Source: Pyramidobacter sp. YE332 (GTDB lineage Bacteria; Synergistota; Synergistia; Synergistales; Dethiosulfovibrionaceae). Taken from it: a stretch of DNA of 64,000 nucleotides. The stretch is from contig NZ_CP133038.1 of assembly GCF_033060595.1 (NCBI RefSeq), positions 930,001-994,000 on the forward strand, read 5' to 3'. The number at the start of each line of letters is the position of its first letter. Position 1 is the first letter of the stretch. Positions 1 to 64,000 of this stretch are shown here, piece after piece. The translations under genes were made by a program, and so were the position numbers. The notes under the pieces were generated by a model. It was not told where the DNA came from. It worked only from the letters and a program-made list of their open reading frames with translations, and ran no database searches.

Positions 1-1
1 G

Positions 2-1156
2 TTGGCCGATTTCGGAGCCGAAGTCATTCACATCGAACGTCCTGGCGTCGGCGACACGCTGCGTTTGATGGCGCCGTTCGCCACCGTCAACGGCAAGAAA
101 GTTTCCACGGCCTGGGCGCAGGATGCGAGAAACAAGCTGTCGATGACGCTCGAGCTCAACCTCCGGCATGAGGAAGTCAAAGAGATATTTTATGGGCTCA
201 TCAAGGAAGCCGACGTCTTCATGGAGAACATGGTCTGGCTGGAGAAGCTCGGCATCTACGACGAGGAACTGCTGAAGGTCAATCCGAAGCTCGTCATCGT
301 CCACGTCAGCGGGCTTGGGCACAAGGAGTTCGGCGGCGTCCCCTCGGTCTGCAACAGGGCTTCGTACGACATGATCGGGCAGGCGTTTTCCGGATGGCTG
401 TACCTGCAGGGCGACCCCGACCGCGATCCGTCGGTGTCCAAACCTTATACGAACGACTTCGTTTCGGCGTTCGCCGTTCTCTTCGGCACGTTGGGCGCGT
501 ATATCAACGTTCAGAAGACGGGCAGGGGGCAGGTCGTCGACGTCGCGCAGTTCGAAGCGATGGCGCAGTATATGTGCGGCACCTACACCTCATACACCAT
601 GGCCGGGGAAATTTCCGAAAGAAGCGGCAACGCCTCGCCGGCGTTCCAGCCGTACAATATTTTCAAGTCGAAAGACGGGTTCCTCGTGGCGCTCGGCGCC
701 TTTGGCCCGGGAGTGTACAAGAGATTCATTCAGGGCGCCGGATTCGACCTCGACTATTTCAACTACGAGGATTGCTCGTCCGGCATAGAAGCCGTCGCCT
801 CGCCCAAGGGACGCGAACTGGATCGGAAAGTCATCGAATGGTGCGCCTCTCTGACCGCCGCGGAAATCGAGCGGAAGATGGAGGAGGCGCGGGTTCCCTG
901 CGCTGTGCTGAACACGGCCAAATCCGCCTTCGAGAACGAGCATTTCAAAAGCCGCAACGACTGGATCACGTACGAGGATCAGACCGTCGAAACCGAAATC
1001 ACCGCCTTCGGCATCGCCCCGAAGATGTCCGAGACGCCTGGCAAAGTCTGGCGCGGGGCGCCGAAGCTCGGACAGGACACCGAAAACATCCTCAAGACCA
1101 TCCTTGGATACGATGACGCCAAGATTTCGTCGCTGCGAGAGAAGGGGCTTATCTGA
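2..1156 (+). CDS. CaiB/BaiF (class III) CoA-transferase, 5' end outside window
   Basis: Class III CoA-transferases move CoA between carboxylic acids in the cytoplasm. The visible 384 residues begin at LADFGAEVIHIE, which in this family normally follows about 30 residues containing the first strand and the GPFAT turn, so the true start lies before the window. The SYDMIGQAFSG segment carries the expected catalytic Asp, and the Gly-rich C-terminal segment (APKLGQDTENIL) is typical. The substrate cannot be read from sequence. The gene is followed by a strong terminator, so it is the last gene of its unit. Family assignment is secure; the specific acid is unknown. Confidence 0.9.
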   Translation: MADFGAEVIHIERPGVGDTLRLMAPFATVNGKKVSTAWAQDARNKLSMTLELNLRHEEVKEIFYGLIKEADVFMENMVWLEKLGIYDEELLKVNPKLVIVHVSGLGHKEFGGVPSVCNRASYDMIGQAFSGWLYLQGDPDRDPSVSKPYTNDFVSAFAVLFGTLGAYINVQKTGRGQVVDVAQFEAMAQYMCGTYTSYTMAGEISERSGNASPAFQPYNIFKSKDGFLVALGAFGPGVYKRFIQGAGFDLDYFNYEDCSSGIEAVASPKGRELDRKVIEWCASLTAAEIERKMEEARVPCAVLNTAKSAFENEHFKSRNDWITYEDQTVETEITAFGIAPKMSETPGKVWRGAPKLGQDTENILKTILGYDDAKISSLREKGLI

Positions 1157-1202
1157 TCAGGCTCGGGGCGTGCCTCGGGGAAGAACTATGCCGTAGAACC
1201 GC

Positions 1203-1243
1203 AAAAAAGCCGGAAAGAGCGCCATGCTCTTTCCGGCTTTTTT
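1203..1243 (+). terminator. Intrinsic terminator after CoA-transferase
   Basis: Perfect 12-bp stem (1209-1220 with 1226-1237), 5-nt loop, preceded by six A and followed by six T. It closes the unit ending at 1156. Confidence 0.9.
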
Positions 1244-1263
1244 GCGGCGGCGACGGTCCCGCC

Positions 1264-1298
1264 CTCGTGTTCGGCTTTTTGATCAAGAAATAGTATGA
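1264..1298 (+). repeat. Partial copy (tail only) of a dispersed intergenic repeat
   Basis: The stretch CTCGTGTTCGGC followed by a T-rich run and AAGAAATAGTATGA matches the tails of the fuller repeats at 56265-56370 (same strand) and 26464-26622 (opposite strand). The hairpin part of the element is absent here. Confidence 0.6.
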
Positions 1299-1390
1299 TT
1301 TGTCGTTCCCGATCGAGTATCAGAATGATGCGCCATGGCCGGGAGAGAATGTTTTTAATTGCTCTAAGGGGATTTTTTTTGAAAAAACGC

Positions 1391-1445
1391 TTGACAGGAT
1401 GGTTAGAGATGTTAAACTAACGGCGTATTAGTTAGCAACAACTAA
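1391..1445 (+). promoter_or_regulatory. Promoter of the iron-uptake cluster with overlapping DtxR-like operators
   Basis: TTGACA (1391-1396) is followed after 16 bp by TAAACT (1413-1418). Over the -10 lies GTTAG-N10-CTAAC (1402-1421), and just downstream is TTAGTTAGCAACAACTAA (1428-1445), an imperfect palindrome with TTAGTT/AACTAA arms. Both resemble the DtxR/IdeR iron-repressor site (TTAGGTTAGSCTAACCTAA). Their position over the -10 and the start point suits repression by an iron-dependent regulator. The assignment of regulator is inference. Confidence 0.5.
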
Positions 1446-1643
1446 GAAAAGTCGGGAAACACACGGTCCGAGACTTACAGGGAGTCCAGTCCGCAGCGCA
1501 TATTTTCACGGGCAAGATCTTTGGCGGAAACGCAACGGATCTTGATGAGCAGAGTCGGCGCGCGGAGTTTTTTCTCCGCGCGGGGAGTTGCGTCCTCGGC
1601 AAGGGCCGAAGGCTGGAAATTTAAATTCTAAGGAGACGGCACG
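1446..1643 (+). other. Long leader of the FTR1 gene with a GC-rich hairpin
   Basis: About 200 nt of untranslated leader. It holds a perfect 9-bp hairpin (1559-1567 with 1574-1582) with a six-T loop. No leader peptide or known riboswitch was recognised. The start codon at 1644 is preceded by AAGGAG. Confidence 0.4.
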
Positions 1644-3080
1644 ATGCAGACAAAGAACACGTTGCGGCGCGGGCGGGCCTTGGGACTGCTTGCGGTCGCT
1701 GTTCTCTTCTTTCTTTTCTCTTCGGCGCAGGACGCTTCCGCGGCCAAGAAGAAGAAATACGACACGTGGAAAGCCGTGGCGGCGGACATGGCGGTCGAGT
1801 TCTCGCGCGCGCGGGAGAACGTCGAGAAAGGCGAGTACAAGGCCGCCCACAAGAACATGAACGACGCCTATTTCGGCTATTACGAGATCCAGGGCTTCGA
1901 GAAGAACGTCATGGTCGCCATCTCTTCGGCCCGCGTCGGCCACATCGAAGGCAAGTTCTCGGCCATCAAGCACGTGCTGCTCGGCAACAACGACTCGATG
2001 GACAAGGCGACGCTCGTCAGCGAGATCGAGGACCTGAAGGTCAAGGTCTACAAGGACGCCATGGTCCTCGACGGCGACATCAGCGATACCGATCCAGACA
2101 GCCTCGGCGAGGCCGTCTACGGCTCGGCGGGCAAGCCGGCGCCGTACGGCGCGGAAGTTGCCGTCGAGCCGGGAAAGAAGGCCGAGCCCGAGAAGGTGGC
2201 AGTCGTTCCCGCCGGTCGGGACGCGCGGCCTGCGCAGGATGCGGCTCCCAAGAAAGCCCCGGTCAGCCGCGACTGGCTGACGTTTTTGACGGCGTTCGGG
2301 CTCCTGGTCCGCGAGGGGCTCGAAGCGATCCTGGTCATCGTCGCCATCGTCGCCTATCTGATCAAGACGGGCAACAAGCCGATGATCAAAGGCGTGTATT
2401 TCGGCTGTTTCGCCGCCGTTTTCGCCAGCGCGGTGCTGGCCTGGTTCCTGGAGTACATGATGGGCGACGCCAGCGGCGTGGCGCGCGAGCTGCTCGAGGG
2501 CTGGACGATGTTCCTGGCGGTGGCCGTGCTGTTTTACGTCAGCAACTGGATGCTCTCCAAGGCCGACACGGAGCGCTGGGAGAATTACATTGGCGGCAAA
2601 GTGCGGCAGTCGATCGACAGCAAGAGCCAGTGGACGCTGATCTTCGCGGCGTTCATCGCCGTGATGCGCGAGGGCGCGGAGCTGATCCTGTTCTACAAGG
2701 CAGCCTTCACGGGCGGCATGAACAGCGTCCCGCACATCGTCTACGGCATTCTCGCCGGCACGGCGGTGCTGGTCGCCGTCTGGGTGGCGTTCCGTTACTT
2801 CAGCGTCAAGCTGCCGCTCAAGCCGTTTTTCCTGTTCACCAGCATTTTGCTGTTTTTGATGTGCATTTCCTTCATGGGCAAGGGCGTGGTGGAACTGACG
2901 GAAGCCGACGTGATCACGGGGCGCACGGTCATCCCCGCGATGAAGGGCTTCCAGATCGAGATCCTCAGCATTTACGACCGCGCCGAGACGCTGATCCCGC
3001 AGGTCATGCTGCTGATCGCCTCGCTGTGGGTGACGCTGCCTCATCTGTTCGGCAAAAAGAAGGACGGGGGAGCGAAGTAG
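1644..3080 (+). CDS. FTR1-family iron permease with extracytoplasmic N-domain
   Basis: Inner-membrane iron permease of the FTR1/EfeU/FetM family, 478 residues. A signal peptide (about 1-33) precedes an extracytoplasmic domain (about 34-210) and a membrane domain of roughly seven helices. The two diagnostic REXXE iron-binding motifs are present: REGLE at 223-227 and REGAE at 342-346. ATG 1644 follows AAGGAG. In Campylobacter, Yersinia and E. coli this permease works with a periplasmic P19/FetP protein; here P19 is the next gene but is separated from it by an IS110 insertion. Before that insertion the two genes were about 70 bp apart. Family call is firm; whether the substrate is Fe2+ or Fe3+ cannot be decided. 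Confidence 0.93.
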   Translation: MQTKNTLRRGRALGLLAVAVLFFLFSSAQDASAAKKKKYDTWKAVAADMAVEFSRARENVEKGEYKAAHKNMNDAYFGYYEIQGFEKNVMVAISSARVGHIEGKFSAIKHVLLGNNDSMDKATLVSEIEDLKVKVYKDAMVLDGDISDTDPDSLGEAVYGSAGKPAPYGAEVAVEPGKKAEPEKVAVVPAGRDARPAQDAAPKKAPVSRDWLTFLTAFGLLVREGLEAILVIVAIVAYLIKTGNKPMIKGVYFGCFAAVFASAVLAWFLEYMMGDASGVARELLEGWTMFLAVAVLFYVSNWMLSKADTERWENYIGGKVRQSIDSKSQWTLIFAAFIAVMREGAELILFYKAAFTGGMNSVPHIVYGILAGTAVLVAVWVAFRYFSVKLPLKPFFLFTSILLFLMCISFMGKGVVELTEADVITGRTVIPAMKGFQIEILSIYDRAETLIPQVMLLIASLWVTLPHLFGKKKDGGAK

Positions 3081-3098
3081 TTTTTATCTTCGGAAAGA

Positions 3099-3120
3099 TT
3101 CCGCGCCGCGCGGAACTTTT
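3099..3120 (+). terminator. Small hairpin after FTR1, possible attenuator
   Basis: TTCCGCG-CCG-CGCGGAA (3099-3115) followed by CTTTTAT. Weak T-tract, so partial termination between FTR1 and P19 is more likely than a full stop. Confidence 0.4.
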
Positions 3121-3325
3121 ATAGAACGCTATCTTTAAAGGAGACCAGCTATTAAAAGTCAAGTAGGAAATTCGAGCTCATGCCCGAAGTATTTCTAGCC
3201 GGTTGCCCGCGTGAAAAAGCCAAAGCGCCCCTGAAAACGGCATATTGGACAGAACTCAGACAAAACAAGCACGCGAACGAGCTCACACGGAAGCGACACG
3301 AGCAGGGAACCCCGCGGGAACAGGA

Positions 3326-4513
3326 TCATTCTATGCCCTGGCGGCGTACCTCGTAAGGTTTGTTGGCTTTCAGAACAGCGTAAATCGTATAAAGCAGTTT
3401 TCTCGACACAGCCCCCAATGCAGTCCCATGCGCTTTCCCCTCACCGCGCTTCTTTTCGTAGAACGCTTTGAAGACAGGATCGCATCTGACTGCTATCAGC
3501 GCCGACATCCAGACAGCTCGTCTCAGGTAGGGGGATCCTTTCTTGGACAAGCGGTTGTGCTGGCCGACATAGTTCCCCGATTGAAACGAAGTCGGATCGA
3601 TCCCGGCAAAGGCGACGAGTTTCTTGGGATTGGAGAAACGACTGATATCGCCGATCTCACCGAGGATCACGGCGCCCGTCGCCGGCCCCACGCCGGGGAC
3701 AGTGAGGATGACAGAGCTAAACTTCCTCAGCTGCCGGGCGATCTTCTTGTCGATCTCATCGATCTGCTTCTCCGTGAATTCGATCTGTTCGATGAGAATC
3801 CTGATTTGAAAGGCAAAGGCATCCGAACACAGAGTCAGGCCGACCGAACGCGCCGCCAGAGACTTGAGCTCACGGGCTTTGTCAGTACCGTGCCGGCCCC
3901 GGCTGGTTTTTCTGAGCAAAGCGGCCAGCGATTTCGTGTTCACGTCGACCACCTGTTCCGGAGTGCCGTACGTCTTGAGAAATGCCTTTGAACTCTCGCC
4001 AAAGACGTTGGAGAACAAGGCAGCATACTCCGGAAACACCTGATCCAGAACGGTGACGACCTGTCGCTTGTAGTCGGCGCAGGAGTCCTTGAGCGACTCT
4101 CTGAAACGGGCCAGATTGCGCAGCGCCATGATATCTTCATCAGCCAGATGAGTTTCGCTGAACGAGCCGAAACGGATCACCTCAGCCACCAGAAAGCAGT
4201 CGACCGCATCCGTTTTCTGCTTCCGGATGTGGAAGTTCCTCAGACTGTCGGATTGGATCGGGTTGATCACATGCAGAGCAAAACCCTGCTCCCGCAGAAA
4301 GGAGTAGAGCGCGAGCCAGTAATGACCGGTCGCCTCCATGCCGATACAGAAAGCCTCCCGCTCGGGAAGACTCTGTTCGAGAAAGAGCAGAAGCTGCTGA
4401 AAGCCCTCCCGAGCATTGGCGAAACGCAGCGACTTGCCGACGTGGCTGCCGTCCTCCCTGATAAGCCCTGCTTCGTGATTGTTCTTCCCGATGTCAATAC
4501 CAAGATAGTACAT
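3326..4513 (-). CDS. IS110-family transposase (DEDD/serine recombinase)
   Basis: 395 residues, full length for the family. The N-terminal RuvC-like DEDD domain starts MYYLGIDIGKNNHEAG (first acidic residue D7), with further acidic residues in GMEATGHYW and KTDAVDC. The C-terminal Transposase_20 domain starts at SVILTVPGVGPATGAVI and holds the SKKGSPYLRR segment with the candidate catalytic serine. It differs from copy 2 only at residue 120 (Glu here, Ala there). IS110 enzymes act with an RNA made from the element's non-coding end. The gene is intact and so possibly active. Confidence 0.95.
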   Translation of the reverse strand: MYYLGIDIGKNNHEAGLIREDGSHVGKSLRFANAREGFQQLLLFLEQSLPEREAFCIGMEATGHYWLALYSFLREQGFALHVINPIQSDSLRNFHIRKQKTDAVDCFLVAEVIRFGSFSETHLADEDIMALRNLARFRESLKDSCADYKRQVVTVLDQVFPEYAALFSNVFGESSKAFLKTYGTPEQVVDVNTKSLAALLRKTSRGRHGTDKARELKSLAARSVGLTLCSDAFAFQIRILIEQIEFTEKQIDEIDKKIARQLRKFSSVILTVPGVGPATGAVILGEIGDISRFSNPKKLVAFAGIDPTSFQSGNYVGQHNRLSKKGSPYLRRAVWMSALIAVRCDPVFKAFYEKKRGEGKAHGTALGAVSRKLLYTIYAVLKANKPYEVRRQGIE

Positions 4514-4767
4514 GAGTCACCTCACCACAACGTATTTGCAGGTGAATTCTCACGCTTCCTGCGGCTCACAACCTCCTTGGACAGACGGAGAAGACCTTCG
4601 GTCTCAACATCCAGCTCATTCGTGAACTGCCGCAAGAGGTGAGGCGCCACTCTCCTTTACGAGGAAATGTCCCCAAGGAAACAAACGGCGACGCTCACAC
4701 TGCATGCTGACATTATCGCAGATTGTCCCGTTCAATAATCTGTCAACAAGTGCGACTACATTATTCT
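4514..4767 (-). ncRNA. Candidate IS110 bridge/seek RNA region, copy 1
   Basis: Non-coding end upstream of the transposase. On the plus strand TGCGGC (4560-4565) pairs with GCCGCA (4629-4634), enclosing CAC/GTG and an apical AGACC-TTC-GGTCT hairpin (4592-4604); the internal loop holds CCTCCTT (4572-4578). A second domain, CGCC (4645-4648) with GGCG (4687-4690), holds TCTCCTTT (4651-4658). The transcript would therefore present AAGGAGG and AAAGGAG, which are complementary to the target strand CCTCCTTT. Two stem-internal-loop modules and this position match the known layout of IS110 bridge RNAs. No transcript is shown, so ends and guide assignment are inference. Confidence 0.55.
4707..4736 (+). 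promoter_or_regulatory. Possible outward promoter at the IS110 right end
   Basis: CTGACA (4707-4712), 18-bp spacer, TTCAAT (4731-4736), pointing toward P19. A start near 4743 would give a leader of about 38 nt including AGGAGG. Moderate match only. Confidence 0.3.
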
Positions 4768-4781
4768 AGGAGGAAGTTCTT

Positions 4782-5378
4782 ATGAAAAAGTCTTTTGTTG
4801 CAATGCTGGCCGGTCTTGCCGTGGTGGCTCTGGCGGCGTCCGCGATGGCCGCCCCCGCGGTGGAAAAGCCGGGTGAGAGCGGCTTTGCCGAGATCTCCAT
4901 CGGCGAAGAGAAGCAGGTCGGCCCCTACAACGTCGCCGCCGTGTACTTCCAGGCCGTCGATATGTATCCCGCCGGCAAGAATCCTTCCAAGGAAGAGTCC
5001 GACATGCACCTCGAGGCCGACATCCACCTGCAGCCCGAATACGCCGTGCAGTACGGCTTCGGCGCCGGCGACAACATCTGGCCCGCGTACCTGACCGTCA
5101 AGTACGAGATCCTCGACAAGAACAACAAGATCGTCATGTACGGTTCCTTCATGCCCATGAACGCCGATGACGGCCCCCATTACGGCGCCAACATCAAGAA
5201 GGGCCTGAAGGTCGGCACCTACACGCTGCGCTTCACCATCGAGCCGCCCACGGATTATCTCCTCCACACCGATCCCGAGACCGGCGTGCCGGCGAAGGAG
5301 AACGCCAAGGATTACTTCAAGACCTACACCTGCGATTTCAAATGGAAGTACACCGCTGAGCAGCTTCAGAATCAGTAA
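4782..5378 (+). CDS. P19/FetP/Tp34-family periplasmic iron-transport protein
   Basis: 198-residue exported protein of the Tp34/P19 family, which binds iron or copper in the periplasm and works with FTR1-type permeases. A signal peptide covers about 1-23 (MKKSFVAMLAGLAVVALAAS start). The metal-site segment DMHLEADIHL (M75, H76, E78, H82) and GPHYG (H133) match the Met/His ligands of the family. The ATG has AGGAGG eight bases upstream; the upstream half of that signal now comes from the inserted IS110. It belongs to the iron cluster 1644-12712 and likely lost direct cotranscription with FTR1 through the insertion. Confidence 0.93.
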   Translation: MKKSFVAMLAGLAVVALAASAMAAPAVEKPGESGFAEISIGEEKQVGPYNVAAVYFQAVDMYPAGKNPSKEESDMHLEADIHLQPEYAVQYGFGAGDNIWPAYLTVKYEILDKNNKIVMYGSFMPMNADDGPHYGANIKKGLKVGTYTLRFTIEPPTDYLLHTDPETGVPAKENAKDYFKTYTCDFKWKYTAEQLQNQ

Positions 5379-5412
5379 AATCGAGGTATAAGCAAAAAAA
5401 GAAGTCGAGTAT

Positions 5413-5453
5413 GCGGGGAGCTGCGCTGCCGTAAGAGCAGAACAGCGCCCCGC
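5413..5453 (+). promoter_or_regulatory. Intercistronic hairpin between P19 and DUF2318 gene
   Basis: GCGGGG-A-GCTG (5413-5423) pairs with CAGC-G-CCCCGC (5443-5453) with one mismatch. No T-run follows, so it looks like an RNA stabiliser or processing stem rather than a terminator. Confidence 0.4.
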
Positions 5454-5465
5454 TTTGGCTGTTTA

Positions 5466-6752
5466 TTGAGAACGGGGGTCAGTCTCATTTTAAAATATCT
5501 TGTTGCGGTCACGGATCATCTCGCCTCCTTATCGTTTTTGACCGGCCTGATCCTCGGCTTCGCGACGCGGAGCCGAGAGAAAATCGGCCGTTCGATCGCC
5601 TGGGGTGGAATGGCGGCGGGGATCCTTCTCGGCTTTGTCGTTTTCGGCGTGCGCCTGTACGATCCCAAGGGCATGAATCTGCCCCTGACGCGGTTCAACC
5701 GCTGGGTCGTCGTCGCCGTCGCGGTTGTCGCGGCCGCGGCTCTTTTGTGGGCGCTGCTTTCGTCGCTGCCGCGCCGCGTCGAAGGCGCCTGGCGGACGCT
5801 GGGCGTCGTGCTGCTGGCGGCGCTGCTGGGCGTCGCCTTCATGTATCTGGCGCCGTCCGTGATCCAGTTCACTCAGGAGTTCGTCTATTTCGGCGAGAGC
5901 GGCTTCAGCACCAAGGCGCTGCTGCGCGCGATCGGCTTTGCCCTCGGTCTCGCGCTGTGCCTGCTGCTGGGCTTGAGTTCGTTCAAGGTCCATCGCGCTC
6001 TGGACGAGCGCGGCGGCATGGTGTTCCTCGGCGTCTCCGTGCTTTTCTTCTTCGTCGAATACGGCTTCAACGCCGTCGCTTCGCTGCAGAGACTGAAGAT
6101 GATCCCGCTCAGCGACCTCGTGTTCGAGATCATGGTCCTGGGCGACGAATATGAAAATTATTTCCTCTTCGCTCAGCTGCTGCTGGGGCTGGTCATGCTG
6201 CTGTGGGTGATCGCCACGCACCGGCGCCCCGAAGGGGAGTTCGCCAACCGCGCCCTGCTGCGCAAGGAAAAAGCCCGCCTGCGCACCTGCCGCCGCTGGT
6301 CGTGGAGCCTGTTCTCCTGGGCTCTGGCGGCGGCGCTGACGGTGACGGCGCTCCATTATTACGACACCAAGCCTCCGGCGGAAGTGCCGCCGGAAGCTTA
6401 CGATCTCAGCGACGGCATCATTTCCATAGACCTGGGAAAGGTGTCCGACGGGCACCTGCACAAATTTTCCTACGTTACGCCGAACGGCTACGACGTGCGC
6501 TTTCTCGTCGTCAAAAAGCCCGTCGGCACGGCCTATGGCGTCGGCCTGGACGCCTGCGAGATCTGCGGCGTCGCCGGATATTTCGAACGCGGCGACGACG
6601 TGGTCTGCCGCCGCTGCGACGTGGTCATGAACAAGAACACGATCGGCTTCAAGGGAGGCTGCAATCCGATTCCCTTCCCCTATGAGGTACGGGAAGGCCG
6701 GATCTCCATCGATGTCAGGGAGCTCGAGCGCCACGAACGGCGCTTCAGGTAG
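5466..6752 (+). CDS. DUF2318 membrane protein with Cys-rich C-terminal domain
   Basis: 428 residues; about eight hydrophobic segments, then an extracytoplasmic domain from about 305 with cysteine motifs C364-E-I-C367, C381-R-R-C384 and GGC399NPIPF, the DUF2318 signature. In Campylobacter-type P19 clusters a DUF2318 protein follows p19, as here. The domain probably binds a metal or redox centre and may handle electrons or iron for the transporter; this is inference. TTG 5466 is the only plausible in-frame start near the beginning but lacks a clear Shine-Dalgarno, so the exact start is uncertain. Next gene is 15 bp away. Confidence 0.8.
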   Translation: MRTGVSLILKYLVAVTDHLASLSFLTGLILGFATRSREKIGRSIAWGGMAAGILLGFVVFGVRLYDPKGMNLPLTRFNRWVVVAVAVVAAAALLWALLSSLPRRVEGAWRTLGVVLLAALLGVAFMYLAPSVIQFTQEFVYFGESGFSTKALLRAIGFALGLALCLLLGLSSFKVHRALDERGGMVFLGVSVLFFFVEYGFNAVASLQRLKMIPLSDLVFEIMVLGDEYENYFLFAQLLLGLVMLLWVIATHRRPEGEFANRALLRKEKARLRTCRRWSWSLFSWALAAALTVTALHYYDTKPPAEVPPEAYDLSDGIISIDLGKVSDGHLHKFSYVTPNGYDVRFLVVKKPVGTAYGVGLDACEICGVAGYFERGDDVVCRRCDVVMNKNTIGFKGGCNPIPFPYEVREGRISIDVRELERHERRFR

Positions 6753-6767
6753 GAGGCGGGAGCGGAC

Positions 6768-8054
6768 ATGTTCTGGAGAATGATTTGGCGGACGCTTGCC
6801 CGCCAGAAGAGCAAGATGCTGATGATCGCTTTCACCGTCATCCTCGGCGTATCGTTGTCCACGGCGATGATGAACGTCATGCTGGGCGTCGGCGACAAGG
6901 TCAACCGCGAGCTGAAAGTTTACGGCGCCAACATCACCGTGCGCCACAAGGACGCGGCGCTGATGAACGATCTCTACGGTCTCAGCGAGGGACTGGGCGT
7001 CACCGACAAGTTCCTGTACGAAGAGGACGTGCTCAAGCTCAAGACGATCTTCTGGGGGTTCAACATCATCGACTTCGCGCCGATGATCGACGGACGCGCC
7101 CGGGTCAACGGCGGCGAGGAAGTCCCGCTGTTGGGAGCCTGGGTGCAGAAACACGCCGTGCTGAACACCGGCGAGGAGATCGACACCGGTCTGCGCCCCT
7201 TGCGCAACTGGTGGCAGATCGACATGAAGGGCGACTGGCTCGGCGAAGACGACGACGGCTTCGTCATGGTCGGCGGCGCTCTGGCCGAACGGCTTCAAAT
7301 CGGCGTCGGCGGCGAACTGACGCTGACGCATAACGGCGCGGCGAAGAAAGTGACCGTCAAGGGCATCTTCAACGACGGCGGCGCGGCCGACGGCCAGATC
7401 GTCGGCACGCTGAAAATGGTGCAGGAGCTCATGAGTCTGCCGGGCAAGGTCTCGCGCCTCGAAGTCTCGGCGCTGACCACGCCCGACAACGATCTGGCGC
7501 GAAAGGCCGCCCAGGATCCGCGCAGCCTCTCGCCCGAAGAGTACGAGACATGGTACTGTACGGCCTACGTCAGCGCCATCTGCCACCAGATCCAGGAAGT
7601 GGTGCGCGACGGCGTGGCCAAGCCCGTGCGTCAGGTGGCGGAGTCGGAGGGGACGATCCTCAACAAGACGACGCTGCTGATGATCCTGATCACGATCCTC
7701 AGCTCCATCGGCTCGGCGCTGGCGATCTCCAACCTGATCACGGCCAGCGTGATCGAGCGCAGCCAGGAACTGGGGCTGCTCAAGGCGCTCGGCGCCCATA
7801 ACTATCAGATCGTGCTGCTGGTGCTGGTCGAGGTGATGATGACCAGCCTGTTCGGCGGCGCGCTGGGATATTTCCTCGGCATCGGCTTCGCGCAGATCAT
7901 CGGCCAGACGGTCTTCGGCTCCTCCATCGAGATCGCGCGGCTGGTGATCGTGATCGTGGCCGTGATCCTGTTCTTCGTGACGCTGTTCGGCTCGATCCCG
8001 GCGATCCGTTACCTGCTGAACCTGAAACCGACGGAGGTCCTCCATGGTAAATAG
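6768..8054 (+). CDS. ABC transporter permease, FtsX/MacB type (iron cluster, set 1)
   Basis: 428 residues. One N-terminal membrane helix (about 12-35), a large extracytoplasmic MacB-PCD-like domain, then three C-terminal helices of the FtsX domain with the conserved RSQELGLLKALGA segment. Such permeases pair with LolD-type ATPases and usually drive extracytoplasmic work rather than solute import. It overlaps the next permease by 11 bp and is followed by an ATPase, matching the permease-permease-ATPase order of Campylobacter P19 clusters (Cj1661-Cj1663). Its exact role in iron uptake is unknown. GGAGG precedes the ATG. Confidence 0.88.
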   Translation: MFWRMIWRTLARQKSKMLMIAFTVILGVSLSTAMMNVMLGVGDKVNRELKVYGANITVRHKDAALMNDLYGLSEGLGVTDKFLYEEDVLKLKTIFWGFNIIDFAPMIDGRARVNGGEEVPLLGAWVQKHAVLNTGEEIDTGLRPLRNWWQIDMKGDWLGEDDDGFVMVGGALAERLQIGVGGELTLTHNGAAKKVTVKGIFNDGGAADGQIVGTLKMVQELMSLPGKVSRLEVSALTTPDNDLARKAAQDPRSLSPEEYETWYCTAYVSAICHQIQEVVRDGVAKPVRQVAESEGTILNKTTLLMILITILSSIGSALAISNLITASVIERSQELGLLKALGAHNYQIVLLVLVEVMMTSLFGGALGYFLGIGFAQIIGQTVFGSSIEIARLVIVIVAVILFFVTLFGSIPAIRYLLNLKPTEVLHGK

Positions 8055-9252
8055 AAGACGGAAAATGTACCTCAAAATGGTGACGAGTTCGCTGATCCGG
8101 CGCGCCTCGCGGCTGATCATCGCCGTGCTGGCTATCGCGATCGGCGCCACCATCCTGTCGGGCCTGGTGACGATCTACTATGACATCCCGCGTCAGTTGG
8201 GGCGCGAATTCCGCTCCTACGGCGCCAATCTGCTGCTGTTGCCCAAGGGCGACGCCCGCATCAGCCGCGAAGACCTCGAACGGGTGCGCGGCATCATCGG
8301 CTCCGACCGCATCGTCGGCATGGCGCCGTACCGTTACCAGACGGTGAAGATCAACGAGCAGCCCTACATTATCGCCGGCACCGACCTGCCGCAGGCGAAG
8401 AAGAACAGTCCCTTCTGGTACGTGGAGGGAGACTGGGGCAGCGCCGCCGCGCCCGACCGGGTGATGGTCGGCAAGGAGATCGCCGAGACGCTGAATTTGT
8501 CCATCGGCGACACGTTCACCGTGCTGGGCGTCAAGTACGGCCGCCGCGCCGAAGCCTCCGGGCAGAACCTGTCGGCGGAAGAGAACCGCGTCCGCGACGA
8601 AGGCGAACAGAATTTCGCCAAGAAATTGACCGTCTGCGGCATCGTCACCACCGGCGGCGCCGAAGAGGGCTTCATCTTCGCCGACGTGGACATGCTCGAC
8701 GGTCTGATCGGCGACAGCTTCCGAGGCGACGTGGTGGAGTGCAGCGTCGTGGCCGATTCGGAGCAGATGGAAGAACTGACCGCCGCCCTGGAGGCGGAGA
8801 TGCCCGGCATCCAGCCGCGCGCCGTGCGCCGCCTCACTCAGGCGCAGGACATCGTGCTGGGCAAGCTGCAGGCGCTGGTGCTGCTGGTCACGGTAGTGGT
8901 GCTGATCATCACGATGATCTCGGTCTCCACCACGATGATGGCCATGGTCGCCGAACGCCGCCGCGAGATCGCCCTCAAAAAAGCGCTCGGCGCCGAGAAT
9001 CGCCTCGTCATGGGCGAGCTGCTCGGGGAAGGCGTGCTGCTGGGCTTTATCGGCAGCGTCGTCGGCGTGTTCCTCGGCTTCGAGTTCGCGCAGCGCGTCA
9101 GTTTGAACGTCTTCGGCCGGGCCATCGACTTCCAGTGGCCCATCATCCCCGTTACCATCGCGGTTTTCATCGCGATCACCGTGCTCGCTTCGATCCTGCC
9201 GGTGCGCCGGGTAATGGACATTCATCCCGCGATCGTGCTCAGGGGGGAATAA
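8044..9252 (+). CDS. ABC transporter permease, FtsX/MacB type (iron cluster, set 1)
   Basis: 402 residues with the same architecture as its upstream neighbour: one N-terminal helix, an extracytoplasmic domain, and a C-terminal three-helix FtsX domain carrying RRREIALKKALGA. ATG 8044 lies inside the end of the previous gene, indicating translational coupling. With the preceding permease and the ATPase at 9256 it should form a heterodimeric LolCDE/MacB-like complex. The substrate is not evident. Confidence 0.88.
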   Translation: MVNRRRKMYLKMVTSSLIRRASRLIIAVLAIAIGATILSGLVTIYYDIPRQLGREFRSYGANLLLLPKGDARISREDLERVRGIIGSDRIVGMAPYRYQTVKINEQPYIIAGTDLPQAKKNSPFWYVEGDWGSAAAPDRVMVGKEIAETLNLSIGDTFTVLGVKYGRRAEASGQNLSAEENRVRDEGEQNFAKKLTVCGIVTTGGAEEGFIFADVDMLDGLIGDSFRGDVVECSVVADSEQMEELTAALEAEMPGIQPRAVRRLTQAQDIVLGKLQALVLLVTVVVLIITMISVSTTMMAMVAERRREIALKKALGAENRLVMGELLGEGVLLGFIGSVVGVFLGFEFAQRVSLNVFGRAIDFQWPIIPVTIAVFIAITVLASILPVRRVMDIHPAIVLRGE

Positions 9253-9255
9253 AAA

Positions 9256-9948
9256 TTGGGTAAGATTCTCGAATTGAAAGATGTTTCCAAGATCTACGGC
9301 GACCTGCACGCCCTCTCGCATATCAACCTGACGGTGAACGAAGGCGAGTGGCTGTCCATCATGGGGCCTTCCGGCTCCGGCAAGACGACGATGCTGAACG
9401 TCATCGGCTGCATGGACACTCCCTCCGAGGGCGGCGTCGTCCTCGACGGCGCCGACATCAGCCGCGAGAGCGCCGCGAACCTGACGAAGATCCGCCGCGA
9501 CAAGATCGGCCTGATCTTCCAGCAGTTTCACCTGATCAGTTATCTTTCCGCGCTCGAAAACGTCATGGTCGCCCAGTACTACCACAGCATGCCCGACGAG
9601 AAAGAAGCCATGGACGCTCTGGAAAAAGTCGGTCTGGGACAGCGCGCCCATCACCTGCCCACGCAGCTTTCCGGCGGCGAGCAGCAGCGCGTCTGCATCG
9701 CCCGCGCGCTGATCAACTCGCCCCGCATCCTGCTCGGCGACGAGCCGACGGGCAACCTCGACGAGGAGAACGAACGCATCGTCGTGGACATCTTCCACCG
9801 CCTGCACGACGAGGGCGTGACGCTGATCGTCGTCACCCACGATCCCGAAGTCGGCGACGTGGCGCAGCGCAAGATCGTGCTGGAGCACGGCAAGATCGTT
9901 CAGGATATCGACCAGCGCGCCAGTTTCAGCGGCGTGCTGAGAGCGTAA
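9256..9948 (+). CDS. ABC transporter ATPase, LolD/MacB type (iron cluster, set 1)
   Basis: 230 residues, normal for LolD-type ATPases. Walker A GPSGSGKTT at 37-45, signature LSGGEQQR, Walker B ILLGDEPTG and the switch histidine in VVTHD are all intact. The start is TTG at 9256, three bases after the permease stop, with GGGGGA upstream. It energises the two FtsX-type permeases before it. Confidence 0.93.
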   Translation: MGKILELKDVSKIYGDLHALSHINLTVNEGEWLSIMGPSGSGKTTMLNVIGCMDTPSEGGVVLDGADISRESAANLTKIRRDKIGLIFQQFHLISYLSALENVMVAQYYHSMPDEKEAMDALEKVGLGQRAHHLPTQLSGGEQQRVCIARALINSPRILLGDEPTGNLDEENERIVVDIFHRLHDEGVTLIVVTHDPEVGDVAQRKIVLEHGKIVQDIDQRASFSGVLRA

Positions 9949-9963
9949 AGGAGAGCGCGCATC

Positions 9964-10377
9964 GTGAAGAAAGCACTGATTTTGATCGCCGTCCTCGCCG
10001 TGATCGGCGGCGGCGTTTTCGCCATGAAAGACAGGATCTTCGGCGTTACGTACCGGGACGGCGTTTACGAGGGCGAGTATCAGGCCGACGACGGCGAAAA
10101 CACCAAAGTGATCCTGACGCTCAAGGACAACAGGATCGTGGCCTGCGTTCTCGAAGCGCGCGACGCGCTGGGCAACGTCAAGGACGAAAATCACGGCAGG
10201 GACGGTTCGGCCGAGGATTTTCGCCAGGCGCAGCGCGCCGTGCGCGAGATGAAGAAGTATCCGGACATGCTGATCGAGGCGCAGGATGTGGACACGATGG
10301 ACAGCATTTCCGGCGCGTCCGTTACCTACAAGGCCATGCAGATCGCCGTGCATGAAGCGCTGAGCAAAGCGAGGTAG
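9964..10377 (+). CDS. FMN-binding domain protein, predicted covalently flavinylated
   Basis: 137 residues: an N-terminal membrane anchor or signal (about 1-20) followed by one FMN-binding domain. The flavinylation motif S116-G-A-S-V-T121 is intact; in this family ApbE attaches FMN by a phosphoester bond to the final Thr. This places a one-electron carrier outside the cytoplasmic membrane. Its place among P19, FTR1 and the Cys-rich DUF2318 protein suggests a role in extracytoplasmic electron transfer to or from iron; that is inference. GTG 9964 is the start, with AAAGGAG upstream. No apbE gene lies in the window. Confidence 0.85.
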   Translation: MKKALILIAVLAVIGGGVFAMKDRIFGVTYRDGVYEGEYQADDGENTKVILTLKDNRIVACVLEARDALGNVKDENHGRDGSAEDFRQAQRAVREMKKYPDMLIEAQDVDTMDSISGASVTYKAMQIAVHEALSKAR

Positions 10378-10381
10378 AGCG

Positions 10382-10813
10382 ATGAGAACGTTGTTTGCCG
10401 TCGTGAACGCTCTGCTCGGACTGGTTCTTGCCCTGACGCCGTTCTGGCTGGCGCCGGTCTGTTCGCAGATGGCGCCTCACGGCGGCCCGATGAAGTGTTA
10501 CTATTCTGGACTGTTCATTGCGGGAATGGGCGCGGTCGTCGTTGTTCTGGCGCTGTTCGCCCTGCTGCGCCGCGGCCGCGGCTGGTTTGCGGTTCTGGCT
10601 TCGCTTGTCGCCGTTGCGGCGGCGGTGGCCTGTCTGCTCGTGCCCAACGGCGTGATCCCGCTGCGCGGCGCCGGCTGGGTCTGCGGTCTGTGCGGCGATC
10701 CGACGCACGCCTGCCGCGCCGTGACGATGCCGCTTGTGCGGAAAATCGCCGCCGCCATCGTCGCGCTGAACGTCGTCTCGCTGATCCTGTCTTTCGTCAG
10801 GGGAGGGCGCTGA
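10382..10813 (+). CDS. DUF4418 family four-helix membrane protein
   Basis: 143 residues with four predicted membrane helices. Conserved features are a first-loop Cys followed by HGGPMKCYYSG and a later CGLCGDPTHACR segment, as in DUF4418 proteins. The Cys/Met/His-rich extracytoplasmic loops suggest a metal or redox partner, but no function is established. It sits four bases after the FMN-binding gene and two bases before the next permease, so it is clearly part of this operon. Confidence 0.8.
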   Translation: MRTLFAVVNALLGLVLALTPFWLAPVCSQMAPHGGPMKCYYSGLFIAGMGAVVVVLALFALLRRGRGWFAVLASLVAVAAAVACLLVPNGVIPLRGAGWVCGLCGDPTHACRAVTMPLVRKIAAAIVALNVVSLILSFVRGGR

Positions 10814-10815
10814 AG

Positions 10816-12024
10816 ATGGCGGGCGCACCCTTGAGCATGGCGGCCGTCGCGCGCAAAAACATCCGCCGCCGCCCCTGGCGGAGTTTCTGCCTTGTGCTCA
10901 CGGTGCTGCTGTTCGCGTTCTTCCTGTACGCGGGCACGGTCCTGTCGATCAGTCTGTCCGGCGGCGCGCGCAGCACCGCCGACCGCCTCGGCGCCGACGT
11001 CATCGTCGTGCCGGCGGGGTACGATCCCCACATCGACAGTATCATCCTCTCGGGCAAGCCGTCGATGTTCTACCTGCCCAAGGACATCCTCGAGCGCCTG
11101 CGGGACGTGGAAGGGATCGACCGCATGTCGCCGCAGACTTTTCTGGCGACGCTGCGCGCCTCCTGCTGTTCCTATCCGCTGCAGATCGTCGGCGTGGACT
11201 ACGACAGCGACTTCATCGTGCGCCCGTGGCTGGAAGCGACGCTGGGGCGCGGCCTCAAAGACGGCGAGCTGATCGTCGGCTACCGCGTCAACGGCGAAGC
11301 GGGCGAGCGGCTGCATTTCTTCGGCGTCGATCTGCCCATCGCCGGAAGGCTGGAACAGACGGGCATGGGGTTCGATTCGACGGTTTTCGTGACGCGCAAA
11401 ACGGTGACCGACCTGGCCAAGGCGGCGGAAAACATCTTCAAACATCCGCTCGCCAACGACGGCAGCCTCGTCTCGACGGTGATGGTCAAGCTGAAGCCGG
11501 GTTACGATTCGGTGAAGGTGGCGCAGGAGATCAACCGCCGCTTCGGCGACGACGATATTTTCGCGCTGTTCAGCAAGAAGTTCGTCAACAGCATCGCCTC
11601 TTCGCTGACGCTGGTCTCGTGGATGATCCGCGGCGGCATCGGTCTGGTCTGGCTGCTGGCGGTGATCGTCATCGCGCTGCTGTTCTCCGTGACCATGAAC
11701 GAGCGCAAGGGCGAGATCGGCGTTCTGCGCGCCGTCGGCGCCAGCCGCGGCAAAATCCTTGCTCTGGCTCTGACCGAAGCGCTGCTGATCAGTTTTTACG
11801 GCGCCGTGCTGGGCACGTCTCTCGGCGCCGCGGCCGCAGCCGTCGTCAGCCCGGCGGTTTCGGAAGCGCTGAAGCTGCCGTTCCTTCTGCCGTCCTGGAG
11901 GGCGCTGATCCTGCTGGGCGTCGCGTCCGTGACGGTCTCCGTCCTTACGGGCGTGCTGAGCGCGCTGTTCTCGGCGCGCCGGGCCAGCCGCGCCGACATT
12001 TACGACACGTTGAGGGGGAACTGA
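10816..12024 (+). CDS. ABC transporter permease, FtsX type (iron cluster, set 2)
   Basis: 402 residues starting at MAGAPLSMAAVARKNIRRR; ATG 10816 is two bases after the DUF4418 stop and has AGGGAGGG upstream. One N-terminal helix, an extracytoplasmic domain and a three-helix FtsX domain with ERKGEIGVLRAVGA. It pairs with the ATPase at 12026. This second permease has no twin, so it probably works as a homodimer or shares the first permease pair. Confidence 0.87.
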   Translation: MAGAPLSMAAVARKNIRRRPWRSFCLVLTVLLFAFFLYAGTVLSISLSGGARSTADRLGADVIVVPAGYDPHIDSIILSGKPSMFYLPKDILERLRDVEGIDRMSPQTFLATLRASCCSYPLQIVGVDYDSDFIVRPWLEATLGRGLKDGELIVGYRVNGEAGERLHFFGVDLPIAGRLEQTGMGFDSTVFVTRKTVTDLAKAAENIFKHPLANDGSLVSTVMVKLKPGYDSVKVAQEINRRFGDDDIFALFSKKFVNSIASSLTLVSWMIRGGIGLVWLLAVIVIALLFSVTMNERKGEIGVLRAVGASRGKILALALTEALLISFYGAVLGTSLGAAAAAVVSPAVSEALKLPFLLPSWRALILLGVASVTVSVLTGVLSALFSARRASRADIYDTLRGN

Positions 12025-12025
12025 G

Positions 12026-12712
12026 ATGGCCGCCGTTTTGAATCTGAAAGACCTGTGCAAAGAGTATTCGCGCGGCGGCCGTCCGTTCTTCGCCGTGGAC
12101 CATGTGTCGCTGACCGTCGCGAGCGGGGATTTCGTCAACGTCGTCGGCCGTTCCGGCAGCGGCAAATCGACGCTGCTGAACCTGGCGGCGGGCATGCTGA
12201 CGGCCACGTCCGGCTCGGTCGAACTGGACGGCGTCGGTCTGGCCGGCAAAAGCGACGCGGAACTGTCGCGGCTGCGCTGCGACAGGATCGGCTTCATCCC
12301 TCAGGGAGCGGCGGCGCTGCCCAATCTGACCGTGCTGGAGAACGTGATGCTGCCGTTCTGCCTTTACCCGCACGGCGGCGACGGCGAAGGCGCGGCCCGA
12401 CTGCTGCTGGAACGCTTCGGCATCGGCGCGACGGCCGGTTCGTACCCGGGCGAGCTGTCCGGCGGCGAACTGCGCCGGGCGCTGATCGCCCGCGCGCTGA
12501 TCAACCGTCCCAAGCTGGTGATCGCCGACGAGCCGACGTCGGATCTCGACGTGGAATCCAGCCGCGGCATCATGGAGGAATTCTCGCGCCTCAACGCCGA
12601 GGGCGTGACGCTGCTGATCGTCTCGCACGACCTCGACTCGCTGAAATACGGCAAGCGGGTCTGCACGATGAGCGAAGGCAAGCTGCGCGAGGGCAATTTG
12701 TTCGAGGCGTAA
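12026..12712 (+). CDS. ABC transporter ATPase, LolD type (iron cluster, set 2)
   Basis: 228 residues. Walker A GRSGSGKST, signature LSGGELRRA, Walker B LVIADEPTSDLD and the VSHD switch are present, so it should hydrolyse ATP. It begins one base after the preceding permease stop and is the last gene of the cluster, followed by a strong bidirectional terminator. The set probably arose beside the set at 6768-9948 and may serve the same iron system. Confidence 0.9.
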   Translation: MAAVLNLKDLCKEYSRGGRPFFAVDHVSLTVASGDFVNVVGRSGSGKSTLLNLAAGMLTATSGSVELDGVGLAGKSDAELSRLRCDRIGFIPQGAAALPNLTVLENVMLPFCLYPHGGDGEGAARLLLERFGIGATAGSYPGELSGGELRRALIARALINRPKLVIADEPTSDLDVESSRGIMEEFSRLNAEGVTLLIVSHDLDSLKYGKRVCTMSEGKLREGNLFEA

Positions 12713-12744
12713 ACGGGGACTGCGGGAAAATGGAACGCAAAACG

Positions 12745-12794
12745 AAAACCGCGCGGACGAACGGAATTTTTCCCGTTCGTCCGCGCGGTTTTTT
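12745..12794. terminator. Bidirectional terminator between iron cluster and frd operon
   Basis: Long near-perfect stem (12745-12764 with 12773-12792) flanked by A-run and T-run, between convergent genes ending at 12712 and 12818. Confidence 0.9.
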
Positions 12795-12817
12795 ATTCGC
12801 TTCTTTTTGATGCAGGC

Positions 12818-13522
12818 TCACGACCGCCTTCGCCAGACGGCGGCGGCGTTGCTGCGGGAGATCAGCTCGTCCACGGGGATGCCGGCCGGGCAGATGTCGC
12901 GGCAGGCCAGCGAGGTGCCGCAGCCGGCGTAATAATGTTTGACATATCGTTTCGCCGCTTCGGCGCGGTGGGGTTCGTCGCTCTCCTGATTGAACATGCG
13001 GTAGGCGCCGACGGCCGCCAGCGCGCCGGCGAAGCCGCCTCCGGCGGAAAAGTTCGGGCAGATCTCGAGGCAGCAGCCGCACATCAGGCAGCGGGCCGAC
13101 TGGAAGCGCAGTTCGTGGGTCTTTTCGCGCGTCACGGCTTTGCCGGAGAGCCACAGATGGATTTTTTTCAGCTGTTCGAAGATGACGCCGCGGTCGACGA
13201 CAAGATCGGCGACGAGCGGGAACTTGCTCAGCGGCTCGAGCGTGACCGTCCGTCCCAGAGGGCCGAGAAAGGCTTTGCAGGCCAGCATCGGCAGTCCGTT
13301 GACGCGCATGGCGCAGGCGCCGCACTTGCCGCAGGCGCAGCCGCATTCCCAGCGGACGGGCGGCGCTTCGCGGCCTTCCAGGTCGGTCAGCGGCGTGCGC
13401 GCGTTCAGCTCGCGCAGCGCGGCGGCGACGGACTCGGACTCGTCGCCTTCGTAGGCGAATTCCTGCCAGAAAACGTGCGCGCCGGGGCCGGCGGCGCGTT
13501 TGACGCGGATGACGAAGTTCAC
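12818..13522 (-). CDS. frdB: Fumarate reductase/succinate dehydrogenase iron-sulfur subunit
   Basis: 234 residues. An N-terminal plant-type [2Fe-2S] site (CGCACGKCGACAMRVNG, later LACK) is followed by CLMCGCCLEICPN for [4Fe-4S] and GCGTSLACRDICPAG for the third cluster. It carries electrons between the cytochrome b subunit and the flavoprotein. The GTG start at 13522 overlaps the frdA stop (GTGA), which defines the start and implies coupled translation. The direction of the enzyme is not decided by sequence; fumarate reduction suits an anaerobe. Confidence 0.92.
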   Translation of the reverse strand: MNFVIRVKRAAGPGAHVFWQEFAYEGDESESVAAALRELNARTPLTDLEGREAPPVRWECGCACGKCGACAMRVNGLPMLACKAFLGPLGRTVTLEPLSKFPLVADLVVDRGVIFEQLKKIHLWLSGKAVTREKTHELRFQSARCLMCGCCLEICPNFSAGGGFAGALAAVGAYRMFNQESDEPHRAEAAKRYVKHYYAGCGTSLACRDICPAGIPVDELISRSNAAAVWRRRS

Positions 13523-15063
13523 GGCCGCTCGTCCCCCTTTCCGACGTCCTCGAACGTGACGGCGACGCGCGCGCCGTCGAAGCGCGCCGCGCTGGCGCGG
13601 CGGAACTTTGCGTCGTCGCGCGCGGGAAAGTCGCTGCGGAAGTGCGCGCCGCGGCTTTCCTCTCGCGCCAGCGCGCTTTGCAGCAGAGAGCGGGCCAGCA
13701 GCGGCAGCGTGCCGGAAAGCTTTTCCAGCTCGCTCAGGCCGCGGGCCATGGTCTCGCCGTCGCGGACCACGCCGAGGCAGCGCTTCGTGACCGCGTGCAT
13801 GGCGTTCACGTCCCGCTGCGGCGCAGGCGGCGGCGCTTCGCCGGCGCGGCAGCGCGCCGGGGCTTTCGCCTCGCCGAGGGCCGTGCGCGCCGCGATCTGC
13901 CCGCCGTAGATGGCGCCCAGCAGCGAGTTGCCGCCGAGGCGGTTGGCGCCGTGGTACAGGCAAGCGCACTCGCCGGCGGCGTACAGGTTCTCGAACCCGG
14001 CGACGCGGTGAGATGCGTCCACCTTGAGGCCGCCCATGAAGTAGTGCAGTCCCGGCTCGACGGGGATGGGCCGCTCGCGCGGGTCGAGGCGCAGGTAGGT
14101 GAGGCAGGTGTCGACCACGCCGGCCAGCTTGCGGCTCATCACGTTTTCGGGCAGTTCCGTGAGGTCGAGGAACACGGGGCCGCCGCGCCGCGCCCGCCAG
14201 ATCTCGCGCGCGGTGACGTCGCGCGGCATCAGGTTGCCCAGCTCGGGGTATTTCTCTTCCATGAAGTACCGGCGCTCGCCGTCCCGTATCGTGAAAAGCC
14301 GCCCGCCCTCGCCGCGCGCGGCCTCGCTGATCAGATGTCGTTTGCCCGAAGCGGACACGGTGGTGGGGTGGTATTGGATGAACTCGCCGTCGGCGATCGG
14401 CGCGCCAAGACGGAACAGTTCGGCCGCGGCTTCGCCCGTGTTGTTCAGCGAGCCGGTGGTGTCGGAAAAAAGGCCGTGCATGCCGCCGGTCGCCATGATC
14501 ACCGCGTCGGCGCGGACTTCCGACACGGAGCCGTCGAAACGGTCGCGCAGCGCCGCGCCGCCGCAGGCGATCCCGTCGCGCAGCAGCGTGACGAAATCGT
14601 GATGCGGCAGACGGACGACGAGCCCCTCGCCTTCGTAACGGCGCACGGCGTCGATCAGCGCCGTCATTATCTGCTTGCCCGTGCTGCTTTGGGCGAAGGC
14701 GGTGCGCTTTTTCTTCTGTCCGCCGAAATGGCGCTGGTCGATCTCGCCGTTTGTCCGATTGAACTGCGTCCCCATCTCCAGCAGGCGGCGCACGATGCCC
14801 GGCGCCGCCTCGGTCATGCCGCGCAGTGCCGCGGCGTCGGCCAGCTCGCAGCCGGCTTTGTACGTGTCGGCGAAGTGCTGCGCCGGGCTGTCGTTTTCGC
14901 CCTTCACGTTCAGCGCCGCGTTGATGCCGCCCTCGGCCATCACCGACTGGGCGCGCTCCGACGGCATCGACGAGACGAGCGCGGCGCGCCCCCCTTTTTC
15001 CGCGGCGGTCAGGGCGGCCGCCAGGCCCGCCAGACCCGCGCCGACGATCAGCAGCGTCTTCAT
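13519..15063 (-). CDS. frdA: Fumarate reductase/succinate dehydrogenase flavoprotein subunit
   Basis: 514 residues, shorter than the usual 570-650. FAD-binding motif GAGLAGLAAAL near the N-terminus, active-site segments LISEAARGEGGRL and HYFMGGLKVD, and ANRLGGNSLLGA are intact. The covalent-FAD histidine of canonical FrdA/SdhA (SHS/T before the AQGG motif) is replaced: the sequence is AQSVMAEGG with Gln39 at that place, so FAD is probably held non-covalently. It overlaps frdC (ATGA) and frdB (GTGA). L-aspartate oxidase also lacks that His, but the frdB and frdC neighbours make a fumarate reductase complex far more likely. Confidence 0.9.
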   Translation of the reverse strand: MKTLLIVGAGLAGLAAALTAAEKGGRAALVSSMPSERAQSVMAEGGINAALNVKGENDSPAQHFADTYKAGCELADAAALRGMTEAAPGIVRRLLEMGTQFNRTNGEIDQRHFGGQKKKRTAFAQSSTGKQIMTALIDAVRRYEGEGLVVRLPHHDFVTLLRDGIACGGAALRDRFDGSVSEVRADAVIMATGGMHGLFSDTTGSLNNTGEAAAELFRLGAPIADGEFIQYHPTTVSASGKRHLISEAARGEGGRLFTIRDGERRYFMEEKYPELGNLMPRDVTAREIWRARRGGPVFLDLTELPENVMSRKLAGVVDTCLTYLRLDPRERPIPVEPGLHYFMGGLKVDASHRVAGFENLYAAGECACLYHGANRLGGNSLLGAIYGGQIAARTALGEAKAPARCRAGEAPPPAPQRDVNAMHAVTKRCLGVVRDGETMARGLSELEKLSGTLPLLARSLLQSALAREESRGAHFRSDFPARDDAKFRRASAARFDGARVAVTFEDVGKGDERP

Positions 15064-15596
15064 CGCCACTGCCACTCCGCGTAATAAAAGATCAGCGCCG
15101 CCGCGAAAAACAGCAGCAGCAGCGAGAAAATCAACAGCAGGTCCCCCTGCCAGACGCGGTAGCGGCAGACGCCCAGCGAGACCAGCAGCGGCCCCAGCCC
15201 CGCCAGCACGTGCAGCGCCAGCGCCGCGGCCAGAAGGATCTGCACGAGCATTTTCAGCGTCGTGAACTCGAACAGCACGAACTGCCCCGAACGAACGCGC
15301 CCGAAGACGCCGACGTGCAGGCACAGCAGCAGGATCAGGGCCAGCCCGCTGAGGCGGATCGCCCAGAAGCGCGCGTTCTGCCGCAGATACAGCGCGCCCC
15401 GCCGCGAAGCGCGCAGCGTCGGGACCGTCAGCGCCAGACCGATGGCGCCGTGCAGCGCCGCCAGCGCCATCGCCGTCCAGGCCACGATCTTGTCCGTGCC
15501 GGCGTTGACTCCCAGCAGCATGAAGCTGCCCGACATGCCGTGCCACGCCAGCAGCGCCAGCAGGGCCGCCGTGACCAGCGCGTTGAGCCGCCTCAC
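15060..15596 (-). CDS. frdC: Fumarate reductase/succinate dehydrogenase cytochrome b subunit
   Basis: 178 residues with five predicted membrane helices and several helix histidines (WHGMSGSF, LHGAIG, CLHVGVFG, LHVLAGLG) suited to ligating two b hemes, as in type B enzymes of Wolinella and Bacillus. It anchors FrdAB and exchanges electrons with quinone. The GTG start at 15596 overlaps the upstream stop as GTGA. Sequence divergence in this family is high; context makes the assignment. Confidence 0.82.
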   Translation of the reverse strand: MRRLNALVTAALLALLAWHGMSGSFMLLGVNAGTDKIVAWTAMALAALHGAIGLALTVPTLRASRRGALYLRQNARFWAIRLSGLALILLLCLHVGVFGRVRSGQFVLFEFTTLKMLVQILLAAALALHVLAGLGPLLVSLGVCRYRVWQGDLLLIFSLLLLFFAAALIFYYAEWQWR

Positions 15597-16093
15597 AGCG
15601 CGCGCTCCATTTCCCGCGCTTTCAACGTCAGCGCGCCCAGCCGCCCGATGTCGCTCATGAGGATGACGCGCCGCGGCGTGACGAACAGATCGTACTTGCC
15701 CGCGAGCGCCTTCGACCGCAGCATCACGGGCGAGCAGGGGCTCAGTTTCACGTTCAGGCCGGCGCGTTCCAGCCGGCGCGCCAGACGCCGCGCGTAAACG
15801 CCGAGCGCCTTTTCGTCGGTCGTGTAGGCCAGCTTCAGCTCGCCGGGGCGTCCAAAGCGCGCCGGCCGTCCCAGCGCGGCCTCGCGCAGTCCGCGCAGCA
15901 GTTCGCCGGACGCGTCCACGCGCGGATTGACCGCCAGCAGATAGAGCCCGTCCAGCTCCTTCTCGCCGGCGTGGGCGCGCCGCGCCCCCGAGGAAGCGGC
16001 CGAAAGCGCGTCGAGCCGCGAGCGGTAATAAAAGCCCGTTCCGGCGATCAGGCACAGCGTCAGCGCCGCGACGATAAAAGCGCGTTTGATCAT
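15593..16093 (-). CDS. Unknown membrane-anchored protein, first gene of the frd operon
   Basis: 166 residues. One N-terminal hydrophobic segment (about 3-22) suggests a signal anchor with the rest outside the membrane. Residues about 85-150 (KLAYTTDEKALGVYARRLAR to AGKYDLFVTPRR) weakly resemble part of a family 5 solute-binding protein, but the protein is far too short for one. I do not recognise the family. Stop overlaps the frdC start (GTGA), so it is made together with the fumarate reductase and may be an accessory or assembly factor. Confidence 0.6.
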   Translation of the reverse strand: MIKRAFIVAALTLCLIAGTGFYYRSRLDALSAASSGARRAHAGEKELDGLYLLAVNPRVDASGELLRGLREAALGRPARFGRPGELKLAYTTDEKALGVYARRLARRLERAGLNVKLSPCSPVMLRSKALAGKYDLFVTPRRVILMSDIGRLGALTLKAREMERAL

Positions 16094-16269
16094 GGTCTCA
16101 CCCTTTTCGAAAATCCGTTGGCGTTAGTTTCAGTGAACTTCGCCTCTATTGTACCGCAATTTTTGGGGAAAGAACACGCTCGTCCCCGTCGTGGCATAAA
16201 ATCCGGCGACGAGGGATCCGTCCCGGCGGGGAGAGATTTTTATCTGTCGCAACTTTCCGATCTTTCATA

Positions 16270-16275
16270 TATAAT
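16270..16275 (+). promoter_or_regulatory. -10 element before ankyrin gene
   Basis: TATAAT 19 bases before the ATG at 16294; no convincing -35 is seen at the right distance. Confidence 0.4.
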
Positions 16276-16293
16276 AAATGCGGAGGGAAGGGG

Positions 16294-17103
16294 ATGGATT
16301 CCATGGGCGAGACATACGAACAGCTGCGCATCATTCTGGACGCGGACGGAGACTTCGTCGCCGGCGGCGGGGAATTGTCGGCCGCCAGGCAGTTTATTGC
16401 CTTATGCGCGCGCGGCTCGGCGGCGGAGATAGAAACGGCGCTGCGCCGGGGCGCTCCGGCCGAGGCCCGCGACGAACGCGGCGTGACGCCGCTGACGGCG
16501 GCGCTGAACTCCAATGCCAGCCTGGCGGCGCTGAAAGTCCTGCTCGAGCGCGGCGCGCCCTTGGAAACGAGAAACGGCGAGCACGCTACGCCCCTGATGA
16601 TCGCCGCGCAGAAACGCAGCGCCGTCGTCGTCGATCTGCTCGTCGAAGCGGGAGCGAAAGTCGGCGCCCGCGACCGGCAGGGCCGCACGGCGCTGATGTA
16701 CGCCGCGGCCTACAACCGCGACGCTGCCGTCGTCGACATCCTGTTGCGCTCCGGCGCGCAGATCGACCGCGGCGACCGCGGCGGCATGAGCGCGCTGATG
16801 TACGCGCTCAAGCAGGTCGTGCCGTCGCCCGCCGTGGTGCGCCTCCTGCTGCTGGCGGGCGCGGACGCCAACCTCCGCGACAAAGACGGCTGGACGCCGC
16901 TGAAGCTGGCCGTCGCCTACAACAAAACGACCGAAGCCGTCGCACTGCTCCTCGGCGCCGGCGCGCGCCCCGGCCGCGACGAAACGGAACGGGAAACGCT
17001 GACGAGGCTGCTCCATCAGAATCCGCTGATGAGCAGCGCCGACAAGACCCGGCTGAGCAGCCGCCTGTCCCGTTTCTACTGTTCCGAAGAAAAGGAGCCG
17101 TAA
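16294..17103 (+). CDS. Ankyrin-repeat protein
   Basis: 269 residues with about five ankyrin repeats between 35 and 235. Repeated patterns are visible: RGVTPLTAALNSNASLAALK, HATPLMIAAQKRSAVVVDLL, QGRTALMYAAAYNRDAAVVD, GGMSALMYALKQVVPSPAVV and DGWTPLKLAVAYNKTTEAVA. No signal peptide or catalytic domain. Ankyrin stacks bind other proteins; the partner is unknown. ATG 16294 follows GGAGGG. It is divergent from the frd operon. Confidence 0.85.
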   Translation: MDSMGETYEQLRIILDADGDFVAGGGELSAARQFIALCARGSAAEIETALRRGAPAEARDERGVTPLTAALNSNASLAALKVLLERGAPLETRNGEHATPLMIAAQKRSAVVVDLLVEAGAKVGARDRQGRTALMYAAAYNRDAAVVDILLRSGAQIDRGDRGGMSALMYALKQVVPSPAVVRLLLLAGADANLRDKDGWTPLKLAVAYNKTTEAVALLLGAGARPGRDETERETLTRLLHQNPLMSSADKTRLSSRLSRFYCSEEKEP

Positions 17104-17203
17104 CGCCGGTTCCCGACAGAAAGTGATAAGCGCTTCTCCGGTTCCGGATTGGGCCGACGATGAGATCATGCCCTTTGGCGGCGATCGAAAGGAGAACCGA
17201 GTC

Positions 17204-18843
17204 ATGGGGAAAGAGATACTGAACATCCATTGCCCTCAGTGCGGGGCGCCGGCAAACTTCGACATTGTCCATCAGGTCTATGAATGCGGCTACTGCGGCG
17301 GAACGGTGAAGGTCGAGGCGGCGCTGGAGGAAAAAAAGGATTACCGGAACGCGCAGCAGAAAAAAATGAAGAAGTCGGCCGAGGCGTTTGCTTTGGAGTC
17401 TGCGTCCTGCAGCGGGTGCGGCGCGACGATTGTGTTCGAGGAAAACGAGGCTCTGTCGAAATGCGCGTTTTGCGGCAGGAGCCTGGTGCGGAAAGAGTAT
17501 CTGTACGAGGCGGGACTGCCGGAGAGCGTCATCCCGTTCAGGCTCACGAAAGCGGAAGCGCAGCAAAGGCTGGAAGAATGGTGCGACCGGAACAGGCGCA
17601 AAAAGGAGGCCAAGCATCTGCGCCCCCTGATCCCCGAGCTGAAGGGATTCTATCTTCCCTACGAGATGGTGCGCGGCCCGGTGCATTGCCGCGTGAGCTG
17701 CAAGAGGACGGCCGAGGTCTACGGCTTCGAGGGTTTTGTGAACGATGAGTTCGTAAACGGTTCGAAACAGCTCGACAATTTACTGCTGGACGCCATGGAA
17801 CCGTTCGATCTGGACGGTCTTGAAGCCTTCGATTTCGCCTATGTGGCGGGACAGCATGTAAAGATAACGGATATATCCGAGGCCGAAGCCGAAAGGCGGA
17901 TGACGGAAGAGGTCTCGGAAAACTACCGGCCGCAGCTGGAAAAGATGTGGGGCACCAAGGCGATCAAGATCAATACGGAGGCAAAGTCCGCCGTCAGGCT
18001 GCCAGTGCTTTTGCCGGTCTATTATATTTCCGGCGGGGATATCCATGCGGCCGTGAACGGACAGACGGGCAAAGTCAGCGTCCGAGCGGAGAAGAAAACG
18101 TATTACGTCACTCTGCCGTGGTGGCTGAAAGCCATGGTGACGCTGCTTTTGGCTGTCGGCGCCACGTTTTCCGCGCTGAGGCTTTCCGGCATGGATCTCT
18201 GGGAAAGCCTGGGCATCGCGGGCATGCTCGGGATCTTTTATCTGATCGTCTATCTGTGCATGCTCGGCGATTTCGCGAATAACAGCGGGGAGATCGGGTC
18301 TTACCGAAAGATATTCACCTCGGGAGAGCGGACCTTTCGCAGGGACGGGGGAAGCTTGTCCTTCGCGAGGAGATCCTGGAGCGCAAGGTGGCCCGGCCGG
18401 TGTTCTTGAGGAAACTGGACGGCAAGGTCCAGCCCGTCGTCTATCTTTTCAGGTCGCCGAAACGGATGATGGGGATCGCGCTGCTGAGTTTCGCGGTCAT
18501 TTTTTTGCCGGCGATCGTCGCCCTCTTTCTCAACGGATTCGACTTTGCAAGGTTGTCTCTCGGCGGCTCGGCCGTGTGGTTCTGCATTATGGTTCCCGTC
18601 GTGCCGATTTACTTTGTGGTTTTCGGCATGGCAAGGCTTTATGATGCCCCGTGGATCTATACCCTTGCAGAGGACGGCGGAAAGAAGCGTTACAGAAAAA
18701 AGATCGAAATCACGTGGAAAAAAGTGGTGGACGGTCTCGCGGTCGTCCTCGTTTTGCTGATAAAGCCGCCGCTCTGCCTGGCAGTCTGGTTTGGGATCGC
18801 GTCCTTTTGCACCATGTGCTATTTGACGGCTTTCGGTTTTTGA
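17204..18843 (+). pseudogene. Zinc-ribbon membrane protein, broken by a one-base frameshift
   Basis: ATG 17204 follows AAAGGAG. The N-terminus has two zinc ribbons (CPQCG/CGYCG and CSGCG/CAFCG), then a soluble domain and two membrane helices. Near 18351 the frame is lost: after RKIFTSGERTFRRDGG the reading frame ends within 25 codons at 18409, while the next frame continues naturally (KLVLREEILERKVARPVF) through three more helices to 18843. One extra G in the G5 run 18347-18351 would fuse both parts into about 546 residues. It may be a real mutation or a sequence error. The function is unknown; zinc-ribbon membrane proteins of this sort occur next to TPM-domain proteins. Confidence 0.7.
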
Positions 18844-19061
18844 GCGGCGAAACGGGGAGACGCTCAAACGACGAACGTCCGCCACGCCCTCCGCGCGGAC
18901 GGCTGCCTGCTCGCTCCCGGCTCCGTTTCGACGCGGCGGCTCCCGATCGGAAGAAAGCTGCAAAAATCTGTTTTTCGTCGTGACCTCGCTTGCTTTTTGA
19001 TAAAAGTCTGTTAAGCTGAGAGCGGCTTCATGAAATATGCTTGCTAAAGGAGGAGACGAAA

Positions 19062-19430
19062 GTGGCAAAGTTTGTGATGAAAAGCGTCGCGTCGGGCCTG
19101 AAGTTCGATCTGAAGGCGGGCAACGGCGAGGTGATCGCCACGTCCGAGGTGTACACCACCGAGGCGGCCTGCCGCAACGGCATCGAAAGCGTGGTGAAGA
19201 ACGCGGCCGAAGCCGTCGTGGAAGATCAGACCGAGAAGGATTGTGCCGTCCGGAAGAACCCGAAGTTCGAGCTTTACGCCGACAAGGCCGGCGAGTTCCG
19301 CTTCCGCCTCAAGGCCCGCAACGGCCAGATCGTCGCCGTCTCCGAAGGCTACAAAGCCAAAGCCGGCTGCCTGAACGGCATCGAAAGCGTGCGCAAGAAC
19401 GCCCCGAACGCCTCCGTCGAAAAGGCGTAA
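19062..19430 (+). CDS. YegP family protein (two DUF1508 repeats)
   Basis: 122 residues made of two similar halves, each with the F-x-L-K-A-x-N-G-x-V/I-x-A-x-S-E-x-Y pattern followed by C-x-N-G-I-E-S-V-x-K-N-A (about 10-55 and 65-112). This is the tandem DUF1508/YegP fold. A small cytoplasmic protein of unknown function. GTG 19062 is chosen because AAAGGAGG lies just upstream. Confidence 0.88.
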   Translation: MAKFVMKSVASGLKFDLKAGNGEVIATSEVYTTEAACRNGIESVVKNAAEAVVEDQTEKDCAVRKNPKFELYADKAGEFRFRLKARNGQIVAVSEGYKAKAGCLNGIESVRKNAPNASVEKA

Positions 19431-19483
19431 TTCGTTTTTTCGCATCTGCGAAAAATCCTGTCGTTATCTTTTTTCGATTCAAG

Positions 19484-19499
19484 TGTTCCACGTGGAACA
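19484..19499. promoter_or_regulatory. parS: parS-like centromere site
   Basis: TGTTCCACGTGGAACA is a perfect 16-bp palindrome that matches the bacterial ParB-binding parS consensus (TGTTNCACGTGNAACA). It is intergenic, between the YegP gene and the SRP RNA. Chromosomal parS sites usually lie within the origin-proximal part of the chromosome, which suggests this window does too. Confidence 0.8.
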
Positions 19500-19513
19500 T
19501 CCCCGCCGCGCCC

Positions 19514-19541
19514 TTGCAAAGGGCGCGGATTTTGTTAAAAT
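19514..19541 (+). promoter_or_regulatory. Promoter of SRP RNA gene
   Basis: TTGCAA (19514-19519), 16-bp spacer, TAAAAT (19536-19541), placing the start at about 19549-19551 exactly at the predicted RNA 5' end. Confidence 0.65.
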
Positions 19542-19550
19542 ATGTCTGAA

Positions 19551-19676
19551 GCCTCTCGCAGGAGGCCCAGCCCCGTGCGGCGAAAAACCACGAATCCCGT
19601 CAGGTCCGGAAGGAAGCAGCGGTAAGAGGATCTTTTCGGGTGCCACGGCTCTCTGGGTCTCCTGGGGGAGGCTTTT
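19551..19676 (+). ncRNA. ffs: Signal recognition particle RNA (4.5S type)
   Basis: Contains the universal SRP domain IV sequence GGTCCGGAAGGAAGCAGC (19603-19620). The ends pair: GCCTCTCGCAGGAGGCCCAG at 19551 with CTGGGTCTCCTGGGGGAGGC ending at 19672, forming the long rod, followed by five T as terminator. Length is about 122 nt. It is the RNA of the SRP that targets membrane proteins with Ffh. Confidence 0.95.
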
Positions 19677-19862
19677 TCGTCGTGCGGCGCACGGAAAAAA
19701 ACGACGGCTGCCACGGAGACATGGAGAAACGGCGAAAAATAAAATTGCACGGCGGCTTCGCCGCGAAAAACGGCGTCGCGTTTTTCTCTTGCGTTTCTCC
19801 GTGACTCCGCGGCGGGTTTCGTTTTCTTCCCGCTTTTGTAATTAAGCCGCGGGAACGGGGCG

Positions 19863-19925
19863 GTGACAGATGGCCGGGTGATGGCTATAATATCCTCGTT
19901 CGAATAAAAATGACCGAGGGTCGTT
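19863..19925 (+). promoter_or_regulatory. Promoter and candidate TetR operator of the efflux operon
   Basis: GTGACA (19863-19868), 17-bp spacer, TATAAT (19886-19891). Downstream of the -10 is the inverted repeat AATGACC-GAG-GGTCGTT (19909-19925, six of seven pairs), well placed for autorepression by the TetR protein encoded next. Confidence 0.6.
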
Positions 19926-19970
19926 ATTTTGACTTGCCGTCTTCCGACGGCGCGAAAGGAGGCGGGAAGC

Positions 19971-20591
19971 GTGCCGAAACTTTCGGCTGAGAACAAAGAG
20001 CTGATCACTGCGGCGGTGCGGGACAAGGCCTTTGCGTGCGCCTGCGCGATGCTGCGCGATGCGGAGTGGCGCCGCTTCACGATGAAGGATCTGGCCGCGC
20101 GCATGGGCGTGGCCAAGGGCACCGTCTACAATTATTTTCGCGACAAGGACGCCGTGATCCTCTTCATCCGCGACTGTCTTGCCCGGCAGATCACCGACCG
20201 CATCCGGCGCGACATGGAGCGGGAGCGCGACACCTGCCGGCTGCTGCGCCGCATCGTGCTGAAATCGATCGAGGGCATGAAGGAGTTCCGCTTTCTTCAC
20301 TTCGCCATCGGCGACGTGGTGATGAGGCAGGCCGGTCCGGAAGGGGCGGCCCGGGACGACGCGGCCATGGACTGTGTGCACGAGGTTCTTGCCGCCGTCA
20401 TGGAACGGGGCATGAAGGACGGTTCGGTACGTCCCGGCGATCCCGTCCTGATGGCGGCCGCGCTCCATTCGTCGCTGATGGGCGTGGAAATCGGCAGCCG
20501 CTTTCACGGCGCGCTGAACACGGATTCGCAGCAGATCCGCGAGCTGGTCGCGGACTGGCTTCTGCGCGGCATTTGTACGGAGGAAAAATGA
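19971..20591 (+). CDS. TetR-family regulator of RND efflux operon
   Basis: 206 residues. The N-terminal HTH is clear: FTMKDLAARMGVAKGTVYNYFRDKDAVI (about 32-60). The C-terminal ligand domain is not specific. GTG 19971 is chosen because AAAGGAGG precedes it. Its stop overlaps the RND pump start (ATGA), so it is the first gene of the operon it probably represses. Confidence 0.9.
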   Translation: MPKLSAENKELITAAVRDKAFACACAMLRDAEWRRFTMKDLAARMGVAKGTVYNYFRDKDAVILFIRDCLARQITDRIRRDMERERDTCRLLRRIVLKSIEGMKEFRFLHFAIGDVVMRQAGPEGAARDDAAMDCVHEVLAAVMERGMKDGSVRPGDPVLMAAALHSSLMGVEIGSRFHGALNTDSQQIRELVADWLLRGICTEEK

Positions 20592-23500
20592 GGATTACGG
20601 AAACATCATTGAGAAGGCCGGTGACGGTCACCGTTCTGACGCTGGCGCTGGTGTATTTCGGGCTGTTTTCCTACGCCCGCATGGGCGTGCAGCAGACCCC
20701 CGACGTCGATCTGCCCGTCGTCATGGTGACGACGACGATGACCGGCGCTACCGCCGCCGTTATGGACAACGACGTCACCGACGTGCTGGAAGAGCAGATC
20801 AACACCATCTCCGGCATCGAGAGCCTGAGCTCGTCCAGTTACATGGGCGCCGCCGTCACGGTCGTGGAGTTCGACCTGGCCCGCGACATCGACGCCGCCG
20901 CGGCCGACGTGCGCGACAAAGTCAACGCCGCCCAGGCCGATCTGCCCGACGAGGCCAATCAGCCCATCATCGCCAAGTACGACATCGGCGATTCGCCGCT
21001 GGTGATGTTTTCCATCACCGGCGACGCGCCCTACAGGGACAAAGTCTATTTCGCCGACAAGGTGGCCAAGGTGCAGTTCCAGTCGGTCAACGGCGTCGGC
21101 AACGTCAGCATGCCCGGCCTGCGCGACCGCGAGATCCGCGTCTGGATCGACCCGGTGCGCCTGCGCTCGCGCGGTCTGGTCGTCAGCGACCTGTCCAGCG
21201 CCATCGCCAGCAAGCACGTCGAACTTCCCGCCGGCAGCCTCAGCATCGACCGCTTCAAGATGGACCTGCGCATCGAGGGCGAATACTCCTCGGTGGAAGA
21301 GCTCAAGAGCCTGCCCGTCACGACGCGCAACGGCGTGGTGATCCGCCTCGGCGACGTGGCCGACGTGGAGGACGGCTTCGAAGAGGAGGACAGCGAAGCT
21401 TTCGTCAACGAGCAGTCCACCATCGTCATGGGCGTCATGAAACAGCGCGGCGCCAACGAGGTGGAAGTGTGCGACGCCATCGTCGCCAAGTTCGGCGAGA
21501 TGCAGGGCATGGTGCCCGAGGGCATCACGATGCAGCAGATCTACAACAAGTCCGACTTCATCCGCCGTTCCATGAACGGCGTCGGCGGCGACATCATCCA
21601 GGCTGTGATCCTTTGCTCGCTGCTGATGCTGTTTTTCCTGCAGACGTTCCGCGCCACGTTCGTGACGGTCATCTCCATGCCCGTCTGCCTGATCGGCAGC
21701 TTCTGCGTGCTGTCGTATCTGGGCATCACCGTCAACAACATGTCGATGATGGCCATCTCGCTGGCCGTCGGCATGGTCGTCGACGCCACCACCGTCGTGC
21801 TGGAGAACATCTACACGCACATGCACAAGGGGCTGCTGCCCTTCGACGCGGCCCTCAAGGGCACGAACGAGGTCGGCTTTTCCGTGCTCGGCGGCGCCCT
21901 CACCACCATCGGCGTGTTCGCCCCCATCGCCACGATGGGCGGCATCATCGGCCGCTTTTTCTACGCCTTCGGCATCACCGTCGTCGTCACCATCTCGCTG
22001 TCGCTGATCCTCTCGCTGACGCTGACGCCCTTTGCCTGCTCGCGCATTTTGCGCATCACGCCGCCCGGCCGCGCCGCGCAGTTCTGCGACGCGCTGCTGC
22101 GCTCTCTGGAACGCGGCTACCGGCGCGTGCTCACCGCGGCCGTGCATCACAAGGCCGTGACGCTGGCGACCGCGCTGGGCATCTTCGCCTTCGGCGTCTT
22201 CGTGGCCGGCAAAGTCGGCTCCACCTTTTCGACCAACGACGACCAGGGCATCTTCATCATCAACTGCGAGCTGCCCTCCGGCACCGAGATCGAGGAGACC
22301 GGCCGCGTCATGCAGAGCATCGCCGACGTGGCGCGCCGCCATCCCGGCGTCATGCGCACGATCATCTCCGCCGGCTCCGGCAGCGGCGGCGAGTCGAACA
22401 AGGGCAGCATCTACGTGCAGCTGATCGCGCGCAAGTTGCGCGAGGCCCAGGACGTCGTCATGAACGATGTGCGCAACTCCGTGGCCGGCTTCCGCGACGT
22501 GACCATGAACTTCACCACCTTCGGCGGCAAGGACGTGGAAATGGTCATGTCCGGCGCCCCCACGGAAACTTTGGCGGCGCTCGCCCAGAAACTTATGGCC
22601 GAGATGAAGACCATGAGCAAACTGCGCGACGTCGAGACCGACGTGCGCCTCGACAAGCCCCAGCTCAACATCTCCATCGACCGCAACATGACCGACGCCA
22701 TGAACGTCGACGTGCGTTCGCTGTCCACGGAGATCCAGGCCTACTTCGGCGGCGTCAAGGCCGGCGTGTTCAAAGAAGGCGGCTACCGCTACGACATCCG
22801 CCTCATGGCCCGCCGCGGCCAGCGCTCCAGCCTCGAAGACCTGCAGATCGTCTCGTTCAAGAACGGCGCCGGCGAGATCGTGCAGGCCCCCGGCCTGATC
22901 ACCGTCAACCGGGTCATGGCCCCCAGCGTCATCAAGCGCTACGGCCGCCAGACCGCGTTGACCATCTCCGCCAACGTCACCAGCGATTACTCCATGGGCG
23001 AAGCCATGGTCTACATTCAGGAGCTCGGCAAAAAGTACATTCCCGAGGGGTCCGGCATCACCCTCCAGCCCTCCGGGCGCACCAAGAACATGCAGAAAGA
23101 GTTCGCCCGCCTGTTCACGGCGCTGCTCATCGCCATCTCGCTGATGTATGTGATCATGGCCGTGCAGTTCGAATCGTTCCTGCATCCCTTCACGGTCATG
23201 TTCTCGCTGCCGCTGATGACCCCCGGCACCTTCTGCCTGATGTACGCGATGAACGTCAAGCTCGACGTGATGGCCTACATGGGCATCATCCTGCTCGTCG
23301 GCATCGTCGTCAACAACGGCATCATCCTCGTCGACTTCATCAACCAGAACCGCCTGAGCGGCATGGACAAAGTCAGCGCCGTCATCGACGCCGGCCCGCG
23401 CCGCCTGCGCGCCATCCTGATCACCTCGCTGTCCACGCTGATCGGCGCCATTCCCGCGGCGCTGAAGCTGAGCGAGGGCTCCGAATCGCGCCAGCCCATG

Positions 23501-23632
23501 TCGGTGGCGATCTTCGGCGGGCTGTTCACCTCCACGCTGCTGACGCTGCTGGTCGTGCCCGTCGTCTATCTGGTGCTGGACAACGTCAAAGAGCGCCTGG
23601 GACGCAAACTTTTCCAGAAGGCGCTGCCTTAG
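20588..23632 (+). CDS. RND efflux pump inner-membrane transporter (HAE1/AcrB-like)
   Basis: 1014 residues, normal for RND pumps: twelve membrane helices and two large periplasmic loops. It begins MRITETSLRRPVTVTVLTLA. In helix 4 the proton-relay segment reads GMVVDATTVVLEN (Asp399; the second Asp of AcrB is Ala), and in helix 10 GIVVNNGIILVDF has Asn where AcrB has Lys, a pattern shared with SwrC/YerP-like RND proteins. With the TolC and adaptor genes that follow it should form a tripartite pump. Substrates are unknown. Confidence 0.92.
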   Translation: MRITETSLRRPVTVTVLTLALVYFGLFSYARMGVQQTPDVDLPVVMVTTTMTGATAAVMDNDVTDVLEEQINTISGIESLSSSSYMGAAVTVVEFDLARDIDAAAADVRDKVNAAQADLPDEANQPIIAKYDIGDSPLVMFSITGDAPYRDKVYFADKVAKVQFQSVNGVGNVSMPGLRDREIRVWIDPVRLRSRGLVVSDLSSAIASKHVELPAGSLSIDRFKMDLRIEGEYSSVEELKSLPVTTRNGVVIRLGDVADVEDGFEEEDSEAFVNEQSTIVMGVMKQRGANEVEVCDAIVAKFGEMQGMVPEGITMQQIYNKSDFIRRSMNGVGGDIIQAVILCSLLMLFFLQTFRATFVTVISMPVCLIGSFCVLSYLGITVNNMSMMAISLAVGMVVDATTVVLENIYTHMHKGLLPFDAALKGTNEVGFSVLGGALTTIGVFAPIATMGGIIGRFFYAFGITVVVTISLSLILSLTLTPFACSRILRITPPGRAAQFCDALLRSLERGYRRVLTAAVHHKAVTLATALGIFAFGVFVAGKVGSTFSTNDDQGIFIINCELPSGTEIEETGRVMQSIADVARRHPGVMRTIISAGSGSGGESNKGSIYVQLIARKLREAQDVVMNDVRNSVAGFRDVTMNFTTFGGKDVEMVMSGAPTETLAALAQKLMAEMKTMSKLRDVETDVRLDKPQLNISIDRNMTDAMNVDVRSLSTEIQAYFGGVKAGVFKEGGYRYDIRLMARRGQRSSLEDLQIVSFKNGAGEIVQAPGLITVNRVMAPSVIKRYGRQTALTISANVTSDYSMGEAMVYIQELGKKYIPEGSGITLQPSGRTKNMQKEFARLFTALLIAISLMYVIMAVQFESFLHPFTVMFSLPLMTPGTFCLMYAMNVKLDVMAYMGIILLVGIVVNNGIILVDFINQNRLSGMDKVSAVIDAGPRRLRAILITSLSTLIGAIPAALKLSEGSESRQPMSVAIFGGLFTSTLLTLLVVPVVYLVLDNVKERLGRKLFQKALP

Positions 23633-23655
23633 GCAAGAGAGGAGAAGCGAACATC

Positions 23656-25104
23656 ATGAAAAGAATTCAGGCGGCCGCGCTGGCGCTCTCGTTTTCGCTG
23701 CTGGGGTGCCCCGCGCCGGGCGCGCCGGCGGCCAGTTCACTTGAGGCGCTGCGGAACGCCGCGCGTCCCGCGGCCGGCGACTCCGAAGCGGTCATCCTCA
23801 CCATGGGGCGAGCGCTGAGCATCGCGCTGGACCGCAACTTTACCGTGCTGACGGCCGAGCAGAACGTGGAGAGCGCCAAAGGACAGAGCAGGGCGGCCGG
23901 CGCCGCGCTCAACCCGCAGCTGAACCTTCAGGGGCAGGGGAACGCCTACGACGGCATTCCGGGCTATCCCGACAACGAACTGCTTTCGCGCGTCACCGTC
24001 AGCCAGAGCCTGTATTCCGGCGGCAAAAATCAGGCGCGGGCCCGCCAGGGCAAACTCGGCGTCAAACAGGCCGAGCAGGACCTGCGCAGCGCCCGCGAGA
24101 GCGTGGCGCTGACCGTCTGGAACGCCTACTGCGAAGTGCTGTACCGCCGCGAAGTGCTGCGCAACACCGAGAACGCGCTCGACTACTACGGCAACGCCGA
24201 AAAAGAGCTGAACGAGCGCGTCGTCTACGGCCTCTCCACCAACCTCGACCTCACCCGCGTGCGCCAGCAGAAGGAAAACGCCCGGGCAAGCAACATCGCC
24301 GCCGGGAACAACCTCGAAGCGGCGCGCATCGAACTGTGCCGCCTGCTGCGCATGCGCCCCGAGACGGACCTCGCCCTCTCCGGTTCGCTCGAGGATAACC
24401 TGCCCAAACTGGAAGACGCCCGCAAGATCCCCGACGACGTCGAGGCGGCCATTCGCGAAGTGCTCGAACGCCGCGGCGATTATCAGTCGCTGCGCTACGC
24501 CGCCGCCTCGCGGAAAAACGAGATCGCCGTGGCGAAAAGCGGCCTGCTGCCCACGCTCAGCCTCAGCAGCGGCTACCGCTTCGGCTACGCGTCGAGCGGC
24601 CTCGGCGGCGTCTCCGACAAAAACCAGTGGACCGCCTCGCTCACCCTCGACGTGCCCGTCTACGACGGCGGCGGCGCCAGCGGCAATGTCCGCGCCGCCA
24701 AAGCCGGACTGAAAGCCGCCGAACACGCCCTGGGCGAAAAAGAGGACAGCATCAAGGCCGAACTTGCCGACGGATGGCTCAGCCTCCAGAACGCGCTGGA
24801 GACCCTCAGCGCCGGCCGCGCCAACGTGCAGCTGGCGAAAGAGAGCCTTGCCTACGCCGAATCGGGCTACCGCGAGGGCGTCAACACGCAGATCGACGTG
24901 CTGCAGGCCCGCAGCGAGCTGACCGACGCGCTCCAGCTGCTGGCGCAGTATCTCCGCGACAGCCGCGAGGCGCAGGCCAACCTGTGGAAAGCGCAGGGCG
25001 TCCTCATCGAGCGCGCCCTGCTTCAGGAAAATCTTCGCGACCGCGCCGCCGCTCCGGCGAAAAGCGCCGGCCTCCGCGCCGATTCCCGAAAGAAGACAAA
25101 GTGA
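23656..25104 (+). CDS. TolC-family outer membrane efflux protein
   Basis: 482 residues, outer membrane factor with two repeated OEP domains rich in alpha-helix. The N-terminus MKRIQAAALALSFSLLGC suggests a lipoprotein signal with LLGC as lipobox, as in OprM. Typical motifs include SQSLYSGGKNQARARQGK and the second-half LDVPVYDGGGASGNVRAAKAG. It forms the exit duct of the pump. ATG 23656 has GAGAGGAGA upstream, 23 bases after the RND stop. Confidence 0.9.
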   Translation: MKRIQAAALALSFSLLGCPAPGAPAASSLEALRNAARPAAGDSEAVILTMGRALSIALDRNFTVLTAEQNVESAKGQSRAAGAALNPQLNLQGQGNAYDGIPGYPDNELLSRVTVSQSLYSGGKNQARARQGKLGVKQAEQDLRSARESVALTVWNAYCEVLYRREVLRNTENALDYYGNAEKELNERVVYGLSTNLDLTRVRQQKENARASNIAAGNNLEAARIELCRLLRMRPETDLALSGSLEDNLPKLEDARKIPDDVEAAIREVLERRGDYQSLRYAAASRKNEIAVAKSGLLPTLSLSSGYRFGYASSGLGGVSDKNQWTASLTLDVPVYDGGGASGNVRAAKAGLKAAEHALGEKEDSIKAELADGWLSLQNALETLSAGRANVQLAKESLAYAESGYREGVNTQIDVLQARSELTDALQLLAQYLRDSREAQANLWKAQGVLIERALLQENLRDRAAAPAKSAGLRADSRKKTK

Positions 25105-25109
25105 GGTCA

Positions 25110-26282
25110 ATGCCCATGAAATTTGCGAAACTCAAAGTCTATCTTCTGCCCGCGCTGCTTGCCGCCGCCCTCTCGCCCCTGTGCGGCCCCGCGGCCGCCG
25201 CGTGGTTCGGTTCCCGCGCCGAAGCCCGCGCCAAACAGCCCGTCGCGCCGCTGCCGCGCGTCGAGGTGGCCGTCGTCAAACGCCTCAGCAGCGTGCAGCA
25301 GGGCATCACCACCACCTCCACGCTGCAGGCCCTCGAAGAAGTGATCCTCAACCCCAAAGTCACCGGCCGCATCGACAACCTCGTCGTCGCCAAAGGCGAC
25401 CTCGTCGAGGCCGGCGACACGCTCGTCGTGCTCGACAGCCGCAACCAGGAAGCCGAGTACAACTCCATGCAGGCCCAGGTCGCCGTCAGCAAAGCCGAAC
25501 TCTCCCAGTCCGCCGTCACGCTCGCCGACGCCAAGCGCGAGCTTGACCGCTACGGCCGCCTGCGCAAGTCGGGCTACGCCACCCAGCAGGAGTACGACGC
25601 GCGCAGCACCACCTATCAGGCCGCCGTGGCCGCCAACGCCAAAGCCGCCGCGCAGGTCAAGCAGGCCCAGGCCAATCTGGACGCCCAGGCCGTGCTGCTC
25701 AGCGAGTACCAGCTCAAAGCGCCGATCAAGGGCGTCATCCTCGACGATTACGACCTTACCCTCGGCGCCCTCGTCAAAGACGCCACCAACGTGCTGCGCA
25801 TCGGCCGCGTCGACCGCCTCAAGGCCCGCGTCGACATCCCCGAGCGCGACATGGGCCGCCTGCGCCTCGGCATGGACGCCGTGCTCACCTTCGAGAGCCT
25901 GAGCGGGCAGACCTTTTACGGCACCGTGACGCTGATCGACCCCTACATCAACACCTCCACCCGCACCATCGGCGCCGAGATCACCGTCGACAACCAGGCC
26001 ACCGGCTTCAAGCTGCGCCCCGGCATGTTCGCCCGCGTGCTGCTGGTCGAGACCAGCGAGGAGAATCCCCTCGTCATCCCCAGCGAAGCGCTGCGCGCCG
26101 ACGGTTCCGTCATGGTCATCCGCGACGGCAGGGCCGCGATCCAGAAAGTCGTCACCGGCGCCGCCACCGGCGGCATGGTCACCGTCTCCGGCGGCCTGCA
26201 GATCGGCGAAGACGTCGTCGTCTCCGGCGGCAACAACGTTGCCGAAGGCACCGAAGTCGAGTTCGTCATCACCGCCGAGTAG
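25110..26282 (+). CDS. RND efflux periplasmic adaptor (membrane fusion protein)
   Basis: 390 residues with a signal segment (about 5-33), a barrel-sandwich lipoyl half-motif (GRIDNLVVAKGDLVEAGDTLVVLDSRNQ), a coiled-coil hairpin (about 120-190) and a second half-motif (APIKGVILDDYDLTLGALVKD). The beta-barrel and membrane-proximal domains follow. It links RND pump and TolC protein. The gene order pump, outer membrane factor, adaptor is less common than adaptor first. Followed by a strong terminator hairpin. Confidence 0.92.
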   Translation: MPMKFAKLKVYLLPALLAAALSPLCGPAAAAWFGSRAEARAKQPVAPLPRVEVAVVKRLSSVQQGITTTSTLQALEEVILNPKVTGRIDNLVVAKGDLVEAGDTLVVLDSRNQEAEYNSMQAQVAVSKAELSQSAVTLADAKRELDRYGRLRKSGYATQQEYDARSTTYQAAVAANAKAAAQVKQAQANLDAQAVLLSEYQLKAPIKGVILDDYDLTLGALVKDATNVLRIGRVDRLKARVDIPERDMGRLRLGMDAVLTFESLSGQTFYGTVTLIDPYINTSTRTIGAEITVDNQATGFKLRPGMFARVLLVETSEENPLVIPSEALRADGSVMVIRDGRAAIQKVVTGAATGGMVTVSGGLQIGEDVVVSGGNNVAEGTEVEFVITAE

Positions 26283-26364
26283 GCCGAAACGACTTCCGCC
26301 GCGAAGCGGCGGCGAATGGGAAAACAAGAACCGCCGCCAAAGCGCCGGGAAAAACGAAACGATC

Positions 26365-26440
26365 CGGCCGCTTCGCGGCGCAGAAAACGAGGGCGGACGA
26401 CTGGAATCGATCCAGTCGTCCGCCCTCGTTTTCGTGTTTT
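26365..26440 (+). repeat. Hairpin repeat, copy 1, acting as terminator of efflux operon
   Basis: A 22-bp stem (26384-26405 with 26411-26432) ending in TTTTCGTGTTTT, preceded by GGCCGCTTCGCGGCGCA. About 75 bp of the same sequence recurs at 28207-28282 in the same orientation. It serves as terminator for the adaptor gene but its duplication points to a mobile or recombining repeat. Confidence 0.75.
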
Positions 26441-26463
26441 ATGTTTGCCCGAGGCGGGGTGTC

Positions 26464-26622
26464 TGATACTATTTCTTAATTAAAAGGCCGAACACAAGGG
26501 GGCTGCGGGGGAGATTCACAAAGCGAGCTGCGCAGACCGCGTAGCGGTCGAGGGAGTCCCGAGCGACTGAACTCCCCCGCGGCCCCCGGAAAACTATGTT
26601 AATACTTTCTATCAAGAATTAG
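26464..26622 (-). repeat. Dispersed hairpin repeat, full copy (minus orientation)
   Basis: Read on the minus strand it starts CCTAATTCTTG, contains GCGGGGGAGT ... CTCCCCCGC arms around a variable centre, and ends GTTCGGCC, T-run, AATTAAGAAATAGTATCA. The same order is seen at 56265-56370; a tail occurs at 1264-1298. The IS427-type element lies at its edge. No ORF inside. Confidence 0.65.
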
Positions 26623-26651
26623 GGCTTGTTTAAAAAACATTTCAGCTTGTA

Positions 26652-27059
26652 TTATTTCAATAAAATAACACTGGCAGCGACAAGAACAAAAGCGAAAAAC
26701 GAAGCGTCAAGTTTGTCATAGCGGGTGAAAATTCTACGGAACCATTTGATTTTCTGAAAGAAACATTCAACCAAGTGTCGTTCCTTGTAAACATGCTCAT
26801 CTATAAACCACGGTTCGGGATTATCGCTCTTCGGCGGGATAGTGTAACTTCCCTCCCGAGAAGTAATGTACTCTCTGATGGCTTGCGAACCGTAAGCCTT
26901 ATCGCCGATGACGTTGCTCCCTCTGATTTCCGCTTGCCCGAGCAAGGACACGGCATGGCGGGAATCGTGGTCATTGCCGGGACTGAGCAGGAGCGCCAGC
27001 GGATTGCCTAAACCATCTACTATCGCATGAATTTTCGTATTCTTGCCGCCTCTGGACAT
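26652..27059 (-). CDS. IS427-type transposase, ORFB (C-terminal part)
   Basis: 135 residues from the first ATG, but normally made as a fusion with ORFA. Carries the second catalytic Asp in GDKAYGS and the catalytic Glu in HLVECFFQKIKWFRR, the DDE signature of IS5 transposases. The frame is -1 relative to ORFA, entered at the slippery site A-AAA-AAG (plus-strand 27077-27083). Confidence 0.88.
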   Translation of the reverse strand: MSRGGKNTKIHAIVDGLGNPLALLLSPGNDHDSRHAVSLLGQAEIRGSNVIGDKAYGSQAIREYITSREGSYTIPPKSDNPEPWFIDEHVYKERHLVECFFQKIKWFRRIFTRYDKLDASFFAFVLVAASVILLK

Positions 27060-27442
27060 GCCAATCGCTTGAGCCCCTTTTTTCCCCCTTCCGGGGTTTT
27101 CCCTCTCCCGTTGGCACTTTGATGTACTTTGCAGGACGTGGAGTCGATAGAGAGATTTTCCATGTCGGCATCAGCGCTTAGGGCGGCAAAGATCGCCTCG
27201 AATATTCCCCGCTGTTTCCACAGCCTGAAACGTGCGTAAACTGCCTGCCATTTGCCGTAACGCTCCGGAAGATCTCTCCATGGCGCTCCACTTCTGGCAA
27301 GCCACAGAATCCCATTGATGATCCTGCGGTTATCGTATTTTGCCGGGCGTCCACGTTGACCTGATTTCGGGTGTTCGGGCGGCAGCATTCTCTTGATTCG
27401 ATTCCACTCGCTGGAGGTCAGTTCATATCTTCTCTCTTCCAT
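27020..27442 (-). CDS. IS427-type transposase, ORFA (N-terminal part)
   Basis: 140 residues: DUF4096-type DNA-binding region (RRYELTSSEWNRIKRMLPPE, RRIINGILWLARSGAPWRDLPERYG) and the first catalytic Asp in LSIDSTSCKVHQ. It overlaps ORFB by about 40 bp with the classic A6G slippery heptamer in the overlap, so the active transposase is the frameshift fusion ORFAB. Confidence 0.88.
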   Translation of the reverse strand: MEERRYELTSSEWNRIKRMLPPEHPKSGQRGRPAKYDNRRIINGILWLARSGAPWRDLPERYGKWQAVYARFRLWKQRGIFEAIFAALSADADMENLSIDSTSCKVHQSANGRGKTPEGGKKGLKRLACPEAARIRKFMR

Positions 27443-27518
27443 GAGAAAAGTTTAAGCGATTGGATCGATTTAGGCAACTTTGACGTTTTTTAAACAAGCC
27501 CTAGTCTGAAAACGGCGT

Positions 27519-27791
27519 CTATCTGTCGAAAAGATCGGCGTGCGAACCCGTTCGGACGAGGCCGAGGACGTCGCCGCGGATTTCGTAGATCAGAATCCAG
27601 TCCGGTTCAATGTGAAGATCGCGGCATCCTTTCCACTCGCCGGTCAGTCCGTGATCCCGAGAGCGCGGGGGAAGTTCCTCCTCCGCCGCGAGGATGAGGA
27701 CGGCTTCTCGCAGCTTGCCCATGTCGGCGCCGCGCTTTTCCATGCGCTTTCGGTCTTTGCGGAACTGGGCGGTGAATTCGACGTGCAGCAT
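27519..27791 (-). CDS. yafQ: YafQ/RelE-type mRNA interferase toxin
   Basis: 90 residues, full length for YafQ. Contains FRKDRKRMEKRG near the N-terminus, then LPPRSRDHGLTGEWKGCRDLHIEPDWILIYE, with the H, D and H-L-x-P-D-W pattern of YafQ. The family cleaves mRNA on the ribosome. It starts one base after the antitoxin stop, the usual antitoxin-first order. The adjacent IS does not interrupt it. Confidence 0.9.
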   Translation of the reverse strand: MLHVEFTAQFRKDRKRMEKRGADMGKLREAVLILAAEEELPPRSRDHGLTGEWKGCRDLHIEPDWILIYEIRGDVLGLVRTGSHADLFDR

Positions 27792-27792
27792 C

Positions 27793-28068
27793 TCAGATGC
27801 CCAGGTCCCGGAGCGCTTCTTCCGCGGTGTCGAACCGTTTCGTCTTGCCGGCGCGGAGGTCGCGGATCGCCTGCCGCGTGCGGGCGTTGGGCGTCAGGGG
27901 CGCGGCGAGGGGGAACGGGATCCCGCGTTCGGCGACGACGCGCTTGAGGTAGACGTTGATGAGAGTGGACAGATTCATGCCCAGCTCTTCGGCGATACCG
28001 GCCGCGTCGGCCTTCAGTTTGGGATCGACTTTGATCTGAATCGAGCTGTCTTTGGTGGCTGTAGCCAT
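27793..28068 (-). CDS. dinJ: DinJ/RelB-type antitoxin
   Basis: 91 residues starting MATATKDSSIQIKVDPKLK; AAAGGGG lies eight bases before this ATG, which makes it preferable to the ATG three codons earlier. The N-terminal ribbon-helix-helix (IQIKVDPKLKADAAGIAEELGMNLSTLINVYLK) binds DNA; the C-terminal tail binds the toxin. Expected to neutralise YafQ and repress the operon. Confidence 0.9.
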   Translation of the reverse strand: MATATKDSSIQIKVDPKLKADAAGIAEELGMNLSTLINVYLKRVVAERGIPFPLAAPLTPNARTRQAIRDLRAGKTKRFDTAEEALRDLGI

Positions 28069-28091
28069 GATCATCACCCCTTTATGATGAT

Positions 28092-28126
28092 ATTATAGTG
28101 ATTTTAGCAATATGATGTCAATATTG
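28092..28126 (-). promoter_or_regulatory. Promoter and candidate operator of dinJ-yafQ
   Basis: On the minus strand TTGACA (28121-28116) and TATAAT (28097-28092) are both perfect, 18 bp apart. The inverted pair CAATAT (28108-28113) and ATATTG (28121-28126) brackets the -35 and is a plausible DinJ operator. Confidence 0.7.
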
Positions 28127-28206
28127 AGAAACGTTGGGCAGCGGCGGAACGGCGGAAACAAAAAACACTGTAACGATGCGGGGATGCGGAGAGAAGCTCA
28201 TAAGAC

Positions 28207-28282
28207 AGGGCCGCTTCGCGGCGCAAAGAACGAGGGGGGACGACTGGAATTGATCCGGTCGTCCCCCTCGTTTTCGTTTTTT
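28207..28282 (+). repeat. Hairpin repeat, copy 2
   Basis: GGGCCGCTTCGCGGCGCA followed by a roughly 18-bp stem (28229-28247 with 28254-28272, one bulged G) and TTTTCGTTTTTTG. It repeats 26365-26440 with scattered changes that keep the stem paired. No gene ends just upstream on this strand, so here it is not an obvious operon terminator. The rest of 28130-28500 holds no gene. Confidence 0.65.
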
Positions 28283-28501
28283 GAGGATTCATGTTTTTCT
28301 CCGCGTCTTTGCGCCGCGGCGGCTTCTGCTGTGTCGTGCGAGTTTTGTTTAAAGCTTGTTATCCAGCCAACATTTATATATCTGCCTGAATTATAGGCAT
28401 TTGAGTCGATATTGTCTATTGCCCGCAAAGACATCTTTCGTAAAATGGCAAAGTAAAGTATGCGTGAGAAGTGTGGAACGAAGGCAAGAGAGGTGGCGCG
28501 C

Positions 28502-28855
28502 ATGGCCAAGGTACGGCAGACCACGTGTGAAGAGCGGCTGGAGATCGTCAACTACTACCTCGACAACGGCGCCGACTGCCTCAAAGTGATCCGCAAGTAC
28601 GGCGTCAGCTACGGCCAGATTTATTCCTGGATCAACAAATACCGCCAGTACGGCGCGGCCGGCCTGCAGGATCGGCGCGGCACCGGACGCAGCCTCGGCG
28701 AAGCCGACGAGCTGGGCGAGACGGAAAAGCTGCGGGTCGAGAACCGCCTGCTCCGGGCCAGCATCAAAAACCTCAAGGAAGAGCGCCACGTCCTCAAGAA
28801 ACACCTCTCTTACCTCGAGCGGCGCATCGCCGGAAGCGAAGAACACTCCGCATGA
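28502..28855 (+). CDS. Orphan IS3-type HTH protein (transposase OrfA-like)
   Basis: 117 residues from ATG 28502 (GAGAGG upstream). The N-terminal helix-turn-helix (ERLEIVNYYLDNGADCLKVIRKYGVSYGQIYSWINKYRQYG) is that of IS3-family OrfA, and the C-terminus is a leucine-zipper-like coil (ENRLLRASIKNLKEERHVLKKHLSYLERR). No OrfB follows in the next 230 bp and no inverted repeats were found, so it is either a remnant or a domesticated DNA-binding protein. Confidence 0.7.
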   Translation: MAKVRQTTCEERLEIVNYYLDNGADCLKVIRKYGVSYGQIYSWINKYRQYGAAGLQDRRGTGRSLGEADELGETEKLRVENRLLRASIKNLKEERHVLKKHLSYLERRIAGSEEHSA

Positions 28856-29085
28856 CCGAAAGCGTGTGGCGGACCTCCCGCGGGGAGGCTCGTGCAATAT
28901 AAAACAACATTTCACGGCCGCATCAGGCGTGAAACGGGACGGAACGAAAGCGCGACGGGCGAGGAAACGTGGAAACTCCCCACAAACGCGGTTCGCGACG
29001 ATCCGTTTTCCGCCCCGAACGGCCGGGAAACGGCGCCATGAGGCGTCACACATCATTGTTCCGTGTTTGAGGAGGAGTTTTGAGA

Positions 29086-30468
29086 ATGAGTATGAAGAAA
29101 ATGCTCGCCGTAGTAGCCGCCGCGTCGCTGGTGGCCGTAGCCGCGCCCGCGTTCGCCGCGAACCCGTTCAGCGACGTGCCGATGAACCACTGGGCGTACG
29201 ACGCCGTGGAGCAGCTGAGCGCGAAGGGCATCCTGGAAGGTTATCCGAACGGGACGTTCAAGGGCAACCGCGCCATGACGCGCTACGAGATCGCCACGAT
29301 GGTGGCGCGCATGATGGCCGCGGGCGGCCTGAGCGGCGAAGACCTGGAGAAGCTGAAGGCGCTGGTGGTGGAGTTCCAGCCCGAGCTGGAAGCCTTGGGC
29401 GTGAAAGTGGACGGTTTCGACAGCCGCCTGAGCGCGCTTGAGAAGGGCCTCGGCGGATGGAAGATCACCGGCCAGATGCGCTTCGACTACAACGCGTGGG
29501 ACAACGACGGTGCTGCGACCGGCGCCGGCGCCGACGGCTTCACGATGAACCGTGCCCGTCTGTTCCTGCACCGCGACCTGAGCGACGGCGTCAGCTTCGA
29601 CGCTCGTTGGCACAGGGGTAACTTCGACCGCTGGTGGGTCACCGCCAAGGACTTCATGGGCCTGGAAGGCTTGACGATGCGCGGCGGTCAGTTCTACCTT
29701 GACTGGGAAGACGAAGACGGACTGTACGACGACAACGACGCGTTCAACATGGACGCCAACTATCGCGGCTTCGACCTGAAGTACAACCGCGGCATGTTCA
29801 CCGTCGAGGGCTTCGCGGCCTCCAACCAGGGCGGCAACATCTACGCTGACAACGCCAGCGACGAGTACTACGGCGCCCGCCTGAAGTTCGACTTCAGCGA
29901 GAAGTTCTGGCTGAGCCTGAACGGCCTGTGGTACAACGTGGGCGACACGAACTACAAGACCTACTGGGCCGGCCTCGGCTTCAGCTTCATGGACGGCCTC
30001 GAGCTGAAGGGCGCCTACTACATGGAAGACATCGACGGCGCGGCCATCGACGATCCCAAGGCCTTCAAGGTCATCCTCGACGTCGACCAGGACGTGCTGA
30101 AGTTCACCAGCCTGTGGGTCGAGTACGCCAAGCTCGACCAGGGCTTCTACATCGACAGAAGCCCCTGGTCCTTCAGCGATGTCCTGTGGCCGGGCGACAT
30201 CTCTGCGGGCGTCACCCTGCCGGACGACGTGGACGTCCTCTTTGTCAAGGCGAAGCAGAAGTGGAACGACAAGTGGAGCACGATCGAGCGCTATGTCAAG
30301 TACGACATTGACACTTTCTGGGATGCCAAGGAGTGGTCTGTGGCCATTGGTTACCAGTACAGCCCCAACCTCTACTTCGAGCTGGCCTACGCCGATATGG
30401 ACGGCAGCTTCTTCGATCCCAACTACGACAACAACCAGATCCGCTTCCGCACGCTGCTGAACTTCTAA
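29086..30468 (+). CDS. SLH-domain outer membrane porin
   Basis: 460 residues. Signal peptide (about 1-23), one SLH domain (NPFSDVPMNHWAYDAVEQLS to MTRYEIATMVARMM, about 25-75), a short coiled linker (80-125), then a beta-barrel ending in the aromatic Phe typical of outer membrane proteins (RFRTLLNF). The SLH domain ties the outer membrane to the cell wall, as in OmpM-like porins of Synergistota and Negativicutes. ATG 29086 has GGAGGAG eight bases upstream. A 230-bp upstream region carries a CCTCCC-GCG-GGGAGG hairpin (28878-28892) and no gene. Strong codon bias and terminator suggest high expression. Confidence 0.92.
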   Translation: MSMKKMLAVVAAASLVAVAAPAFAANPFSDVPMNHWAYDAVEQLSAKGILEGYPNGTFKGNRAMTRYEIATMVARMMAAGGLSGEDLEKLKALVVEFQPELEALGVKVDGFDSRLSALEKGLGGWKITGQMRFDYNAWDNDGAATGAGADGFTMNRARLFLHRDLSDGVSFDARWHRGNFDRWWVTAKDFMGLEGLTMRGGQFYLDWEDEDGLYDDNDAFNMDANYRGFDLKYNRGMFTVEGFAASNQGGNIYADNASDEYYGARLKFDFSEKFWLSLNGLWYNVGDTNYKTYWAGLGFSFMDGLELKGAYYMEDIDGAAIDDPKAFKVILDVDQDVLKFTSLWVEYAKLDQGFYIDRSPWSFSDVLWPGDISAGVTLPDDVDVLFVKAKQKWNDKWSTIERYVKYDIDTFWDAKEWSVAIGYQYSPNLYFELAYADMDGSFFDPNYDNNQIRFRTLLNF

Positions 30469-30486
30469 GCGAATCTCTGCATACGC

Positions 30487-30520
30487 AAAAAGCGGGGCTG
30501 CTTCGGCAGCCCCGCTTTTT
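30487..30520 (+). terminator. Terminator of porin gene
   Basis: GCGGGGCTGC-TTCG-GCAGCCCCGC (30492-30515) followed by five T; stable UUCG tetraloop. Confidence 0.93.
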
Positions 30521-30548
30521 CGCATCTTCGCGCGCCGTGAAAAGTCCG

Positions 30549-30585
30549 TGACGCAGCGCGCGTTTTGAGGTATGATCGATCATAT
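30549..30585 (+). promoter_or_regulatory. Promoter with palindromic operator before TetR gene
   Basis: GTGACG (30549-30554), 17-bp spacer, TATGAT (30572-30577). The -10 is inside the perfect 14-bp palindrome TATGATCGATCATA (30572-30585), a plausible autoregulatory TetR site. Confidence 0.55.
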
Positions 30586-30666
30586 TGGTGACGCCGCGGC
30601 GGAGCCGCGCCTTCCGTCCCTCGACGGCGGCGAAGTTCCGCGGGGAGCGTCGGAAAGGCGGCCGCC

Positions 30667-31194
30667 ATGGATTTTACGAAGAAAGAAATACAGAGCGCGT
30701 TCTGGCAGCTTCTGGAAGAGCGCCCGTTCGGCAAGATCACGGTGAAAGCGGTCGTCGCGCGCTGCGGCGTGAACCGCAACACGTTTTACTATCACTTTCA
30801 GGATCTTCGCGATCTGCTCCGCACGTCCGTGCTCGGCTGGCTCGACGAGCTGTTCGCCGACGGAGCGGGCGCGGCGGCGGTCGTCGCCGCGCTGTCGCGG
30901 CGCCGGGCGGCCGTCATGCACGTCTACAGGTCGCTGCCGCGCGAGACGTTCATCGAGGAATTGGGCGTCTGGGTGCGCTACGCCGTGGCCCGCTGCGTCG
31001 GCGCCGGGGAAGGCGGGCTTTTCGCGGAGAAGGAGAACCGGGAACTGCTGCTTTCCGTGTGCCGCTTCGCGCTGGCGGGGTTCCTGCTGGATTGGCTGGA
31101 AGGGGACATGAGCTCCGATTTGGGGAAAAGTCTGTCGCGCTGTGCGGAACTGCTGAAAAATTTCTCCCTCCCTCCCTCCCTCCCTCCCTCCTGA
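30667..31194 (+). CDS. TetR-family regulator with repeat-encoded C-terminus
   Basis: 175 residues. The HTH is KITVKAVVARCGVNRNTFYYHFQDLRDLL (about 23-51), typical of the TetR/AcrR group. The last ten residues (FSLPPSLPPS) are encoded by seven tandem CTCC units, so copy-number change would shift the reading frame and alter the tail. ATG 30667 lies soon after GGAAAGG. Target genes are not evident; it stands alone between two terminators or promoters. Confidence 0.85.
   Translation: MDFTKKEIQSAFWQLLEERPFGKITVKAVVARCGVNRNTFYYHFQDLRDLLRTSVLGWLDELFADGAGAAAVVAALSRRRAAVMHVYRSLPRETFIEELGVWVRYAVARCVGAGEGGLFAEKENRELLLSVCRFALAGFLLDWLEGDMSSDLGKSLSRCAELLKNFSLPPSLPPS
31164..31191 (+). repeat. Tetranucleotide simple sequence repeat (CTCC)7
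   Basis: Seven perfect CTCC units, directly before the stop codon of the TetR gene. Such tracts mutate by strand slippage; each unit gained or lost changes the frame. Confidence 0.95.
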
Positions 31195-31286
31195 TTCGAA
31201 AGCGCGTCGCCTGTGACTGCGGCGTCGGGATCGCGTGCGGGGCGGTGGAATTTCCCGGCAAGACGGAGAAGCTCTTTTTCTCCCTC

Positions 31287-31314
31287 TTGCTTTTTTTGTC
31301 CTTTGTGGTATCAT
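31287..31314 (+). promoter_or_regulatory. Promoter of the 47-residue protein
   Basis: TTGCTT (31287-31292), 16-bp spacer, TATCAT (31309-31314), about 50 bases before the ATG at 31364. Confidence 0.45.
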
Positions 31315-31363
31315 CCAACTGTCGGTTAATGCTTTATCATGATAAACTATTAACGGAGGAGCG

Positions 31364-31507
31364 ATGCCTATGGAGACCATGAAAGTTGACGTGCCGGCGG
31401 AAGTGAAGGAGCGTTTCGACGCCATGCTGGCCCGGTTTTCCCGCGAGAACAACGTGACGCTGGTCGTCCGCCCCGACCTCCCCGCCGAAGAGCAGCCGCG
31501 CCACTGA
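31364..31507 (+). CDS. Small protein of unknown function (47 residues)
   Basis: Starts MPMETMKVDVPAEVKERF and ends PAEEQPRH. It has its own promoter-like sequence and a strong GGAGGAG just before the ATG, and codon use resembles neighbouring genes. Mixed charge, predicted helical centre (EVKERFDAMLARFSRENN), no membrane segment or signal. I do not recognise a family. A long hairpin follows. The ATG at 31370 is an alternative start. Confidence 0.6.
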   Translation: MPMETMKVDVPAEVKERFDAMLARFSRENNVTLVVRPDLPAEEQPRH

Positions 31508-31515
31508 TATTGGTA

Positions 31516-31567
31516 TTCAACGCCAGAGGCCCGGCGGTCACGCGACCGCCGGGCCTCTGGCGTCGAA
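31516..31567. terminator. Bidirectional hairpin between convergent genes
   Basis: Perfect 19-bp stem (31521-31539 with 31544-31562), loop ACGC, between genes ending at 31507 (plus) and 31570 (minus). No long T-run. Confidence 0.65.
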
Positions 31568-31569
31568 TG

Positions 31570-32235
31570 TCAGGATCGGACGAAGTGCACGTTCTCGCCG
31601 GCTCCGGCGCGCCCGGATCTGAACTGGGCCATGGGCTGGTCTTTGGCGGGGAAGCCGAGCGCCACGGTGATCATGACGCGGCGCTCGGCGGGCAGGCGCA
31701 GGAACTCGCGGATGGCCGGCTCGACGATCAGCGTGTAGGCGATGATGCAGCTGGCAAGGCCGTGGCCGGCGGCGGACAAGCACAGGGTCTGCGTGAACAT
31801 GCCGATGTCGAGGAGATGCAGGGGGCTGGGCTCGCCGTCCATGCAGACGATGGCGGCGGCCGGCGCGTCGAAGAAGCGCAGGCAGCGGCCGATGAAGCTT
31901 TTCGGCTCCCAGCCCTGGCGCTCGAGAACGGGCGCCAGGGCGCCGCTCAGTTCGCGGGCGCGGGCCTGCCACGCGGGCATTTCCCGCCCGGCGTGCATGG
32001 GCACGCCCCGGCCCTGACGAAAGGCTTCGTCCATCTTCGCGCGCAGGGCGTCGAGGCGTTCTCCGGCGACGACGTAGACTTCCCACGGCTGGGCGTTTTT
32101 GGCCGAGGGCGAGAACGTGGCGTATTTCAGCACCGACGCGAGCAGCTCCGGCCCCGGCGGCGTGTTTTCGAAGGCGCGGCAGGACCGGCGCGCGGCGATG
32201 CCGGCCAGCAGGCCCATGGTTTCTTCATTGCACAT
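31570..32235 (-). CDS. Nitroreductase family protein
   Basis: 221 residues. FMN-binding nitroreductase fold: RRSCRAF near residue 17, FSPSAKNAQPWEVYVV, then GMFTQTLCLSAAGHGLASCIIAY and the C-terminal VALGFPAKD. These enzymes reduce nitro groups, quinones or flavins with NAD(P)H. ATG 32235 is preceded on the minus strand by GGAGG, which sets the start. It stands alone, divergent from the gene at 32393. Confidence 0.9.
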   Translation of the reverse strand: MCNEETMGLLAGIAARRSCRAFENTPPGPELLASVLKYATFSPSAKNAQPWEVYVVAGERLDALRAKMDEAFRQGRGVPMHAGREMPAWQARARELSGALAPVLERQGWEPKSFIGRCLRFFDAPAAAIVCMDGEPSPLHLLDIGMFTQTLCLSAAGHGLASCIIAYTLIVEPAIREFLRLPAERRVMITVALGFPAKDQPMAQFRSGRAGAGENVHFVRS

Positions 32236-32322
32236 CTGATAATTCCTCCCGAAAGAATAAATAATCTTGCGGAGAAAGTATAACGCCGAAAAAGAGTGCG
32301 CGCAAGCGCCGTGCCCATGAGT

Positions 32323-32328
32323 TATAAT
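32323..32328 (+). promoter_or_regulatory. -10 element before exported-protein gene
   Basis: TATAAT in the divergent region; the -35 is weak. About 65 bases before ATG 32393. Confidence 0.4.
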
Positions 32329-32392
32329 GAAAAAGCTCCGACGGTGGAAAGGCGAAACGTTACGTTGAAATGTTTTAAGGAGATGAAGCAGA

Positions 32393-33145
32393 ATGAATCG
32401 CATAAAATGTCTTGTCGCAGCGTTTTGGATATGTGCCGTCCCGGCTTCGGCCGCGGCGCTGACGAAAGCGGAAATCGACGCCCGCTGGCAGCGGCTGACG
32501 GCGGCGCAGGAGGCCCGCGCGGCGGGCGAGGCGAAAGCGGCGGAGCTGCGCCGGACGCTCGACGGTCAGATTCTCGAGGGCTCTTTGTACTCGCTGTGGC
32601 GGCGCTGCGTCCGGGGCGAGGGGGCGCAGCGGCTGCAGGCGGCGTGGAGCGTCCTGCGCGCCCACGTGCCGGGCGGCGATCCGAGCCGCTGGGACGAGGT
32701 CGGCTCTTTCGAGCTGCCGTCGGAAACGCCGCGGGCGTTCATGGTGATCGACGCGCTCTATGCAGCGCTGATTGAACTGCCGCGCCGTGAAGGCGGCGAA
32801 TGGCTGGCGGCCGGGCTGCTGCGCGATTTCGCGCGCTCGCCGCACGGGCGTTACGACTTTCTCGGCGTCTGTCCGGCGCCGGTGGCCGAGGCTGTGGCGG
32901 ATATCGTGGCGCGCACGGGGCTGCGCGGGAACTGGCGGCCGCGCCGGGTGGTGGGGCGTCTGCCGATCGCCCGCCCGGTGCGCGGCACGGTCACCGATTC
33001 CACCGCGCGCGGCGGGGACATGCAGTTCCTCGACGGCGCGGGCATCCCGGCGGGCAACGGATTTTACGCCTGGGACCGTCCCTCGGGGCGGATCTACCGC
33101 ATCAGCCTGCACGATCGTAAGCTGTTTTTCATTCCCGGTTTTTGA
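32393..33145 (+). CDS. Exported protein of unknown function
   Basis: 250 residues. Signal peptide about 1-20 (MNRIKCLVAAFWICAVPASA), a charged helical region (25-55), then a mixed domain ending GRIYRISLHDRKLFFIPGF. No motif recognised. ATG 32393 follows AAGGAG. The stop is 32 bases before pepF, so the two are probably cotranscribed. Confidence 0.65.
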   Translation: MNRIKCLVAAFWICAVPASAAALTKAEIDARWQRLTAAQEARAAGEAKAAELRRTLDGQILEGSLYSLWRRCVRGEGAQRLQAAWSVLRAHVPGGDPSRWDEVGSFELPSETPRAFMVIDALYAALIELPRREGGEWLAAGLLRDFARSPHGRYDFLGVCPAPVAEAVADIVARTGLRGNWRPRRVVGRLPIARPVRGTVTDSTARGGDMQFLDGAGIPAGNGFYAWDRPSGRIYRISLHDRKLFFIPGF

Positions 33146-33177
33146 GCGTCGGAGAAGATGAGAAAGGGAGTTGCGAA

Positions 33178-35028
33178 ATGACGGAGAACGAAACGAAGGC
33201 ATCGGGCGTCGCCGGCGACGCGGGCTACGCGGCGCCGCTGTACGAAACGCGCGCGGAGGTGCCCGAGGCGGCGCGCTGGAAGCTGGAAGACATTTACGCC
33301 GCGCCGGCGCAGTGGGAAGCGGAGGCGAAGGAAGCGGAAGCGACGGCGGCGGAACTGGCGGCCTGCCGGGGGCGCGTGATGGACTCGGCCGCGTCGCTGC
33401 TGAAGGCGATCACGCTGGACGAGCGGCTGGATTACCTGCTGGGGCGGCTGTACAGCTACGCGGTGATGCGCAGCCACGAGGACACGGCGGCGGAAGGGCC
33501 GAAGGCGCTGGCGGCGCGCGCCACGCAGCTGAGCGTTCGGGCGGCGGAGGCGTCGGCGTTCCTGTCTCCGGAGATCCTCAGCGCCGACGAGGCGAAGATC
33601 GGCGCCTTTCTGGCGCGGGAGCCGAAGCTGGAGCTGTACCGCCTGATGCTGCGGCGCATCCTGCGCGAGAAGAAGCACGTCCTTTCCGCCGAGCAGGAAG
33701 CCGTCATGGCGGCGATGGGCGAGCTGGCCGGGGCCCCCGACGAGATCTTTTCGATGCTCGCCGACGCGGACATGCAGTTCGGCGAGATCGCCGACGAAAA
33801 GGGCGAAAAGCGGCCGCTGACGCAGGAAAGCTACGGCCGCTACATCTCCTCGCCGAAACGCCGCGTGCGCCGCGAAGCGTTCGAGGGCATCCACCGGACG
33901 TTTGCGAAGTTCCGCAACACGCTGGGCGCGGCCTATGCGGCCAGCGTCAGGAAAGACGTCACCTTCGCGCGCCTGCGCCGCTACGGTTCGGCGCTGGAAG
34001 CGTCGCTGTACGGCAACGAGATCCCCGTGTCCGTCTACGACGGCCTGGTCGCGGCGGTGAACGGAAAACTGCCGGCGCTGCACGAATACGTGGCGCTGAA
34101 GAAAAAAGCCCTCGGCGTGGAACGCATGGAGCCGTGGGATTTGTACGCCCCTTTCACGAAGGAACTCAAGCGGACGTTCAGCTACGAGACGGCGCAGAAG
34201 CTGGTGCTCGAAGCCGTTGCGCCTCTTGGCGAGGAGTACGCGCGGGCCATGCGGCGCGCTTTCAGCGAGCGCTGGATCGACGTGTACGAGAACCGCGGCA
34301 AGCGCAGCGGCGCTTATTCGTGGGGCTGCTGGGGCGTGCATCCCTACATGCTGCTCAACTACGGCGGCACGTTCAGCGACGTCTCGACGCTGGCCCACGA
34401 GGGCGGGCACTCCATCCACACGTGGATGTCCAACGCCGCCCAGCCGCAGGTCTACGCCGGCTACACGCTGTTCGTCGCCGAGGTGGCCAGCACGGTCAAC
34501 GAGACGCTGCTGGCGGAGCATCTGCTGGGGAACACGGACGACCGCGACGAGAAAATCTTTCTGCTGAGCCAGCAGCTCGAGCTGATCCGCCTGACCATCT
34601 ACCGCCAGACGCTGTTCGCCGAGTTCGAACGCGACGCGCACGCTCTGGCCGAAAAGGGCGAGCCCCTGACGCCGGAGCTGCTGAACCGTATGTGGAGCGA
34701 GCTGTACACGCGCTACTATGGCGAAGAAGTCGGCGCCAATCCCGACCTGGCCGCGGAGTGGTCGCGCATCCCGCACTTTTACAACGCCTTTTACGTTTAT
34801 CAGTACGCCACCAGCCTTGCGGCGGCGCTGGCGCTGGTTGACCGCATCCTCGCCGGCGGGCGCGCCGAGCGCGACGCTTATCTGAATCTGCTGCGGGGCG
34901 GCTGCTCGAAAGACCCGATCAGCCTGCTGCGCGACGCCGGCGTCGATATGAGCACGTCCGAGCCGGTGGAGCGGGCGCTGGCCGTGTTCGGGCGCAAAAC
35001 GGCCGAGCTGAGGGGACTGCTGCGGTAA
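33178..35028 (+). CDS. pepF: Oligoendopeptidase F (M3 family zinc peptidase)
   Basis: 616 residues, normal for PepF. The zinc motif HEGGH is at 407-411 (LAHEGGHSIHTW), followed by the downstream Glu in FVAEVASTVNETLLAEHLL. PepF hydrolyses oligopeptides of about 7-17 residues in the cytoplasm, feeding amino-acid metabolism. ATG 33178 follows AAAGGGAG. It follows an exported protein of unknown function and ends before a terminator. Confidence 0.95.
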   Translation: MTENETKASGVAGDAGYAAPLYETRAEVPEAARWKLEDIYAAPAQWEAEAKEAEATAAELAACRGRVMDSAASLLKAITLDERLDYLLGRLYSYAVMRSHEDTAAEGPKALAARATQLSVRAAEASAFLSPEILSADEAKIGAFLAREPKLELYRLMLRRILREKKHVLSAEQEAVMAAMGELAGAPDEIFSMLADADMQFGEIADEKGEKRPLTQESYGRYISSPKRRVRREAFEGIHRTFAKFRNTLGAAYAASVRKDVTFARLRRYGSALEASLYGNEIPVSVYDGLVAAVNGKLPALHEYVALKKKALGVERMEPWDLYAPFTKELKRTFSYETAQKLVLEAVAPLGEEYARAMRRAFSERWIDVYENRGKRSGAYSWGCWGVHPYMLLNYGGTFSDVSTLAHEGGHSIHTWMSNAAQPQVYAGYTLFVAEVASTVNETLLAEHLLGNTDDRDEKIFLLSQQLELIRLTIYRQTLFAEFERDAHALAEKGEPLTPELLNRMWSELYTRYYGEEVGANPDLAAEWSRIPHFYNAFYVYQYATSLAAALALVDRILAGGRAERDAYLNLLRGGCSKDPISLLRDAGVDMSTSEPVERALAVFGRKTAELRGLLR

Positions 35029-35101
35029 AACGGCTTGCAGCGGCCGGGCGCCGGGATTTTAACGGCGGGGATCCGCTGCAATGCATTTAACGAAAAACGT
35101 T

Positions 35102-35132
35102 CGGCCGGACGCGCATGTCCGGCCGTTTTTTT
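35102..35132 (+). terminator. Terminator after pepF
   Basis: CGGCCGGAC-GCGCAT-GTCCGGCCG (35102-35125) followed by seven T. Confidence 0.9.
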
Positions 35133-35142
35133 GTGCTAGAAT
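35133..35142 (+). promoter_or_regulatory. Extended -10 promoter of murI
   Basis: GTGCTAGAAT: TG plus one base before TAGAAT (35137-35142), directly after the pepF terminator. No good -35, as allowed for extended -10 promoters. Confidence 0.5.
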
Positions 35143-35185
35143 ACTGTCAGGCAAGGTCCAAAATTCAGATAAAGAGGGGAGTCCT

Positions 35186-35989
35186 ATGGATAAGCTGAGT
35201 CCCGTGGGCGTTTTCGATTCCGGAGTGGGGGGCTTTTCCGTCGTCAAGGAAATACAAAAAGTCCTGCCGGGAGAAGATGTGCTCTATTACGGCGACAGCG
35301 CCAACATGCCTTACGGCAACAGATCGGGCGAGGAGATCCTGCATCTGACGCGCCAGATCCTCGCGTTTTTGGAGCGGCGCGGCGTCAAGGCGGCGGCCGT
35401 GGCCTGCAACACGATTTCTTCGCTGATCGACCGGTACCGCGACGATTATCCGTTCAAGATTTTCAGCGTCATCGAAGCGGGCGCCGCTTCCGTGGCGACG
35501 CTGGACGCCGATTGCGTCGGCGTGATCGGGACCGTCTTCACGGCGCGGTCGGGGGCGTACCATCGCCTCATCAACGCCGTCCGGCCGGAGATGAAGGTCT
35601 ACGCCCAAGGCTGTCCCAATCTGGCGCGCCTGATCGACGGCGGTGACCTTCGTCCCGAATCGATCGATCCCGAGCTGCGCGCGGCGGTGGAACCGCTGTT
35701 GGCCCAAGCGCCGATCCGGCACCTGATCCTGGGCTGCACTCACTATCCGCTGGTTTCCGGGTATCTGAACCGTCTTTATCCGCAGCTGACGCTGATCGAT
35801 CCCGCTCATGAGCAGGCGCTGGCGGTGAAGCGTTTTCTCGAATCGCAGGGGCTGCTCAACGACGCCGGCTCCGGCAGCCTGGAGCTGAACACGTCCGGAG
35901 ACGCGGCACAGTACGCCGAAGCGGCGCGGCGCTTCGGCCTGAAGGAGCCGCGCGCGATCAACACCGTCGCGGCCGCTCAGCCGCTTTAG
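35186..35989 (+). CDS. murI: Glutamate racemase
   Basis: 267 residues. Converts L- to D-glutamate for peptidoglycan. Signature motifs are GVFDSGVGGFSV at the N-terminus, the first catalytic Cys in AVACNTIS and the second in LGCTHYPLV, both intact. ATG 35186 follows AGAGGGGAG. A GAGGGC-A6-GCCCTC hairpin (35993-36010) after the stop may end the transcript. Confidence 0.95.
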   Translation: MDKLSPVGVFDSGVGGFSVVKEIQKVLPGEDVLYYGDSANMPYGNRSGEEILHLTRQILAFLERRGVKAAAVACNTISSLIDRYRDDYPFKIFSVIEAGAASVATLDADCVGVIGTVFTARSGAYHRLINAVRPEMKVYAQGCPNLARLIDGGDLRPESIDPELRAAVEPLLAQAPIRHLILGCTHYPLVSGYLNRLYPQLTLIDPAHEQALAVKRFLESQGLLNDAGSGSLELNTSGDAAQYAEAARRFGLKEPRAINTVAAAQPL

Positions 35990-36119
35990 ACAGAGGGCAA
36001 AAAAGCCCTCCGCGCTCTCGACGGCGCAGGGGGCATTCCTGGCGGCGCCCAAACGCGCCGCCGCAACGATTGTCGAGCGCCGCCGTTCCCGACGGCCAAA
36101 TCAGAGGAGGCTGGTTTTT

Positions 36120-36668
36120 GTGAAGATGAGAAGAGTTGTTTCCGCGATGATCGCCGTGTTTACCCTGGCGACGGCCGCTTGCGCCGCCGACGTGGCCCTG
36201 ACCTCGATCGGCCAGGGACCCGATGCGATGATGGTGAAAGTGGTTATGCGCGCCCTGAAGGTGGTTCCCGATTATGATGCGCTGATGAGGCCCGAAGCGC
36301 TGCAGAACCAAAAGGTACTGGTCGCCGTCGTCGGCGGCAGTTCCAAGGGGCTTGGCGCGGCGGGCATCGACAAGGAAGAAGAAGTGGCGCGTGCGAAGGC
36401 CCTGCTGGACGCGGCCGCAAAGAAGGGCGTGAAGGTCCTGATCATGCACGTGGGCGGCGAGGGACGCCGCGGCACTCTGTCCGACCTGTTCATCAACGCG
36501 GCGGCTCCTTACGCCGACGGCATGATCGTCGTCGACGGCGGCAACTCCGACGGGGTGTTCGACAAGTACGCCGACGAAAGGAAGATCGTCATCCAGACCG
36601 CTCCCAACGTGAAGGGAACAAAGGAGCCGCTGGGGAAGATCCTCGCCGACTGGGACGCGGGCCGGTAA
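36120..36668 (+). CDS. DUF6305-like exported protein, probably a transporter partner
   Basis: 182 residues with a signal peptide (about 1-22) and an alpha/beta fold: VALTSIGQGPDAMMVKVVMR, KVLVAVVGGSSKGLGAAGID, KVLIMHVGGEGRRGTLSDLF and ADGMIVVDGGNSD alternate strands and Gly-rich turns like a small Rossmann-type binding protein. It is nine bases before a DctM-like permease gene, so it may be the extracytoplasmic substrate-handling part. The DUF6305 name is from memory of similar Synergistota proteins. GTG 36120 follows AGAGGAGG; ATG 36126 is the alternative start. Confidence 0.6.
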   Translation: MKMRRVVSAMIAVFTLATAACAADVALTSIGQGPDAMMVKVVMRALKVVPDYDALMRPEALQNQKVLVAVVGGSSKGLGAAGIDKEEEVARAKALLDAAAKKGVKVLIMHVGGEGRRGTLSDLFINAAAPYADGMIVVDGGNSDGVFDKYADERKIVIQTAPNVKGTKEPLGKILADWDAGR

Positions 36669-36677
36669 GGCGCGCCC

Positions 36678-37964
36678 ATGGAGTGGTTCTGGCCGGAAGG
36701 TTTTTATACCTTCCTCATGATCGCAGTTTTTGCTTTTGGCGCTTTCCGCTGGAAGCTGCCTATCGCCGTGGCCATGGCCCTGGCCGCGATCGTGGGCGCG
36801 CTGGTTGGCGGCGAGGGGTTCCCGCTCCGTCATTTTGTGGAAGGCCAGTTCGGCTATCTGAACACGATCCTTGTGATCGCCACGGCCATGATCTTCATGA
36901 AGGTCATCCTCAGGATCGGCCTGCTTGACGCGCTGTCGGCATGGCTGATTCGCAGGTTCCGCCGTTTCCCGGCGCTGCTCAGCATCGGCCTGATGCTGAT
37001 CGTCATGGTGCCCGGCATGATCACCGGATCTTCCACGGCTTCCGTGCTGACCACGGGAGCGCTGGTCGCGCCGGTGCTGAGGGCGCTGGGAGTCGACAAG
37101 GTCAAGACGGGCGCGATCATTTCCATGGCTGCCCTGCTGGGCATGATCGCGCCGCCGATCAGTATCCCCGCGATGATCATTTGCGCCGGCGTCGATATCC
37201 CTTACGTGGGGTTCGCGCTGCCGCTGCTGGTCTGCACGATGCCGCTGGCGGTCGTCTACGCGCTGACGATGATCTATCCCGCGATCCGTAAAAGCGAAGA
37301 CACGCAGGCCCTTGAAGAGCACCTGAAAACGATGGAACGCGAGAAGCTCGGTTTCCGCCTCGCTCTGCCCGTGATCGTGCTGGTTGCGCTGTTTGTCGTC
37401 GAGCAGGCGCTGGCTTCCGTCTGGCCGGGGCTTGGCATGCCGCTGATCTTCCTCGTTTCCACGGCGGCGGGATTCTTCGCGGGAGTGAAATGGAACTTCG
37501 TCGACACGGTTACCGAGGCGGTCAACGACTGTCTGCCCATGCTCGGCATCCTCATGGGCGTGGGCATGTTCATCCAGATCATGACGCTGATCGGCGTGCA
37601 AGGCTTTATTGTCGTCTCGACGCTGAGCCTGCCGAGCTGGACGCTCTATCTCGGCATCGCGCTGATCATCCCGCTGTTCGGAGCGGTCTCGTCCTTCGGT
37701 TCCTCTTCGGTGCTCGGCGTTCCCTGCCTGCTGGCCATGCTCAGCAAGGATTCGGTCGTCGTCGCGGCGGCGCTCAGCCTTGTGGCTGCGCTGGGCGATC
37801 TGATGCCGCCGACGGCGCTGGCCGGTATTTTCGCCGCGCAGGTGGTCGAGGAGGAGAACTATTTCAAGATCCTCAAAAAGTGTCTCTGGCCGAGCTTTAT
37901 CCTCGACGTCTGGGGCATTCTGATCATCGTCTACAGCAACGATATCGCTGCTTTGCTCAAGTAG
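36678..37964 (+). CDS. DctM-like (TRAP large subunit type) permease
   Basis: 428 residues and about twelve membrane helices, the size of TRAP large permeases in the ion-transporter superfamily. Two inverted half motifs are visible: TGSSTASVLTTGALVAPVLRALGV near 118 and SSFGSSSVLGVPCLLAMLSK near 345, matching re-entrant substrate loops. Substrate unknown. Neighbours (exported DUF6305-like protein, 47-residue membrane protein, amino-acyl hydrolase) suggest uptake of an amino-acid derivative. Confidence 0.75.
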   Translation: MEWFWPEGFYTFLMIAVFAFGAFRWKLPIAVAMALAAIVGALVGGEGFPLRHFVEGQFGYLNTILVIATAMIFMKVILRIGLLDALSAWLIRRFRRFPALLSIGLMLIVMVPGMITGSSTASVLTTGALVAPVLRALGVDKVKTGAIISMAALLGMIAPPISIPAMIICAGVDIPYVGFALPLLVCTMPLAVVYALTMIYPAIRKSEDTQALEEHLKTMEREKLGFRLALPVIVLVALFVVEQALASVWPGLGMPLIFLVSTAAGFFAGVKWNFVDTVTEAVNDCLPMLGILMGVGMFIQIMTLIGVQGFIVVSTLSLPSWTLYLGIALIIPLFGAVSSFGSSSVLGVPCLLAMLSKDSVVVAAALSLVAALGDLMPPTALAGIFAAQVVEEENYFKILKKCLWPSFILDVWGILIIVYSNDIAALLK

Positions 37965-37978
37965 GGAGGGAGAGCCTG

Positions 37979-38122
37979 ATGACGCTAATCTACCGAGGGA
38001 TCGTGCTCTTCGTGCTGCTCTTCGTGCTGCGCTGCATGTTCAAAGAGCGCTCGTTCTGGAAGCAGGTCACCGGCGCGATGGTGCTTATACCGCTGGTCCT
38101 CCGTCTGCTCATGATCAAGTAA
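37979..38122 (+). CDS. Small membrane protein (47 residues) in DctM-like operon
   Basis: Two predicted membrane helices: LIYRGIVLFVLLFVLRCMF and WKQVTGAMVLIPLVLRLLMI, joined by KERSF. ATG 37979 lies 14 bases after the permease stop behind GGGAGGG, and the next gene starts 13 bases after its stop, so it is certainly within the operon. It may replace the four-helix TRAP small subunit or stabilise the permease. No family recognised. Confidence 0.7.
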   Translation: MTLIYRGIVLFVLLFVLRCMFKERSFWKQVTGAMVLIPLVLRLLMIK

Positions 38123-38135
38123 GGAGGCCGGCGCG

Positions 38136-39281
38136 ATGGAAGAGAGCTATAAGGTCAAAGGCAGTCCTCTCACGGCTGTCGTGCTGTGCGCTCTGGTCGG
38201 ACTGATCTGCTGGCTGACGGCGCAGTCGTTCATGTCCATGTGGAAGCCGGATGTCTTGTATCCGGCGCCGGGCTTCGAGCGGCATGCGCTGTCCGAATGG
38301 GAACCCGCCTTGAAGGGGACTCACGGCGACACCCCCGTTTACATTCAGAAGGGGGCCGAGGAGGGCGGCACGGTCTTCGTCATGGGCGGCACGCATCCTA
38401 ACGAGCCTGCCGGCTATATGGGCGCCGTCATGTACCTTGAGCGCGCGCAGGTGAAGAAGGGGCGTCTGATCGTGCTGCCCTGCGCCAATATGTCGGCGTT
38501 CACTCACAACTCGCCTCAAGACGCGGCCCCCCAGCGCTTCCACATTCCTCAGGAAGGAGGAAAGGCGCGGGTGTTCAAGTACGGTTCGCGCGCCACCAAT
38601 CCAATCGACCAGTGGCCGGAGCCCGATGTATATATCCACTATCCTTCCGGTCAGAAACTCGATGGCGGCTCGCGCAGCAATCTGAACCGCTCCTATCCCG
38701 GCACGAGGAACGACGGCCTGACGCAGCTGGTCGGCCTCGCCATCGTCGAACTGCTGAACAAGGAAAACGTCGATCTGGCGTTCGACCTTCATGAAGCTTC
38801 GCCGGAATACCCCGTCATCAATGCGACGGTCGCCCATGAACATTCCATGGAGCTGGCCGCGATGGTCACGATGGAACTCGAGATGATGGGCATTCCCATG
38901 CGGCTCGAACCTTCGCCGGTGAACTTCCGCGGTTTGAGCCACCGCGAGTGGGGAGATCACTGCCCGAATGTGATCCCGATCCTGATGGAAGCCGGCAATC
39001 CGGCGCAGGGGCGTCTGCGCGGCCACACCGATGAGGCGCTGGTGCTCTCGGGGCACGACAAGGCCTACATGAAAGCCGCCAAGCTCGGCGTGCTGTTCAT
39101 CCCCTACGAGGATCGGCAGCCGCTTGAATTGAGGACGGCTCGCCACGTCGCGGCCATGAGCAAGTACATCGAACTGCTTGGCGACGTGCGCCCCGGCAAG
39201 GAAATCGTCGTGGAGGGCATCCCTTCGTATGAAGAGATCAACGAAAAAGGGCTCGGCGCCTGGCTGGCTCCGGCGAGGTAG
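38136..39281 (+). CDS. Succinylglutamate desuccinylase/aspartoacylase family hydrolase (M14-like)
   Basis: 381 residues with an N-terminal membrane anchor (about 12-33), so the catalytic domain faces outward. Zinc ligands of the AstE/ASPA family are present: GGTHPNEPAG (His and Glu) and DLHEASPE (His). SRSNLNRSYPG supplies the substrate-binding Arg/Asn motif. The family removes acyl or aminoacyl groups from amino acids. GGT was probably the next gene in the same operon before IS110 copy 2 inserted. SD AAGGAGG is present. Confidence 0.82.
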   Translation: MEESYKVKGSPLTAVVLCALVGLICWLTAQSFMSMWKPDVLYPAPGFERHALSEWEPALKGTHGDTPVYIQKGAEEGGTVFVMGGTHPNEPAGYMGAVMYLERAQVKKGRLIVLPCANMSAFTHNSPQDAAPQRFHIPQEGGKARVFKYGSRATNPIDQWPEPDVYIHYPSGQKLDGGSRSNLNRSYPGTRNDGLTQLVGLAIVELLNKENVDLAFDLHEASPEYPVINATVAHEHSMELAAMVTMELEMMGIPMRLEPSPVNFRGLSHREWGDHCPNVIPILMEAGNPAQGRLRGHTDEALVLSGHDKAYMKAAKLGVLFIPYEDRQPLELRTARHVAAMSKYIELLGDVRPGKEIVVEGIPSYEEINEKGLGAWLAPAR

Positions 39282-39304
39282 TTGTTTTATGGAGTTGGGT
39301 TTCA

Positions 39305-39328
39305 AGGCTGCGGAGCGCTTTGCAGCCT
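39305..39328 (+). promoter_or_regulatory. Intercistronic hairpin before IS110 copy 2
   Basis: AGGCTGC (39305-39311) pairs with GCAGCCT (39322-39328). It lay between the acylase gene and the GGT ribosome binding site before the insertion, like the hairpin at 3099-3115 before copy 1. Confidence 0.4.
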
Positions 39329-39525
39329 CAAAATACAAAGGAGACCAGCTATTAAAAGTCAAGTAGGAAATTCGAGCTCATGCCCGAAGTATTTCTAGCC
39401 GGTTGCCCGCGTGAAAAAGCCAAAGCGCCCCTGAAAACGGCATATTGGACAGAACTCAGACAAAACAAGCACGCGAACGAGCTCACACGGAAGCGACACG
39501 AGCAGGGAACCCCGCGGGAACAGGA

Positions 39526-40713
39526 TCATTCTATGCCCTGGCGGCGTACCTCGTAAGGTTTGTTGGCTTTCAGAACAGCGTAAATCGTATAAAGCAGTTT
39601 TCTCGACACAGCCCCCAATGCAGTCCCATGCGCTTTCCCCTCACCGCGCTTCTTTTCGTAGAACGCTTTGAAGACAGGATCGCATCTGACTGCTATCAGC
39701 GCCGACATCCAGACAGCTCGTCTCAGGTAGGGGGATCCTTTCTTGGACAAGCGGTTGTGCTGGCCGACATAGTTCCCCGATTGAAACGAAGTCGGATCGA
39801 TCCCGGCAAAGGCGACGAGTTTCTTGGGATTGGAGAAACGACTGATATCGCCGATCTCACCGAGGATCACGGCGCCCGTCGCCGGCCCCACGCCGGGGAC
39901 AGTGAGGATGACAGAGCTAAACTTCCTCAGCTGCCGGGCGATCTTCTTGTCGATCTCATCGATCTGCTTCTCCGTGAATTCGATCTGTTCGATGAGAATC
40001 CTGATTTGAAAGGCAAAGGCATCCGAACACAGAGTCAGGCCGACCGAACGCGCCGCCAGAGACTTGAGCTCACGGGCTTTGTCAGTACCGTGCCGGCCCC
40101 GGCTGGTTTTTCTGAGCAAAGCGGCCAGCGATTTCGTGTTCACGTCGACCACCTGTTCCGGAGTGCCGTACGTCTTGAGAAATGCCTTTGAACTCTCGCC
40201 AAAGACGTTGGAGAACAAGGCAGCATACTCCGGAAACACCTGATCCAGAACGGTGACGACCTGTCGCTTGTAGTCGGCGCAGGAGTCCTTGAGCGACTCT
40301 CTGAAACGGGCCAGATTGCGCAGCGCCATGATATCTTCATCAGCCAGATGAGTTGCGCTGAACGAGCCGAAACGGATCACCTCAGCCACCAGAAAGCAGT
40401 CGACCGCATCCGTTTTCTGCTTCCGGATGTGGAAGTTCCTCAGACTGTCGGATTGGATCGGGTTGATCACATGCAGAGCAAAACCCTGCTCCCGCAGAAA
40501 GGAGTAGAGCGCGAGCCAGTAATGACCGGTCGCCTCCATGCCGATACAGAAAGCCTCCCGCTCGGGAAGACTCTGTTCGAGAAAGAGCAGAAGCTGCTGA
40601 AAGCCCTCCCGAGCATTGGCGAAACGCAGCGACTTGCCGACGTGGCTGCCGTCCTCCCTGATAAGCCCTGCTTCGTGATTGTTCTTCCCGATGTCAATAC
40701 CAAGATAGTACAT
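39526..40713 (-). CDS. IS110-family transposase, copy 2
   Basis: 395 residues, identical to the enzyme of copy 1 except residue 120 (Ala instead of Glu, GCA versus GAA). RuvC-like DEDD domain and Transposase_20 domain with SKKGSPYLRR are intact. Residue 120 lies after the KTDAVDC motif and is not one of the recognised catalytic residues, so both copies may be active. Confidence 0.95.
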   Translation of the reverse strand: MYYLGIDIGKNNHEAGLIREDGSHVGKSLRFANAREGFQQLLLFLEQSLPEREAFCIGMEATGHYWLALYSFLREQGFALHVINPIQSDSLRNFHIRKQKTDAVDCFLVAEVIRFGSFSATHLADEDIMALRNLARFRESLKDSCADYKRQVVTVLDQVFPEYAALFSNVFGESSKAFLKTYGTPEQVVDVNTKSLAALLRKTSRGRHGTDKARELKSLAARSVGLTLCSDAFAFQIRILIEQIEFTEKQIDEIDKKIARQLRKFSSVILTVPGVGPATGAVILGEIGDISRFSNPKKLVAFAGIDPTSFQSGNYVGQHNRLSKKGSPYLRRAVWMSALIAVRCDPVFKAFYEKKRGEGKAHGTALGAVSRKLLYTIYAVLKANKPYEVRRQGIE

Positions 40714-40983
40714 GAGTCACCTCACCACAACGTATTTGCAGGTGAATTCTCACGCTTCCTGCGGCTCACAACCTCCTTGGACAGACGGAGAAGACCTTCG
40801 GTCTCAACATCCAGCTCATTCGTGAACTGCCGCAAGAGGTGAGGCGCCACTCTCCTTTACGAGGAAATGTCCCCAAGGAAACAAACGGCGACGCTCACAC
40901 TGCATGCTGACATTATCGCAGATTGTCCCGTTCAATAATCTGTCAACTCAATAATCTGTCAACAAGTGCGACTACATTATTCT
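40714..40983 (-). ncRNA. Candidate IS110 bridge/seek RNA region, copy 2
   Basis: Same folding elements as copy 1 (stem 40760-40765 with 40829-40834; loops with CCTCCTT at 40772-40778 and TCTCCTTT at 40851-40858). The 16-bp duplication at 40932-40963 lies between these modules and the element end, that is in the 5' part of a leftward transcript. Confidence 0.5.
40932..40963 (+). repeat. 16-bp tandem duplication inside IS110 copy 2
   Basis: TCAATAATCTGTCAAC occurs twice in tandem (40932-40947, 40948-40963); copy 1 has it once. It is the only length difference between the two elements. Confidence 0.97.
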
Positions 40984-40996
40984 AGGAGGGAATGGT

Positions 40997-42718
40997 ATGA
41001 AGAAGTTGGGCGCAACGTTGGCATTGGCTCTGGTCGCCGCTGCTGCATGCAGGGCCGGCGCCGCGGAGGTTAAGGATGTTTATGCCGAGCATGGCATGGT
41101 GGCTGCGGCGCACGAACTGGCGGCCAAAGCCGGCGTCGAGATCCTGCAGAAGGGCGGCAATGCTATCGACGCGGCGGTCGCCACGGCTCTGGCGCTGAAC
41201 GTCGTGGAATTCAACGCTTCCGGTATCGGCGGCGGCGGATTTATGACCTTCTATTCGGAAAAGACGAAAGACGTGATCTGCCTCGATTACCGCGAGCAGG
41301 CTCCCGCTTCGGCCACCAAGGATATGTTCGCGTCCGAGCAGGCCAAGAAGGAAAAGTGGTCGGCCTACGGCGGCAAGTCCGTCGGCGTGCCCGGCTGGCT
41401 GAAGGGCATGACCTACGCGCTCGAGAACTACGGCACCATGACCTTTGCCCAGGTTGCCGAACCCGCCATCCGTCTGGCCGAGGAAGGTTTCGTCACCGAC
41501 CCGGCCCAGAAGGGATTCATTCAGGACCATTTCGAGACGCTGAACCAGTTCAACGAACCCGGCACGCTGCCTTTCTTCGACGAGGTCGGACTGCCCATCG
41601 AGGGCGGCACGCTTCTGAAACAGCCGGCGCTGGCCAAAACGTTCCGCCTGATCGCCGAGAAGGGGATCGACGTGTTCTACAAGGGCGAGATCGGCGAGGC
41701 CATTTGCAGGGCCGTGGAGCGTAGCGGCGGCAAGATGACCATGGAGGATCTTGCCAGTTATCAGATGTACGTTCGCAAGCCCGTCGTCGGCACCTATCGG
41801 GGCTACCGGATTTATTCCGTGCCTCCCGCGTCGTCCGGCGGCACGCATGTGGTCCAGCTGCTCAACATCATGGAAAACTACGACGTCAAGAACCTGGGAT
41901 TCAAGTCCGCGAAGAAGGTTCATGTCTTCGGCGAGGCGACGAAGATGATGTTCGCCGACCGCAGCAAGTACATGGCCGACACGGCTTACGCCAAAGTCCC
42001 GCTGGCGGGGCTGCAGTCCAAGGAATACGCCAAGGAGGAGGCCGGCAGGATCACCGACGCGATCGTCGACAAGCCGGAAGCGGGCGATCCCTGGAAGTAC
42101 GACACGGCGGAGAAGACTTCTTTCCTCGGCGGCATGGGAGACGAGCGTTTCTCGACTTCCAGCTTCTCCGTGGCCGATCAGTTCGGCAACGTCGTCACTT
42201 CGACCAACACGATCAATTTCTTCATGGGGTCTTCGGTGTTCGTGCCCGAGTACGGTTTCCTGATCAACGACGAGATGGACGACTTCGCTTCCAATCCGGA
42301 AAGCGTCAACGCCCCCGAACCCGGCAAGCGCCCTCTGTCCTGCATGAGCCCCACGATCGTGCTCGATCCCGAAGGGCGTCCTTTCATGAGCATCGGTTCG
42401 CCCGGAGCGACCCGCATCATCACCGCCGTAGCTCAGTGCATCATGAACGCCGTCGATCACGGTATGACGATGGACGAGGCGATCGAGGCGGCGCGCTTCC
42501 ACAATCAGAGCGGCAACGAAATGAGAACCGAAAACGATCGCTACGACAAAGCGCTTCTTGACACGCTCGAACTGATGGGCTACAAGATCTCGCTGCAGGA
42601 ACCGCTGTACACCGGCGGCGCCCAGGGCATCATGTTCAACTGGAACGCCAAGGGCACCGACAAGTTCCTCAACGGCGGCGCCGACAGCCGTCGTTTGGGA
42701 GCGGCCGTCGGCTTCTAG
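40997..42718 (+). CDS. ggt: Gamma-glutamyltransferase, exported
   Basis: 573 residues with a signal peptide (about 1-23). N-terminal nucleophile hydrolase made as a precursor; the self-cleavage and catalytic Thr is T387 (FSTSSFSVADQFGN). GKRPLSCMSPTIV and GSPGATRII form the oxyanion and substrate region; E. coli GGT has Ser-Ser and Gly-Gly where this has Ser-Cys and Gly-Ala. It hydrolyses glutathione and other gamma-glutamyl compounds in the periplasm, releasing glutamate. The ribosome binding site AGGAGGG is half supplied by IS110 copy 2. A TAXI TRAP system downstream could import the product. Confidence 0.92.
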   Translation: MKKLGATLALALVAAAACRAGAAEVKDVYAEHGMVAAAHELAAKAGVEILQKGGNAIDAAVATALALNVVEFNASGIGGGGFMTFYSEKTKDVICLDYREQAPASATKDMFASEQAKKEKWSAYGGKSVGVPGWLKGMTYALENYGTMTFAQVAEPAIRLAEEGFVTDPAQKGFIQDHFETLNQFNEPGTLPFFDEVGLPIEGGTLLKQPALAKTFRLIAEKGIDVFYKGEIGEAICRAVERSGGKMTMEDLASYQMYVRKPVVGTYRGYRIYSVPPASSGGTHVVQLLNIMENYDVKNLGFKSAKKVHVFGEATKMMFADRSKYMADTAYAKVPLAGLQSKEYAKEEAGRITDAIVDKPEAGDPWKYDTAEKTSFLGGMGDERFSTSSFSVADQFGNVVTSTNTINFFMGSSVFVPEYGFLINDEMDDFASNPESVNAPEPGKRPLSCMSPTIVLDPEGRPFMSIGSPGATRIITAVAQCIMNAVDHGMTMDEAIEAARFHNQSGNEMRTENDRYDKALLDTLELMGYKISLQEPLYTGGAQGIMFNWNAKGTDKFLNGGADSRRLGAAVGF

Positions 42719-42750
42719 CGGGGAAAAACGATCCGAATATTGACCGATGG

Positions 42751-42790
42751 CCAAAGCGCGGAGAACCGACGGTTCTCCGCGCTTTGGCGT
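42751..42790 (+). terminator. Terminator after ggt
   Basis: Perfect 17-bp stem (42751-42767 with 42771-42787), loop GAC, weak T-tract. The rest of 42791-43119 holds no gene. Confidence 0.75.
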
Positions 42791-43119
42791 GTGCGGCGGC
42801 GCCGGGGTCTTCCGGGGAGCATGATTTTTTGCTGCCGAAAGGGTTTGCAGCAATGGGGCGAGGCGGTCCGGGCGAGGTCCTTTCATCGTCGCGCCGGGAA
42901 TATTCCGGGCGTCGGTTTCGCGAGTCGTGGCGGAGACGCCGCGACGCATATAATACCGCGTGATTTTATAGAGGCTGACATTCTCGTGGGGAATGTTCTG
43001 TAAAATGTGGAACTCGACGCGCCGTCGGGGAGGAATAACACGACAGGAAATCGCATAACGCCGCTTGAAATGTCTCTCATACAAGGGACGTTTGCTATTG
43101 TATACTTTGGTTCGGGGAC

Positions 43120-43148
43120 TTCTCAAAGCCGGGTTAAAAATGTATAAT
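43120..43148 (+). promoter_or_regulatory. Promoter of TAXI TRAP operon
   Basis: TTCTCA (43120-43125), 17-bp spacer, TATAAT (43143-43148), about 60 bases before ATG 43211. Confidence 0.55.
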
Positions 43149-43210
43149 AATGCCAAGGGGAAGATTCATTTCTCTGAAGATTCATATCTTATTCTGTGGA
43201 GGGGATACGG

Positions 43211-44170
43211 ATGAAGAAATCAAGAGTTTTGGCAGTTGCGCTCGCGGGGCTTTTTGCCGCTTCGACGGCTTTTGCGGCCAGCCAGTTCATCATGGGCACG
43301 GGCGGCACGTCGGGGACCTATTATCCTCTGGGCGGCGCCATCTCCCAGATCATCACCGACCATTCCGGCGGCAAGGTTGCCTGCGTAGCCCAGGCGACGG
43401 GGGCTTCCGTCGAGAATCTGAATCTGCTCAACGCCGGCGACATCGACCTGGCTCTGGTGCAGAACGATACTGCCGATTACGCCAAGCGCGGCGTGATGTT
43501 CTTCAAGGCGCCGCTGGCGAACGTGACCGGCATCTGCCGCATTTATCCCGAGCACATTCAGGTTGCCGTCAACGCCGACAGCGCCATCAAGTCGCTGGAG
43601 GACTTCAAGGGCAAGAATATTTCCGTCGGCGCGCCCGGCTCCGGCAACGAAGCGAACGCCCGCCAGATTTTCGGCGAGATCGGCCTGTTTGACGGCGCCA
43701 ATTACGTAGGGTTTACGCCTCACTTCCTGTCCTACGCCGAGGCCACGTCGCACTTCAAGGATCGCCTGATCGACGGTTTCACCTTCACGACCGGCGCTCC
43801 CAACTCGGGCATTCAGGAGATCGTCACGACGCAGCCTCTGCGTTTCCTCGAGATCAAGGACAAGCTTCGCGACGACATCATTGCCAAATATCCGTTCTTC
43901 GCCCCCGCGCTGATCGAGAAGGGGACGTACAGCGGGCTTGATCACGATGTCGAGACTATCGCCGTGCAGGCGTGCCTTGTGGCCCGCCGCGACATGTCGG
44001 AAGACGAAGCCTACGCCGTCACCAAGGCGATCTTCGAGAATCTCGAGGCGCTTGGCAACGCGCACGCCAAGGGCAAGAATCTGACGCTTGAGCACGCTCT
44101 TGACGGCATGACGCTTGACATTCACCCCGGCGCTCTGAAGTACTACAAGGAAGTCGGCCTGGTCAAGTAA
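43211..44170 (+). CDS. TAXI-family TRAP transporter solute-binding protein
   Basis: 319 residues with a signal peptide (about 1-22). The TAXI signature FIMGTGGTSGTYYPLGGAI follows directly, then QATGASVENLNLLNAGDIDLALVQND and the second-lobe GAPGSGNEANARQIF. TAXI proteins bind solutes in the periplasm; a characterised one binds glutamate/glutamine. ATG 43211 follows GGAGGGG. Followed by a terminator, then DUF1850 and the fused permease, so read-through would set the ratio of binding protein to permease. Confidence 0.92.
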   Translation: MKKSRVLAVALAGLFAASTAFAASQFIMGTGGTSGTYYPLGGAISQIITDHSGGKVACVAQATGASVENLNLLNAGDIDLALVQNDTADYAKRGVMFFKAPLANVTGICRIYPEHIQVAVNADSAIKSLEDFKGKNISVGAPGSGNEANARQIFGEIGLFDGANYVGFTPHFLSYAEATSHFKDRLIDGFTFTTGAPNSGIQEIVTTQPLRFLEIKDKLRDDIIAKYPFFAPALIEKGTYSGLDHDVETIAVQACLVARRDMSEDEAYAVTKAIFENLEALGNAHAKGKNLTLEHALDGMTLDIHPGALKYYKEVGLVK

Positions 44171-44198
44171 GCGGGGCTCGGAAGTTTGGAGCTTTCTC

Positions 44199-44234
44199 AA
44201 ACGGAAGGAGTCGCGAGGCTCCTTCCGTTTTTTC
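44199..44234 (+). terminator. Terminator after TAXI binding protein
   Basis: ACGGAAGGAG (44201-44210) pairs with CTCCTTCCGT (44219-44228), followed by a T-run. Probably partial, since the permease genes follow. Confidence 0.85.
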
Positions 44235-44290
44235 AGGAAAAAGCGTGACTTTTCATTCTGCCGGCGATGTGCGGCGGAGAGGACGTGAAC

Positions 44291-44808
44291 ATGAAAAAAT
44301 CCCGGGGGCGTGCGTCTCTTTTCGTCTTTCTGCTTATGGCTGCCGCGGGATCCTGTATGGTGTGCGGCAGCAGTATCTGACCGTGACGGATGAACGGGGG
44401 ACGGTGGTCTATCTGCGTCCGGTAAAACTGGGAGAGCGCTACACGGTGCGTTTTATCCATTCGGTGGCACGGCGCCCGGTGGACGAGATCTACGAGATCG
44501 CCCCGGGCTGTTCCATCCTGCGCGAAACGGTTTATGACATGATGGGCGCGGGGCTGCCGACGGAGCCTCTGGACGGCCAGACGTTCACGGTGGAGGACGG
44601 CGCATACCACATCAGGGGTTTTCATCTGAGGCTCCCCGCGGTGACCTACCGCATCAGCAAGGTCGTGGCGGATCACACGCTGTGTGTCGGGAAGGATGAA
44701 TTCAGGCTGAAGCAGTGGGTGTTCGCCCCGGGGAAGCCGCTGACGTTCACGGTCCACGAAGGGAATCTGTGCGAACTGCTGAAGTTTAAATGTCGGAGCA
44801 TGTTGTAG
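44291..44808 (+). pseudogene. DUF1850 protein, TRAP-TAXI accessory, with a one-base frameshift
   Basis: ATG 44291 with GGAGAGG upstream begins a clear hydrophobic leader (MKKSRGRASLFVFLLMAAAG), but this frame stops at 44380. The DUF1850 domain (YLTVTDERGTVVYLRPV, YTVRFIHSVARRPVDEIYEI) continues in another frame to 44808. One extra G in the run 44347-44349 would join them as MAAAGILYGVRQQYLTV. DUF1850 proteins sit between TAXI binding protein and fused permease, exactly as here. Either a real inactivating change, a translated frameshift, or a sequence error; an internal start without a leader is the alternative. Confidence 0.7.
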
Positions 44809-44829
44809 AGTATAAGGGGGTATGGGAAT

Positions 44830-46818
44830 ATGGATGAAATGAAGAAAGAGTCAGGCGCGACAGAGCTGCCGCAAGAGAAAAAGCAGCTGAATGCCGACAC
44901 GGTGGCCGGCGACCAGAGCGCAGTCCAGGAGAATCTCGAAAAGTACGATACGGAATCGCGGTACCGTCGCCCGGATGGTTTCTGGGGCAAGGCGATCAAG
45001 CTCATCTGCATCGTTTTTTCTCTGTTCCAGTTCTATACGGCCGGTTTCGGCGTGCTGCCGGCGCAGATTCAGCGTCCTCTGCACGTGTTCTTCACGTTCG
45101 TGCTGATTTTCCTGCTGTATCCTTCGTTCGCGTCGTTCTCCAGAAAGACGATGCATTGGCTCGACGTGGTGCTGGCCGTTCTTGCCGGTTCGACGATGAT
45201 CTACCTTGTCGTCAATTACGAGGCGATCCTGTACCGCGGCGGGCTGCCCACGACGTTCGACCTGATCTTCGGCGCTCTGGCGATCCTGTTCACGTTCGAA
45301 GCGGCGCGCCGCATCGTCGGGCTGCCGATCGTGCTTGTCGCCCTGGTCTTCGTGCTCTACGCCCATTTCGGCAAGATCATGCCCGGCTTCCTCGCTCACC
45401 GCGGTTTCAGCTGGACGCGCATCGTCAACCACATGTACCTGACCACTGAAGGGATTCTTGGCTCGCCCGTCGGCGTTTCTTCGACCTTCGTCTTCATGTT
45501 CATCCTGTTTGGCGCTTTCCTGAACAAGACCGGGCTGGGCAAGTTCTTCATCGATCTGGCCCTTGCCGCGGCCGGGCATCAGGCCGGCGGCCCGGCCAAA
45601 GTGGCCGTCATCTCGTCGGCGTTCTTCGGCACCATTTCCGGCAGTTCCGTGGCCAACACGGTGACGACGGGAACGTTCACGATCCCGCTGATGAAGAGCA
45701 TCGGTTACCTGCCGCACTTTGCCGGCGCCGTCGAAGCGGCGTCGTCCACGGGCGGCCAGCTGATGCCCCCGATCATGGGGGCGGCGGCTTTTATCATGTC
45801 CGACTTCATCGGCGTGCCCTACATCACGATCGCCATTGCCGCCGTGCTTCCCGCCCTGCTCTATTACATGGCCGTGTTCATCATGATCCACATGGAAGCC
45901 AAGCGCCTCGGCCTGCGGGGGCTGCCCAAAGAGCAGCTGCCCAACACGAAGAAGATCTTCCTGGCCGGCGGGCACCTGCTCATCCCGCTGTTCGTCATCG
46001 TTTACATGCTGATCAAAGGCTATACGCCGCTGAAGGCCGCGTTCTACAGCATCCTCTGGACGGTGGCCGTGGCCATGTGCCGCAAGAACACGCGCATGAA
46101 GCTGAGCGACATCATCGCCGCTTTCGACGAAGGCGCCCGCAGCGCTCTCGGCGTCGCCGCGGCCTGCGCCTGCGCCGGCCTCGTGATCGGCTCCGTGACG
46201 CTGACCGGCATCGGCCTGAAGCTTGCCAACGGCATTGTTTCGCTGGCGGGCGGGCATTTGTTCTTCACGCTGGTGCTGACCATGATCACGTCGATCTTGC
46301 TCGGCATGGGGCTGCCCACGACCGCCAAGTACATCGTGCTGGCTTCGATGGCCGCGCCCGCCATTCAGAAGTTCGGCGTGCCCGTGCTGGCGGCGCATAT
46401 GTTCATCTTCTACTACGGCATCATCGCCGACCTGACGCCGCCGGTCGCGCTGGCGGCCTACGCCGGCGCCGGCATCGCCGGAGCCAACCCGATGCGCACC
46501 GGTTTTACCGCCCTGCGTCTGGCCGTGGCCGGATTTTTGATTCCCTATTTCTTCGTTTACAGCCCCGAACTGCTGATGATCAACGCCTCCGTCGCCAACA
46601 CGACCGTGCCGGTCGTGACGGCGATCCTCGGCACCGTGCTGCTGTCCTTCGCGGCGGCGGGCTACTGGCTGCGCAATCTGAACCTGTTCGAGCGCGCCGT
46701 GATCTTCGCCGCTTCGCTGCTGCTGATCCAGCCTGGCTGGATGACCGACGTGATCGGCGCCGGCGTCGGCGTGGCGATGTATCTGCTTCAAAAGATGACG
46801 CTGAAAAACAGGGCGTGA
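44830..46818 (+). CDS. TRAP transporter fused permease (4TM/12TM, TAXI type)
   Basis: 662 residues combining the small (DctQ-like, about 55-190) and large (DctM-like, about 195-640) TRAP subunits in one chain, as usual for TAXI systems. Conserved large-subunit segments include GTISGSSVANTVTTGTFTIPLMKS, STGGQLMPPIMGAAAFIMSDF and MGLPTTAKYIVLASMAAPAI. It is a Na+-dependent importer working with the protein at 43211. SD AAGGGGG precedes ATG 44830. Confidence 0.93.
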   Translation: MDEMKKESGATELPQEKKQLNADTVAGDQSAVQENLEKYDTESRYRRPDGFWGKAIKLICIVFSLFQFYTAGFGVLPAQIQRPLHVFFTFVLIFLLYPSFASFSRKTMHWLDVVLAVLAGSTMIYLVVNYEAILYRGGLPTTFDLIFGALAILFTFEAARRIVGLPIVLVALVFVLYAHFGKIMPGFLAHRGFSWTRIVNHMYLTTEGILGSPVGVSSTFVFMFILFGAFLNKTGLGKFFIDLALAAAGHQAGGPAKVAVISSAFFGTISGSSVANTVTTGTFTIPLMKSIGYLPHFAGAVEAASSTGGQLMPPIMGAAAFIMSDFIGVPYITIAIAAVLPALLYYMAVFIMIHMEAKRLGLRGLPKEQLPNTKKIFLAGGHLLIPLFVIVYMLIKGYTPLKAAFYSILWTVAVAMCRKNTRMKLSDIIAAFDEGARSALGVAAACACAGLVIGSVTLTGIGLKLANGIVSLAGGHLFFTLVLTMITSILLGMGLPTTAKYIVLASMAAPAIQKFGVPVLAAHMFIFYYGIIADLTPPVALAAYAGAGIAGANPMRTGFTALRLAVAGFLIPYFFVYSPELLMINASVANTTVPVVTAILGTVLLSFAAAGYWLRNLNLFERAVIFAASLLLIQPGWMTDVIGAGVGVAMYLLQKMTLKNRA

Positions 46819-46830
46819 CGCTTGCGCCCA

Positions 46831-46867
46831 ATCCGGACCGGCTGCTGGGCAGCCGGTCCGGATTTTC
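46831..46867 (+). terminator. Terminator after TRAP permease
   Basis: ATCCGGACCGGCT (46831-46843) pairs with AGCCGGTCCGGAT (46851-46863), then TTTCTG. Confidence 0.85.
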
Positions 46868-47178
46868 TGTCGGGGGCGACGCAGAAATTTCATCCTATCG
46901 GGTGATGCGAGCGTCTCGTTCCATGGTAGGATACGGATGGATGCGGCGTTCCGTGAAGGCCGCCGGCCGATGAGCGGCGCGCGGATGGCACGCCGGGGGC
47001 CGTGCGAAGGGAAAGGCACGAAGAATATCCCGCTTTAGATAGTATTTTATTTAATATTATGCATTGAGGAAAGAGTTTCGGAATGATAAGATTCAAACCG
47101 GTAGTACGCCTTTCGTAAGAGGGGCTGATGTGGTTCTTGCCGCAGGGCAAGACGAATATTTGAAAGGTGGAATGTCTT
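46868..47178. other. Intergenic region without recognised gene
   Basis: About 310 bp. The second half is AT-rich (47034-47060, TAGTATTTTATTTAATATTAT) and likely holds the promoter of the next gene, but no clean -35/-10 pair was found. No RNA gene recognised. Confidence 0.4.
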
Positions 47179-48714
47179 ATGAAGAAATTCCGTTCCGTTC
47201 TGGCCGCTTCGGCGGCGTTGGCGCTCCTGGTGTCTTCCGCGTTCGCTGCTCCCCGACCGGGCGATCTGACGACCGGTCTGGTTGGCGGCGGCGACTGGGC
47301 CGCGTTCGGACTGCGCGACGCGCAGGCGCTGCTGAACAAACCGGCGGATTCTCTGCTGATGCGCGCCATGAAAATGCTGCCCGCCGAGCAGGTGAAGAAC
47401 TACGCCGACAAGGCCGGCAGCTTCGACGTGCGCATCGCTCTGAAGTCGAGCCTCGACGAGGTCGACAAGCTGGCTCTGGCGATGGAGATGAAAGCGCCCC
47501 TGACCGCCGAGGATTTTGCGGCCGCCGGCAATTTCAAGGCCCCCGAGTTCACGGTGACCGCTCCCGAAGGCACGACCGTCACGCCGCTGGGCACGGTTGA
47601 CTCCGAGGACGGCTCCATCGGCCTGATTTATTTGGCGACGCTGGAGCGCGACGGCGCCAAGTACCTGATCGGCGCGAGCGGCGATCCCGCCAACCTGGCC
47701 GTGATGGCCGGCGCTCCCGAGAACAGCGCCGTGGTGACGGCCCGCACGCCCGCCAACGTTTGGGCGCAGATGCAGATCTCGGCGGAGACGCTGGCCAAGA
47801 TGGACGCGCCGCTGCCGCAGCCGCTCAGCCTCGAACTGGGGCTTGACGACACGGCGACGTCCGTGAAGGCGATGCTGTGGAGCAACCTTGTGGACGAGAT
47901 CGGCGCCCTGATCGGCAAAGATCTGCGCGCCGTGCTCAACGGCGGCGCCGCGGCCAAGGCCCCGTTCGTCTACGGCTCTTCGCCGCTGGCCGCTCTCGTG
48001 AACCTGTCCGCTTCCTTCCTGCCGGAGAACTTCAAGCTCGCCGACCTGATCGCCGACGCGGACATGCTCAAGGAAGCCGAGTCAGAAATCAATGGAGCCA
48101 TTGGCGCCGTTGGCCTTGAGTGGGCGGACGTCGTCAAGATCCTGCGCGGCAACGTCACGCTCGGCGTGGCCGGCAAGCTGGCCGCTCCCATGGTGGGCGA
48201 AATCCCCGGCCTGTACCTGCACGTTTCCGACATCGACGCCGCCAAGGCGGCCGCGCTTGCCAACATGCTCGCCGAGCAGGGCAAGATGGTGGCCGGCGAA
48301 CCGGCCGCCTACGACGCGGACGGCTGGAAGGGCTTCGCGTTCGCCGCGCCCGTCTCGGTCCTCGTCGCCGGCGGCGAGAAGGGCCTGCTGATCGCCGGCA
48401 TGAACGCCGATCAATTCGGTCAGGCCGCCGAAGCGGCTTCCGGCCTTGCGGCGGCGCTCGAACCCCGCAACGTGGCGCTCGGCTTTGACGTCAAAGTCCT
48501 GCAGCCCGTGCTGAAGAAGCTGTTCGCCGACTTCGGCGACAGCGTCATGCCGGCGCTGGGCGGCGACGACGCGAAGGGCATCGTCTCCATGGTACTGGAC
48601 AACATGGGCATGATCGACGCGGTCAACCTGGTCAACGCCGACGCCGACACGCTCGTGCTCGAAGTGACGCCCAACGCCGAAATGGTGGGCGCGATCCTGC
48701 CCGCGGCGCAGTAA
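47179..48714 (+). CDS. Large exported protein of unknown function
   Basis: 511 residues. Signal peptide about 1-22 (MKKFRSVLAASAALALLVSSAFA), then an Ala/Gly/Leu-rich chain with alternating strand and helix patterns and no Cys, suggesting a periplasmic or surface protein. Segments such as AALVNLSASFLPENFKLADLI and ALEPRNVALGFDVKVLQPVLKKLF recur in style but no family was recognised. AAAGGTGG lies eight bases before ATG 47179. It is monocistronic, with its own terminator. Confidence 0.65.
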   Translation: MKKFRSVLAASAALALLVSSAFAAPRPGDLTTGLVGGGDWAAFGLRDAQALLNKPADSLLMRAMKMLPAEQVKNYADKAGSFDVRIALKSSLDEVDKLALAMEMKAPLTAEDFAAAGNFKAPEFTVTAPEGTTVTPLGTVDSEDGSIGLIYLATLERDGAKYLIGASGDPANLAVMAGAPENSAVVTARTPANVWAQMQISAETLAKMDAPLPQPLSLELGLDDTATSVKAMLWSNLVDEIGALIGKDLRAVLNGGAAAKAPFVYGSSPLAALVNLSASFLPENFKLADLIADADMLKEAESEINGAIGAVGLEWADVVKILRGNVTLGVAGKLAAPMVGEIPGLYLHVSDIDAAKAAALANMLAEQGKMVAGEPAAYDADGWKGFAFAAPVSVLVAGGEKGLLIAGMNADQFGQAAEAASGLAAALEPRNVALGFDVKVLQPVLKKLFADFGDSVMPALGGDDAKGIVSMVLDNMGMIDAVNLVNADADTLVLEVTPNAEMVGAILPAAQ

Positions 48715-48748
48715 AAACGTTCTTTCCGCACGTTTCAAGAAACGAAAA

Positions 48749-48794
48749 ACAAACGAACCGCCCCGCTGAAATTTCAGCGGGGCGGTTCGTTTGT
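48749..48794. terminator. Bidirectional terminator
   Basis: Perfect 22-bp stem (48750-48771 with 48772-48793, loop formed by the central bases) between convergent genes ending at 48714 and 48807. Confidence 0.85.
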
Positions 48795-48806
48795 TGGGCG
48801 CGCCGT

Positions 48807-50042
<1,236 letters not shown>

Positions 50043-50124
50043 GAAAGATCCTCCTTCGAAAAAGCAATGGGAAATTGTTGGCGCGAAACTATTCTACCGC
50101 AAAAAAATAAAAACGGCGTCATCA

Positions 50125-50157
50125 AAAAAGGGCCTGTGGCGCACACAGACCCTTTGG
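50125..50157 (-). terminator. Terminator of the dpp operon
   Basis: On the minus strand CAAAGGGTCTGTG pairs with CACAGGCCCTTT (one mismatch), followed by a T-run (A-run at 50124-50129 on plus). It ends the transcript running from dppB to oppF. Confidence 0.75.
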
Positions 50158-50167
50158 GGGAGCGATA

Positions 50168-51157
50168 TTAACGGGCGTACTGGAGCTTGCCGGTGAAATG
50201 GCAGGCCACGAAATGGTTCGGCTCGTACTCGTTCAGCTCGGGTGACTGCTGGCGGCAGACGTCCTGGGCGAAACGGCAGCGGCCGGCGAAGCGGCAGCCC
50301 TGGGGCGGGTTGACGGGGCTGGGCACGTCGCCTTCGAGGATGATGCGGTTGCGTTTCTGTCCCACCTTGGGGATGGGAATGGCCGACAGCAGCGCCTGCG
50401 TGTAGGGATGCAGGGGATTCTTGAAGGTGGTCTTGTAGTCCGTCAGCTCCACGATCTTGCCCAGATACATGACGGCGATGCGGTCGGAGAGGTGCTTGAC
50501 GACGCTGAGATTGTGGGAGATGAACACGTAGGTGTAGTTGTTCTCCTTCTGCAGCTGGTTGAGAAGATTGAGCACCTGAGCCTGGATGCACACGTCGAGG
50601 GCGGAAACGGGTTCGTCGAGGACGATGAACTCGGGATCGAGCGCCAGCGAGCGGGCGATGCCGATGCGCTGGCGGCGGCCGCCGTCCAGTTCGTGAGGGT
50701 AGGCGCCGATCAGGCGGCGGGCCAGGCCGACCGTGTCCATCAGCTTGGTGATGCGGTCGTTCATTTCTTTGCGGCTGGAGCAGATCTTGTTGACGATCAG
50801 CGGTTCGGCGATCAGTTCGGAAACGGAAAGGCGGGGGTTCAGGCAGGAGTAGGGATCCTGGAAAACGATCTGGACCTTTTTGCGCATTTCTTTCATTTCG
50901 CCCTTGCTCAGGCCGACGATGTCGCGTCCCCAGAACTTCACTTCGCCGGAAGTCGGTTCCAGCAGGCGGATCATGGCGCGGCCGAGCGTGGACTTGCCGC
51001 AGCCGGATTCGCCGACCAATCCCAGCGTCTCGCCGCGGTTGACGAAGAAAGAAACGTCGTCGACCGCATGGAGCAGACCGCGCGGCGTGTTGAAGTACTT
51101 CTTCAGGTGGTTGACAACTACCATGGGCTGGTTGTTCAGCTGTTCAGTCATAGTCAT
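50168..51157 (-). CDS. dppF: Oligopeptide/dipeptide ABC transporter ATPase (DppF/OppF)
   Basis: 329 residues. Walker A GESGCGKST, Walker B FIVLDEPVSALD and the C-terminal oligopeptide extension with a Cys pattern (GCRFAGRCRFAQDVC) are present. The ABC signature reads LDGGRRQR instead of LSGGQRQR; this Ser-to-Asp form is known in some peptide transporters. It pairs with the preceding ATPase to drive peptide uptake. Gene spacing is nine bases. Confidence 0.92.
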   Translation of the reverse strand: MTMTEQLNNQPMVVVNHLKKYFNTPRGLLHAVDDVSFFVNRGETLGLVGESGCGKSTLGRAMIRLLEPTSGEVKFWGRDIVGLSKGEMKEMRKKVQIVFQDPYSCLNPRLSVSELIAEPLIVNKICSSRKEMNDRITKLMDTVGLARRLIGAYPHELDGGRRQRIGIARSLALDPEFIVLDEPVSALDVCIQAQVLNLLNQLQKENNYTYVFISHNLSVVKHLSDRIAVMYLGKIVELTDYKTTFKNPLHPYTQALLSAIPIPKVGQKRNRIILEGDVPSPVNPPQGCRFAGRCRFAQDVCRQQSPELNEYEPNHFVACHFTGKLQYAR

Positions 51158-51166
51158 CGGCCTCCT

Positions 51167-52156
51167 TTAGTCGTTCTTCAGCGCCGCCGTGCGCACGGGG
51201 CAGGCGACGAAATGTCCGGGCGCCACTTCGGCCATTTCCGGCGCGCTCTTGGAGCAGTTTTCCGTCGCGTAGGGGCAGCGGGGATGGAAGCAGCAGCCCG
51301 AAGGCAGGTTGGTGGGATCGGGCATCAGGCCGTGGATGACCTTCAACTCTTCCTGCTCCGACTCGAGGTCGGGCAGCGAGTTGAACAGCCCTTCCGTGTA
51401 GGGATGCAGGCGGTGGTTGTAGATCATCTCGGTCGTGCCGTACTCGACGACGCGACCGGCGTACATGATGGCCACCTTATCGCACATCTCGGCGACGATG
51501 CCCAGGTCGTGGGTGATCATGATCATGGCGGTCTTGAACTTTTCCTTGAGCTCGTGCATCAGCTCGAGCACCTGAGCCTGGATCGTCACGTCCAGAGCCG
51601 TGGTCGGCTCGTCGGCGATCAGCAGCGTCGGGTCGCAGGCCAGCGCGATGGCGATGACGACGCGCTGCTTCATGCCGCCCGAAAACTGGTGCGGGAAGGC
51701 GACGCCGCGCTCGCGGGGGATGCCGACCAGTTCGAGCATGTCGCCGGCGCGTTTGAGCGCGTCGGCCTTGGTGCCCTTCTGGTGCAGCTCCACCATCTCG
51801 GCGATCTGTTCGACGACGGGAACGACGGGATCCAGCGAGGTCATGGGATCCTGGAAGATCATCGCGATCTTGCCGCCGCGGATGGCGCGCATCTGGCTTT
51901 CGGGCTTGCTCAGCAGGCTCTCGCCTTCGAAGAGGATGTCGCCGGAAACGATCTTGGCGGGCGGCATGGGCAGCAGGCGCATGATGCCCAGCGCGGTGGT
52001 CGTCTTGCCGGCGCCCGTTTCGCCGACGAAGCCCAGCGTCTCGCCGGGCGCCAGTTCGAGGTTCAGCCCTTCGACGGCGTGGACGCGGCCGCTCTCGGTG
52101 ACGTAGTGGATGGTCAGATCCTTGATCTCGAGGAGCAAATCTTTGTTTTCGGACAT
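51167..52156 (-). CDS. dppD: Oligopeptide/dipeptide ABC transporter ATPase (DppD/OppD)
   Basis: 329 residues. Walker A GETGAGKTT, signature FSGGMKQRV, Walker B LLIADEPTTALD and a C-terminal domain with CCFHPRCPYATENC, the four-Cys [4Fe-4S] type site of DppD. Partner of DppF. The start ATG is 13 bases after the permease stop, with GGAGG upstream. Confidence 0.93.
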   Translation of the reverse strand: MSENKDLLLEIKDLTIHYVTESGRVHAVEGLNLELAPGETLGFVGETGAGKTTTALGIMRLLPMPPAKIVSGDILFEGESLLSKPESQMRAIRGGKIAMIFQDPMTSLDPVVPVVEQIAEMVELHQKGTKADALKRAGDMLELVGIPRERGVAFPHQFSGGMKQRVVIAIALACDPTLLIADEPTTALDVTIQAQVLELMHELKEKFKTAMIMITHDLGIVAEMCDKVAIMYAGRVVEYGTTEMIYNHRLHPYTEGLFNSLPDLESEQEELKVIHGLMPDPTNLPSGCCFHPRCPYATENCSKSAPEMAEVAPGHFVACPVRTAALKND

Positions 52157-52169
52157 GGCAGGCTCCTCC

Positions 52170-53048
52170 TTAGCGCTTCAGCTTGGGATCCAGGGCGTCG
52201 CGAAGACCGTCGCCGAGGAAGTTCAGGGCCAGAATCGTGAGCATGATGGCCAGGCCGGGATAGAGCGTCAGATGCGGGAAGTCGCGGATGTACTGACGCC
52301 CGCCGGAGAGCATGGCGCCCCATTCGGGATTGGGCGGCTGGATGCCCAGCCCGATGAACGACAGCCCGGCCGCGTTGAGGATCGCCGAGGCGACGCCCAG
52401 CGTGGACTGGACGATGATCGGGGCCATGCTGTTGGGAATGATGTGGCGCAGAATGATGCGCAGATCGGAAGAGCCGACGGCGCGGGCCGCTTCGACGTAC
52501 TCCATGCCGCGGATCGAGAGCACCGAGCCGCGCACGATGCGCGCGTAGTTGGGAACGGCGGAAATGCCGACGGCGATCATCATGTTGAACAAACCCGGCC
52601 CGAGCGCCGCGGCGATGGCGATGGCCAGCAGCGTCTGCGGAACGGCCAGCAGCACGTCCATGACGCGCATGATCACGTTGTCGAGCGTGCCGCCGTAAAA
52701 GCCGGCGAACGCGCCGAGCAGGCCGCCGACGACCAGCGAAATGCCGACGGCGATGAAACCGACCTGCAGCGACACGCGCGCGCCGAAAATCAGGCGGCTG
52801 AGAATGTCGCGCCCAAACTCGTCGGTGCCGAGCAGATGCTTGGCCGACGGCAGGTCGAACGTGTGCATCAGGTCCTGCTTGGAGAAGGAGAACGGCGCCA
52901 GCTGATTTGCGAAAATGGCGCAGATGACCAGCAGAATGATAAAACCCAGCCCGAACATGGCCAGAGGACTTTTGCTCAGGCGATGCAAGACTTCGGCGAT
53001 GCCGCGGCGCTGTTTTTTGACGGGAGCGTCGATAACTTTTTCAGTCAT
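52170..53048 (-). CDS. dppC: Dipeptide ABC transporter permease (DppC)
   Basis: 292 residues; six helices with the N-terminal OppC_N segment (LHRLSKSPLAMFGLGFIILL). The EAA loop reads EYVEAARAVGSSDLRIILRHIIPNSM. ATG 53048 is chosen because GGAGGT precedes it. It forms the translocation pore with the permease at 53062. Confidence 0.93.
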   Translation of the reverse strand: MTEKVIDAPVKKQRRGIAEVLHRLSKSPLAMFGLGFIILLVICAIFANQLAPFSFSKQDLMHTFDLPSAKHLLGTDEFGRDILSRLIFGARVSLQVGFIAVGISLVVGGLLGAFAGFYGGTLDNVIMRVMDVLLAVPQTLLAIAIAAALGPGLFNMMIAVGISAVPNYARIVRGSVLSIRGMEYVEAARAVGSSDLRIILRHIIPNSMAPIIVQSTLGVASAILNAAGLSFIGLGIQPPNPEWGAMLSGGRQYIRDFPHLTLYPGLAIMLTILALNFLGDGLRDALDPKLKR

Positions 53049-53061
53049 GAGATGACCTCCT

Positions 53062-53994
53062 CTATCGTTTGTACTGCGCCTTGATGCGCGGATCGATGAA
53101 GGCGTACAGAATGTCAACCAGCAGGTTGACGACGCTGAACGCCGCCGAGACGCACAACACGGCTCCCTGCACCATGGGATAATCGCGGGCCATGATGGAC
53201 GTGAGCATGACGCGCCCGACGCCGGGGATGGCGAAAATCGATTCCGTCAGCAGAGCGCCCGACAGCAAGTGTCCGAACTGGAGCCCGCAGAGCGTGACCA
53301 CGGGGATCAGCGCGTTATGCAGCGCGTGCCCCCAGATGACGACGCGTTCGGTCTGCCCTTTGGCGCGCACCGTGCGGATGTAGTCGGCGCGGATGACCTC
53401 GAGCATGGAGGAACGGGTCATGCGCGTGATCATTGAGATGGACTGAGCGGACAGCGCGACCGAAGGCAGGATCATCGCCTTGAACGTGGAAAAACCCGAC
53501 GACGGCAGCCAGCGCAGACGCACCGAGAAGAACAGGATCAGCAGCAGCCCCAGCCAGAACACGGGCATGGACAAACCGATCATGGCGAAGATCATGGTGA
53601 CGGTATCGAAAAGCGAGTATTGCTTGATGGCGGAAACGATGCCGCATGGGATGCCGATGAGGACCGCTATGAATATGGCGAAGCCGGCCAGCTTCAACGT
53701 AGCCGGAAACGCCGCCAGCAGCTCCTTCATGACGGGCGTTCTGGAAGCGTAGGAGCGTCCGAGATCTCCCTTGACGACGATCTTGTATAAATATGTGCCG
53801 AAGCGGATCCAGAAGGGATCGTTCAGGCCTTCCCGTTCGCGGAACTCTTGAATGGCAGTCTCCGTGGCCTGGTCGCCGAGCACCATCTTGGCCGGGTCCC
53901 CCGGCGTCAGATAGAGCAGCAGGAAGACGCAGAACGCCACGCCGACCAGTACGGGAATGAGCAGGATAATCCGGCGGAGAATGTATCGAAGCAT
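53062..53994 (-). CDS. dppB: Dipeptide ABC transporter permease (DppB)
   Basis: 310 residues starting MLRYILRRIILLIPVLVGV, typical of DppB/GsiC. The family motif LTPGDPAKMVLG and EAA loop DYIRTVRAKGQTERVVIWGHALHNALIP are present. First gene after dppA, from which it is separated by a hairpin terminator, so its level is probably lower than that of the binding protein. Confidence 0.93.
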   Translation of the reverse strand: MLRYILRRIILLIPVLVGVAFCVFLLLYLTPGDPAKMVLGDQATETAIQEFREREGLNDPFWIRFGTYLYKIVVKGDLGRSYASRTPVMKELLAAFPATLKLAGFAIFIAVLIGIPCGIVSAIKQYSLFDTVTMIFAMIGLSMPVFWLGLLLILFFSVRLRWLPSSGFSTFKAMILPSVALSAQSISMITRMTRSSMLEVIRADYIRTVRAKGQTERVVIWGHALHNALIPVVTLCGLQFGHLLSGALLTESIFAIPGVGRVMLTSIMARDYPMVQGAVLCVSAAFSVVNLLVDILYAFIDPRIKAQYKR

Positions 53995-54098
53995 GGTTTT
54001 ACCTTCTTTTCGTCGAATTTTGACCGTTGGGTTCACGGTGTGAGAATAAAGACAGATTAGCTATGAATTGGACTCTCAAACCGATACAGAACGCCAAA

Positions 54099-54130
54099 GA
54101 AAAAAGCAGGGGAACAGGAAATTCCCCTGC
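54099..54130 (-). terminator. Hairpin between dppA and dppB
   Basis: On the minus strand GCAGGGGAA-TTTCCTG-TTCCCCTGC followed by six T. Likely a partial terminator that keeps dppA mRNA in excess. Confidence 0.85.
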
Positions 54131-54177
54131 TTGCGCGCGTGCCTGAGTTTTTTCCTCAAGCCGGCAGGCGCTGCGGA

Positions 54178-55698
54178 TTAGTCCTCGAAGTAGACGGTGC
54201 GGAAGTTGTAGGTGTCGTTCGCGCCGACTTCAAAGCCCTTGACATACTTCTGAGTGCCGACGCAGTTGTCGTCGCTGTGAAGATAAACCTGGGGGCACTG
54301 ATCAAGGAGGATTTCCTGAGCTTCCTTGTAAACGGCGGCGCGCTCGGGACCGTCGAGGGTCTTGCGTCCCTTGTCCATGGCGGCGTCGAAAGCGGCGTTG
54401 CTGAAGAAGGTATAGTTGGAGCCGGCGTTCGTCTCAAGCAGACCGCTCATGGCGAAGTTGGGATCGGGAACGCTGGTGGACCAGCCGAGGATGAACATGT
54501 CATGGTTCTTTTCCTGCAGGCCGTTGAGATACGCGCCCCACTCGAGGACCTTGATCTCGGTCTTCATGCCGACTTCGGCCAGCATGCCCTGAATGATCTG
54601 GGCCATGTCCTGACGTTCTTTGCGCTCGTTCGTCCAGATCTGGTAGGTCTTGTTCAGATCGATGCCCGATTCGGCGAGCAGCTTCTTGGCAAGCTCCTGA
54701 TCCTGCACGTGCTCGGGCTGATCGTTGGCGATGCTGTAAGGCAGACCCGCGGGCACAATGGCGCGGGGCACGGAGCCGTTCTTGCCGAGCTTCTCATAGA
54801 CGACCTTGTGCATGCCGATGCTGTCGATGGCGGCGTTGACGGCGCGGCGGACGACTACGTTATCGAAGGGAGCCTTGACGGTGTCGAAACCAAGGTAAGT
54901 GACGTTGACGGCGGGAACCTGCTGCAGAACCAGTTCGGGGTTATCCTTGACGCGGTTCAGGTCGTTGACGGCGATGGGGAAGGCGATATCGACGCCCTTG
55001 GTCTCGAGCTCGATGGTGCGGTTGTTGGCTTCGGGGATGGAACGGACTTCGAGATACTGGTACTTGGGAGCTTCGCCCCAGAAACCGTCGAAGCGCTCAA
55101 GCTCATACTTGTCGTTCTTCTGCCAGCTCAGGAATTTGAAGGGGCCGGTGCCGACGGGCGGCGCGGCCAAGGTGCCATAGTTGTCGCCAGCGGCTTCGAC
55201 GGCCTTCTTGTTGAGGATCGAGGCCCAGCTGTGGGTCAGGGAATTGAAGAACGAGGAGTTGGGGGCTTTCAGTTCGATGACGAAGGAGTAGTCGTCGAGG
55301 ACCTTGACATCCTTGACGTCCTGGGAATAGCTGCGGATCTTGGCGCCTTTGTCGGTGGTGGCGCGCATCAGCGTGAAAGCGACGTCCTCTGCCTTCAGCT
55401 CTTCGCCGTTGTGGAACTTGACGCCCTTGCGGAGCACGAACTTGATCTCGGTGGGCGAGACGAACTCCCAGCTCTCGGCGAGACCGGGCGTGACAACGTT
55501 CTGATTGTCGCGGAAAATCAGCGTGTCGTACAGCTCGAAGCAGCAGCGCGAACTGGGAACGTCGTTGTGGCCGATAGGATCCATGCTGGTGACGTCGTAC
55601 TGATCGGCGACGATCAGACGATCCTTGGCCGCGAAAGCGGTGCTGGCCGCCACACCGAGAACGAGGGCCGCGAGAGCCAGAATGGTGCTTTTCTTCAT
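54178..55698 (-). CDS. dppA: Dipeptide/oligopeptide-binding protein (family 5)
   Basis: 506 residues with a signal peptide (about 1-23) and no lipobox, so a soluble periplasmic protein. SBP_bac_5 features: LIVADQYDVTSMDPIGHND, TPGLAESWEF, KFVLRKGVKFHNGEELKAEDVAFTL, and VGTGPFKFLSWQKNDKYELERFDGFWG. It hands peptides to DppBCDF. ATG 55698 follows AAGGAGATGG. Confidence 0.93.
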   Translation of the reverse strand: MKKSTILALAALVLGVAASTAFAAKDRLIVADQYDVTSMDPIGHNDVPSSRCCFELYDTLIFRDNQNVVTPGLAESWEFVSPTEIKFVLRKGVKFHNGEELKAEDVAFTLMRATTDKGAKIRSYSQDVKDVKVLDDYSFVIELKAPNSSFFNSLTHSWASILNKKAVEAAGDNYGTLAAPPVGTGPFKFLSWQKNDKYELERFDGFWGEAPKYQYLEVRSIPEANNRTIELETKGVDIAFPIAVNDLNRVKDNPELVLQQVPAVNVTYLGFDTVKAPFDNVVVRRAVNAAIDSIGMHKVVYEKLGKNGSVPRAIVPAGLPYSIANDQPEHVQDQELAKKLLAESGIDLNKTYQIWTNERKERQDMAQIIQGMLAEVGMKTEIKVLEWGAYLNGLQEKNHDMFILGWSTSVPDPNFAMSGLLETNAGSNYTFFSNAAFDAAMDKGRKTLDGPERAAVYKEAQEILLDQCPQVYLHSDDNCVGTQKYVKGFEVGANDTYNFRTVYFED

Positions 55699-56264
55699 GT
55701 AATGCCATCTCCTTCGATAGGATAAGAGCACTGAAAGCCAAACTGCCGTCCCGTCTCCCGCCAGCGCCCGCCGGGGACGGGATGGCGACATCGCGTCGCC
55801 GCCGCGCGGTCTGTCCCGCAGACCGCTTTGTTTCTCGATCCGCTTTCCGTCTTGTTCGTGTCCAAAGAAACGATCGCCGACGGTGCTCTTCCGAATGTTA
55901 TTTATTGTTAGGAAAGCACGGCGAAAGACAGAAAGTTTTCATGTGAATAATTATGCCTTATTCGGGGCTCGTCGTCAAGAAGATATAATTTTTAACTTGT
56001 CAAAGACAAGAAGTCAAAATTGCGCGAATGTTTTCAAAGAGACTTCCGACGCTTTGAACCTGCTTCTTCGATGAACTCTTTCCCGCTTCTGAGGCGTCGG
56101 CCGTCCATATTTACGGGAATGTATCTGTTTGTCTTAACTAATCAATGGATTGTTCAATAACTTTGTCAAGAGTCCGCTTCGAAATCATGCCGGGCAATGA
56201 CCGATCGTCAATCGGAAAAGCAATCTCCCGTTTTTAAAGGCCGTCTCCGCGGATCGGAGCTGAT
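55699..56264 (-). promoter_or_regulatory. Upstream region of dppA with candidate promoter and operator
   Basis: No gene found in this stretch. On the minus strand TTGACT (56017-56012) and TAAAAA (55994-55989) are 17 bp apart, and the spacer is filled by the inverted repeat CTTGTC-AAA-GACAAG (55996-56010), a good place for a repressor. The start would lie about 285 bases before dppA, giving a long leader. Confidence 0.4.
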
Positions 56265-56370
56265 CCTAATTCTTGTAACATGGTTTTCTGGGCGCTGCGG
56301 GGGAGTCCTGTGCGACAGGACTCCCCCGCAGCGCCCTTGCGTCCGGCTTTTTAATTAAGAAATAGTATGA
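56265..56370 (+). repeat. Dispersed hairpin repeat, full copy (plus orientation)
   Basis: CCTAATTCTTG, then a perfect 22-bp inverted repeat with a 3-nt loop (56290-56311 with 56315-56336, core GCGGGGGAGTCCTGT), then TTGCGTCCGGC, T-run, AATTAAGAAATAGTATGA. Same order as 26464-26622; the tail also occurs at 1264-1298. Intergenic in all three cases. Confidence 0.7.
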
Positions 56371-56418
56371 AACGGTGAAGCCGTCGAGAGCCAGGGACGG
56401 CGCGTTCTCCAAGGGGAT

Positions 56419-56457
56419 TTGACAGTCTGCCAACTTATAAATTAAAATGAGTTGTCA
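56419..56457 (+). promoter_or_regulatory. Promoter and candidate operator of the BusR-like gene
   Basis: TTGACA (56419-56424), 18-bp spacer, TAAAAT (56443-56448). TGACA (56420-56424) and TGTCA (56453-56457) form an inverted pair spanning the promoter, about three helical turns centre to centre. BusR proteins are known to bind two-part sites; this is a candidate only. Confidence 0.45.
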
Positions 56458-56520
56458 CAATCTCTGAAAATTTTTCTCGAACGTATGGTCGAACAGAACT
56501 CGTCAGAAGAGGGGATTTCC

Positions 56521-57168
56521 ATGAGGAAGGGGCAGGGGCAGTCCGTCTATTCCAAAATCGCCTTTGATCTCGCCGTCAAAATTGCCAGCGGCGAGCTCAG
56601 GGAAGGGACGAAGATCACCGGACGCTCGTTGATGGGGACGCAGTACAAGGCGTCTCCGGAAACGATCCGGCGCGCGCTCTGGCATCTGAACGACGTGGGG
56701 GCCATTTCGACGCAGGACAACGTCGGTTCGACGATTGTATCCCGAAGCCATGCCGTGGAATATGTCGAGCATCGCCAGCTCGACAACGATCTGCTCGCTC
56801 TCAGAGCGCGGCTTGACGCCATGATCGCGGCGCGGGACGAGCTTAATCGAGACATCGACGCCACCCTCGGGCAGATCCTTGAATTGAATCAGCGCTTTCG
56901 GGACAGCGACCGACTGCACATGTTCACGTTCAAGATCGGCGGAACTTTCCCCGCTCTGGGGGTCAGCATCCGCGATTTTCAGTTCCGGCAAAAAACCGGC
57001 GCCACGATCGTGGCGATCAGGCGGGATGATGAAACCATACTGTCGCCGGAGCCGTCGACGGAATTCAAGGTCAACGACGTGCTGATCGTCGCGTGCGGGG
57101 TGCAGCATATCGATAAAGTCCGCGAACTCATGGAGGACGGCGTTCCCAAGGCCCGCTGCAAAAGTTGA
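56521..57168 (+). CDS. GntR-HTH plus RCK_C domain regulator (BusR-like)
   Basis: 215 residues from ATG 56521, chosen because AGAGGGG precedes it. N-terminal GntR winged helix (SVYSKIAFDLAVKIASGEL to SPETIRRALWHLNDVGAIST, about 8-65), a coiled coil (about 80-125) and a C-terminal RCK_C/TrkA-C domain (about 140-208, GVSIRDFQFRQKTGATIVAIRRD). This is the architecture of BusR, which represses the BusA betaine transporter and senses c-di-AMP through RCK_C. Here the gene stands just before a betaine-type ABC operon, supporting the same role. Ligand and repression are inferred. Confidence 0.82.
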   Translation: MRKGQGQSVYSKIAFDLAVKIASGELREGTKITGRSLMGTQYKASPETIRRALWHLNDVGAISTQDNVGSTIVSRSHAVEYVEHRQLDNDLLALRARLDAMIAARDELNRDIDATLGQILELNQRFRDSDRLHMFTFKIGGTFPALGVSIRDFQFRQKTGATIVAIRRDDETILSPEPSTEFKVNDVLIVACGVQHIDKVRELMEDGVPKARCKS

Positions 57169-57317
57169 AGGGCGACGGGACGAAGCCATTTTTTCGGAGA
57201 GTGACGCGCTTCTTCGCGAACTCCTGGGGCGCTGGGGAGGGGCCGCTTTCGGGGCGGTCTGTCTCCCGCCGCCATCGGCGCTCCGGGGGATCCGAAACCC
57301 ATGAAAAGGAGGACATC

Positions 57318-58295
57318 ATGAAAAAGACGACAAGATCGCTGCTGCTCTTGGCAATGCTCCTGCCGTGTGTGTCGGCGGGGTGCGCCGCCGGCGGCACTGC
57401 GACGGGGAAAGAGAAAACCGCTCTCACATTCGCCGACGTGGGCTGGGATTCCATCAAACTGAACAACGCGCTGGCCGGATTGATCGCGGAAAAAGTTTTT
57501 GGGTACACGTGGCAGGAAACGCCGGGTTCCACGCCGATCTCCCATGAGGCCCTGCTGAAGGGAGAAATCGACATTCACATGGAGGAATGGACCAGCAACA
57601 TTCGGTCTTACGCTCCGGACCTGCAGGCCGGCCGTTTCACCGAACTGGGCGTGAACTTCGACGATAACCGCCAGGGCTTTTACATTCCCAGGTACGTGGC
57701 CGACCGCTGTCCCGATCTGAAGAGCGTAAAAGATCTGGCCCGTTATGCCGAACTGTTCCCCGACCCGGAGGATGCCTCGAAGGGCATCATTTACGGCGGC
57801 ATCGTCGGCTGGGAGATCACGGAGATCATGAACAAAAAAATAGCGGCCTACGGGCTGGACAAGAGTTACAACTATTTCGCCAGCGGTAGCGACGCGGTGC
57901 TCAGCGCGGCGATGGTCTCCGCCTGGGACAAGAAGGCACCGATCGTGGCCTATTACTGGGAACCCACGTGGCTGCTGGGAAAATACGATTTCGTCCTTCT
58001 CGAAGACGAGCCGTACGACGCCGAACGCTATCACGAGGGATACAGCGCCTGCCCTTCGGTCACGGTGACGGTGGCGGTGAGCAATGACTTTGCCGCGTCG
58101 AATCCGGAATTCTGCGCGTTTCTTGCTAAATTCAAGATGAGTTCCGCGATGATCAGCGAAGCTTTAGCCTATATGAACACCACCAATGCCGGCTACGAAG
58201 AGGCCGCGGAGTGGCTGTTGACGAAGTCGCATCCCGAACTGCTGGATCGATGGCTCTCGCCCGAACAGGCGGCAAAGGTGAGGGCGGCTCTGTGA
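57318..58295 (+). CDS. opuAC: Glycine betaine/osmoprotectant-binding lipoprotein (OpuAC-like)
   Basis: 325 residues. Lipoprotein signal with lipobox SAGC (Cys22). OpuAC fold: FADVGWDSIKLNNALAGLIAEKVFG and EIDIHMEEWTSN, then AYYWEPTWLLGKYDFV with the Trp residues of the quaternary-ammonium cage. Binds betaine-like osmolytes or proline. AAAGGAGG precedes ATG 57318. First of three transporter genes after the BusR-like regulator. Confidence 0.9.
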   Translation: MKKTTRSLLLLAMLLPCVSAGCAAGGTATGKEKTALTFADVGWDSIKLNNALAGLIAEKVFGYTWQETPGSTPISHEALLKGEIDIHMEEWTSNIRSYAPDLQAGRFTELGVNFDDNRQGFYIPRYVADRCPDLKSVKDLARYAELFPDPEDASKGIIYGGIVGWEITEIMNKKIAAYGLDKSYNYFASGSDAVLSAAMVSAWDKKAPIVAYYWEPTWLLGKYDFVLLEDEPYDAERYHEGYSACPSVTVTVAVSNDFAASNPEFCAFLAKFKMSSAMISEALAYMNTTNAGYEEAAEWLLTKSHPELLDRWLSPEQAAKVRAAL

Positions 58296-58331
58296 CAGCG
58301 CCGCTTTGTGCGTTCCGAAAGGGGGTAGAGC

Positions 58332-59234
58332 ATGGATTGGCTGTTCACATTCCCGGAATTCTTCAAACTGAACACGACGGCGATCGACACGACGGTGCGT
58401 TCTTTCGCCGTGAACGCCGAAACCTTTCTTGACCTGATCAAAGGCGGCCTCAACAGCTTCGTGAGCCTCGTCCTGCTGTGCCTGAGGCACGTGCCGTGGC
58501 CGCTCTTCCTGCTGCTGGTCGCGCTCCTGGTCTGGCGCGCCCGCCGGAGTCTCCGCAGCGGCGTCCTGTACGCCGCGCTGGTCGCTGCCATCGGCTTCGC
58601 CGGACTGTGGCAGATGATGCTGGTGACGCTGTCCGTCGTGCTGGCCAGCGTGATGATCGCCCTTGTGATCGGCATTCCGATCGGGATCCTGATCTCCGGT
58701 TCCGATCTGGCGAATAAAATGCTCCGCCCCGTTTTGGACACCATGCAGACGATGCCGGTGTTCGTCTATCTGATCCCCGCGCTGCTGCTGTTCGGGACGG
58801 GCAACGCCTCGGGCGTGATCGCCACGGTCATTTACGCCGTCGTCCCGGTCATCCGCCTCACCAGTCTGGGGATCCGCCAGGTGGACAAAGAGGTGGTGGA
58901 AGCCGCCAGGGCCTTCGGCTCCACACGGTGGCAAACGCTGTTCAAGGTGCAGATCCCCCAGGCCAAACCGACGATCATGGCGGGCGTCAACCAGACTCTG
59001 ATGATGGCCATGGCCATGGTGGTCACGACTTCGATGATCGGCGTGCGCGGGCTCGGCATGGAAGTCTTGAACGCCGTCAACCGGATCGAGATCGGGCGCG
59101 GGCTCGTGGCCGGAAGCTGCGTCGTCGTCCTGGCGATCGTGCTCGATCGGGTGACGCAGGGGATGAGCTCCGGAAAAGGTGCGGACAGTCCCAATGGAGA
59201 CGGAGGACAGGCTCATGACAGCCCTTCGAAATGA
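58332..59234 (+). CDS. opuAB: Glycine betaine ABC transporter permease (OpuAB/ProW-like)
   Basis: 300 residues; about seven helices. ProW-type sequences QTMPVFVYLIPALLLFGTGNASGVIATVIYAVVPVIRLT and the EAA loop EVVEAARAFGSTRWQTLFKVQIPQAKP are clear. Its end overlaps the ATPase gene by 20 bp, indicating coupling. Forms the membrane channel. Confidence 0.93.
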   Translation: MDWLFTFPEFFKLNTTAIDTTVRSFAVNAETFLDLIKGGLNSFVSLVLLCLRHVPWPLFLLLVALLVWRARRSLRSGVLYAALVAAIGFAGLWQMMLVTLSVVLASVMIALVIGIPIGILISGSDLANKMLRPVLDTMQTMPVFVYLIPALLLFGTGNASGVIATVIYAVVPVIRLTSLGIRQVDKEVVEAARAFGSTRWQTLFKVQIPQAKPTIMAGVNQTLMMAMAMVVTTSMIGVRGLGMEVLNAVNRIEIGRGLVAGSCVVVLAIVLDRVTQGMSSGKGADSPNGDGGQAHDSPSK

Positions 59235-60402
59235 CGTGATCCTGAGGATGGAGCACGTGACCAAGCTCTATGGTCCGAACTGCGCGGAAGCGTCCAGGAT
59301 GATGTCGGCGGGGGCCGACAAGGATACGGTTTACAAAAAAACGGGGTGCACCGTCGCTTTGTGGGATGTCGGCCTGGAGGTTTTCAGGGGAAGCATTTTC
59401 GTGATCATCGGCCTTTCGGGATCGGGAAAATCGACGGCGGTACGCTGTTTCAACAGACTGACGACGCCGACGAGCGGAAAGGTCCTCTTCGAGGGGCGCG
59501 ATATTCAGTCGATGAGCCGCAGGGAGCTGCTGAACCTGCGCCGCGAAAAGATAGCGATGGTCTTTCAGTCGTTCGGGCTGATGAGCCACAGAGACGTCCT
59601 GGGAAACGTCACCTACGGCCTGGAGGTGAAAGGGCTCGGGCGCGAAGACCGTGAACGCCTCGCCAAAGCGAGCATTTCCATGGTGGGACTCGACGGCTGG
59701 GAACATCAGCCGTGCGAGCGGCTCTCCGGCGGGATGCGCCAGCGGGTCGGCATCGCCCGGGCGCTGGTCAGCGATCCCGAAGTGCTGCTGATGGACGAGC
59801 CGTTTTCCGCGCTGGATCCTCTGGTGCGCCGGGACATGCAGTTCGAACTGCTGCAGATCCAGCGGAAACTGAAAAAGACGATCGTCTTCATCACGCACGA
59901 CATCGACGAAGCCTTCAAGATGGGGGACAGGGTCTGCATCATGAAGGACGGGAAAGTCGTTCAGATCGGCACGCCGGAACAGCTGAGCACGCAGCCTGCC
60001 GACGAGTACGTGCGGAACTTCGTCAACAGCGCGGACAAGACGAAAGTGGTGTCGGTGCGCAACATCATGATCACGCCGTCCAGCATTGTCCGCCTGGACA
60101 ACAGCGTGGATTACGCCATCCATGAGATGCGGATGAACGGTTTGTCTTCCGTTTTCGTGATCGACCATGATCTGCGCCTGTCAGGGATCCTCTCGATCAG
60201 GGAGGCGATCGAGGCGCGCCGGCAGGGGCAGCCGATCGCTCAGGCGCTCTGCCGGAACGTGCAGACCGCGACGCCCGATACGCTGATCGCAGACGCCATC
60301 TCCCTCGCGGCGGAAGCGCCGTTCCCCATCGCCGTTGTCGACGAGGAGGGGGTTTTGCTCGGCATCGTCACCAAGGCCAGCATCCTTTCCTCTCTGATGT
60401 GA
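59215..60402 (+). CDS. opuAA: Glycine betaine ABC transporter ATPase with CBS domains (OpuAA/ProV-like)
   Basis: 395 residues. Walker A GLSGSGKST, signature LSGGMRQRV, Walker B VLLMDEPFSALD, then two CBS domains (about 275-395, VRNIMITPSSIVRLDNSVDYAIHEM and VQTATPDTLIADAISLAAE). In OpuA the CBS pair senses ionic strength or c-di-AMP. ATG 59215 is favoured by GGAGG; ATG 59194 is possible. Last gene of the operon. Confidence 0.93.
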   Translation: MTALRNDVILRMEHVTKLYGPNCAEASRMMSAGADKDTVYKKTGCTVALWDVGLEVFRGSIFVIIGLSGSGKSTAVRCFNRLTTPTSGKVLFEGRDIQSMSRRELLNLRREKIAMVFQSFGLMSHRDVLGNVTYGLEVKGLGREDRERLAKASISMVGLDGWEHQPCERLSGGMRQRVGIARALVSDPEVLLMDEPFSALDPLVRRDMQFELLQIQRKLKKTIVFITHDIDEAFKMGDRVCIMKDGKVVQIGTPEQLSTQPADEYVRNFVNSADKTKVVSVRNIMITPSSIVRLDNSVDYAIHEMRMNGLSSVFVIDHDLRLSGILSIREAIEARRQGQPIAQALCRNVQTATPDTLIADAISLAAEAPFPIAVVDEEGVLLGIVTKASILSSLM

Positions 60403-60516
60403 GCCGCTTTCCGGCGAAAACCCGGAGGCGCGGGCTGCGGACGGAGCCCTGCGGAGTCGCTCTGCGGAGAACGGGCGCGCTGCGGTCTTTCGGTATTCGC
60501 GAGTCCGTTGAACGAG

Positions 60517-60566
60517 AAAAGGCTGCTTCCCTCCATGCTTTTGCGCGGAGAGAAGCAGCCTTTTTT
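60517..60566. terminator. Bidirectional terminator between opu operon and pbpC
   Basis: AAAAGGCTGCTT (60517-60528) pairs with AAGCAGCCTTTT (60553-60564) around a 24-nt loop; T-run on plus and A-run giving T-run on minus. Confidence 0.8.
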
Positions 60567-60606
60567 GTTCAAAGCGGCGTTGGCAGAGGCCGCGGGAGTG
60601 CGGCGG

Positions 60607-62844
60607 TCAATCGAGCGGGAGCAGATCGGGGAGCTGTCGGCCGGGATTGTCGTCCAGCGTGTAAACGGAGAAGGAGATCGCTTTCTGCCGTCCCAGCGAG
60701 TCGGTCACGGAAAGGCGGTGACGCCCCGGCGTCATCGGCCACAGGCAGGGCCGGTCCGCCGTGCCGCGGCCGGCGTATTTGCCGTCGACGAACCAGAAGA
60801 ACTCGCCGGTGCCTTCGGCGCGGAAGACCAGTTTGGCGTCTTCCTCGTGCATCAGGTAAGCGGCGTCGGCCAGCGGCGAGGCGACCGTCAGCTCGGTCCG
60901 CTTTTCGCGCGCGCTTTCCATGTAGACGGACAGCTCCTGCGGCCAGACGACCACCACTTTGCCCTGTTCGAGCTGGTGCATGGGGCAGACTCCGGACGGC
61001 GAGACGCCGGGAATGAAATATTCCCTAACGGTGCGCGGGCAAAGGTCAGTGGGCGGCAGTCCCGAAAGCGAGCAGACTTCGCGCTGCGCCACGCCGGCCG
61101 GCGGCGCGCCGAATCCTCCCGGCGGCAGGGCGCGGAACGCTTTCAGCACGGCTGGCGCGGCCGCGCCGAGGCCGACGAGTTCGGGATGCGGTTCGCCGCG
61201 CGGGTCCCCCAGCCACACGACCAGCGACCAGCGGTCGTTCCAGCCGGCCGTCCAGGCGTCGCGCAGGCCGTAGGAGGTACCGGTCTTGAAGGCGATCTGC
61301 CCGCGCGACGGATCGACGGATCGCAGCAGCGTCGGCATCCGCGCCGGATCGGCGAGGACGTTGGTGGTGATCCAGGCGCTTTCGGCGGAATAGACGTCGC
61401 GTTCCGAAAGCGGCTCTTTTTCGACGAAGCGGCTCTCGATCAGCCGTCCGCGGCGCGCCAGCGCGGTGACGGCGCGGGCGAGCTGGAGCGGCGACACTTC
61501 GCAGCCGCCCAGCACGAGCGAGTCGCCGTAGTGCGCGGCGCTCTGCGTCAGCGCCGCGAAGCCGAGATTGCGCAGTTTCTGCAGCAGGCGTTCGCCGCCT
61601 TCCGCGCGCAGGATGCGCACGGCGGGGACGTTGAGCGAATCGACCAGCGCGTTGGCGGCGCTGACGGGGCCGCGATAGATGCGGTCGAAGTTGCGCGGCG
61701 CGCGTCCCGAAAGCGTCAGCGGCGTGTCGGCCATCAGCGAGGCGGGTGTGAGCGCGCCGTCCTCGAAGGCCATGGCGTAGGCGAACGGTTTCAGCGCCGA
61801 GCCGGGCGAACGCAAAGACGAGGCGCAGTCCACCCAGCCGGCGGGAGCGCCCTTCATGCCCCAGCGGGCGTTGGGCACATAGGCGCGCACGGCGCCGGTG
61901 GCGTTCTCGATCAGCACGCCGGCCGCCGTGACGGCGTCGTCCTGCGAGGCCAGCGCGTCGAGCAGCGCGGCGCGGAGGACTTTCTGCGCGTTGCGGTCGA
62001 GCGTGGACGTGATGTCCTTTTCTTCCGTCAGGCTGATGACCTTCTGGCAGGAGACCCACTCGTCGGCCGGCGGCGGCGAGATCGTTTCCGGCAGCGGTTC
62101 GGCCATGGCGGAGCGCGCCTGCCGGTCGGTGATCCTGCCGCGCTCGCGCAGCAGCGAAATGGCCCAGTTGCGCCGCTGCCGCGCCGCTTGGGGATGCAGG
62201 TCGGGACGGTAGGCGGTCGGTCCCTTGATCATGACGGCCAGCAGCGACGCCTGCGCGATGGTCAGGTCGCGGGCCGAGCGACGGAACCAGGCCAGCGAGG
62301 CGGCTTCGACGCCGCGCAGATTGCTGCCCAGCGGGACCACGTTCAGGTAGATCTGGAGGATCTCGTCTTTCGATTTGATCTTTTCCAGTTGAGTTGCCTG
62401 GGCGAACTCGCGCAGCTTGGTTTTCAGATTGCGTTCGGCCGGCCAGCAGAGGCGGATCACCTGGCTGGTGATTGTCGAGGCGCCGGAGCGCACCTTCCCG
62501 GCCAGCAGATTGTCCTTGGCGGCGCGCAAAACGCCCCGCCAGTCCACGCCGCCGTGCGACCAGAAACGACGGTCCTCCACTTCCACGGCGACGAGCGGCA
62601 TCCAGCGCCCCATCTCAGAAAGAAGGACGGGGAGACAAAACTCCCCGTCCTCTGACATGGTCACGCTGAGCATCGTCCCCTTGCGGTCGCGGACGACCGT
62701 GGAGCGGGGCCAGGACGAGAGGCGCGCCTCGATCGGCTCGAGCCGGCCGAGCCGGTTCCAATAACGCCAACCGGCTGCGGCGGCGAGAAACGCGCAGAGA
62801 AGCGCCGCCCCTCCCATCCAAAGCGTGAGCTTATGAAATTTCAT
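60607..62844 (-). CDS. pbpC: Penicillin-binding protein 1C
   Basis: 745 residues. Membrane anchor about 8-27; GT51 glycosyltransferase with catalytic Glu90 (EVEDRRFWSHGGVDW) and RSGASTITSQVIRL; transpeptidase with S349-A-L-K352 (SPGSALKPF), S403-L-N405 and K520-T-G-T; and a C-terminal BiPBP_C domain (about 660-740). Builds and crosslinks peptidoglycan. In many bacteria pbpC follows a gene for an alpha-2-macroglobulin-like protein, as here, where the two are 13 bases apart. Confidence 0.95.
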   Translation of the reverse strand: MKFHKLTLWMGGAALLCAFLAAAAGWRYWNRLGRLEPIEARLSSWPRSTVVRDRKGTMLSVTMSEDGEFCLPVLLSEMGRWMPLVAVEVEDRRFWSHGGVDWRGVLRAAKDNLLAGKVRSGASTITSQVIRLCWPAERNLKTKLREFAQATQLEKIKSKDEILQIYLNVVPLGSNLRGVEAASLAWFRRSARDLTIAQASLLAVMIKGPTAYRPDLHPQAARQRRNWAISLLRERGRITDRQARSAMAEPLPETISPPPADEWVSCQKVISLTEEKDITSTLDRNAQKVLRAALLDALASQDDAVTAAGVLIENATGAVRAYVPNARWGMKGAPAGWVDCASSLRSPGSALKPFAYAMAFEDGALTPASLMADTPLTLSGRAPRNFDRIYRGPVSAANALVDSLNVPAVRILRAEGGERLLQKLRNLGFAALTQSAAHYGDSLVLGGCEVSPLQLARAVTALARRGRLIESRFVEKEPLSERDVYSAESAWITTNVLADPARMPTLLRSVDPSRGQIAFKTGTSYGLRDAWTAGWNDRWSLVVWLGDPRGEPHPELVGLGAAAPAVLKAFRALPPGGFGAPPAGVAQREVCSLSGLPPTDLCPRTVREYFIPGVSPSGVCPMHQLEQGKVVVVWPQELSVYMESAREKRTELTVASPLADAAYLMHEEDAKLVFRAEGTGEFFWFVDGKYAGRGTADRPCLWPMTPGRHRLSVTDSLGRQKAISFSVYTLDDNPGRQLPDLLPLD

Positions 62845-62857
62845 CTGTAATGAACGG

Positions 62858-64000
62858 TTACTGGATCGTCACCGTACCGGCCTTGCCGAGGTAACCGATG
62901 CCCTTGTTGCCCAGCGCCTCGACGGAGATCGGCGGTACGGAGAACGTGCCGCGGTAGACGGCGCGGAGCGGCAGTTTCCATTCGAAGTTCTTGCCCTGCC
63001 CGTCGATGTGGAGCAGCAGACGGTCGAAGCGCAGGTCGGAGCGGACGGAGTAGCCTTCGCCGGCGGTCATTTCGCCGGCGCTGACCGCTTCGAATCCGGC
63101 GGGCAGCAGCGCGCTCAGCCGCAGCGCCGCGGGACGCGAGCTGGCGGTGACCTTGATCTTCATGGCCGCTTCCTGGCCGAAGGCGATGGAGGACAGATCG
63201 AGGTTTTCGCCCGTCTTGGCGTCGACGAAGCTGCGCTCCACTCGCAGGCCGCGGCTGTAGCTGCGCGGCTCCTTGTTGGGCACGCCGCTGGCGGTCCAGG
63301 AGTACCAGATCGAACCGGCGCCGCTGGCTTCGAGCTTCATGGTCCCGCCCTTGCCGCCGCGCCAGATCGCGGGCTTGCCGTCAAAGACCGCCGCCTCGTT
63401 GCCGTCGGCGTCGAACAGTTTGGCCGTGACGGGGCCGGGGACGACGTGAGTCGAGAACACGCCGAGCGCCATGATCATGCTGCCGGCGTCGCGGGCGCTG
63501 CGGCGTCCGCTGCCCTTGGCCAGTTCCGCGGCGATGCGGGCCGCGAGATCGCGGCTGGGCGCTCCGCCGGGTTCGATGGCGTCAAGCGCCAGCATCCTGA
63601 ATCCGGCTTCGGGCAGCGACAGCTTGGCGTCGGCCGAAGAGGATTCCGAACCGGCCAGCGCCTGGGCTTTTTCCTGATCGCCGGCGAGGGCGTAGCTGGC
63701 GGCCAGCAGCGCGCGGCCGGAGCCGCTCAGGTCGCCGATGCGCTCTTCGAGCCAGTTCATCCAGCCCAGCGGCGCTTCGCCGCCCAGCGCCAGCACGTAG
63801 GCGCCATAGGCGCGGGCGTTCATGGCTTCGCGGACGTTCTTTTCCGGCAGCGGCTCGGCCATGTAACGGCGCAGCCACTGAGCGCCGGCGTTCAGGCCGG
63901 AAGGTTCGATGACGCCGGCGGCTTTGACGGCCGTCAGCAGGTGCAGGGCGGCCACCGAGCCCCAGGCGTCGGTACCGTCGCCGCGCCAGGCGCTCCACGA
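62858..64000 (-). CDS. Bacterial alpha-2-macroglobulin-like protein, C-terminal part
   Basis: About 380 residues visible; the gene continues beyond the window (frame open to 64000, SWSAWRGDGTDAWGS before the first in-frame GTG). The visible part has the helical alpha/alpha-barrel region (thiol-ester domain neighbourhood, LLTAVKAAGVIEPSGLNAGAQWLRRY) and the C-terminal receptor-like beta domain. The MG-type protein of the YfhM class is an envelope protease trap that works with PBP1C. The thiol-ester motif, if any, lies outside the window. Confidence 0.85.
   Translation of the reverse strand, partial: SWSAWRGDGTDAWGSVAALHLLTAVKAAGVIEPSGLNAGAQWLRRYMAEPLPEKNVREAMNARAYGAYVLALGGEAPLGWMNWLEERIGDLSGSGRALLAASYALAGDQEKAQALAGSESSSADAKLSLPEAGFRMLALDAIEPGGAPSRDLAARIAAELAKGSGRRSARDAGSMIMALGVFSTHVVPGPVTAKLFDADGNEAAVFDGKPAIWRGGKGGTMKLEASGAGSIWYSWTASGVPNKEPRSYSRGLRVERSFVDAKTGENLDLSSIAFGQEAAMKIKVTASSRPAALRLSALLPAGFEAVSAGEMTAGEGYSVRSDLRFDRLLLHIDGQGKNFEWKLPLRAVYRGTFSVPPISVEALGNKGIGYLGKAGTVTIQ

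Follow-up and report, generated by a model that had tools for sequence, protein, structure and literature searches.

The gene for a TetR-type regulator in Pyramidobacter sp. YE332 ends in a perfect (CTCC)7 tract, which is probably hypervariable through slippage and exchanges one C-terminal tail of this DhaS-like TetR protein for another with mild or no effect. Across the assemblies compared, tract length differs both within the species and within the genus, and two reading frames are in use after it; slippage is the mutational step that we infer. A plain on/off switch of the regulator is unlikely, judging from the predicted fold of the protein.

The regulator (175 aa, recognized from its open reading frame and from Pfam) is encoded at 30667..31194 on the + strand of the window, the whole 64,000-nucleotide stretch analysed. 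The tract lies within this gene at 31164..31191, with seven perfect units on the + strand and (GGAG)7 on the - strand, as seen by direct reading and by Tandem Repeats Finder (100% matches, score 56). Its first C is the third base of codon 166 (F166), the other 27 bases encode SLPPSLPPS, and TGA follows directly. The first-pass annotation had placed a (CTCC)7 tract at 31164-31191 at the end of a TetR regulator, and direct reading, Tandem Repeats Finder and the Pfam TetR_N match all agree with that description.

Such a tract is exceptional in this genome. The 344 kb of YE332 sequence examined (12% of the genome, window included) contain no second tetranucleotide array of at least four units and no other array with a 3- to 8-bp unit over the thresholds used; the other simple repeats are 14 homopolymer runs of 8-9 and five dinucleotide arrays. 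Eight simulated samples from a third-order Markov model of the same 344 kb contain no array of more than three units, and the model expects about 6e-11 (CTCC)7 tracts per genome at one phase. The model over-predicts three-unit arrays, expecting 9.1 where there is one, so the estimate of chance occurrence errs on the generous side. The tract is not due to chance. Arrays of (CTCC)3 or longer occur in three of the 13 genomes searched (YE332 included, C12-8 not among them), always at the regulator-gene locus only, and the polypyrimidine tracts of at least 28 nt elsewhere in the genus are, among the matches listed, TTC-rich stretches with no CTCC arrays. A copy sought in viral contigs gave no matches. 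As a cause of instability, defective mismatch repair, examined through MutS1 alone, is not indicated, MutS1 being present above its cut-off.

Strain YE332 comes from cattle rumen and has a genome of 2,795,328 bases, with 2,777,081 bases in the larger contig; its average nucleotide identity to strain C12-8 is 99.01% (PMC11008178). C12-8 is itself named in an excerpt of PMC12366334, which refers neither to YE332 nor to TetR. In the assemblies of this one strain pair, the tract has seven units (28 nt) in YE332 and nine (36 nt) in C12-8, and thus the refuting outcome named in the first-pass annotation, an identical unit number in all strains, does not hold. The surrounding DNA is nearly invariant: between 27502 and 31525 the two strains differ, besides the tract, by one substitution and one 1-nt insertion in 4.0 kb. 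A tract of 28-36 nt can serve as a strain marker, separating two strains that are about 99.95% identical across the surrounding 4.0 kb. Over a longer alignment, from 63.5 kb upstream of the window through window position 31628, 92,644 aligned bases contain 372 mismatches (0.40%) and 42 indels, and only two of the indels reach 4 nt, one being the 8-nt difference at the tract and the other 23 nt long. Many of the indels fall in one diverged stretch at about 1159-1746, where a 3-nt AAG unit differs too, and eight more substitutions lie at 31526-31618, the site of an extra island in C12-8. Larger differences are found as well: YE332 has about 880 bases at 26622-27502 that C12-8 lacks at the equivalent position, and likewise about 1.6 kb at 3143-4768, next to the indel-rich stretch.

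It is very unlikely that the difference between seven and nine units is an assembly artefact and that the tract is stable within the species. This possibility arises from the YE332 assembly having been made from PacBio RS II reads alone (PMC11008178; raw reads SRP459544) and from six G/C runs in which YE332 is one base short compared with C12-8, shortfalls that look like long-read errors; for these reasons the unit count of YE332 could be off. The difference at the tract, however, is of two whole 4-nt units, and independent differences are found in two other Pyramidobacter genomes, G001 (12 nt, three units) and G003 (49 nt, in which the internal unit is another one). Shortfalls in G/C runs are expected of an unpolished long-read assembly, and some YE332 genes may be falsely frameshifted for that reason.

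The G003 tract mixes CTCC with CCTCC, so that two unit lengths have expanded there. In a search of the genus, the DNA of the locus was matched in five of six genomes, in G004 by a 99-base piece at 73% only; it was not matched in G002, and G002 and G004 are drafts less than 85% complete. Four genomes (YE332, C12-8, G001, and G003) therefore provide the four alleles discussed here, each taken from an assembly rather than from reads; C12-8, which also turned up in the genus search, enters only once.

Because every 4-nt step shifts the frame, the length of the tract determines what follows F166. With a tract of 1 mod 3, as in YE332 (28 nt) and G003 (49 nt), the protein stops immediately at 31192..31194, the codon being TGA in YE332, C12-8, and G003 and TAG in G001. 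With a tract of 0 mod 3, as in C12-8 (36 nt) and G001 (12 nt), seven residues are added: this frame (31192..31216) gives DSKARRL followed by TGA and is the one used by C12-8, while its equivalent in G001 is SSKAPRL followed by TAA. The third frame, for a tract of 2 mod 3, is a read-through at 31191..31382 with a hydrophobic stretch, which ends inside the next small open reading frame and adds 63 residues in YE332, 66 in G003, and only nine in G001. Two different C-terminal frames are in use among the four alleles, and no allele of the 2 mod 3 class is seen among them, a class with a chance of about 20% of being missed in four alleles drawn at random. The expectation of the first-pass annotation that a slippage-type change of length shifts the frame and replaces the C-terminus is supported by comparison of the alleles of 12, 28, 36, and 49 nt. 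TGA and TAG differ at two bases, yet both are stops; this one comparison hints that the immediate-stop frame may be the one kept by selection and that tail length matters.

Residues 1-166 are kept at every tract length, and two of the three frames end no more than seven residues after the tract. The N-terminus matches TetR_N (PF00440) above the cut-off (E 4.5e-9), and the C-terminal part matches TetR_C_8 just below it (25.8 against 26.1 bits). Assignment to the TetR family follows from the TetR_N helix-turn-helix together with an all-helical C-terminal domain, and the best fold matches are TetR regulators. In an AlphaFold2 model built on 43 sequences (mean pLDDT 88.4), there are nine helices, of which the last comprises residues 152-164; the chain is non-helical from 165 on and pLDDT falls to about 60 for residues 171-175. 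The tract lies past the last predicted helix, so the DNA-binding and ligand domains would be kept at every length. The closest solved relative by sequence is 4mk6, a probable dihydroxyacetone kinase regulator (E 1.4e-22), and by fold it is 2iu5_B (DhaS; TM 0.68), but the score against the DhaS equivalog TIGR02366 is 44.1 bits against a cut-off of 129. By these matches the regulator is related to DhaS but is not filed as DhaS.

Sequence conservation within the genus is uneven. YE332, G001, and G003 share identical residues 1-47, a stretch that includes the helix-turn-helix, and the remainder varies; dN/dS over codons 1-165 for the three pairs of these genomes is 0.95, 0.52, and 0.42, from 23, 31, and 28 changes. 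These comparisons indicate that the DNA-binding part is held and the remainder of the regulator drifts, with constraint on the body that is moderate at most. The end of the protein is variable in the family as a whole. Of 78 homologues with a full open reading frame, 73 besides C12-8 have an alignment that reaches query residue 140 or further; in these 73 the chain ends 0-35 residues past the equivalent of F166, with a median of 13 and no ending common to all; an ending like GSGERAFLK is found in many of the homologue rows listed. The last stretch being variable in the family, the SLPP repeats of Pyramidobacter occupy a variable last stretch.

Taken together, these features are best explained if a DhaS-like TetR gene carries at its 3' end a coding microsatellite that is hypervariable. 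Units of 4 nt would be gained or lost by slipped-strand mispairing, and each step would shift the frame to an immediate stop, to a short charged tail (...DSKARRL), or to the long read-through. The DNA-binding and ligand domains would work at every tract length, and changes in the tail would be tolerated, altering stability or activity modestly if at all; disturbance of the regulator would be expected in the 2 mod 3 state only. If the variation is neutral, the locus is a clean example of a microsatellite that is tolerated because it lies past the folded domain.

The first-pass annotation had gone further and suggested a possible phase-variation switch of a transcription factor. The tract does vary in length, change the frame, and replace the tail. 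It is a perfect tract longer than expected by chance, its units differ between close strains, and its length alters the frame, which are features of a contingency locus. A switch is possible; against it, residues 1-166 are kept, the tract is past the last helix, and in two of the three frames the chain stops at most seven residues after the tract. A long aberrant tail would arise in the 2 mod 3 frame alone, a class absent from the four alleles, with residues 1-166 intact there as well.

Under selection as a contingency locus, cells would make a working regulator at tract lengths of 0 or 1 mod 3 and, at 2 mod 3, one disturbed by the 63-residue hydrophobic read-through, and switching between the two would make expression of the targets heterogeneous. 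This is unlikely, but several observations are in its favor: the tract has the same position in three Pyramidobacter genomes and in the second strain, a 9-nt in-frame indel leaves the long frame open in both YE332 and G003, and the tract stands out because no other array of a 3- to 8-bp unit passes the thresholds in the 12% of the genome sampled. Against it, the long frame is closed after nine residues in G001, none of the four alleles is 2 mod 3, and the coding signal of this frame is weak: 17 changes between YE332 and G003 give dN/dS 0.45, where the other two frames give 1.6 and 0.67. Known switches usually have their tract in the promoter or near the start of the gene, which also weighs against a contingency locus here. 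A more elaborate version is decidedly doubtful: a three-state Synergistota contingency locus in which slippage swaps the C-terminal tail of a TetR regulator instead of turning the gene off, with one state adding the 63-residue hydrophobic extension into the next open reading frame, so that a rumen commensal would diversify a whole regulon at once. If switching does occur, this would be a phase-variable regulator in Synergistota.

The tract might instead act as nucleic acid, either through a G-quadruplex of the G-rich (GGGA)n strand or through C-rich RNA that sets the 3' end of the message, and its length would then tune expression whatever the frame. The - strand has six runs of GGG separated by single bases, and a pure polypyrimidine stretch of 32-53 nt is present in three of the four alleles. 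From the count of GGG runs alone, a G-quadruplex on the - strand is possible for seven and nine units, but the three units of G001 supply too few runs for an intramolecular four-run quadruplex. Hairpins of the G-rich strand are not predicted for three alleles, by a method that does not model quadruplexes. Expected pairing between the tract and the Shine-Dalgarno sequence is approximately zero in three natural alleles and 0.56 pairs in G003, and the predicted fold of the 301-nt region does not surpass that of shuffled sequences (z 0.44). A nucleic-acid role is accordingly improbable, and the idea that the CUCC tract masks the downstream Shine-Dalgarno was rejected on the same two results, pairing near zero in three of the four alleles and a fold no better than shuffles. 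A Rho utilization site was rejected as well: the Rho RNA-binding domain PF07497 was not found in YE332 or in the other four Pyramidobacter genomes searched, and a Rho site is unlikely because the domain is found in none of these five compared with 13 of the 21 genomes searched. PF07497 was not found in G006, G012, and G015 either, and two of the five Pyramidobacter genomes are less than 85% complete; Pyramidobacter may have lost Rho.

Upstream of the regulator gene is a gene with an SLH domain, which resembles iron-uptake porins below the cut-off of that model. Downstream, at 31364..31507 on the + strand, is a 47-aa open reading frame of no known family, present in three of 41 genomes, all Pyramidobacter, with 94-100% identity among the three; its protein is identical in YE332 and G001 despite three synonymous changes. 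It is possibly a neighbor or target of the regulator. A good Shine-Dalgarno and a perfect 14-bp palindrome, TTTATCATGATAAA (31333-31346), precede it, and another perfect 14-bp palindrome, TATGATCGATCATA (30571-30584), precedes the regulator gene; both could be operators. The one terminator-like hairpin found 3' of the regulator gene (31265..31283, + strand) is weak and no better than chance, shuffles averaging 1.6. No Rfam family is above its gathering score between 30400 and 31700, and the six sub-threshold matches all overlap a terminator hairpin at about 31515-31568. Beyond the 47-aa open reading frame, a nitroreductase gene lies on the other strand. Between this gene and the terminator of the 47-aa open reading frame, C12-8 has its extra island of about 1.6 kb (L028:5970-7573), which YE332 is without; it encodes a HigA-type antitoxin (TIGR02607) fused to an IrrE/ImmA-like peptidase domain (PF06114), preceded by a 107-aa open reading frame of no family, and the start of the island is alike in G003 by eye.

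No report of a phase-variable regulator in Synergistota was found in the open-licence literature on Pyramidobacter phase variation or on Synergistetes simple sequence repeats, the latter judged by title and the start of the abstract. Tetranucleotide tracts within genes that vary between strains are already known from Haemophilus influenzae, from icaC of Staphylococcus aureus, and from Histophilus somni. According to an excerpt of PMC2651432, most of 16 H. influenzae genomes have 12-14 tetranucleotide loci, while two have 18 and 21. The YE332 tract is like these phase-variable loci in being a perfect tetranucleotide tract within a gene, with a length that varies between strains and 4-nt steps that change the frame. 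It differs in number and carrier, since H. influenzae has many loci, often in host-interaction genes (same excerpt, PMC2651432), while in YE332 the 12% of the genome sampled has one tract only and its carrier is a regulator; its position past the folded domain also means that the tail would be changed and the protein not abolished. In icaC, as described in part of PMC4117637, a simple tetranucleotide tandem repeat in one gene likewise expands and contracts; the change inactivates icaC and has been shown to be reversible, while in YE332 two of the three frames would not be expected to inactivate the protein. A likeness in position is found in Histophilus somni, where an excerpt of PMC6889271 has a tetranucleotide tract overlapping the C-terminal end of a gene and gives mixed lengths within one single-colony culture; those tracts are 79-250 bp, compared with 28 bp in YE332, and the type of protein differs. 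What seems less usual in YE332 is that the carrier is a regulator, that the tract is past the folded domain, and that it is isolated.
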